This document shows, piece by piece, positions 1-29,594 of a DNA stretch of 29,594 nt. Both the position numbers and the translations under genes were made by a program. The stretch covers positions 1-29,594 of the IMG/VR virus record IMGVR_UViG_3300007229_000047, one strand, 5' to 3'. This DNA comes from a virus. Numbering within the stretch: the stretch's first letter is position 1; every line of letters begins with the position of its first letter. The notes under the pieces were generated by a model. The model was not told the origin of the DNA and did not search any database. It saw only the letters and a program-made list of their open reading frames with translations.

Positions 1-2544
1 GCTGCGGCGGCAGAAGCGAAAAAGCGCTCTCGGTTGATACAGAATTTAAAGTTACAAGGTGAACTCATTGATTTGGGGGCAGACCAAGGCTGGACCGAAG
101 AACAGATGAAGGCCCAGTATGAGAGCCTGGGCATAGACCCAACGGGTGTAAGCGGTGCAATGACTTCTGTTGGCCGTAAGCAGTTCCAGACTTGGCAGCA
201 AGATCATCAAGCGAGCATCGCCAACTACCTCAAAAACCCCACCAAAGCAGCTTACGACCTTCTCGTAACTCAAGGCGGGGAAAAGTTTGAGAGACAGATA
301 AAGGGACTGTTCTCAACCCAGTACACTGCCGCCTACCAAACAAGTGCGAAAGACCTGCGAAGAAAACTGGAAGATGCTTCACTGGCAGGTGATACTGCTG
401 CGTTCGATAGAGAAATTCGTATTTTGAAAGATCAGTTCCCAGATGACGTGTGGAAGCTCGTTGGGGAAGACTTCCAACGCGCGGGTGAAATCTTCAAAAA
501 GAATGAAGAGGGCCGCACGACCTCTGCTGTCGATGCACTTGGCAGAGAAATGGAAACGCTGTCCCAGAACATTGACCAGAGCCCAGAAGAGTTCAAGCGT
601 GCTCGCGAGAGCTTGCGCTCCAAGTACACACCAGAGCAACTTGCCGCATTCGATGCAAAGGCGGGCGATACGTACCCTGATGCCTTCACTACAGGTGTGG
701 CTAGTGCCCAAGCGGTGACGGATGCTGCGTTCAACCAAAATAATATGTTCGAATTGGAAGAGTTGGCAAATGCCGAGGACACAAACAGAGCACAGATGCT
801 TCGCGAAATACAATTTCGCAAAGACACAGCAGTACGAGATGGAGTTTCTTTGCCTGCTGACTTTGGCAAGTCGGAACTGGCTGTATTCGATGCGAACCAG
901 TTAAAGCGCGATAACGTAACAGACGCAAACAACCTCCGTACGGTCGATCAGCGGATCGTCACGCAAGAAGAAACAGTCTCTCAGGCGGTTCGTATGGAGA
1001 GCGACTTCGATAGTTTGGTCGCAGAAATTGAGCGCAATGTAAGCGGTACTGAAGTTGGTGATGTAAAGCTCACCGAAGGCCAAAAAGAGAAACTCAAGGA
1101 GAGGTTCGACCAAGCCTCGGACCAGTTGACTAAAGACATGAAAGATCATGCTCTCAACATATCCGAGACATCTGCGGGCTATGACGACGCCGTAGCGAAG
1201 ACAAAGGCGGAGTTTGTGGCGCGTTTCGTATCGAACTTGGAAAGCACTCAGGGGATTTCGAACGTAAACGACCGTTTTGGCAGCTATGCCGAGAAAGCGT
1301 ACGACGATATTATAGCCAAAGTTCGCATGGAGAAAAACGATGGCGAGGCGCAGTCTGCCAGAGACGCCCTTACTGCTCTGGCCGAAGAGCGTAAGCCTAT
1401 TGGGTTCGAGTTTGCAGGCGATGTGTTCGACGGCCTCTTGAAGTCAGAGAGCGTTTTGGGGGCAATAGACAAGGATGAGCAAGGTGCAGTCTTTGCTGAC
1501 ATCAAGAACAACCTTCTGCAAACTGCGGGCAGGTTTGCTCGACAGATGGACTTGCCCATCAGCCAAGACACGTACCGTGAAATGGCTTCAATCCTTGCTG
1601 ACGGCGAACAACTTGCTGGCACGACCTTCCCGCCAGAACGGGTTAAAGCTGCATTGGTTAAAGCCTTCCAAAGCACACTGAACAGCAGCCCCCACCCAGA
1701 TATTGAGTACGCCGCCTACGTCGATGCTATGGACGCCGCAGGTATTGACGACCTAGCGACTGCTGATGACGAACAGATGTCAGTCTTCAGAAACGAATAC
1801 GGTAAATTGCGTGTGCAGCTCGCAGAGGCTAAGTTCGACATTTACGGTGATAGCTTCGCTGACGATATTGCTCGCAGTGCTCCGTTGATCTCGCGAGCGT
1901 CCGGTATAAGCACTACAGCCGATCCGAAGCTACAACTGATCTCTAATTCACTGGCTTCCGTCGGGAACCTTTCGGGGCTTGATTTGCTCCGATACGAAAT
2001 GGGCGACATCAAAAGTGTTATGAAAGATACTTGGAAAATGAAGCCGGACCTTGAAGCGTCGATAGAGGAAGCCGAAGATGAGATCATTCGTCTCACTAAG
2101 CTGACCAACACCCCCATCTACAAGACCAGCGAACACGCGCCTGCTGTCAAATCACGAATTGCTGAATTGTCGGGTATCGTCGATAGAAACAAAAATTCAC
2201 TATCCATGATGGTTCAGATACGGGCTATGATGGCTCAGTTTAAAAGTGACTACAACAGGACGGAAGAAGAGTTCAAACAGGAGAGAGAAGCGGCAGCATC
2301 CGAAACGGCTACGTCTGCGGCAGAAGTCGAAGCTGCAAATGCGGTTAGTGGGCCTAGAGGACAAGCGCCTTCTGGCTTGTCACCGGAAGCATTGGCTATA
2401 TGGAAGAAGGCACAGCAGGATGCAAGCGCTGCCGCCGACAGCTCCTTCTTTGGTGCTATCGGAGACTTCCTTTTCACCGACGTGTACCCCGACGATGATG
2501 GCGCTCCTCGCGGTATCGCGGCGAGCCGACCTCGCGGCCAGTAA
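1..2544 (+). CDS. Large phage virion (internal/ejection) protein, 5' end missing
   Basis: The reading frame is open from the first base of the window, so the gene starts upstream and at least 847 residues are visible. The first in-frame start-like codon is a TTG at 34, which has no ribosome site and is unlikely to be the real start. The product is hydrophilic, rich in Glu, Lys, Asp and Ala, and mostly predicted helical, with long heptad-like stretches and no signal peptide or membrane segment. It sits directly before a 3.1-kaa protein. That pairing resembles podovirus internal virion proteins (T7 gp15 before gp16), which form the core and are ejected with the DNA. The role is inferred from position, size and composition; I recognise no catalytic motif. 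A tail or other structural protein is the alternative. Confidence 0.6.
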   Translation, partial: AAAAEAKKRSRLIQNLKLQGELIDLGADQGWTEEQMKAQYESLGIDPTGVSGAMTSVGRKQFQTWQQDHQASIANYLKNPTKAAYDLLVTQGGEKFERQIKGLFSTQYTAAYQTSAKDLRRKLEDASLAGDTAAFDREIRILKDQFPDDVWKLVGEDFQRAGEIFKKNEEGRTTSAVDALGREMETLSQNIDQSPEEFKRARESLRSKYTPEQLAAFDAKAGDTYPDAFTTGVASAQAVTDAAFNQNNMFELEELANAEDTNRAQMLREIQFRKDTAVRDGVSLPADFGKSELAVFDANQLKRDNVTDANNLRTVDQRIVTQEETVSQAVRMESDFDSLVAEIERNVSGTEVGDVKLTEGQKEKLKERFDQASDQLTKDMKDHALNISETSAGYDDAVAKTKAEFVARFVSNLESTQGISNVNDRFGSYAEKAYDDIIAKVRMEKNDGEAQSARDALTALAEERKPIGFEFAGDVFDGLLKSESVLGAIDKDEQGAVFADIKNNLLQTAGRFARQMDLPISQDTYREMASILADGEQLAGTTFPPERVKAALVKAFQSTLNSSPHPDIEYAAYVDAMDAAGIDDLATADDEQMSVFRNEYGKLRVQLAEAKFDIYGDSFADDIARSAPLISRASGISTTADPKLQLISNSLASVGNLSGLDLLRYEMGDIKSVMKDTWKMKPDLEASIEEAEDEIIRLTKLTNTPIYKTSEHAPAVKSRIAELSGIVDRNKNSLSMMVQIRAMMAQFKSDYNRTEEEFKQEREAAASETATSAAEVEAANAVSGPRGQAPSGLSPEALAIWKKAQQDASAAADSSFFGAIGDFLFTDVYPDDDGAPRGIAASRPRGQ

Positions 2545-2605
2545 GGACGACTTATTAGGGTGCTCTAATTTAATCTGTAAAAAATCAGGTTAAATGGAGT
2601 ACCCG

Positions 2606-5600
2606 ATGGCTGAAGAATTTACAAACCCGTTCACCGACGACATTTTTGGTGAGAGCGCATCGGGTAGTACCAGTGACTACACGAACTTATCAGGGGCAGA
2701 CCTTGTTAAAGACCGTGGGTTTCTGGACGATGTTCGGACTTACTACGAGACCAAGGGCCAGACGTTTTCAAGCACATCCGAAATGCTGGACGAATGGTAC
2801 ACAGATCGGCGCTGGAAGGACAGCAACTTTGCATCAGCAGGTAAAGACCTAGCCGAATACGCAAACGCCGGAACAAATAAGCAGCTAATGACCAAGCTAT
2901 CGAAGGCTTGGAGAAACGCCCCAGAGCGCGGTTCGTTTGCCAGCCAAGTTTGGGACTATGGCCTTGCTACCGTAGCCGATCCAATCAACTTCATTCCGTA
3001 CGCGGGTGCCGCTTCCAAAGCCGCCAACGTAGCGAAGCTCGCGAGAGCCGCAGGCGCGACAAAGAACGCAGCCGTAAGTGCCGCCGTTAAGAGTGGCGCG
3101 AAGCGAGGCGCTGTCATCGAGGGCGGCGTAGGTGCTGGCATGGGCGCTGGTATGGACGCCATCCAGCAGACGCGCGAAATCCAACAGGGACTATCTACAG
3201 AATACGACTATGGCCGTACGGCGACATCTGCCGCAATCGAAGGCACCCTTTCAGCGGGTATCGGGTCCGTAATTGGCGCATTTGCTGCACGCAACCCTGC
3301 GCGGGAAGGCTTGAAGTGGAGCAATTCAAACCTTGCGGGTGAGATTGCGGTCCAGAAAACCGACATCGAGCTTTCGGTAAAGGAAGCTGATGCAATTCTA
3401 GCTGACCCTTTACGCGCACCAGACCACGCCGACGCGCAGGAGGCAAAGAAGAACGCCGAGCTTGAGGTCGCTAAGATAAACGCGCACGCTGCAAAGGTAG
3501 ACAAGCTGGACGAAGAGGCCGAGGCTCTTGCTGCCCGCCTTGCCAGTGAGGGTGGAAACACGCCAGAAACAAAAGCAGCCTTCGATGAGAAGATTGCTGA
3601 GTTCAATGCGGCCACAAGCTCAAGCGACATTCCAGAAATTGAGCTTGCTGACCCAGCAGTTGCTGCCGCAACGCCGACAGCAGCGGAGGTAGTAAAAAAA
3701 GCCGAAGCAGAGGCCGAAGCAAAGACCACAGCCGCCAAACCAAAGCCAGAAACTACAGTGGAGGGTGATGAGGCTGAGGCTGAGGCTACATCCACAACTG
3801 AGGAAACGCCTGCAACTGAGGCTGAGGCTGAGGCTGAGGTATCGCCAGCGGCTGAGGCAGCCACTGAAGCAGCTCCAACTACTGAGGCAGCTCCAACTAC
3901 TGAGGCATCGCCAACTACTGAGGCTGCACCAGAGGTACTGGAAGTACCTGCGGTCGAAGGCCGGAAGTTTAAGTTTGATAAGACTAAAGACGAAAGCCTA
4001 CAAAAAGCTCTGGGCAAAAACTTGGCTACGCACAAGAATAAAGTTGAGAAAGCGAACGAGAAGAACGCGACTGCACTTGAGCCACTTACGCAAGAAGACC
4101 TTGAGAAGATTGTCGCTGGAACTCCGAAAGGTACGAAGGACGGATTTATTGCCCCTGCGGGCCGCAAGGCAATCCGCCGCTTTCTTGCCGCTCGTGAGGG
4201 GCGTGTTCCTAGCATCAAAGCTGCTAGTAAAAATGCGAATGCTGACGCTAAGGTTGATGACGCCAGCTTCGTAAACCCAGAGGTCGCTGAGGTAAAAACT
4301 GCGAAAGAAGACTTTGCTAAGTCCGAAGCAGCCGAGGCCGTAGCCGTAGAGGCTGAAGTCGAAGAGCTGGCAAACAAGGCCAACGAAGTATTCGCAAGAG
4401 TGATCAAGCTCTCTAAAAATTCTCTCAATGCTATACGCATCAACCAGTCGTTCGAGGGCATAGCGTCTGGGCTAGAAGAAAATGTTGCCGCAGCCGTACG
4501 ACGCCGCATCGAAGATTACAAAACCAACGTGATCCCCGTAGTCGAGAAGTTGAAAAGAAATGAAAAAGTAGCAGCGCTTCGGGTCGCGGAGGCTGGGCAA
4601 GCCGAGCGTATGTACGGAGGCGACTTTAAATACACCAAAAGCCGCATTGCTGACAGCACCGCCAAGTCGATAAATGCACTAGAGACAGACCTCGAAGCGG
4701 GTGTCACTACATCCGTATCCACCAGCAAGAAGACTGGTGAGAAGGTAGTCACGAAGAAAGTAAACTCACTGCTCAAGCCTGGTACGGAAATCGGCCTTGA
4801 GGGTGGCGGCACCATTACTGAAGGCGCGGGCGCGTTTCGTCGTGAGAACGAGACCCTGTTGGCGGCCCAATCACAGGCTGAAATGGACGTTGCTCAAGGT
4901 AAGAACAAGGCCGTTTATAGCTTCCCAGCTCGCGCAGGTATGCCGCTTGTTGGCGTGCGGGGCGTTGGCCGTGGCAAACGTGGCGTCGCTACTGAAGGAC
5001 AAGTTGTCTACGGTGCAATGACCCAGATCGGTAAAAACGACAGCAAGTTTAAGGTGTACGCAACCGAGAAAATGGCACTCGAAAGCCTTGGCTTGTCTAA
5101 GGGTCAGATCGGCATTGATACATCCAAAATCAAACCTATCGAGAGCACGGAGGAGCTTGAAGCTGCCAGAGAAAAGGCGTTCAAAAAGTTCTCCAAATCG
5201 AAGGGCGATGTTGATGCTCTTGAGGAAGACCTTGCAGTCGCTGACGCTCAAGGCCGCGAAGGTGGCTTGGATGTCGATCCTGCTCCCGAAGTAGTAGTTA
5301 AGGATGGCCGAGGTAATGTAGTTAAGACGGACATTCCAGAAGCACCTACGACACGCAACGGTAAGGTTTTGGTTCTACTGCCGCGCACTACAGAAGTAGC
5401 ACCTCGGGTAGCAAGCAAATCCCAGATCGCGTCTGACGCGGGTGTTGCTGCCTTGCTGGGTGGTAAGCCTGCTTCGTTGTTCCGCATCGGTTACGTACCT
5501 GCTGAGATCAACGGCAAATCAGCGCAAAGCCAAGCAACCAAGCGCAACCTAATCCGAGACAACTTTGAGCCGCTTGATGAGGCTAACTCATTCGAGTTCA

Positions 5601-8600
5601 CACCTAGTGCAGAGCCGGAAGCTGAAATGCCAGCGCGTCCTCTCACTCAAAAAGAAGCTGATAATACTGTCATCGACATCTCCGCTTTGGCTTCAACACC
5701 AGAAGGTAAAACCGTCGCTCAGTTCCTGTTCCAAGGCGACAACATTGCAAACGCGAAGTCCCTTGATGGGTTGATCGCACCAACCTTCGATGAGTTCCTA
5801 AAATCCAAGCCTACTTTGAACCGCTTGCAAGAAAACTTAAACTTTCTTGAGAGAGACGACTTTAAGATTACTACTACTCTTGGGGATAAAGAAGTTGAAA
5901 TCCCTCTGAGCTTCCGCATCAAAGCCCTAAACGCCCTTCACACAGTCATAAAGGCTGAGGCTCCGCACGGGGTCAAAAAGCCAACGGTAGACATCGAGGC
6001 GTCCATCTCTTCTCTGAAGAAGGTCATGTCTGGTGTGGGTGAAAAGGTCTCAAACCAGATCGAGTACCTTCTTCGCCAAGCAGTACCGATTGACAAGGCA
6101 CCTATCTTTGGTTCGCCATCAGACGGCGGCAGTGCGGGTAGCGTTTTCGTCTACGGTGCTAAGTCCGAAGACTACAACAAGGTCATGCTGGACATGTCCT
6201 CCTTTGACGCTGATGGACAGCGTACGGGGATCACTGGTTCGTACACTGTCATGCACGAATTGGGCCACTGGATGTACGAAAACGTCTTAGATGCAGAAAC
6301 CAAGGGAGAGTTCTGGGGCAACCTGGATAAGTTCTACGACGAGAATGGCCGCTTCACTGAAGGCGCGAGCGAAGTAGAGGGTGGCTTGACTGCCCTAGAA
6401 AAGCTCACTCCATCTGTAGAAGTAGACGGCGTACGCGCGGGTGTTGCTAATGGCAAAACAAACCCACAAGAATACTTTGCAAACCAGTTCTCGCTCTACA
6501 TGCACCACAAGTTCAATAGCCCACTAGCGACTGCTAATGCGAATGTTTTGAAGAAGGCAGCCAGAGTTCTACAGAAGCTATGGCTTAAAATGACCAATCG
6601 CGACATCATTGATCCAGAGATGGAAATGATGTTCGACAAGTTGATTGCTGACAAGGACGTTGCTCTGCAAAAGCAGTTCACATTCCCAGTGAAGGCAACC
6701 ACATCGGTTGGCAAAACTCTTGAGAGCCGCTTCATCCAAATAAAGGATGCACTCCGAGACTTTGAAGCGGCCATCCAGAACTACCCAGACACCAGCGACC
6801 CAGAAAAGATGGCGACATCAGCGCGGGCGCTGTCAAATGTCTTCAACGGCATGTCTATGACTAAGAAGACCAAAGGTTACTTGGTGCGCAAGGCAGGCAA
6901 CGTCGCCTCGGATCGCGCGGCGCTTGACCGATCCACAGGTGTTCTGAAGTTAATGAACGGCAAGCAGCTACGTGGTATGCGTGCAATCTCCAAGGCGATC
7001 AACGAGGCGACTATAAGAACCGACAGCCGCATCTCACAAGCTGGCGATGACATGGAAGTGTTCGGCGGAGCTTACCACTCTGAGATGGAAGCATCACTTG
7101 TTGATCTGTACAACTCTTCAATGAAAGAGTTCACTGAGGAGCTAAAGACCTCCATGAACGACATGTTCATGGACATCGAGTACGGTGATATGGAAGCGTT
7201 CTTGCCTTCCGAAAACCTCTTGAGCCTCCGCGCCAGCTACAACATCAATGGACCGATCCTGGCGAAGAAAAAGAACTTCGAGCAGAAAATCAAGAGAGAG
7301 GTCAACCGTCAGCGCGGAACATTCTCAAGGTCTCTATCCAGAGCAATGAAAGCCACGGGCAAAGCAAACGCCAAAGCCTTCAAGGGAGACATCGTTGCGG
7401 GTACTAAAGGCAGTGAAGCTAATAGCTACAATCTGGAAGAAAGCGTACGTGAATACGGACGCCAGATCGGAGCAGATGGCGTGCCGACAGCGTTCGGAAA
7501 GAAGTTAGCGAACCGAGCTAAACATCTTATCAACACTCAAGTCGATGATGTGAACCTGACAGAAGAAGAGCAGGCTATCTACCACACATGGCAGTCCAAG
7601 ACTGTTGGTAAGGGCGCTAAAGGTCTAGCCAACGGGGCCAAAATCGACGAGCTGACGATGGCCCTCTCGATAACTATTGATGGTGGAGAGATTAAGGGCA
7701 TCGGTGGCACACCGGAGCAAATCCAAAACATCACACGCCACGTCATTAAAGAGCGTTATAAAGCTCGGAAATCCAAGGCTGCGCTCAAAGACAAGAACGT
7801 CACCGACGCCATCGAGATAGAACAGCTACAAGAAGCGGGCGTCGCCTTCGAGAACGGCATCCCGCAGAACGCAAACTTCACGATGCGTGGCTTCCTGAGA
7901 GGCATCACGCACCGCGCTCAGGATGTGGAGTACAACGCACGTACGCTGACAGCACGGCTTGCACGTCTTGATGCGATCTTGCCACAAAGCGTAGACGACT
8001 TGACCTACAAGGGGTTCCGCAAAGCGATCCGTCTTGCTGGGGTCAACTTAACTCGTGACGGTGACATAACGCAGTCCGTAAGGTTGGTGTCCGAGAGCTT
8101 GTATGGCTCTAACGTAGTCTCTCAATCATCACGCAACGCTATCTCAAAGTACGCAAGCATCCTTGACCGCGAGCCAGCAGATGTGTTCTCTGAGATTGTG
8201 ACCGAGAGCGTGGATACGCTGTCTTCGAAGGATCAGATCAAGGCGATGCGTCGAAGCATGGTCGGAGAAGACCTCGATGGTGTTGATGAATTATTGGGTG
8301 AGATCGAAGATAATTTGGTTGATGCTCTCTCGTACGTGTTCAACGGCTTGGTATCATCAGCTCCTGCGCGTAACCGTTTCTACGGCATCGCCTTCCCAGA
8401 AGACTTGTTCTCTACAGGTGGTACGCAAAAAGCCAGCACGCGCTCACGTTACCAGAGTGACGTACCTACGGAGTACGCAAGCGACTATGCGTACGAGTTA
8501 CTAGACAACTACAGCAAGGCCGCCCGCAGCTCCATCGAGGAGTTCACGGGTGGAAATGTTCGCGTGTTCTATAGAAACAACGACACGAACGGATCAGTGG

Positions 8601-11600
8601 GTCGGGGCGCTTACGTTACATCTCGTCCAACAAACACGCTTGAAAACATGGCGGGTGATATAATCTCATCCGCTCCAGAGGCGAACCAAGATGATGTCGC
8701 TGATTACGTCGATGCTCTAATCGAACTTCGCGGGCAAGTTAATGCTGCTCGCCGCGACCCGATGTCCTCATCAGAATACTTTGAGCGCATGTACGCACTA
8801 GACGATGCCTTGTCCCAGGAGATTGGTGAACTGGGCGCTCGTATGGATACGAACGTGACGCCTGTATTCGTACGCGACACGACGCCAGCAATATTCAGCG
8901 GAAACATGAACTCCCTTTCTCCTATCGTGCAGGCCATGAAGGGACACTACGTTGAAAGAGTTGCTTCGGGTATGAGTGGCCGTGATCAAGCCAATCAGAT
9001 CAAAGCGATTAGAGGAAACTTCACGCCAGCACAAATGCTGGACACGCTGACCGACATTGCTGGTGGCGAACGTCAGTTGCGTGAAGCCATGACTGAAATG
9101 GGATACACCTCCTTGAACATAGGACCAGACAAACTGGTTCTGAAAAAGAGCAGCGTACGCGATGTTCGCTCGCAGTCCTTTGAGAGCTCAACACCTCTTC
9201 TGGGTGAGGGTGGCGTCGAGCCAGCACTGAATGGCGCGATAGCATCTCAAATCTTCGCAGGCTCTGACCCAATCAAGGTTTTCTCACAGGGCGCTAAAGC
9301 TCTTGAGGATGCTGGTGTAGCGCCGAAGGCCGTTGACGGCATGGTCTCAGTCGCTCGCGGCAGAGGAATGCCAAAAGACGCAGCAGCGGAAATACGCAAG
9401 TCCAACATCTACAACCCGCTTCGTACGAACTCACGCATAATGAAGCGGTCTGGCATGTCTTTCCTTGCTAACTTCTGGGAGCCCGAAGCGGGCGGCGGGG
9501 GCCACTTCGAACGTACGAATGCTAAGATGGGCAAGTTCCTGATGCCTATGACACGTATGCTAAAAGAACTTCCTGATAGCGCGGGCATAGCGAAGCGTTA
9601 CTTCCAAACAGGCCCAGTGATGATGGCGGAGAGTGCTATGGGCGCTATGGGTATGGCCCCGAAGCGACGCAACACGCAGCCGATCAGCCACATGCGTATC
9701 GTTACAGCTTTGAGAAACAGCGATACAGCATCACAACTTGTGGGCAAAGAGATGGAAACTTATCAGCATATCCGTTCTTATTTGGATAATGCCGTTGCTC
9801 GTTTGAGAGCGTCTGGCAACATGGTTGGTGAGATCAAAGACAACTACTTCCCACAAGTGTGGCGCAAGGATTTGATCGAGGCTGACCCTGACAGGTTCAA
9901 GCGAGGCGTATCTAAATACTTCATGGCTGAGAATGCGTCGATGCAAGGCTCAGAAGTCTTAACGCAAGCGGAGGCAATGAAGCGTGCTGGTCGCTTGGTA
10001 GAGAAACTACTTGATCAAGACGGCGTGCTTTCTAGCCCGTCAAAAAGTCTAAAAAGCACATCCGGCAAAGGCAACGAAGATAGCCTAGACTTCCAGCGGA
10101 TGATGCGACTTCAAGAGTTCCCTGAGTTCACCGACTTTGACAGCCCAGATACACTTGCGCCGTTCTTGGAGAACGACTTGCTTGTGTCCATGACAAAGTA
10201 TTCCGACAGTATCGAGCACCGTATTGATCTGACAGAAGAGTTCGGGCCTGCCAACCACGGCTTCCACGACTACATTGCGATCTTGGCTGACCCGATGCAC
10301 GGCAAGCAGACTATTGCGACACTGCTTTCATCAAACAAAATCCTCAAGGCGAACCACTCACGCATGGGTGGCTCTGGGGAGGGCGAGCTGGACAGGGTGT
10401 TCACGGACACTTTCTTCATGGCCCCGATCAAAGACAAGTACGTTGCCGAACAAGCTGCTAAAAGCCTTATCGAGAAGGCTTCTAACGGTGCATCAGTCGC
10501 TGAAATGCAGGCTGAGATCATGGGCATCCTTGACGCGAAGATCAGCAACACACCCGAAGCGGCTCAAATTCGTAACAACTTCTCGAAGCGTGCGGCTGCA
10601 ATAGCAAACGCATTGGTTGATACGAAAGGTCTTACAAAGATAACTTCCCAGGATAACGTCAAGCACGCCCAGGGCTTTATGAACGCAGCCATGCGTAAGC
10701 CAGTAGACGGCCAACATGGTCTGTACTCCATGAAGAATGCGTCCAAATGGTTGCGCGGTGTGAACGCCGTAACGCTACTCAGCTTTACAACCCTGACATC
10801 CTTGGCTGACTTGGCGCTGCCGCTCATTCGTACTGGCGATCTCAAGTCTTACTATACAGCTCTCAAGCAATACGCACGCGAACCTGCGTATCGTGACATG
10901 ATACGCAACGTGGGTGCAGCTACGGAGAATGCGGTTCATCAGCGTCTAACAGTTGCGCATGGTGTAGATAGCACTCAGTTTATGACTGGGTTCTTTAACT
11001 CCACACTTCTTACGCCTTGGACAGATAGTATGCGTAACGTGGCAGCCGCCGTAAGTTACGAGCACGTAAAGGCGCAGCACCGCATCCTTCGTGAAGCGCC
11101 TTCGACCCGACAGGGCCGCATCGCTCGAAAGATTTTGCAGCAGGAGGGCTTGCAGGAGCTTATCGAGGACAGCAGCATTGACCTTGATCTCATTCTGGAA
11201 AGCCGTGGGTCTGCAAACGAGCACCCTCTCAACGACAAACTGGCTACGTCTCTCATCAAGCTGACAAACCAGATGATCTTCACTCCGAACCCGAATGACC
11301 TACCATTGTGGGGTGCAACGCCACTCGGCGCTATTGCAATGCAGTTGAAATCGTATCCTCTAATGATGCAGCGCATGGTAAATGGTGTGGTGGCCGAAGC
11401 GTTCGCTGGGAGTACGCCAGCGAATAGAGCATCTAACTTCGCCAAGGCTTTCGTTGGTCAGTCTGACAACAGACTTGGGCCACTCGGTGCTCTTCTTGTT
11501 GCGGGTCCAGCGTTCGGTGCCGCATCAGTTGCAGTAAAAGATGTTGTTCAAGGGCGTGGCGGGGAGGACAACCGTGATTTTGCCTTGCGTGAACGCAGCC

Positions 11601-12040
11601 TATCCAAAACTGTGACCACAGCTTTCGAGGATAATCCAGAGCTAGACCGCAATCTTGGCCTATACTTCGACGGCATGGTTGCGCTCGGCGGGATGGGCTT
11701 CGTAGGTGAGCTGATGTACGACGTTGCCTCGAACGCGGATAATGGTGCGTACGGTACGCAGCGTACGATGGAGGGCATCTTCGGCCCTACACTTGGCCTG
11801 TTCAACGACGCATCATCTGTCTTGCAGGGCGCACGTTCCGTCTATGATGGAGACGAGGCTAACGGTGAGAAGAGGTCAGCTATCCGCGAGATAGTCGGAA
11901 GAGTTCCGGTCCTCGGCGGCGTAAGTTGGGCAAAGGAAGGCATAATCGACGTTTTGGGTGGCGAACGTGGCCAAGCTGGGCGACCATCCTCCGGCGGTTA
12001 CGGCAGCGGATATGGCAGCGGTTACGGCAGCGGTTACTAA
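2606..12040 (+). CDS. Giant 3144-aa internal virion / polyvalent protein with zincin metalloprotease domain
   Basis: I chose ATG 2606 because GGAGT lies 5 nt before it; an in-frame ATG at 2594 lacks a good ribosome site. Domains in order: a Gly/Ala-rich hydrophobic region (about residues 118-235); an Ala/Glu/Thr low-complexity linker (about 348-452); a zincin motif HELGH (H1217, E1218, H1221) with likely third ligand E1289 in NPQEYFA; a region near 1985-2009 (VFYR...GRGAYVTSRP) that faintly resembles an ADP-ribosyltransferase fold; long helical stretches; hydrophobic segments near 2719-2742, 2957-2978 and 3019-3037; and a Gly-Ser-Tyr repeat tail. Giant proteins of this kind in marine podoviruses are ejected with the DNA. 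The mix of peptidase and possible effector domains fits the polyvalent-protein class. The protease motif is clear; ejection and the ART call are inference. The stop codon overlaps the convergent gene at 12037. Confidence 0.75.
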   Translation: MAEEFTNPFTDDIFGESASGSTSDYTNLSGADLVKDRGFLDDVRTYYETKGQTFSSTSEMLDEWYTDRRWKDSNFASAGKDLAEYANAGTNKQLMTKLSKAWRNAPERGSFASQVWDYGLATVADPINFIPYAGAASKAANVAKLARAAGATKNAAVSAAVKSGAKRGAVIEGGVGAGMGAGMDAIQQTREIQQGLSTEYDYGRTATSAAIEGTLSAGIGSVIGAFAARNPAREGLKWSNSNLAGEIAVQKTDIELSVKEADAILADPLRAPDHADAQEAKKNAELEVAKINAHAAKVDKLDEEAEALAARLASEGGNTPETKAAFDEKIAEFNAATSSSDIPEIELADPAVAAATPTAAEVVKKAEAEAEAKTTAAKPKPETTVEGDEAEAEATSTTEETPATEAEAEAEVSPAAEAATEAAPTTEAAPTTEASPTTEAAPEVLEVPAVEGRKFKFDKTKDESLQKALGKNLATHKNKVEKANEKNATALEPLTQEDLEKIVAGTPKGTKDGFIAPAGRKAIRRFLAAREGRVPSIKAASKNANADAKVDDASFVNPEVAEVKTAKEDFAKSEAAEAVAVEAEVEELANKANEVFARVIKLSKNSLNAIRINQSFEGIASGLEENVAAAVRRRIEDYKTNVIPVVEKLKRNEKVAALRVAEAGQAERMYGGDFKYTKSRIADSTAKSINALETDLEAGVTTSVSTSKKTGEKVVTKKVNSLLKPGTEIGLEGGGTITEGAGAFRRENETLLAAQSQAEMDVAQGKNKAVYSFPARAGMPLVGVRGVGRGKRGVATEGQVVYGAMTQIGKNDSKFKVYATEKMALESLGLSKGQIGIDTSKIKPIESTEELEAAREKAFKKFSKSKGDVDALEEDLAVADAQGREGGLDVDPAPEVVVKDGRGNVVKTDIPEAPTTRNGKVLVLLPRTTEVAPRVASKSQIASDAGVAALLGGKPASLFRIGYVPAEINGKSAQSQATKRNLIRDNFEPLDEANSFEFTPSAEPEAEMPARPLTQKEADNTVIDISALASTPEGKTVAQFLFQGDNIANAKSLDGLIAPTFDEFLKSKPTLNRLQENLNFLERDDFKITTTLGDKEVEIPLSFRIKALNALHTVIKAEAPHGVKKPTVDIEASISSLKKVMSGVGEKVSNQIEYLLRQAVPIDKAPIFGSPSDGGSAGSVFVYGAKSEDYNKVMLDMSSFDADGQRTGITGSYTVMHELGHWMYENVLDAETKGEFWGNLDKFYDENGRFTEGASEVEGGLTALEKLTPSVEVDGVRAGVANGKTNPQEYFANQFSLYMHHKFNSPLATANANVLKKAARVLQKLWLKMTNRDIIDPEMEMMFDKLIADKDVALQKQFTFPVKATTSVGKTLESRFIQIKDALRDFEAAIQNYPDTSDPEKMATSARALSNVFNGMSMTKKTKGYLVRKAGNVASDRAALDRSTGVLKLMNGKQLRGMRAISKAINEATIRTDSRISQAGDDMEVFGGAYHSEMEASLVDLYNSSMKEFTEELKTSMNDMFMDIEYGDMEAFLPSENLLSLRASYNINGPILAKKKNFEQKIKREVNRQRGTFSRSLSRAMKATGKANAKAFKGDIVAGTKGSEANSYNLEESVREYGRQIGADGVPTAFGKKLANRAKHLINTQVDDVNLTEEEQAIYHTWQSKTVGKGAKGLANGAKIDELTMALSITIDGGEIKGIGGTPEQIQNITRHVIKERYKARKSKAALKDKNVTDAIEIEQLQEAGVAFENGIPQNANFTMRGFLRGITHRAQDVEYNARTLTARLARLDAILPQSVDDLTYKGFRKAIRLAGVNLTRDGDITQSVRLVSESLYGSNVVSQSSRNAISKYASILDREPADVFSEIVTESVDTLSSKDQIKAMRRSMVGEDLDGVDELLGEIEDNLVDALSYVFNGLVSSAPARNRFYGIAFPEDLFSTGGTQKASTRSRYQSDVPTEYASDYAYELLDNYSKAARSSIEEFTGGNVRVFYRNNDTNGSVGRGAYVTSRPTNTLENMAGDIISSAPEANQDDVADYVDALIELRGQVNAARRDPMSSSEYFERMYALDDALSQEIGELGARMDTNVTPVFVRDTTPAIFSGNMNSLSPIVQAMKGHYVERVASGMSGRDQANQIKAIRGNFTPAQMLDTLTDIAGGERQLREAMTEMGYTSLNIGPDKLVLKKSSVRDVRSQSFESSTPLLGEGGVEPALNGAIASQIFAGSDPIKVFSQGAKALEDAGVAPKAVDGMVSVARGRGMPKDAAAEIRKSNIYNPLRTNSRIMKRSGMSFLANFWEPEAGGGGHFERTNAKMGKFLMPMTRMLKELPDSAGIAKRYFQTGPVMMAESAMGAMGMAPKRRNTQPISHMRIVTALRNSDTASQLVGKEMETYQHIRSYLDNAVARLRASGNMVGEIKDNYFPQVWRKDLIEADPDRFKRGVSKYFMAENASMQGSEVLTQAEAMKRAGRLVEKLLDQDGVLSSPSKSLKSTSGKGNEDSLDFQRMMRLQEFPEFTDFDSPDTLAPFLENDLLVSMTKYSDSIEHRIDLTEEFGPANHGFHDYIAILADPMHGKQTIATLLSSNKILKANHSRMGGSGEGELDRVFTDTFFMAPIKDKYVAEQAAKSLIEKASNGASVAEMQAEIMGILDAKISNTPEAAQIRNNFSKRAAAIANALVDTKGLTKITSQDNVKHAQGFMNAAMRKPVDGQHGLYSMKNASKWLRGVNAVTLLSFTTLTSLADLALPLIRTGDLKSYYTALKQYAREPAYRDMIRNVGAATENAVHQRLTVAHGVDSTQFMTGFFNSTLLTPWTDSMRNVAAAVSYEHVKAQHRILREAPSTRQGRIARKILQQEGLQELIEDSSIDLDLILESRGSANEHPLNDKLATSLIKLTNQMIFTPNPNDLPLWGATPLGAIAMQLKSYPLMMQRMVNGVVAEAFAGSTPANRASNFAKAFVGQSDNRLGPLGALLVAGPAFGAASVAVKDVVQGRGGEDNRDFALRERSLSKTVTTAFEDNPELDRNLGLYFDGMVALGGMGFVGELMYDVASNADNGAYGTQRTMEGIFGPTLGLFNDASSVLQGARSVYDGDEANGEKRSAIREIVGRVPVLGGVSWAKEGIIDVLGGERGQAGRPSSGGYGSGYGSGYGSGY
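3762..3922 (+). repeat. Low-complexity coding repeats (Glu-Ala and Pro-Thr-Thr-Glu-Ala units)
   Basis: Inside the giant gene, runs of GAGGCT (Glu-Ala) are followed by three 18-bp tandem units at 3869-3886, 3887-3904 and 3905-3922, with GCTCCAACTACTGAGGCA as the typical phase. They encode an acidic, flexible linker between the N-terminal hydrophobic region and the middle of the protein. The number of units may vary between relatives. Confidence 0.8.
11996..12037 (+). repeat. 12-bp tandem repeat encoding a C-terminal Gly-Tyr-Gly-Ser tail
   Basis: Three and a half copies of GGTTACGGCAGC (one copy GGATATGGCAGC) end the giant protein. The silent changes between copies (GGT/GGA, TAC/TAT) keep the Gly-Tyr-Gly-Ser pattern. 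The result is a flexible aromatic tail at the extreme C terminus. Confidence 0.8.
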
Positions 12041-12336
12041 ATATCTTGAGTGAGGTGGTCGTATTTACCCGCGATTATCTCACTCACCCTACCACCGTCG
12101 ATGCCGTACATCGCACCCAACTGATCACACGAAAGGTCTGGATAGTCCTTTAATCTACCCTTCACGCCGATTACCGTTTCGGGTGTCACGGGGTTGCGAT
12201 AGTTGTACGCACGGCGAGGTTTCGTGTGCTCTCGCGTCATCAAGCGAAGCGCCTGACGTATCGCTTCTTGCTGGTCGTAGTTGCGATCAAGCAGGTCTTC
12301 TAAAATTTTACGAGCTTCTGGTACATTACTTGCCAT
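12037..12336 (-). CDS. Small HTH-like protein, last gene of the recombination operon
   Basis: This 99-aa protein is basic in the middle (around residues 30-50). Its C-terminal half has a helix-turn-helix-like segment: DLSCDQLGAMYG, a turn, then GRVSEIIAGKY (about residues 67-92). The pattern resembles small phage DNA-binding proteins that read host or phage operators. AGAGGTGA lies about 6 nt before the ATG. The start overlaps the end of the DUF6378 gene by 11 nt. Its stop shares four bases with the stop of the giant virion gene on the other strand, so the two operons converge with no terminator between them. DNA binding is inferred from a weak pattern. Confidence 0.7.
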   Translation of the reverse strand: MASNVPEARKILEDLLDRNYDQQEAIRQALRLMTREHTKPRRAYNYRNPVTPETVIGVKGRLKDYPDLSCDQLGAMYGIDGGRVSEIIAGKYDHLTQDI

Positions 12337-12628
12337 TTTGGTTCACCTCTACTGCTTCCCATCCCGCACCCACGTAACCCGCGATGTCGCACCATGTGTC
12401 GAACTTGGTGGGTGATGTCGTCATTCGGCTTAACTTTACTGCGATCATTGTCATCGCCACGTCAGAGCAGCTAATAGCTACATCTTCTTTTAGGACAGGC
12501 CTCAGAAGTATGGTCATCATATCCGCGATATCTTGGAAGTTCTCGGCGGGTTCGCCGTAATCTTGATTTCGATCAGCGTTGATGATCCGAAGAGCTTCGG
12601 TCAGCGGTAGGTCTCTTGCTTTAGACAT
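12326..12628 (-). CDS. DUF6378-type phage protein
   Basis: The 100-aa product has the pattern I associate with DUF6378: INADRNQDYGEPAENFQDIA near the N terminus, DVAMTMIAVKLSRM in the middle, and FDTWCDIAGYVGAGWEAV near the end. Proteins of this type are common in phages of Proteobacteria near recombination or nucleotide genes. They are all-helical and of unknown function, and look somewhat like small MazG-type nucleotide hydrolases, though I cannot confirm that link. The start overlaps the preceding gene by 8 nt, so it is probably translated by coupling. The family call is from memory of the motif. Confidence 0.8.
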   Translation of the reverse strand: MSKARDLPLTEALRIINADRNQDYGEPAENFQDIADMMTILLRPVLKEDVAISCSDVAMTMIAVKLSRMTTSPTKFDTWCDIAGYVGAGWEAVEVNQNGK

Positions 12629-12851
12629 GAGTGGTTTTCCCCATGCGTACGGCGTCGATCTCTAGCTGCGTAGCCAAGCACTTCAGTTCTACGAGCCGCT
12701 CCTTCTCGTGGCGCAGCTTCGTACGCGCGCGGTGCACATCGTCTGGGTCAACCGGATCAAGCGCCTCGATGCGGTCAAAGATGCTTTCGATCTCTGCTTC
12801 CTTGCGGATGATACCCTGACGCGCGATGCTCAGTTCGTTTAGTGTATCCAT
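12621..12851 (-). CDS. Small coiled-coil hypothetical protein
   Basis: I start this 76-aa gene at 12851, where its ATG shares one base with the TAA of the exonuclease gene (TAATG), a classic coupled junction. A longer frame running back to 13004 would lie wholly inside the exonuclease gene and looks like out-of-frame reading. The product is highly charged and almost certainly helical throughout, with two antiparallel helices separated by a DPVDPDD turn (about residues 32-38), so it probably forms a helical hairpin. I recognise no family. It may be a partner or inhibitor of the neighbouring nuclease, which is a guess from coupling only. Confidence 0.7.
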   Translation of the reverse strand: MDTLNELSIARQGIIRKEAEIESIFDRIEALDPVDPDDVHRARTKLRHEKERLVELKCLATQLEIDAVRMGKTTHV

Positions 12852-13678
12852 TAGTTTTTCTCCGTGGGTCTGAGCATTTCGTATTCGCCGCAAACTTCTA
12901 CGGCCTCTCGGTTCGTTAGTTTGCACGTCCAGCCGCCGTCCTTGTTGGCGAAGCTGTTCGTACAAAAGTGACAGGCGGGAGTAACGTCTGGGATTTCCCA
13001 GCAACTTTTCCTTTTAAAGCACGACTTGCAGTTCCAGCTTTCTGGTTCGGTTGCGCATCGTCCCGCCTGCCCATCAAGCGTAGCTTGTATCTTTATGTAC
13101 ATCGTGTCCCATTCTTCTTGATCGAAGAGGACAACTTCAGCGTGATATTGAGAGTTATTTTTACAGTAAGATACAAACAAGCTACGCTCAATTCTCATCA
13201 TCGCCATCATCATTTGCATCTGGCGATAATATTTTCTGTGCGAAACCTTCACACCGTACGACACGGTTTTCTTAAAGTTCGCATCGTTCATACTTTTGAT
13301 CTCAAGGATCATTGGACCCGTGCCGTCTTCGAAGTCGGCCAGCCCATCCGTGTTACAGACGACATGCCCACCGAGCCATTCCGCTCGGTGTTGCCTGCCA
13401 GTAACTTCGTCTTTTTCGTACACCCGCAAGTTGGCTTTGTTCTTTAGATCGCGAACAACCCAGTCCTCGATCCTGTGCCCAGCAAAGAATATTCTTTTTA
13501 ACTGGGGGTCAGGGTCAACGTCTGGAAACCCGCGAAGGCTGAGAGCCATCTGTGCGATGCACTCAGTCCCCGCCATCGACGCCCCGATATAGGCACGGGC
13601 TACGCCTCGGTCTTCGTTGGCGTAGCCTTCGTCGATGGCATCAATTAGTGCCTGAGCTTGTGGGTGTACTGGGTGCAT
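12851..13678 (-). CDS. PDDEXK (RecB/Cas4-like) exonuclease with C-terminal cysteine cluster
   Basis: The 275-aa protein shows the RecB-type nuclease core: E71 in GHRIEDWVV, D111 in VCNTDGLADF, E126-x-K128 in ILEIKS, and Q153 in the following YYRQMQMMM helix. The C-terminal 60 residues hold seven cysteines (217, 220, 226, 236, 239, 252, 263) in CxxC-type pairs. They would suit a zinc site or an iron-sulfur cluster like those of Cas4 and AddB. In phages such a nuclease resects DNA ends for strand annealing, and the next upstream genes (SSB-like, Sak4-like ATPase) fit that role. Its ATG directly follows the TAA of the SSB-like gene with no gap. The nuclease call is firm; the metal type is open. 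Confidence 0.85.
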   Translation of the reverse strand: MHPVHPQAQALIDAIDEGYANEDRGVARAYIGASMAGTECIAQMALSLRGFPDVDPDPQLKRIFFAGHRIEDWVVRDLKNKANLRVYEKDEVTGRQHRAEWLGGHVVCNTDGLADFEDGTGPMILEIKSMNDANFKKTVSYGVKVSHRKYYRQMQMMMAMMRIERSLFVSYCKNNSQYHAEVVLFDQEEWDTMYIKIQATLDGQAGRCATEPESWNCKSCFKRKSCWEIPDVTPACHFCTNSFANKDGGWTCKLTNREAVEVCGEYEMLRPTEKN

Positions 13679-14128
13679 TTAAAAGGGAATTTCATCGTCT
13701 AAGGGCGCACTTGAGCCGCTGGTCTGAGCCTTACCACCTGTGGGCGCAAAGTGATAAGATACCTTACTGTTGGTCTTACCGTTGTACTCCTCGGATTTGA
13801 CCATGATACCGACCTTCTTACCCTTGAAGAAGGAAACGCTTGGGGCTTCGTTCCCGTCGCTTCCAAGGATCATAAGGAGCTCTTTCAGTTGCTTCTTGCC
13901 AATCTCTGTCGCAGCAGGCGAGTTGCCGTGAAAGACATAAATCCACTGACGAATACCGCCATCGTTGTTACTATATGATAGTACCAACCGCGCAGTGTTC
14001 TTAGCGTCGTCCCGCTCGACGGACGCATCGGTGATAGTCACCTCATGCTTGCCGATTGGCAGAACTTTATTGCGCGAAACATCGACACCGGACAAATCCA
14101 TGCCCTCTAATCCAAGAAAATCACTCAT
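13679..14128 (-). CDS. Single-stranded DNA-binding-like protein (phage SSB, DUF669-like)
   Basis: I chose ATG 14128 (MSDFLGLEGMD...), with GGAG 9 nt upstream. A start at 14149 would extend further into the ATPase gene. The 149-aa product has a beta-rich body (PIGKHEVTITDASVERD..., RLVLSYSN..., GKKVGIMVKSEEYNG) consistent with an OB fold. A Gly/Ser linker leads to an acidic tail ending DDEIPF, the classic C-terminal tip of SSB proteins that recruits partner enzymes. It overlaps the Sak4-like gene by 8 nt and abuts the exonuclease gene. Phage Sak4 proteins are usually encoded beside such an SSB. Function is inferred from the tail and context. Confidence 0.8.
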   Translation of the reverse strand: MSDFLGLEGMDLSGVDVSRNKVLPIGKHEVTITDASVERDDAKNTARLVLSYSNNDGGIRQWIYVFHGNSPAATEIGKKQLKELLMILGSDGNEAPSVSFFKGKKVGIMVKSEEYNGKTNSKVSYHFAPTGGKAQTSGSSAPLDDEIPF

Positions 14129-14912
14129 TGTTTGTTGCTCCATTTCCATTGTATTTGGCGAACTCTTTGTCGCTCATGTAGATACGTTCGATTAAATCAG
14201 TGACATCATCGCACTCCTCAAAGGGTGCGAGGCGGCGGTGAGGATCACGGGTCTTGCCGTGCCAGCCATTGACTTGATCTGTCACAAGATAACGACGTAC
14301 GGCCATCTTGCCGTTCTGCTCGGAGGTCTTACGCACCAAGCAAAATACGTTGTCATACAGGGCAGGGATTAGTTTCTGCACCTTCTTCTGAACCATCATC
14401 GGCCAGTAGTTTGTCGTGCCGTTGTCGTCCGTCTCTTCAGCGGCCAGAGCGGTAATGAGTACGTGCATGTCCAGATCGCGCACCCACTTCAAAGCAGCGG
14501 TAATTTTGCGCTCGTAAAGGCTCCACTTCTCAAAACCGTTCTTCGCGTCAGCGCCAAGCTCGGCTTCGACATCTGCGAAGCACTTCTGAGAAAGCTCGGT
14601 CGCACTATCAATGGCAATCCATTTGTAACCCGCTTCCTTAAACTCTTTGGACATGACAAACTTAGTCAGGTCTCGAAAGCTGTACTCGCCTTCCTTCGTG
14701 GGTCGGTCGAAGGTGGTGAACGGAAGGTAATCGCAAGCGATGTCTGCGATGGACGACAGCCCACTTTCGCCCGATAGGATCAGACCTTTGCCAAAACGCT
14801 TGGCGTAGTTAGCGCACTGTGTAGTCTTGCCCGAACCGTGCATTCCGTACACCAGCGTCTTGCTGGCTCCGACGACACTAATGTCGTTAGTTTTGAGTGG
14901 AGTAATCTTCAT
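14121..14912 (-). CDS. Sak4-like RecA-fold ATPase (phage recombination / strand annealing)
   Basis: The 263-aa protein begins at ATG 14912, which overlaps the TGA of the preceding gene (ATGA) and has AAGG 8 nt upstream. Residues 23-30 are a Walker A motif (GMHGSGKT); YKWIAIDSATEL is Walker B. The short core with no RecA C-terminal domain matches Sak4/AAA_24 phage ATPases, which work with a phage SSB to anneal or pair DNA strands. The operon order ATPase, SSB, exonuclease makes a complete homologous recombination set. The main alternative is a generic phage NTP-binding protein, often labelled the same way. Confidence 0.85.
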   Translation of the reverse strand: MKITPLKTNDISVVGASKTLVYGMHGSGKTTQCANYAKRFGKGLILSGESGLSSIADIACDYLPFTTFDRPTKEGEYSFRDLTKFVMSKEFKEAGYKWIAIDSATELSQKCFADVEAELGADAKNGFEKWSLYERKITAALKWVRDLDMHVLITALAAEETDDNGTTNYWPMMVQKKVQKLIPALYDNVFCLVRKTSEQNGKMAVRRYLVTDQVNGWHGKTRDPHRRLAPFEECDDVTDLIERIYMSDKEFAKYNGNGATNNE

Positions 14913-15331
14913 GATTGAACCTTTATAGTTGGTGCGCCACATCCGATTGTGAGCGCTTTTTTCAAAACTTCCTGCACGTCAAGCGGCGCAGCATCTAACT
15001 TCTTGCGATCAACTGTGAAGGACTGTGAGACGCAATCGGGCAGGCCGCTTGCTTCGTACGTATCTTTCAACAACTTTTTGTCCCAAACAAATTTCTCAGG
15101 AATACGGACGACAAGTGTACGACCATCCTCCATTTCAATAGCGAACTCGCCCACTTCTTCGGGTAAGTCTGCGACCAAAATTTCTTTGATATAATCCAAT
15201 GAGACCTTCGCGACATCAAGTTTCGCAAGGCAATCAGCGTATTGCTGTGCGGCTTGTTTTAATCTTGCTGATTTTGGGGGCTGCGGAGCCGGGAGCCAAA
15301 TGTCTCCGAATATTAGGCCGTCTTCCTTCAT
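14909..15331 (-). CDS. Hypothetical protein, first gene of the recombination operon
   Basis: This 140-aa protein starts at 15331 with AAAGGA 7 nt upstream. It has an N-terminal helical part (residues about 20-55), then a beta segment (EFAIEMEDGRTLVVRIPEKFVWD), then a helical C terminus. The pattern looks like a small accessory protein carried ahead of Sak4-type ATPases in phages, but I do not recognise a named family. It is the promoter-proximal gene, transcribed leftward from the control region at 15357-15410, and overlaps the ATPase gene by 4 nt. Confidence 0.7.
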   Translation of the reverse strand: MKEDGLIFGDIWLPAPQPPKSARLKQAAQQYADCLAKLDVAKVSLDYIKEILVADLPEEVGEFAIEMEDGRTLVVRIPEKFVWDKKLLKDTYEASGLPDCVSQSFTVDRKKLDAAPLDVQEVLKKALTIGCGAPTIKVQS

Positions 15332-15356
15332 GAGATTGTCCTTTGAGATTAAATTT

Positions 15357-15372
15357 TAAAACATAAGTTGTG
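15357..15372. promoter_or_regulatory. Repressor operator, site 1 (CACAAC-N4-GTTGTG family)
   Basis: Plus-strand TAAAACATAAGTTGTG. It differs by one base from the operator at 17868-17883 over 16 positions. It lies between the divergent recombination operon and the regulator gene, where a repressor could act on both directions. Confidence 0.6.
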
Positions 15373-15381
15373 CCTGAGTAT

Positions 15382-15410
15382 CGTATATGTTACGCCGTTA
15401 GTTGTTGCAA
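15382..15410 (-). promoter_or_regulatory. Leftward promoter for the recombination operon
   Basis: Read on the minus strand: TTGCAA (15410-15405), a 17-nt spacer, then TATACG (15387-15382). Transcription would start near 15375, just before the operator at 15357-15372, and run into the gene at 15331. The match is moderate. The opposite strand has an overlapping -10-like TATATG (15384-15389) that could serve the regulator gene. Confidence 0.5.
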
Positions 15411-15423
15411 GAGGAAAAAAACA

Positions 15424-15708
15424 ATGGGCTTCAAAATAAAAGAACTAATTGACGATCTCGGCGGCGCGCCATCTTTGGCTAAGAAGCTGAATGTGTGCCG
15501 TACAATTCCGTACGGTTGGATACGTCGCGACTTCATTTCCTCCACTTATCTTTCACAAATCAAAGAGGTCTGGCCGTTGGTCGATCTCAACTCATACTTC
15601 AAATCGGAGAAGATCAATGAAGACGACCTTAGAGGAAGCACTGGAATTACTAGATCGCGGTTGGGCAGTGATACCCATACTAGCGGAGACGAAGAGACCA
15701 GCAGTTAA
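15424..15708 (+). CDS. Cro/YdaS-like helix-turn-helix regulator
   Basis: I start this 94-aa protein at ATG 15424 because GAGG lies 9 nt upstream; the frame is open further up but without a ribosome site. Residues 6-59 form a compact Cro/YdaS-type HTH domain (IKELIDDLGGAPSLAKKLNV, a turn, then YGWIRRDFISSTYL and a WPLVDLNSYF close). Such proteins bind operators at the phage switch. Its position facing the divergent recombination operon, beside an operator-like palindrome, fits that. The last 30 residues are encoded inside the primase-helicase gene in another frame. It is the only compact phage-repressor-like gene in the window, so it may be Cro-like or the main repressor. Confidence 0.8.
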   Translation: MGFKIKELIDDLGGAPSLAKKLNVCRTIPYGWIRRDFISSTYLSQIKEVWPLVDLNSYFKSEKINEDDLRGSTGITRSRLGSDTHTSGDEETSS

Positions 15709-17560
15709 GTGGGGCCACTACTGCGATGAGCTAAAGCTACCCACAGAAGATGAAGTAATAGAGTGGTTCGAGCGCTGGCCCGAAGCAAGCATTGCTGTAA
15801 TCACTGGCCCTTTGTCTGGGCTGGTGATTGTAGACTGTGATAACGAGGACGCCTTGGATGAAGCCACACGGCTGGGCATGACCAAGACACCCATTAAAGT
15901 ACGTACAAAAAAAGGCTGGCACTTTTACTTTAAGTTCCCGAAAGGTTCCGAGTGGATAAAAAACAGGGTAGGGGGCGACGGCAATGATGTAGACTGGCCG
16001 CGTTGCGACGGTCTGGATTTGCGTGGCTCCAAAGGATACGCCGTTGCTCCACCGTCAAAGAATTACCAGTGGGTAATAACCGAGGGAGCAGATTTAGATG
16101 ATCTTCCGATCTACACGCCACCGAAAATAACCCCATTAGTACGTGCTAATAATGTCGTTAATCTGAACGAGTGGAAATTTGAGGGCATGTCGCTCGCAGA
16201 TGTTAAGTTATCGCAGCCCATATGGGATCGTACGAAAGAACTTGTTGATCGCATTGGTAAGCTGCCAGAGGGCGGGGGCAACGGTAGAGATGATCGCTTG
16301 TACAAGTATATCTCTTCTCTTGCGGGTCAGGGGCTTGGCATCGAAGGTCTCACGTCAGGTGCCTTAGAGTTTATGGAAGCATTCTTTCAAAGCAATGTGG
16401 AGCAAGGCAAGGTTGCTCAGATGTGTGAACGTGCTCTTGAGAATGAAATCCGCAAGGGTAATCTCCCTATGGACCTAGAGCCAGAAGAGGAAGAGAAGCC
16501 ACGCAAGTACAAGCCAATCACGACCGCCGACCTTGATGACTTACGTGAGTACGTAGCGGGTATGGAGTTCTATATTGACCCTATAGTCCCCACCAAAGGT
16601 ACTATACTTCAAGTTTTCGGGTACTCAGGCCACGGCAAGTCTATGTTCGTACGCCACCTGTTATATGCAGCAGCCGCAGGACAGCACAGGTTCGGCCCTT
16701 TCGATCTTGGTCAGAAGTCTCGCGTTCTCTACTTCGATTTCGAGAACAGCCGTGCAAACGTCGCGAACTTTCTTGATCGCAGCAAGCGCTCGTTCGGTGA
16801 TGCGGGTGACAACTTCATGATTTGGGCACCGTTCAATGACGAGCACAGCATGAACCTGATGACGGAAGAGGGCGTACGAAACTTCCAAGCATGGATTAAA
16901 GCAGTACGCCCGACCCATGTTGTGATCGATACGATCAGGTCAGCGTTTCCAGGTCTGCAAGAAAACAGCGCCGAGCAATGGAGCCACATCAACCAGCTTT
17001 GCTTAAAGATGCGTAACGCTGGGTTGGCGGTTTGGCTACTGCACCACAGCAACAAGCCGAGTGAGGGCACAGCTTCGGGTCGTGAGGCGGGTAGTTCAAA
17101 CCAGCTTACCGTACTTGAGACCCAGATAAAAATAACGCAAGTGTTCTGGGATAAAGAGACAGCCGAGGTGAAGGCTGGTTTGTTTGAGGGCGACATTCCC
17201 AACTCACCGTTCCACTCCCTGTCGTCCAAACCCGCGCTCGATGACAACGAACGGCTGGACGTGATGATGCAAGTGCGGTTCGGTAAGGTGAGGGAGTGGT
17301 CAGATGCACACGAACCATTTTATAATATGGCGTTCGCATCCAATATGGACGACGACACCGTTCGTATAGTAAGCGGCAAGACATCCAAGCAGCGAGCCAT
17401 AACCTTCGCGCAGCAGTGGACAGACGCGCATGGTGTCACGCGCCCAGCGCTATCTGATGTTGAGATTTCGCAGCGGGTAGGGCGTCCGGTCAGTACGGTT
17501 GCTGAGTGGACACACAAGTATCGCGAAGAAATGCCCAGCTACATAGCCAACGCTCAATAA
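15617..17560 (+). CDS. Bifunctional PrimPol primase - RepA-like helicase
   Basis: I chose ATG 15617, with GGAG 7 nt upstream; the frame is open back to 15491 but the conserved PrimPol start (ALELLDRGWAVIPI) begins right after this ATG. The 647-aa protein has a PrimPol domain (residues 1-165; D73 and D75 in VIVDCD, H102 in GWHFYF, D134 in LDLRG). It is followed by a RecA/RepA-type ATPase with Walker A GYSGHGKS (335-342) and Walker B VVID (D438). A short C-terminal HTH-like part (VEISQRVGRPVSTVAEW) ends it. It should prime and unwind DNA for phage replication. Its 5' end overlaps the regulator by 92 nt, an unusually long overlap. No DNA polymerase is seen in the window. Confidence 0.9.
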   Translation: MKTTLEEALELLDRGWAVIPILAETKRPAVKWGHYCDELKLPTEDEVIEWFERWPEASIAVITGPLSGLVIVDCDNEDALDEATRLGMTKTPIKVRTKKGWHFYFKFPKGSEWIKNRVGGDGNDVDWPRCDGLDLRGSKGYAVAPPSKNYQWVITEGADLDDLPIYTPPKITPLVRANNVVNLNEWKFEGMSLADVKLSQPIWDRTKELVDRIGKLPEGGGNGRDDRLYKYISSLAGQGLGIEGLTSGALEFMEAFFQSNVEQGKVAQMCERALENEIRKGNLPMDLEPEEEEKPRKYKPITTADLDDLREYVAGMEFYIDPIVPTKGTILQVFGYSGHGKSMFVRHLLYAAAAGQHRFGPFDLGQKSRVLYFDFENSRANVANFLDRSKRSFGDAGDNFMIWAPFNDEHSMNLMTEEGVRNFQAWIKAVRPTHVVIDTIRSAFPGLQENSAEQWSHINQLCLKMRNAGLAVWLLHHSNKPSEGTASGREAGSSNQLTVLETQIKITQVFWDKETAEVKAGLFEGDIPNSPFHSLSSKPALDDNERLDVMMQVRFGKVREWSDAHEPFYNMAFASNMDDDTVRIVSGKTSKQRAITFAQQWTDAHGVTRPALSDVEISQRVGRPVSTVAEWTHKYREEMPSYIANAQ

Positions 17561-17597
17561 AAAAACCCGCGCGTGAGTTGATACCTCGACGCGCGGG
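17559..17597 (-). terminator. Intrinsic terminator acting leftward
   Basis: CCCGCGCGT (17566-17574) pairs perfectly with ACGCGCGGG (17589-17597). An inner GAG/CTC adds three pairs around one bulge. The seven A residues at 17559-17565 become a U-tract only on the minus strand. On the plus strand no T-run follows, so this terminator faces transcripts coming from the right, although the upstream primase gene is on the plus strand. Confidence 0.75.
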
Positions 17598-17649
17598 AGT
17601 TCGTTGTAACAGTGGTATGCAGTGAACAGCCAATGTCGGAAAGTACAAC
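17559..17649 (-). ncRNA. Candidate leftward small RNA (~90 nt)
   Basis: A minus-strand promoter-like pair (TTGATT 17685-17680, 18-nt spacer, TAAACT 17661-17656) would start RNA near 17649. The strong leftward terminator at 17559-17597 would end it. No start codon with a ribosome site lies in between on that strand, so the product would be noncoding. This is inferred from the terminator's direction and has no homology support. Confidence 0.3.
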
Positions 17650-17655
17650 ACCTTT

Positions 17656-17685
17656 AGTTTACAAAAGTTGTGCGTACAAAATCAA
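17656..17685 (-). promoter_or_regulatory. Possible leftward promoter with operator site 2
   Basis: The operator-like GTTTACAAAAGTTGTG (17657-17672) overlaps the -10 region and spacer of a weak minus-strand promoter (TTGATT and TAAACT). One half-site, GTTGTG, is perfect; the other is degenerate. Confidence 0.4.
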
Positions 17686-17717
17686 GAAGAATGTTAAAAA
17701 ATATACCGTACCGGAAC

Positions 17718-17818
17718 CGATAAAATCGTGCCTACAGTTTCACGTTTCCCTCGTTCACACCAATTCACGGAGTGAATAGGTGTTCACTTAGTCGCCTACA
17801 GTAAACTCGATTTTATCG
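17718..17818. repeat. Nested repeats in the intergenic region: candidate replication origin
   Basis: Outer inverted repeat: CGATAAAATCG (17718-17728) and CGATTTTATCG (17808-17818), perfect over 11 bp. Inside it, GCCTACAGT occurs as a direct repeat at 17730-17738 and 17794-17802. The centre is a dyad, GTTCACACCAATTCAC (17753-17768) against GTGAATAGGTGTTCAC (17772-17787), pairing at 13 of 16 positions around a 3-nt loop. It lies just downstream of the primase-helicase in the longest gene-free stretch (17561-17949), which otherwise holds the leftward terminator, two operators and a promoter. Confidence 0.6.
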
Positions 17819-17844
17819 TCTTCGTACGAAAAGTCAATACGTAC

Positions 17845-17890
17845 AGCACAACTTTACGAAACTTTTTTACAACATAAGTTGTGCTATAGT
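17845..17890 (+). promoter_or_regulatory. Rightward promoter with operator site 3 for the 17950-21236 genes
   Basis: A 10-bp perfect inverted repeat, AGCACAACTT (17845-17854) and AAGTTGTGCT (17876-17885), encloses a second palindrome, TACAACATAAGTTGTG (17868-17883). The latter fills the spacer before a good -10, TATAGT (17885-17890). The -35 at 17862-17867 (CTTTTT) is poor, so an activator may help. RNA would start near 17897, shortly before the gene at 17950. Confidence 0.6.
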
Positions 17891-17949
17891 TGTGACCGTG
17901 TTAGATACGCTACATCAACGCACGGTGCAGCATGTCTAGTAGGATAAAG

Positions 17950-18282
17950 ATGACCGAGGACGACGTATCATGGCTTAATAATAACCATGAATTGTACAGT
18001 CACCGAGAGATCGCGGAGCGCTTCGGAGTTTGCGTCGATACCGCGAAGAGAATTTTGATGCGATTAAATTTACAGTATTTCCCAGGCGCGAAATACCAGA
18101 CAAGGCCACTGCCAAAGATGTGGAACAGAGCGTGCATAACGTGTGGAGACACAAAGGATCGGGCAAGTGGACAGTATAAGTGCGACGGTTGCACCGAGCG
18201 CGAGCTAGAAGCGCAACGGTCTCGCGGCATGTTCGAAGAGATAGAACGAAGACAACCAGCAAAATTGGAGATACCGTTTTAA
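17950..18282 (+). CDS. HTH plus zinc-ribbon DNA-binding protein
   Basis: I chose ATG 17950 because AGGA lies 5 nt upstream; an in-frame ATG at 17932 has no good ribosome site. The 110-aa protein has an N-terminal HTH (HELYSHREIAERFGVCVDTAKRIL, about residues 13-36). It is followed by a four-cysteine zinc ribbon (C62, C65, C78, C81) and a basic/acidic helical tail. It is the first gene of the plus-strand run after the operator region and is coupled by TAATG to the nuclease gene. A transcription regulator or a DNA-binding helper for the resolvase-like nuclease would both fit. I do not recognise a named family. Confidence 0.75.
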   Translation: MTEDDVSWLNNNHELYSHREIAERFGVCVDTAKRILMRLNLQYFPGAKYQTRPLPKMWNRACITCGDTKDRASGQYKCDGCTERELEAQRSRGMFEEIERRQPAKLEIPF

Positions 18283-18680
18283 TGGGCAACCCTCAGAAGG
18301 CCAAAGGCGACAAGTACGAAGTTGACTTAGCACACTACTTTAATGACAACGTGTTCATGGAAGAGCGTTGCCAGCGAGCGCCGCTATCTGGCGGAGGCAA
18401 GATCGGTCTTCACGCGGGTGGCGCTGACCTTCTGGGTACGCCGCTCGTTTTCGTCGAAGCCAAGCGGGTTGAGCGTCTCAACGTACGCGACGCAATGCGA
18501 CAGGCCGAACGCAACATCCAACAAACCAGATCGCCGGAAGCGCCCGTAGTCATAACCAGACGTAACCTTGAAGCACTTCAAGATAGTCTCGTAGTTATGC
18601 GCCTCAAAGACTGGAAAGAAATGTACATCGCTTCGCTTGAGAAATCTGCGTTCTTAAAACCGGACGACACAACTGGGTAG
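18282..18680 (+). CDS. PDDEXK nuclease, Holliday-junction-resolvase-like
   Basis: Start at ATG 18282, sharing one base with the previous stop; the frame upstream of it lies inside the HTH gene. The 132-aa protein has E13 in GDKYEVDLAHYF, a GGADLLG loop with D49, E59-x-K61 in VFVEAKR, and Q74 in MRQAERN. This is the order of the archaeal Hjc / phage resolvase type of PDDEXK enzyme. It would cut branched DNA during replication, recombination or packaging. The gene ends at 18680, with 68 nt before the next small gene. Confidence 0.8.
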   Translation: MGNPQKAKGDKYEVDLAHYFNDNVFMEERCQRAPLSGGGKIGLHAGGADLLGTPLVFVEAKRVERLNVRDAMRQAERNIQQTRSPEAPVVITRRNLEALQDSLVVMRLKDWKEMYIASLEKSAFLKPDDTTG

Positions 18681-18748
18681 AAATACTACAAGTAATACTC
18701 AAACCTAAAATCAGCGTCACCACTTACTATCTTAAAGGAACTGGTGAG

Positions 18749-18925
18749 ATGCTCTGCGTTTTAGTGTTCGTAGGTTTCGGACATACCTTCATCAGCGGCG
18801 CGGGCAACGTGCTGTACAAAAACTGTTACTACGATTGCGGCGGCAAAAAGAACGGATCATTTTATGATCGGGCCTACACTGTCAGTCCCTCCTATTCGTG
18901 CCCGAACAAGTTTGCGAAGACATGA
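18749..18925 (+). CDS. Small hydrophobic-start, Cys-rich protein (58 aa)
   Basis: This small frame starts at ATG 18749 with GGTGAG directly upstream and AAGGA a little further. The product begins with a hydrophobic stretch (LCVLVFVGFGHTFISGAG) that may be a signal or membrane segment. It then has KNCYYDCGG and ends with SYSCPNKFAKT, giving three cysteines after the leader. Its TGA overlaps the next ATG by 4 nt (ATGA), which supports it as a real coupled gene. Small secreted or membrane proteins like this, with a CxxxC and a CP near the end, occur in phage late regions. Function unknown. Confidence 0.65.
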   Translation: MLCVLVFVGFGHTFISGAGNVLYKNCYYDCGGKKNGSFYDRAYTVSPSYSCPNKFAKT

Positions 18926-19383
18926 TAGAAGTTCTCGCACTGGCAAGCGCCGTCAGCACAATCTCGTCTTCCATTTCAAGTGCTGTCCAAGCGGGCAAAG
19001 ACGTAGGCTCTATGCTGCCTGCATTTGGCAAGCTCGCCAAGTTGGAAGCTGACATAAATCTTGCAGAGAAGGGCCGACACAAAGGACCATTAGGTCGCCT
19101 GACTTCAACAGAAGAAGAAGGGTTCGCTATTGCCTCCGCGCGCATGAAGCACAAGGAGGCTATGGATAATCTAAGGTCTATTTGCCAGCTATATGGCCCA
19201 CCAAATATGTGGGCAACCGTTGTACGCGAGCAGGCCGCAGCGCGCGTAAGGCGCAAAGATTTTCTCGAAGCTCAGGCCGCAAAGCGCGACAAGATTTTCT
19301 GGGTATGCTCTGTTATCTTGGGTGTATTGTTCTTCGCCGCAGGCGCGGGCGCATTGCTTTATGGCGCAAGTTTACTCGCTTAA
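18922..19383 (+). CDS. Hypothetical protein with C-terminal membrane segment
   Basis: I start at ATG 18922 (MIEVLALASAVSTISSSI...), which overlaps the upstream TGA. The 153-aa protein has an N-terminal Ala/Ser-rich amphipathic helix (residues 1-35), a charged helical middle with heptad-like spacing, a basic stretch (VRRKDFLEAQAAKRDK), and one strong membrane segment near the C terminus (IFWVCSVILGVLFFAAGAGALLYGASLL). It should be a tail-anchored inner-membrane protein. Proteins of this build are common near lysis or tail genes of marine phages, but I cannot assign a function; a lysis accessory role is a guess from position. Confidence 0.7.
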   Translation: MIEVLALASAVSTISSSISSAVQAGKDVGSMLPAFGKLAKLEADINLAEKGRHKGPLGRLTSTEEEGFAIASARMKHKEAMDNLRSICQLYGPPNMWATVVREQAAARVRRKDFLEAQAAKRDKIFWVCSVILGVLFFAAGAGALLYGASLLA

Positions 19384-19403
19384 TTAATTTTGTATCCTAA
19401 GTC

Positions 19404-19467
19404 GGGGCAGCTCCGCTGGGGCTGCGCTGCCGCGTCGAAATGTACGCATGTCAAGGACGACTGCCCC
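19404..19467 (+). other. Structured intergenic segment (possible RNA element)
   Basis: GGGGCAG (19404-19410) and CTGCCCC (19461-19467) form a perfect 7-bp closing stem. An alternative hairpin, GCAGCTCC-GCT-GGGGCTGC (19407-19425), overlaps its left arm, so the two structures exclude each other. No U-tract follows, so it is not a standard terminator. It could be a processing site or translational switch before the gene at 19520. Confidence 0.35.
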
Positions 19468-19519
19468 ATGGGTGCTGTGTACATATGGTTGAAGTAATAA
19501 TAAAATCGGCGGCCTTGCT

Positions 19520-19789
19520 ATGAACGAACATATTTACACGCTCATCATAGCTCTCGCTGGCTCCGCCGGGTTCTGGTCATTCATGGCTCTCCGAGAGAAG
19601 AACAAAGGAAATCCAGCAAGCGAGTACAGTACCACATTGAAAAGCCAGATTGACGGCCTCGCGAAACGTCTCGACGCGAAGGATTTAAAGATCGAACAAC
19701 TTCTCGGAGAGATCGCTAACCTACGTTCCGATCTCTCAGCCGCAAAGGTAAACATTTTGCACTTGGAAACTTTGCTGAGATCAAAGTGA
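19520..19789 (+). CDS. Holin candidate: N-terminal membrane anchor plus coiled coil
   Basis: The 89-aa protein has one N-terminal membrane segment (IYTLIIALAGSAGFWSFMA, residues 5-23), a charged linker, and a long coiled coil (residues about 38-88; repeating L/I at heptad positions through DGLAKRLDAKDLKIEQLLGEI...). It lies three genes before the spanin pair and two before the endolysin, so a holin or lysis-regulating role is likely. Single-pass proteins of this kind are common in phage lysis regions, but the coiled coil is unusually long for a holin. Its TGA overlaps the GTG start of the next gene (GTGA). Confidence 0.65.
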   Translation: MNEHIYTLIIALAGSAGFWSFMALREKNKGNPASEYSTTLKSQIDGLAKRLDAKDLKIEQLLGEIANLRSDLSAAKVNILHLETLLRSK

Positions 19790-20187
19790 ATGAGACTTCA
19801 ACTACATCTATCGGACGAGCGGGCGAGTTCTTCGCCTCATCCATCCTCCAAACTTACGGCATCCACACCGTTCATGTGGCAATCCCCGACGACGATCTGT
19901 GGTGCCTCTCGCCGGACGGCAGGATGCTTCGCGTACAAGTAAAGGCCACAATGTCTACGCATGTAGATCGACCGGGATCAGGATCGGACCTCCCCATCTA
20001 TCGCTTCCGAACGGGACGACACAAGAACCGCTACCACGGTATATACATATTCGTAGCGCTCGACGTGAGGCTCTGCAAAGCAATGCGATGGTCTGAGCGT
20101 AGTCCACCCCTATCAATAAGATTTGTGGCCTCCGAGTTCACGCCGGAAGACGAAAGCGAAAGTATCAGGAGGGAATTTCTAAAATGA
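19786..20187 (+). CDS. PDDEXK-fold nuclease-like protein in the lysis region
   Basis: The 133-aa protein starts at GTG 19786, overlapping the previous stop by 4 nt. It has E14 in GRAGEFFASSIL, D36/D37 in PDDDLWC, and a VQVKA strand with Q51-x-K53. This is the reduced (E/Q)xK form of the PDDEXK core seen in resolvases and some Mrr-like or DUF-type nucleases. A beta segment (YHGIYIFVALDVRL) follows. It would be the third PDDEXK-like protein in the window. Whether it cuts DNA is uncertain because Gln replaces the usual acidic residue, although QxK variants can be active. Confidence 0.65.
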   Translation: MNETSTTSIGRAGEFFASSILQTYGIHTVHVAIPDDDLWCLSPDGRMLRVQVKATMSTHVDRPGSGSDLPIYRFRTGRHKNRYHGIYIFVALDVRLCKAMRWSERSPPLSIRFVASEFTPEDESESIRREFLK

Positions 20188-20852
20188 GAAAAATAAAAAA
20201 GATCATTGTCCACTGCTCCGCCACACGTAAAGATTGGATGGCTAAAAACTCACCCTCCGAGCAGCTACAGGAAATTCGTAAGTGGCACGTAGATGTCAAC
20301 GGATGGTCCGACATCGGCTACCATGCGTACATCTCTCGTACGGGCGACGTTCTCCAGGCTAGACCGATTGAAATCCAGGGCGCTCACACAAAAGGTCACA
20401 ACGCTGACAGCATTGGCGTATGCCTAGCAGGCGGCTTCGGCTCCAGCTCAGAGGACCGCGCAGTAGACCACTACACACCCGAACAGCTCGCCGCCCTCTG
20501 GAAGTTCATCAAGGACGCACGCGATATGTACGGCGACGCCATCAGCGTACACGGCCACAACGAGTACGCCAACAAAGCGTGCCCTGGCTTCCCGGTCGCA
20601 CGCTGGATGGCGGGCCAGTCAATCCAAGACGCCCGCCCAAAGTCAGCACCGCGCGTAAAGGCTACGCAATCCAAGACAGTCAAAGCCTCTGGCGTATCTA
20701 TAGCCGCCTCGATGGGTAGCGCTGGCGCTATGCTTTCCGGCCTTGGCGACATCGCTCAGTATATTGTTCTGGGTTTCGCAGGCGTATCGGTTTTGCTGGG
20801 CATCTTTATCATGCGCGAGCGCATCAAGTCTTGGACACAGGGCTGGCACTGA
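20184..20852 (+). CDS. Endolysin: T7-lysozyme-like N-acetylmuramoyl-L-alanine amidase with C-terminal membrane segment
   Basis: The 222-aa protein starts at ATG 20184 with AGGAGGG upstream. It closely follows T7 lysozyme: IVHCSAT (H10), GYH (Y46, H47), HTKGHNADSIGVCLAGG, and GHNEYANKACPGF with H125 and C133 eight residues apart, like T7 H122 and C130. H10, H125 and C133 should bind zinc; Y46 and K131 match the catalytic pair. It cuts the bond between muramic acid and L-Ala in peptidoglycan. Unlike T7 lysozyme it has a further 75 residues with a membrane segment (IAQYIVLGFAGVSVLLGIFIM, 190-210). C-terminally anchored endolysins are known but uncommon. The next gene, the i-spanin, starts on its stop codon. 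Confidence 0.92.
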   Translation: MRKIKKIIVHCSATRKDWMAKNSPSEQLQEIRKWHVDVNGWSDIGYHAYISRTGDVLQARPIEIQGAHTKGHNADSIGVCLAGGFGSSSEDRAVDHYTPEQLAALWKFIKDARDMYGDAISVHGHNEYANKACPGFPVARWMAGQSIQDARPKSAPRVKATQSKTVKASGVSIAASMGSAGAMLSGLGDIAQYIVLGFAGVSVLLGIFIMRERIKSWTQGWH

Positions 20853-21094
20853 TGATCTTTTTACCAGCTAAACTAAAACTGTACGGCCTCATCGTCGCGG
20901 CATTCGCCCTCGGCCTGCTCGGCATCTACTCAGCAGGCATCGCGCGTGGTCAAGATAAAATCAAGCGTAAGCTCGACGCAAAACTAATCGACGGTCTGCG
21001 CACAAGACAGGACATATCAGATGAACTCAATCAAATGGACGACACTTCTCTTGCTGACCGCGCTTCTGAGTTCGTGCGCGACGATAAAGGGTGA
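20852..21094 (+). CDS. i-spanin (Rz-like inner-membrane subunit)
   Basis: I start at ATG 20852, which shares a base with the amidase TGA (TGATG). The 80-aa product has an N-terminal membrane anchor (LYGLIVAAFALGLLGIYSAGIARG, residues 10-33), then a charged helical tail facing the periplasm. The o-spanin gene begins inside it in another frame, the classic overlapping Rz/Rz1 layout. The pair would span the periplasm and fuse the inner and outer membranes at the last step of lysis. The periplasmic part is short for an Rz. The call rests on topology and on the embedded lipoprotein gene. Confidence 0.75.
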   Translation: MIFLPAKLKLYGLIVAAFALGLLGIYSAGIARGQDKIKRKLDAKLIDGLRTRQDISDELNQMDDTSLADRASEFVRDDKG

Positions 21095-21236
21095 CAGCTA
21101 CTGTGACCTGACTTCAAGTATAATGTTTGATAAAAAAGATACGGTCGATCACCTACTCGCAAATGACCGCAACTTACTCAAAGATATTGTCGCTCATAAT
21201 GAGTTGCGCAAAGCTACATGCTCTGACAACCAATGA
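21021..21236 (+). CDS. o-spanin (Rz1-like outer-membrane lipoprotein)
   Basis: The 71-aa protein has a lipoprotein signal: KW, a hydrophobic core TTLLLLTALL, then the lipobox LSSC with C19 as the lipidated residue. After it comes GDSYCDLTSSIMF and a helical segment ending in ATC. The GDSYC start and closing Cys are typical of phage Rz1-like proteins. It overlaps the i-spanin by 74 nt in a different frame and continues past it. AGGAC lies upstream of the ATG. It should sit in the inner leaflet of the outer membrane and bind the i-spanin. Confidence 0.85.
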   Translation: MNSIKWTTLLLLTALLSSCATIKGDSYCDLTSSIMFDKKDTVDHLLANDRNLLKDIVAHNELRKATCSDNQ

Positions 21237-21244
21237 ATGTATCC

Positions 21245-21272
21245 TTGACGATACAGTTATAAAGTATATGGT
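21245..21272 (+). promoter_or_regulatory. Promoter candidate for the LuxR-integrase unit
   Basis: TTGACG (21245-21250), a 16-nt spacer and TATGGT (21267-21272) lie in the 118-nt gap after the o-spanin. The surrounding DNA is AT-rich. A second -35-like TTGACA occurs at 21369-21374, inside the N-terminal part of the next gene. Confidence 0.45.
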
Positions 21273-21317
21273 CGCTGTTATGGCGTTATTAAATATCGTT
21301 TTTAGGATGAGACACAT

Positions 21318-21346
21318 AAACTAAATTAAAACTAAATTAAACTAAA
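21318..21346 (+). repeat. 11-bp AT-rich tandem repeat upstream of the LuxR-type gene
   Basis: AAACTAAATTA occurs at 21318-21328 and 21329-21339, followed by a partial copy. It lies between the candidate promoter and the LuxR-type start. It may be a curved segment or a regulator-binding site. Confidence 0.5.
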
Positions 21347-21354
21347 GCATACTA

Positions 21355-21939
21355 ATGGAGACAACTCCCTTGACACAAGTGTATCGTAACCACTACAACA
21401 GTGAGATCGGCAATCCTGCCGCCCATCAGCCTGATGTTGGTGGAACTAACTATACTAATCAAATGGAGACATCCGTTATGCACAACATGCGATACGAATT
21501 GGCTCGTATTGAGGCTAAAATTGATATCCTTACGAACCTTGTCCTTAAAATGGACAGCCCAAACACAGCAACAACTTCAGCATCAGTAAGCGCTTCAGCT
21601 TCCGAGCAAGCATTGGTGCGATCACTGACGACAAAGCAGCACGTAACCGCCCAACTTCTTATTGCTGGGTGGCAAAACAAAGACATCGCGAAGTTAATCA
21701 ACATCGGTGAGAACACCGTGAAGCTGCACGTACGAGCCGTGTGCAAAAAAGTTGGCACCAAAACGCGCGGTCAAGCTGCACTAATAATGAATGACATCTT
21801 AGAAAAACTAGACCCCGAAGATTACAAGCGAGCGTCCGGCGGCATCCCAATAGACTGGGCACGGACGCTGGTGTCGGATGCACAGGATCATTACGCTCCA
21901 CTATACAGAAGCGCGGGGGGGACTGATGGCACTATTTAA
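21355..21939 (+). CDS. LuxR-type (GerE) helix-turn-helix regulator
   Basis: The 194-aa protein has a clear LuxR-type HTH at about residues 91-145 (LTTKQHVTAQLLIAGWQNKDIA..., then NIGENTVKLHVRAVCKKVG). There is no receiver or autoinducer domain. Before the HTH are a short helix (YELARIEAKIDILTNLVLKM) that could dimerise and a Ser/Ala linker. The start is uncertain: ATG 21355 lacks a ribosome site, while ATG 21478 has GGAG 9 nt upstream and a TTGACA about 100 nt before it. I keep 21355 because codon use stays protein-like. It overlaps the integrase gene by 14 nt, so it may control integration or excision. Confidence 0.8.
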   Translation: METTPLTQVYRNHYNSEIGNPAAHQPDVGGTNYTNQMETSVMHNMRYELARIEAKIDILTNLVLKMDSPNTATTSASVSASASEQALVRSLTTKQHVTAQLLIAGWQNKDIAKLINIGENTVKLHVRAVCKKVGTKTRGQAALIMNDILEKLDPEDYKRASGGIPIDWARTLVSDAQDHYAPLYRSAGGTDGTI

Positions 21940-22936
21940 ACCTAAGAAAAGGAGCGGTGGTCAGTTCTACCAAGCGGTCGGCGTCTACCAAGGCATCCGC
22001 GTACGCCAGTCTCTTGGCACCGCTGACTACGCCTTGGCCCGTGAGGCTTGCGCTGAGTACGAACACAAAGTTCTTACAGGCCAAGTCAAGGTCGGTGCAA
22101 AATCGACGCTTGGTAATCAAACTAAGTTCAAAACCATCGCAACCCGCTACCTAAAGTCCCCAATGACAGGCACGTCCAAGTCAACGCGCGACTACGTGAT
22201 GATGCTTGCCGACCACTTTGGTGACTATCAGATCAAATCCATCGACCTCAACGACATCGAGGAGTACGTAGAAGAGCGCCACGTCAACCGTGGCAACTCG
22301 AACTCAACGATCCGTCGAGACCTAACCCAACTCCAAAGCATTCTAAACTACGCTCACGGCCTTGGGTTACGCGATGCGATCAAACTAAAGAAGCCAGCCG
22401 AAGGCGAACACAAGACGGACACCTTCAGCAAGGACGAGATCAACAGCATCTTCCCTCTGTTGCCGCCCGACATCCGCCGCATCTGTACGTTCCTCTTGAA
22501 CACAGGCGCGCGGCCCATCGAAGCGATGACATTGCAATACGATGCAGTCGATTGGTCAAACAACACTTGCGTCCTTGGTTGCTACAAAGGAAGGGGCGGC
22601 ATCTTACGAACGCGCAGAATGCCGCTCAACGAATTGGCTTTGGATACTATCCCCAAGTCACAACCACCACCTTCGACGCATGTGTTTCTAAATCAGGGAC
22701 GCCCGTTCGAAAGTAACAAGCAAGTCGGCTATCATTGGCGTAAGGTAACTGACAAACTGGGCATAAATAAAAGCCCATACACATTGCGCCATACATTCGC
22801 TACGCGCCTCGCGCGTAACGGGACACCACCGAAAGTAATCGCTGATCTGCTGGGTCACTCCGACCTAAAGATGGTGATGCGCTACATGAATACTACCTAC
22901 GAAGACCACAAGTCAGCAGTCATGTCTCTCCAATAG
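21926..22936 (+). CDS. int: Tyrosine-type integrase
   Basis: I start at ATG 21926, preceded by a G-rich ribosome site; the longer frame to 21878 lies inside the LuxR-type gene. The 336-aa protein has an arm-binding N terminus, a SAM-like core-binding domain (about 65-150) and a catalytic domain. R196 (GARPIEAM), R288 (TLRHTFATRL), H311 (LLGHSD) and nucleophile Y320 (VMRYMN) are present. The usual first His of the HxxR motif is Tyr285, a change seen in some phage integrases. It should recombine attP with a bacterial attB. The candidate attP with a tRNA-Ser fragment lies 99 nt downstream. This marks the phage as temperate. Confidence 0.93.
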   Translation: MALFKPKKRSGGQFYQAVGVYQGIRVRQSLGTADYALAREACAEYEHKVLTGQVKVGAKSTLGNQTKFKTIATRYLKSPMTGTSKSTRDYVMMLADHFGDYQIKSIDLNDIEEYVEERHVNRGNSNSTIRRDLTQLQSILNYAHGLGLRDAIKLKKPAEGEHKTDTFSKDEINSIFPLLPPDIRRICTFLLNTGARPIEAMTLQYDAVDWSNNTCVLGCYKGRGGILRTRRMPLNELALDTIPKSQPPPSTHVFLNQGRPFESNKQVGYHWRKVTDKLGINKSPYTLRHTFATRLARNGTPPKVIADLLGHSDLKMVMRYMNTTYEDHKSAVMSLQ

Positions 22937-23034
22937 CGTGCCTGCCACACAACTAAATAACACGACGAAAGTTAGTTAAGATAAAATGAAAAAAAGCATT
23001 GCCAACCATTCGGTTCTAAACTACTCCGACCAGC

Positions 23035-23076
23035 GGAGACGTGGCCGAGTGGACGAAGGCGCTCCCCTGCTAAGGG
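23035..23076 (+). other. attP: Candidate attP core: 5' half of a tRNA-Ser(GCU) gene
   Basis: These 42 bases form the 5' half of tRNA-Ser: acceptor strand GGAGACG, a D arm (GCC...GGC), then the anticodon stem-loop CTCCC-CTGCTAA-GGG with anticodon GCT. The match stops inside the 3' side of the anticodon stem, and no variable arm, T arm or acceptor 3' strand follows. A partial tRNA next to an integrase gene is the expected attP signature; tyrosine integrases often cross over in the anticodon loop. Possible arm sites flank it: AAAGTTAG at 22968-22975 and, in inverse orientation, CTAACCTTT (23085-23093) and CTAACTTTT (23095-23103). The DNA on both sides is phage-like, so this looks like attP in an unintegrated genome. 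Confidence 0.7.
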
Positions 23077-23093
23077 TCTCATACCTAACCTTT

Positions 23094-23109
23094 CCTAACT
23101 TTTGTTGTG
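23094..23109. promoter_or_regulatory. Operator-like site 4 upstream of the 23194 gene
   Basis: Plus-strand CCTAACTTTTGTTGTG keeps one perfect half-site of the shared operator family and a partial second half. It lies 85 nt before the next gene, followed by TATTCT (23111-23116), which could be a -10. It also overlaps the right-hand candidate integrase arm site. Confidence 0.4.
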
Positions 23110-23193
23110 TTATTCTTACCCCATTTGCATGCGCACTTGAGGAATTTAACGTCGTAAATCGACAGGTTTACACAGGAATAGGCACATAAAAAT

Positions 23194-23847
23194 ATGTCTT
23201 CTGAATTTAAAAAAGCATTAATAGAAATTGAGAGTGTGACATTACAAGGCAGCGCTTTCGCATCATCATCTGAAGGTAACGTGTTCGTTCCCGCTCGCAT
23301 GATCGAAGTCTCTGATGTACGAGAGGGCGATATAATATTCGCAACTCTGCGAAAAAATTATCCAGACAAACAGGACATCGCGCCGTGGCTTTGCGCGCGT
23401 CTCCACACCGACCATCCCGAAACAATATTACTCGATGATCCAGATGAGGAAGCTCCTCAATCACCCCCACCACACGTCGCTTCTAATGTTGTGCCACTTG
23501 TGCGGGGCACAGAACTAATCGACGCAGCGCGCGATCAAATGTTCTTAATATTGCTTGGCCTCACACAACCCGAACTAAACGACCTCGTTCTCGACGTGGT
23601 ACATCACGAAGCCTGCACAACCGAAGACATTCTCTTTTCAATCTTGTCAGTCAACTCAACTCGCAAAGAGGAGTTTAGTAAAGTCGAACGGTCTGCGCAC
23701 GATCTAATTCAGAGGACCATTGAAACCTTGTACGACAGTGGAAAAATCCTAAAGGCAACATACACTTCCGTGACTGAAGGAAGCGTAAGCACAGACCTTG
23801 TAACCTACTCGACTACACAACGTGCAGACGATGAAACTTTTTTCTAA
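23194..23847 (+). CDS. Unknown 217-aa protein beside attP (possible regulator)
   Basis: The N-terminal 80 residues look beta-rich and OB- or SH3-like (GNVFVPARMIEVSDVREGDIIFATLRKNY, then APWLCARL). A Pro-rich linker with DDPDEEAPQSPPPH follows, then a helical C-terminal half with winged-helix-like spacing (TTEDILFSILS..., HDLIQRTIETLYDSGKILKATYTSV). That tail resembles a domain that reads DNA, but I recognise no family. The gene stands alone between attP and a strong terminator, with an operator-like site in front. Genes in that position often control lysogeny or are expressed from the prophage, so a repressor or superinfection role is possible; this is inference. Confidence 0.65.
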   Translation: MSSEFKKALIEIESVTLQGSAFASSSEGNVFVPARMIEVSDVREGDIIFATLRKNYPDKQDIAPWLCARLHTDHPETILLDDPDEEAPQSPPPHVASNVVPLVRGTELIDAARDQMFLILLGLTQPELNDLVLDVVHHEACTTEDILFSILSVNSTRKEEFSKVERSAHDLIQRTIETLYDSGKILKATYTSVTEGSVSTDLVTYSTTQRADDETFF

Positions 23848-23863
23848 ACGATAGATTAAATAT

Positions 23864-23902
23864 GTTGAGCGAAAACCAACTTCCGTTTTCGCTCAACTTT
23901 TT
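23864..23902 (+). terminator. Strong intrinsic terminator
   Basis: GTTGAGCGAAAAC (23864-23876) and GTTTTCGCTCAAC (23885-23897) form a perfect 13-bp stem with an 8-nt loop, followed by TTTTT at 23898-23902. It ends the 23194 gene. The convergent minus-strand operon also ends here, and the stem may stop it weakly, though no good T-run lies on that side. Confidence 0.9.
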
Positions 23903-24182
23903 ATTTGTCTGTCAGCATTTCGAAGGCGCGCTTCACTCTACTCAGTGGCGTACTCGCCCCTTCCATCTTCTCTTTGACGCGATCAATCAGCTTAGATTTC
24001 CACTCATCATTCTTCATCGACATCACTAGACCGAGCACGAGCATGTCTCTCTCAGTCATATCGTTCGACAAGCCACACCTCACATAACCATCTGCGTCAA
24101 CGGACAAAGCGGGTGCCTTGTCCGTCACGTACAATCTCTTACGTACGTATTTGATCTGTGCTTGAGTATCAGCGCTCATCAT
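23901..24182 (-). CDS. Hypothetical protein, last gene of the AAA+/VWA operon
   Basis: The 93-aa protein is basic and mainly helical: a DGYVRCGLSNDMTERDMLVLGLVMSM middle, then a charged helix WKSKLIDRVKEKMEG. It starts on an ATG that overlaps the stop of the zinc-ribbon gene (ATGA). There is no signal or membrane segment and I recognise no family. Confidence 0.65.
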   Translation of the reverse strand: MMSADTQAQIKYVRKRLYVTDKAPALSVDADGYVRCGLSNDMTERDMLVLGLVMSMKNDEWKSKLIDRVKEKMEGASTPLSRVKRAFEMLTDK

Positions 24183-24367
24183 TCGCCCTCTTCAAAGATT
24201 GAATTTGCTAAGTCGATGGGCAACTCCACGGTCACTGACCTAAAGTTACACACCACACATTTTCGTTTGCGCTTAATAGTTTGGAAGCCGTACCCAATGT
24301 GCGGTCGGCTATCCCAAGTTGCCAATTTGTGCAGGCAATCGGGACAGTGAGATATGCTCTCGCCCAT
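24179..24367 (-). CDS. Zinc-ribbon protein resembling the NrdR N-terminal domain
   Basis: I start at ATG 24367, sharing a base with the previous stop (TGATG); the longer frame to 24523 lies within that gene. The 62-aa protein has CPDC (C8, C11) and CVVC (C37, C40), with WDSRP after the first pair and IKRKRKC...NFRSVTVE around the second. That order (CPxC, DSR, RxRRxC, CxxRxxTxE) matches the zinc ribbon of NrdR-type repressors, without the ATP-cone. It may bind DNA or RNA or act as a transcription cofactor. The similarity is local and may reflect only the zinc-ribbon fold. Confidence 0.7.
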   Translation of the reverse strand: MGESISHCPDCLHKLATWDSRPHIGYGFQTIKRKRKCVVCNFRSVTVELPIDLANSIFEEGE

Positions 24368-24819
24368 CAGACCTCCACCAGTTGTACAACTTCTGGTACA
24401 TAATCCTTTGCCAGTCGGACGTACTGCGTCGGCAGGCCCATTCCCTTGCGTGGCAGCGCAGCCAGGTATCCTTCCGAAGCCATCTGTGAAAGGTACGAAG
24501 CGGCGGCTTCTCTCGTGATCCATCCTGTTTTATTCGCGCCCGTTGCTAACTCTTCCATCACCGTGCGTATCGTTACAAGTTCCCCGTCGCGTATGACTGC
24601 AAGGATTTCCTGCCAAGCCTCGATCCTTCTCAACTTCGTACCCATCCTCTCGTAGTCTGCCTTCAACCGCGCCGCGTGACGGCTGGCAGCAGTCGGCTCG
24701 TCGCATGGCATTCTCGGACGCAAACCTTTCTTCACCATCTCCCGTTCAAACTTCATCATACGTTTAGCTAGACGCTCTTCTCCATCTGCGTGGCTGTCGC
24801 CAATCATAATATTAACCAT
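24367..24819 (-). CDS. Putative winged-helix protein
   Basis: This 150-aa protein has a basic helical N-terminal half (ERLAKRMMKFEREMVKKGLRPRMPCDEP..., then SRHAARLKADYERM). Its second half looks like a winged helix: LRRIEAWQEILAVIRDGELVTIRTVMEELA, then WITREAAASYLSQMASEGYLAALP. It overlaps the small upstream gene by 8 nt. An inner ATG at 24807 (MIGDSH...) is an alternative start. The gene contains a 12-bp palindrome, AGTTGTACAACT, at 24380-24391 near its end. DNA binding is inferred from the fold pattern. Confidence 0.65.
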   Translation of the reverse strand: MVNIMIGDSHADGEERLAKRMMKFEREMVKKGLRPRMPCDEPTAASRHAARLKADYERMGTKLRRIEAWQEILAVIRDGELVTIRTVMEELATGANKTGWITREAAASYLSQMASEGYLAALPRKGMGLPTQYVRLAKDYVPEVVQLVEV

Positions 24820-24988
24820 CGATCTTACCCCGCATGTTTACCTTCACGATGTCTACAATCGAAAGAAGCTCATCCATCGTGTGCTTTCTTGGGTTGCCCG
24901 TAGCCTTAAACTCCATCTTCAAATTCTCCAGCTTGTACTCGATGCGCTTCAACGCATTCATTGTCTGCTCGTGTTGCTCAATATTCAT
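24812..24988 (-). CDS. Small helical protein (58 aa)
   Basis: Start at ATG 24988 with AAGGA about 9 nt upstream, overlapping the SleB-like gene's stop by 4 nt (ATGA); its own stop overlaps the next gene's start by 8 nt. The product (MNIEQHEQTMNALKRIEYKL..., MDELLSIVDIVKVNMRGKIDG) is charged and helical, with a coiled-coil-like first half. Couplings at both ends make it a likely real gene despite its size. Function unknown. Confidence 0.65.
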   Translation of the reverse strand: MNIEQHEQTMNALKRIEYKLENLKMEFKATGNPRKHTMDELLSIVDIVKVNMRGKIDG

Positions 24989-25377
24989 CCGTTAGTTTCC
25001 TTATAAAAAATGTGTTGTCCGTATTGTGCAGTCTTCGTAAACGCCTTGGCCCAGTACGGGCTGGCGTAGATGGAGTGGTAAAACAGGACACCCTCTCCAA
25101 CTTTTCTGGGTGTCCCCTCTTCCATCGCAAGTCGCGCAACATTGGCTGCGATTGCCCATGCCACTGGATCGCGCGGCGTGTCGCTCTTGCCATCGTGCGT
25201 CCAAGAGAATTGCTTGTGCTGCCAGACAACATCGCACACGTTGTCTGGATACTTCTCGCTTGCGACCCTGTTCAAAGTCACTTGCGCCACAGCCATCTGA
25301 CCATCGAAGCTCTCTGATCTGGCCTCGAAGTAGACGTTAATAGCGAGGCAAAGTGCCGCTTGTGTAATTAGAACCAC
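24985..25377 (-). CDS. SleB-type cell-wall hydrolase (Hydrolase_2)
   Basis: I start at GTG 25377, which has AAAGGA 8 nt upstream; the longer frame to 25449 overlaps the previous gene more deeply. The 130-aa protein follows the SleB/CwlJ family: CLAINVYFEARSES (E18-A-R-S-E22), VAQVTLNRV, VCDVVWQHKQFSW, a central helix, GEGVLFYHSIYASPYW, and YGQHIFYK. These enzymes cut peptidoglycan as lytic transglycosylases. There is no signal peptide. It is separate from the main lysis cassette and encoded on the other strand within the AAA+/VWA operon, so it may act in lysis, in entry, or on the cell wall at a time set by that operon. Confidence 0.88.
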   Translation of the reverse strand: MVLITQAALCLAINVYFEARSESFDGQMAVAQVTLNRVASEKYPDNVCDVVWQHKQFSWTHDGKSDTPRDPVAWAIAANVARLAMEEGTPRKVGEGVLFYHSIYASPYWAKAFTKTAQYGQHIFYKETNG

Positions 25378-25600
25378 GTACGTATTCCTTTCTAAGATGC
25401 GGAAGTTTTTCATCGACCAGGCGCATGATGCGCTTGATCTTTTCTTCATCGGCGTGGCGTACGCGCTTTGATCGGATGACGTACGCTACGTGCCACCACC
25501 AACCGTGCGGTCTCCATCCATCACAAAACGCATACCAACTGCGCTTCATCGTGGGCGAAGACCTATAGTCGAATGAGGTGGGCATTTTCAGTTCACGCAT
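25337..25600 (-). CDS. Hypothetical protein
   Basis: The 87-aa protein is basic and aromatic-rich near its start (SWYAFCDGWRPHGWWWHVAYVIRSKRVRH) with a helical, charged second half (DEEKIKRIMRLVDEKLPHLRKEY). It overlaps the CobT-like gene by 8 nt at its start and the SleB-like gene by 41 nt at its end. MPTSFDY at 25585 is an alternative start. I see no known family; the Trp-rich patch could contact membrane or protein partners. Confidence 0.6.
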   Translation of the reverse strand: MRELKMPTSFDYRSSPTMKRSWYAFCDGWRPHGWWWHVAYVIRSKRVRHADEEKIKRIMRLVDEKLPHLRKEYVRGSNYTSGTLPRY

Positions 25601-27440
25601 GAGCGTGACCCTGACTAATCAGCAGCTTTTCTAGGCTGCCGAGTAATGTTTCTCCAAGTTTATTGAAGTCCGTGAGCACAGATTTGCTAAACATTTTGCT
25701 CACATCAATACCGATACCGATGCCGATGACCTCGATACCTATGGCCTCCATTTCCTTGACCAGCGTGCTACACATATCCACCTCACGGTGTCTGCCGTTC
25801 GGTTCGCCATCCGTCAGCATGAGCAAAATCTTACGCGGCTCATGCCAACTCGACATCATATTCGCATACGTCATCAGCGCTGCGTAGCTTGGCGTATCGC
25901 CCCCGACGGGTTGGAAGTTCAGCGTCGTCTGTAGCTTTAGATAGTTCTCGTGAGAATGTTTGTGTGTCACGATCCAAGGAAGATCACCCATCACATCTCG
26001 ACCGCCGTAAAGGCTTAGGCCACCCCATTCGGTCACATCGTACTTGACACCAGCACGACCGAGCGCATCATTCACAACGTGTACAGCCGACATTGTGTTG
26101 ATTGAGCTCATGCTGGTCGAACCATCGACCGCAAGCATCAGCCGCGTCTCCGATGTTCGAACGTCTTCCGTACGTGCAAAGATGTTCTGATTACCCGCAA
26201 CCAATTGCGACAACCTACGGCGATCAATACGCCCCGAACTGTACCCGCCCTCGTTGCGCTTACTCTCTTGGCTCATCAACAACCGCGCGAGCCTCGCACC
26301 GTACGCGCTGACATCCTTTCCGATTAGTGCCCGAGCACCCAAATTTTCTTGGGCCAGTAAGTCCTTGTGTTTGTCTGCGTTTCGCCATTGTCCAACAACT
26401 ATATCCTTCACACGGGCCTTTACGTTTGCAATCTGAACCTTTTGTCCCAGCGATTTCCACAGGTCTAGGTGCGTATCGTGTACCGCACTAAACTGCGTGC
26501 AAACCCTGCGCGTATTAGGCTTAGGGCCGTACTTACCAAACACGTCTTGCATGTTATCGGCTTTGCGATCCTCGGCATCTTCCATGCTGAAGCCCTTTGG
26601 CTTCGGCTTGTCAGCATCAGGCTTGTCAGCATCAGGCTTGCCATCACCATCACCCTCGCCGTCAACTTCCTCGCCTTCATCTTGGTCTGGCTTATCCTGC
26701 CCCTTGCCCTTGCCCTCGCCATCACCATCCTCGCCCTCTGGGTTTGGCTTTGGATGGGTTGGCTTTGGCTGTGGTTCATCTTCCTCACCAAGCTCTTTGC
26801 CCAGCGCCTTGACCCGCTTGCTTATCTTCTTCGCAAGCTCGTAGCTTTCACCAGTATCCTCTGTCGCGTACATCTCCTTCGCAAACTTTCGAGCCTCTTT
26901 GGCTAGATCGTCAGGCATGTCCTCGATGTACTGATCGAGCGCATCGCTTTCGTACCCTGCATTGTGCCGTGCCTGTTGCAGCGCAGCGTACGGTATCTCA
27001 GTCCACCACGTTTCGCGCCGTGCGGCGTTCTCTTCTGGGTTGTCCTCCCAGTGCTGGTTCTCGTTGCCCAACACGCTATCAACAGTCGCTTGCAAGCTAC
27101 GCTTGGCACCTGAGTATTTCTCACATGCCTTGCGCTCCACCAGAACATCCTCGCAAGCGTTCCATATTCCATGCAGATGCTTGGGTGGCTTTTTCGCCTT
27201 TGCCAAACCGAAGTCGGTATCCGTTACATGCCCGACCTCATGGATGTGATAGCCTCTAGCTATCGCCTGATCCTTGGGTGTCATGGTTGCTGCCATGTCC
27301 ATTTCGGGAAGGTTGATTGTCTTGCCGTCGGTATGGGCACCTTGACCTATGAACGTGGTGCGTATGCCTTTCGTACCCATGATCTCCGACAACTTATCGA
27401 ACTCCGTTTTGAGTGCGGCCACTGAATTTTGGTTAAACAT
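25593..27440 (-). CDS. CobT-like protein: HExxH metallopeptidase-like domain plus VWA domain
   Basis: The 615-aa protein starts at ATG 27440 with AGGA 9 nt upstream. The N-terminal part has HIHEVGH (H67, E68, H71) and, 26 residues on, NACEDVLVER with E97 as a likely third ligand; this is a zincin-like site. Residues 219-282 are an acidic Lys/Asp/Pro/Gly linker, partly from a 15-bp tandem repeat (26605-26640). The C terminus is a von Willebrand A domain with a full MIDAS: D439-G-S441-T-S443, T516 and D544. Database tools tend to call this family CobT after the cobaltochelatase subunit, but CobN is absent and the peptidase-like site argues for a MoxR-VWA complex acting on proteins. It follows the CobS-like gene by 23 nt. 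Confidence 0.85.
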   Translation of the reverse strand: MFNQNSVAALKTEFDKLSEIMGTKGIRTTFIGQGAHTDGKTINLPEMDMAATMTPKDQAIARGYHIHEVGHVTDTDFGLAKAKKPPKHLHGIWNACEDVLVERKACEKYSGAKRSLQATVDSVLGNENQHWEDNPEENAARRETWWTEIPYAALQQARHNAGYESDALDQYIEDMPDDLAKEARKFAKEMYATEDTGESYELAKKISKRVKALGKELGEEDEPQPKPTHPKPNPEGEDGDGEGKGKGQDKPDQDEGEEVDGEGDGDGKPDADKPDADKPKPKGFSMEDAEDRKADNMQDVFGKYGPKPNTRRVCTQFSAVHDTHLDLWKSLGQKVQIANVKARVKDIVVGQWRNADKHKDLLAQENLGARALIGKDVSAYGARLARLLMSQESKRNEGGYSSGRIDRRRLSQLVAGNQNIFARTEDVRTSETRLMLAVDGSTSMSSINTMSAVHVVNDALGRAGVKYDVTEWGGLSLYGGRDVMGDLPWIVTHKHSHENYLKLQTTLNFQPVGGDTPSYAALMTYANMMSSWHEPRKILLMLTDGEPNGRHREVDMCSTLVKEMEAIGIEVIGIGIGIDVSKMFSKSVLTDFNKLGETLLGSLEKLLISQGHAHA

Positions 27441-27463
27441 TTGTGTGATCCTTGATTGATTGA

Positions 27464-28993
27464 TTAGTTGCTGATGCGATCCATGATGCCTGTCACAGCA
27501 ATGCTGTCGCCTTCATCAATGGTATTCATCACGTTCATTTCGAGCGCTCGCTTCACCGCCACCGTGGTGCCCAAGCGTCCCTCGAAGTCGGCAACGTACT
27601 TGCCTATCGTGATCGTGTTGCGTGGTGAGATCGGCGTTGCTATCGTGCCATCCGCAAACGCTTCGCGGTACGTCTCCAAGAAACTACAGATCAGTTGCTC
27701 GGCTTGCTTCGACAGGGCGGGTGCAAACTTCTTGACCAGCATCATCTCGTCATCCACGTTCAAGTAGTCTACCTTGATGAACACGGGGAACCTGTTGATC
27801 GACGCTCTCGATTGTACCTTCACCGCACTTGCGTACAGTCCAGAACTATCTCCCGTACCCACCGTGTTGGCTGTCGCCATGATGTGAAAGTCAGGGTGCG
27901 GGTGAACCATGCGACCGCCATCTTCCATAAGACGCAGCGCACCACCTTCCAGCACGGGTTGCATCACATAGCTGATATCAGCACGTATCGCATCGTACTC
28001 GTCGAGCAACATAACGACGGGCAGTTGCATCGCCTTGGGCAAGAAGCCATCCACGAACTTGGTGATCTGGTTGCCATCATCGTCGGTGGTCACGCTCATG
28101 GCACCTACGAAGTCAGGCCGCTCGATGGCGCTGTCCATGTTGGCACGCATCATCATGCGTCCGGTGTGCGCACACACCTGAGCAATGAACGTCGTCTTTC
28201 CCGTACCCGTGTGACCAGTCAACCAAGCATTGTTCTTGGTCTCTATGGCCCACAACGCATCCGCTAGGTTGCTTCTGTTGAAGATGTAATTGTGATCCTT
28301 GGCAGGCACCAACGGGTTGTCGTACTCCCAATCGTACACGGTGATCTCCATGTCCAAGAGGCGGTCTTGGATACCGAACACTACCTGTGCATTGACCCTG
28401 CGCGGCGTACCTTCTGGGATGTCACCGCTTGCGGGTACAATAGCCGCCACCGCAACGGGCGCTGGCTTGTTCCGCAAGGCCACCACCTCATTGAGCAGCC
28501 CTTGCAGATCGTTCATCTCGCCATTGGTAGCAACACGCAGCAACACGTTCGCCGCTGTCGCAATGTCATCTGCCACATCGTACGTAGGCGACGTAGGCGA
28601 CGTGCCGAGATCGTCAGGGATGTAATCGGAGATGCTTGCACTGTTGAGGTCTAATTCATTGCTCCAAGGCCACATCTCGCACATGCTTCCGTCAGTGGGG
28701 ACGCACTTGAAGGCATCAAGGATACTATGAAGGCCTTCGTCGCACATCAGCTCCTCCAGAAGATAACCCAACGCCTTGGCGCTCATGCGGTCGAAAATCT
28801 GTGACACACTAACGCTGCGCATCTTCTTGCTTGCTATGTGGGTGCTGTTCACGAGAGCAGAACCATTTGCTTCGGTGGCAATCGCGGTGAGGTCTATGCC
28901 CTTGAATTCTGCGGCTGAGTAGATCGCTCCGCGCAGAATTGTCTGAGCCTTGCGTGCATCGTGGGTATCTATAATGTTTTGAACAGTTGTCAT
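27464..28993 (-). CDS. CobS-like AAA+ ATPase (MoxR class)
   Basis: The 509-aa protein has an N-terminal region of about 225 residues without known motifs, then a MoxR/CobS-type AAA+ core: Walker A GHTGTGKT (260-267), Walker B VVMLLDEYD (D331, E332), sensor-1 ATANT (N376), and the CobS-like VGTGDSSGLY after it. The sequence around Walker A and DEYDA is close to CobS of cobaltochelatases. Such ATPases form hexamers that remodel or chelate-load a target through a VWA partner, here the next gene. It heads the operon, behind the operator-controlled promoter at 29021-29051. Phage CobS homologues are known in marine phages; the substrate is unknown. Confidence 0.88.
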   Translation of the reverse strand: MTTVQNIIDTHDARKAQTILRGAIYSAAEFKGIDLTAIATEANGSALVNSTHIASKKMRSVSVSQIFDRMSAKALGYLLEELMCDEGLHSILDAFKCVPTDGSMCEMWPWSNELDLNSASISDYIPDDLGTSPTSPTYDVADDIATAANVLLRVATNGEMNDLQGLLNEVVALRNKPAPVAVAAIVPASGDIPEGTPRRVNAQVVFGIQDRLLDMEITVYDWEYDNPLVPAKDHNYIFNRSNLADALWAIETKNNAWLTGHTGTGKTTFIAQVCAHTGRMMMRANMDSAIERPDFVGAMSVTTDDDGNQITKFVDGFLPKAMQLPVVMLLDEYDAIRADISYVMQPVLEGGALRLMEDGGRMVHPHPDFHIMATANTVGTGDSSGLYASAVKVQSRASINRFPVFIKVDYLNVDDEMMLVKKFAPALSKQAEQLICSFLETYREAFADGTIATPISPRNTITIGKYVADFEGRLGTTVAVKRALEMNVMNTIDEGDSIAVTGIMDRISN

Positions 28994-29020
28994 GTGATGT
29001 TCTTTCTTGATTATGGTTGT

Positions 29021-29062
29021 AGTGTAAACAACACAACGGAAGTTGTGTCAAGTTAGTTGTGC
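29021..29062 (-). promoter_or_regulatory. Promoter and operator for the AAA+/VWA operon
   Basis: On the minus strand a perfect -35, TTGACA (29051-29046), is followed by a -10 region at 29028-29021 (TTTACA at 17 nt or TACACT at 19 nt). The spacer and -35 are covered by a perfect palindrome, ACACAAC-N4-GTTGTGT (29031-29048). A half-site, GTTAGTTGTGC (29052-29062), lies just upstream. This is the clearest member of the operator family and would allow tight repression of the whole operon. Confidence 0.7.
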
Positions 29063-29079
29063 AGACGGCACAAAAGAGA

Positions 29080-29103
29080 CCGCAGACTAATCAAAGTCAG
29101 CGG
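29080..29103 (-). terminator. Hairpin with T-rich tail, leftward terminator candidate
   Basis: CCGC (29080-29083) pairs with GCGG (29100-29103), and GACT with AGTC inside it. On the minus strand it is followed by TCTCTTTT. It would stop transcripts from the 29173 gene before the operon promoter. It is short and has one mismatch, so its strength is uncertain. Confidence 0.4.
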
Positions 29104-29122
29104 CCTAATCTCTTTAGTTCCT

Positions 29123-29159
29123 CTTCTATCTTTGATAGAAGGTCGCCCCTGCGCGGGGC
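29123..29159. other. Two more hairpins between operons
   Basis: CTTCTATC-TTT-GATAGAAG (29123-29141) is a perfect 8-bp stem. GCCCC-TGCGC-GGGGC (29145-29159) follows, then AGTATTTTATT on the plus strand. The second could end plus-strand transcripts. Together with 29080-29103 they form a chain of three hairpins. Confidence 0.5.
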
Positions 29160-29172
29160 AGTATTTTATTGG

Positions 29173-29430
29173 TTAATGATCTGGTTGTACGTTGGGCGAA
29201 GCATCAGGGAACAGTCCCTCCATCAGCGCGAACTGATCGTCAGCAGCCCCTTGAGAATTGAACTCACGCTCGAACAGGATTTCGACCTGTCCTGTCTGTT
29301 CAAGCCGCAGATGCAACGCTACTTCCCAACTGTCTGCTTCCTCCATCGTGGGTGAAAGCGTCTCTCCGCCCATACCGAACATGCAAAGCTCAAGCTCCCA
29401 TTCGATTGCCTTGGGTACATTCATTCTCAT
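29173..29430 (-). CDS. Small acidic hypothetical protein
   Basis: I start at ATG 29430, which has AGGAGG 7 nt upstream; the frame extends to 29514 but would lie inside the upstream gene. The 85-aa product is acidic (KAIEWELELCMFGMGG..., SWEVALHLRLEQTGQVEILFERE) and probably a small alpha/beta protein. It overlaps the partial gene upstream by 4 nt (ATGA). I recognise no family. Confidence 0.65.
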   Translation of the reverse strand: MRMNVPKAIEWELELCMFGMGGETLSPTMEEADSWEVALHLRLEQTGQVEILFEREFNSQGAADDQFALMEGLFPDASPNVQPDH

Positions 29431-29594
29431 GCTGCGTCCTCCTTGTATTTCGGGTCTACGAAGTGCCATGTGTCGGGCGTCAACGTCTGCGAAAGCATAC
29501 CAAACCCCGCCCATCCTTTGACCTCACCACACGCCTCCATGATGCGCGCAGAGTGCATTAGGTCTTCGGTTTCGATGTCGCTTAGTTGGCGACT
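29427..29594 (-). CDS. Partial hypothetical protein, cut by window end
   Basis: The last 55 residues of a minus-strand gene are visible (ending GMLSQTLTPDTWHFVDPKYKEDAA). The frame is open to the window edge, so the start lies outside. Its TGA overlaps the next gene's ATG by 4 nt, which supports it as real. Codons are protein-like; no family recognised. Confidence 0.55.
   Translation of the reverse strand, partial: SRQLSDIETEDLMHSARIMEACGEVKGWAGFGMLSQTLTPDTWHFVDPKYKEDAA

Follow-up and report, generated by a model that had tools for sequence, protein, structure and literature searches.

The window, i.e. the whole stretch of 29,594 b analyzed here, corresponds to positions 15,406–44,999 of the 53,289-b viral record IMGVR_UViG_3300025652_000005, in which cobS and cobT are identical to those of the window. 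Two genes in tandem on the minus strand encode a CobS/MoxR-type AAA+ ATPase of 509 aa (27464–28993) and a CobT-like protein of 615 aa (25593–27440). The first-pass annotation had claimed such a pair at 25593–28993 with a spacing of 23 nt. Both open reading frames are real and lie at these coordinates, and the gap comprises positions 27441–27463. The cell-wall hydrolase and the small zinc-binding candidate with which the operon was said to end were also recovered. Downstream of the cobT-like gene and on the same strand lie genes for a Hydrolase_2 cell-wall hydrolase of 154 aa (24985–25449, E = 4.7e-25) and for a small NrdR-like zinc-ribbon protein (24179–24523, minus strand), whose 27.0 bits are slightly below the cut-off of 27.2. 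An 87-aa open reading frame without confident family (25337–25600, minus strand) overlaps the stop of the cobT-like gene. A PADLOC analysis of the window gave weak generic ATPase matches only and thus no known defence system.

Directly upstream of cobS, a perfect 18-bp palindrome, ACACAACGGAAGTTGTGT (29031–29048), overlaps a TTGACA box on the minus strand. Even allowing two mismatches, 0.12 such palindromes are expected per window. The same palindrome is found in two close relatives (L002 and L017); in L021 and L023 another palindrome stands at this site. We infer a candidate operator of the cobS/cobT promoter, in agreement with the operator-controlled promoter that had been suggested for the operon. 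A generic promoter scan of the window found no promoter excess and missed the TTGACA-box promoter owing to a spacer of about 19 nt. Further upstream, at 29123–29141, there is a hairpin with the arms CTTCTAT and ATAGAAG and the loop CAAAG. The arms covary in L017, L018 and L021, whereas the loop changes little, and the hairpin is a possible conserved RNA element.

On the plus strand, two open reading frames of 836 aa (34–2544) and 3148 aa (2594–12040) together fill more than one third of the window; neither has a PHROG (E 0.001) or Pfam (E 0.01) match. At 21355–22936 (plus strand) a gene for a LuxR-type regulator overlaps an integrase gene, arranged as in phage CRP-810, so that the window's phage may be temperate, at least in part.

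The CobS-like ATPase and the CobT-like protein

The ATPase contains a Walker A motif (GHTGTGKT, residues 260–267), a Walker B motif (DE, residues 331–332) and the sensor residue N376. It matched AAA_5 (E = 6.5e-15), the CobS family TIGR01650 (156 bits) and phrog_249 (E = 9.7e-54), and it carries an N-terminal extension of about 190 aa that true CobS lacks. Its AlphaFold model (pLDDT 81.8) has a MoxR fold, with CbbQ and NorQ as the best Foldseek matches (TM-score, target, of about 0.8).

The CobT-like protein comprises an N-terminal domain with an HExxH motif (residues 1–225; 26766–27440, minus strand), an acidic linker and a VWA region with a MIDAS motif (residues ~376–615; 25593–26315, minus strand). 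The full-length protein matched CobT_C (PF11775, 29.5 bits, cut-off 21) as well as VWA and phrog_1576, and the N-domain alone matched CobT (PF06213, 28.9 bits, cut-off 26.1). The residues H67-E68-x-x-H71, E97, D439, S441, S443, T516 and D544 are all where the first-pass annotation had placed them. The MIDAS residues D439, S441 and S443 show no substitution among 56 viral relatives and five true CobTs; D544 is found in 55 of the 56 viral proteins, and the position of T516 is mostly occupied by Asn. With a MoxR-clade AAA+ protein adjoining a VWA protein with a MIDAS motif, the two genes form a MoxR-VWA pair.

The N-domain was modeled with a pLDDT of 92.3 and a pTM of 0.89. The HExxH motif lies in a helix of residues 55–74, and N94, E97, D98 and E102 lie in the next helix (residues 87–108). 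A Foldseek search of this model against the PDB gave no significant match and no solved zincin. Against BFVD it matched CobT/VWA proteins of viruses, among them tailed viruses of haloarchaea; matches to metallopeptidases were weak (E = 0.28–1.3). The N-domain profile also matched the anti-CRISPR protein AcrIIA26 (PDB-entry 9zq6_B, E = 0.0029), with E97/D98 aligned to E49/D50, the residues that contact Cas9 (PMC13089141). We did not adopt a kinship, since this is a single match to a very acidic protein published as a novel fold (PMC13089141) and may be due to chance.

The HExxH motif in viral relatives and in true CobT

A scan of IMG/VR with the CobS alignment yielded 80 loci, in which cobT was then located with the N-domain profile. 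It follows cobS directly or shortly downstream in all of the roughly 70 viral loci that extend far enough past cobS. At the few loci where no cobT was found the contig ends in or just past cobS (about 560 b are left in L025). Clustering of the viral N-domains at 80% identity gave 41 clusters. Failure of the motif to align in close relatives had been named as refuting a peptidase; H67, E68 and H71 align in all 41 clusters, with an exact HExxH in 40 and one residue inserted within the motif in the L072 cluster. N94, E97, D98, E102 and G111 are invariant across the clusters. The motif is also present in IncC, Methylobacter and Microvirga plasmids, in an Acinetobacter phage-plasmid and E. coli phage-plasmids, and in cyanophage S-CAM3, Rhizobium, Klebsiella and E. 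coli phages and ICP2. Two phages, nickie of Pseudomonas and ANB28 of Stenotrophomonas, have lost it and kept the rest of the protein, so that peptidase activity is not needed in every case. For the 'peptidase' gene of S-CAM3 (L006, 1543–3686) the annotated start at 1773 is too late, and the omitted upstream part contains HEVGH.

We compared these sequences with five true CobTs (from Sinorhizobium, Rhizobium, Cereibacter, Sphingomonas and Pandoraea). None has the HExxH motif: the viral RGYxDHEAGH aligns with RGxxDAxALR, and the three motif positions are occupied by A/S, F/M/A and R/Q. E97 and E102 are kept in true CobT, whereas N94 and D98 are not. Of the zincin site proposed in the first-pass annotation, the HExxH is real and conserved in the viral relatives, and zinc binding is putative. 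E97 as the third ligand is doubtful, because it is kept in true CobT and is replaced by Val in the HExxH-bearing ICP2 gp41, as aligned by eye. A profile-profile comparison (hhalign) of the viral N-domain with true CobT gave an E-value of 1.7e-6 with a collinear alignment over about 115 columns, and 39 of the 41 viral N-domains matched PF06213. At the level of these profiles, homology of the two N-domains is well supported.

The origin of the CobT N-domain is testable, its direction being beyond the reach of the unrooted CobS tree, in which true CobS forms one clade (support 100/100) amid phage and plasmid lineages. This tree has no outgroup and the long branches of ICP2 and S-CAM3 meet in it; rooting it in order to decide between gain and loss of HExxH was dropped for these reasons. 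The CobS of L015, a contig from a Candidatus Dependentiae MAG, groups with the viral L076 in the tree, and L015 is probably a phage contig binned into that MAG.

Plasmids and neighboring genes

A tblastn search with the homologue from plasmid pAsa4 retrieved 1,833 plasmid records, 1,241 of them predicted to be conjugative, with at least 80% identity in 786 records. The IncC plasmid that we examined, from E. coli, is conjugative (MOBH, MPF_F), and genes for the HExxH-VWA protein and for a CobS-like ATPase surround ssb-bet-exo in it. We found no literature on cobS in IncC plasmids. On several plasmids a gene for a DUF3150 protein (L107, 6639–7916) precedes the HExxH-VWA gene; its product is a possible third partner of the plasmid pair.

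Among the annotated phages and elements, the pair of phage nickie is located near ligase and dnaE. A dnaE gene is also a neighbor in Klebsiella, Stenotrophomonas, Acinetobacter and Microvirga elements and in E. coli phage PhiR41_1 (recorded host MG1655), where an HExxH-bearing CobT and CobS are followed by this gene for DNA polymerase III alpha. Neighbors are ligase, a sigma factor and DNA polymerase III alpha in a Rhizobium phage, gp46, clamp and clamp loader in S-CAM3, and polymerase and primase-helicase in T5S1 and ICP2. In the window's phage, genes for a primase/polymerase, Sak4 and a Cas4-type exonuclease lie 8–15 kb from the pair and do not adjoin it. Such replication neighbors are weak evidence of function, because phage genes are modular.

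Proposed role and comparison with known systems

Based on the domain architecture, motif conservation and gene neighborhoods we propose that the pair uses ATP to remodel a target protein, possibly by proteolysis, rather than serving B12 synthesis, and we put the probability of this role at roughly one half. The CobS-like ATPase would form a MoxR-type ring and dock on the CobT-like protein at the VWA (MIDAS) domain of the latter. Driven by ATP turnover, this domain and the acidic linker would move, and the HExxH domain at the N-terminus, possibly with bound zinc, would act on the target, which would be remodelled or perhaps cleaved. The pair probably meets its target early, around DNA entry, replication or recombination, since related pairs adjoin such genes in unrelated elements. 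MoxR-VWA pairs are known protein remodellers (PMC7159879). The loss of HExxH in nickie and ANB28, the lack of a zincin match to the model and the distance of the pair from the replication genes of its own phage speak against this proposal. ATP-driven remodelling or processing had already been suggested in the first-pass annotation and is still the best guess; the novelty suggested there is not supported, since the two-gene cluster is widespread (PMC8651126) and a chaperone/protease idea has been published (PMC7824862).

The cobaltochelatase CobS/CobT of alphaproteobacteria works together with CobN, the catalytic subunit. A CobN homologue elsewhere in the genome had been named as an observation that would return the pair to a cobalt-related role; searches for PF02514 gave no match in the window, the 53-kb record, 27 other viral records, CRP-810 and T5S1, records that are possibly fragments, and none in an E. 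coli control genome. Liu et al. (2021, PMC8651126) proposed that viral CobST uses the CobN of the host and raises B12 synthesis in the infected cell. Homology to CobS (156 bits) and CobT agrees with this, as does the B12-dependent ribonucleotide reductase NrdJ, which is encoded by one subset of related phages (~44–48 kb) and was matched in 8 of 30 records (6 above the cut-off). The window's phage and its three nearest long relatives, however, have no NrdJ match, both proteins score far under the equivalog cut-offs (156.5 against 558.6 bits for CobS, 30.3 against 759 bits for CobT), and the HExxH so strongly conserved in viral CobT is missing from true CobT. Moreover, the HExxH-bearing pair occurs in the K-12 phage PhiR41_1 and in E. 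coli IncC plasmids, and the E. coli control genome is without CobN, which argues against the borrowing of host CobN as a general function. We regard a role in B12 synthesis as very improbable.

An assembly or processing of virion proteins, as suggested for jumbo phages (Iyer et al. 2021, PMC7824862), would suit the chaperone-peptidase architecture. An archaeal virus was reported to require a MoxR-vWA system for assembling its tail (cited in PMC7824862), and at 17 of 38 viral loci a terminase gene is located in the flanking sequence. In annotated phages, however, neighbors from DNA metabolism are found more often than structural ones, and the 786 plasmid records with the closely similar pAsa4-type protein, together with the conjugative IncC example that has the ATPase too, weigh against it. 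Conjugative plasmids make no virions, and a virion role is therefore not general; it may hold in phages. The 'host or virion component' named as target in the first-pass annotation is weakened accordingly in its second part, and we consider the virion explanation unlikely. It is less doubtful, and still only a tentative alternative, that the pair remodels without proteolysis, its HExxH domain binding a metal or the target instead of cutting, as presumably in true CobT. The absence of the motif from nickie, ANB28 and true CobT, where E97 and E102 remain, would be explained in this way, as would the missing zincin fold match; an HExxH that is exact in 40 of the 41 clusters from viruses and the change of N94 and D98 where the motif is missing speak against it. 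The remodelling role with possible proteolysis could, speculatively, be taken further: phages and conjugative plasmids might share an ATP-gated metalloprotease that removes or cuts proteins associated with DNA or with defence during DNA takeover, with the CobT of B12 synthesis as a catalytically dead relative. In this specific form we think the idea rather unlikely.

Viral cobS and cobT are often counted as auxiliary metabolic genes of B12 synthesis. B12 labels on such genes should be treated with caution. If the HExxH motif indicates protein processing, many of these annotations are wrong. A machine common to phages and conjugative plasmids would then await its substrate.

With cobaltochelatase the viral pair has in common the AAA+ and VWA families, the gene order and the homology of the N-domain over about 115 columns. 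It differs in that true CobT lacks HExxH, true CobS lacks the N-terminal extension and forms a separate clade, and CobN is a partner. NorQ-NorD and CbbQ-CbbO, which provide the nearest solved folds for the ATPase, share the principle of an ATPase with a VWA protein and have other targets; to our knowledge, neither NorD nor CbbO has an HExxH domain. The group 2.2 jumbo-phage system, a MoxR ATPase and a vWA domain fused to an N-terminal metallopeptidase proposed to act as a chaperone/protease pair (PMC7824862), has the same architecture as judged from its description, whereas the window's phage, with a 53-kb record, is small and plasmids carry the pair as well. The pair belongs to the already known viral CobST/MoxR-VWA kind, a two-gene cluster widespread in tailed viruses (PMC8651126), with the same two adjacent genes and the same domains as gp06/gp07 of Roseobacter phage CRP-810 (PMC11288001). 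CRP-810, with an identity of 38.9% in CobS and 29.3% in CobT, is one of the closest isolates with annotation and shares the LuxR-type regulator and the integrase as well. In that literature viral CobST is read as a cobaltochelatase and the peptidase annotation of cobT is called mistaken (PMC8651126); since HExxH is nearly universal in the viral members and absent from the five true CobTs, this annotation may be right. To the known system the present analysis adds the relationship between the viral N-domain and CobT, the occurrence on conjugative plasmids, the recurrent replication and recombination neighbors and an HExxH-bearing pair in a phage of E. coli K-12, a host with no CobN.
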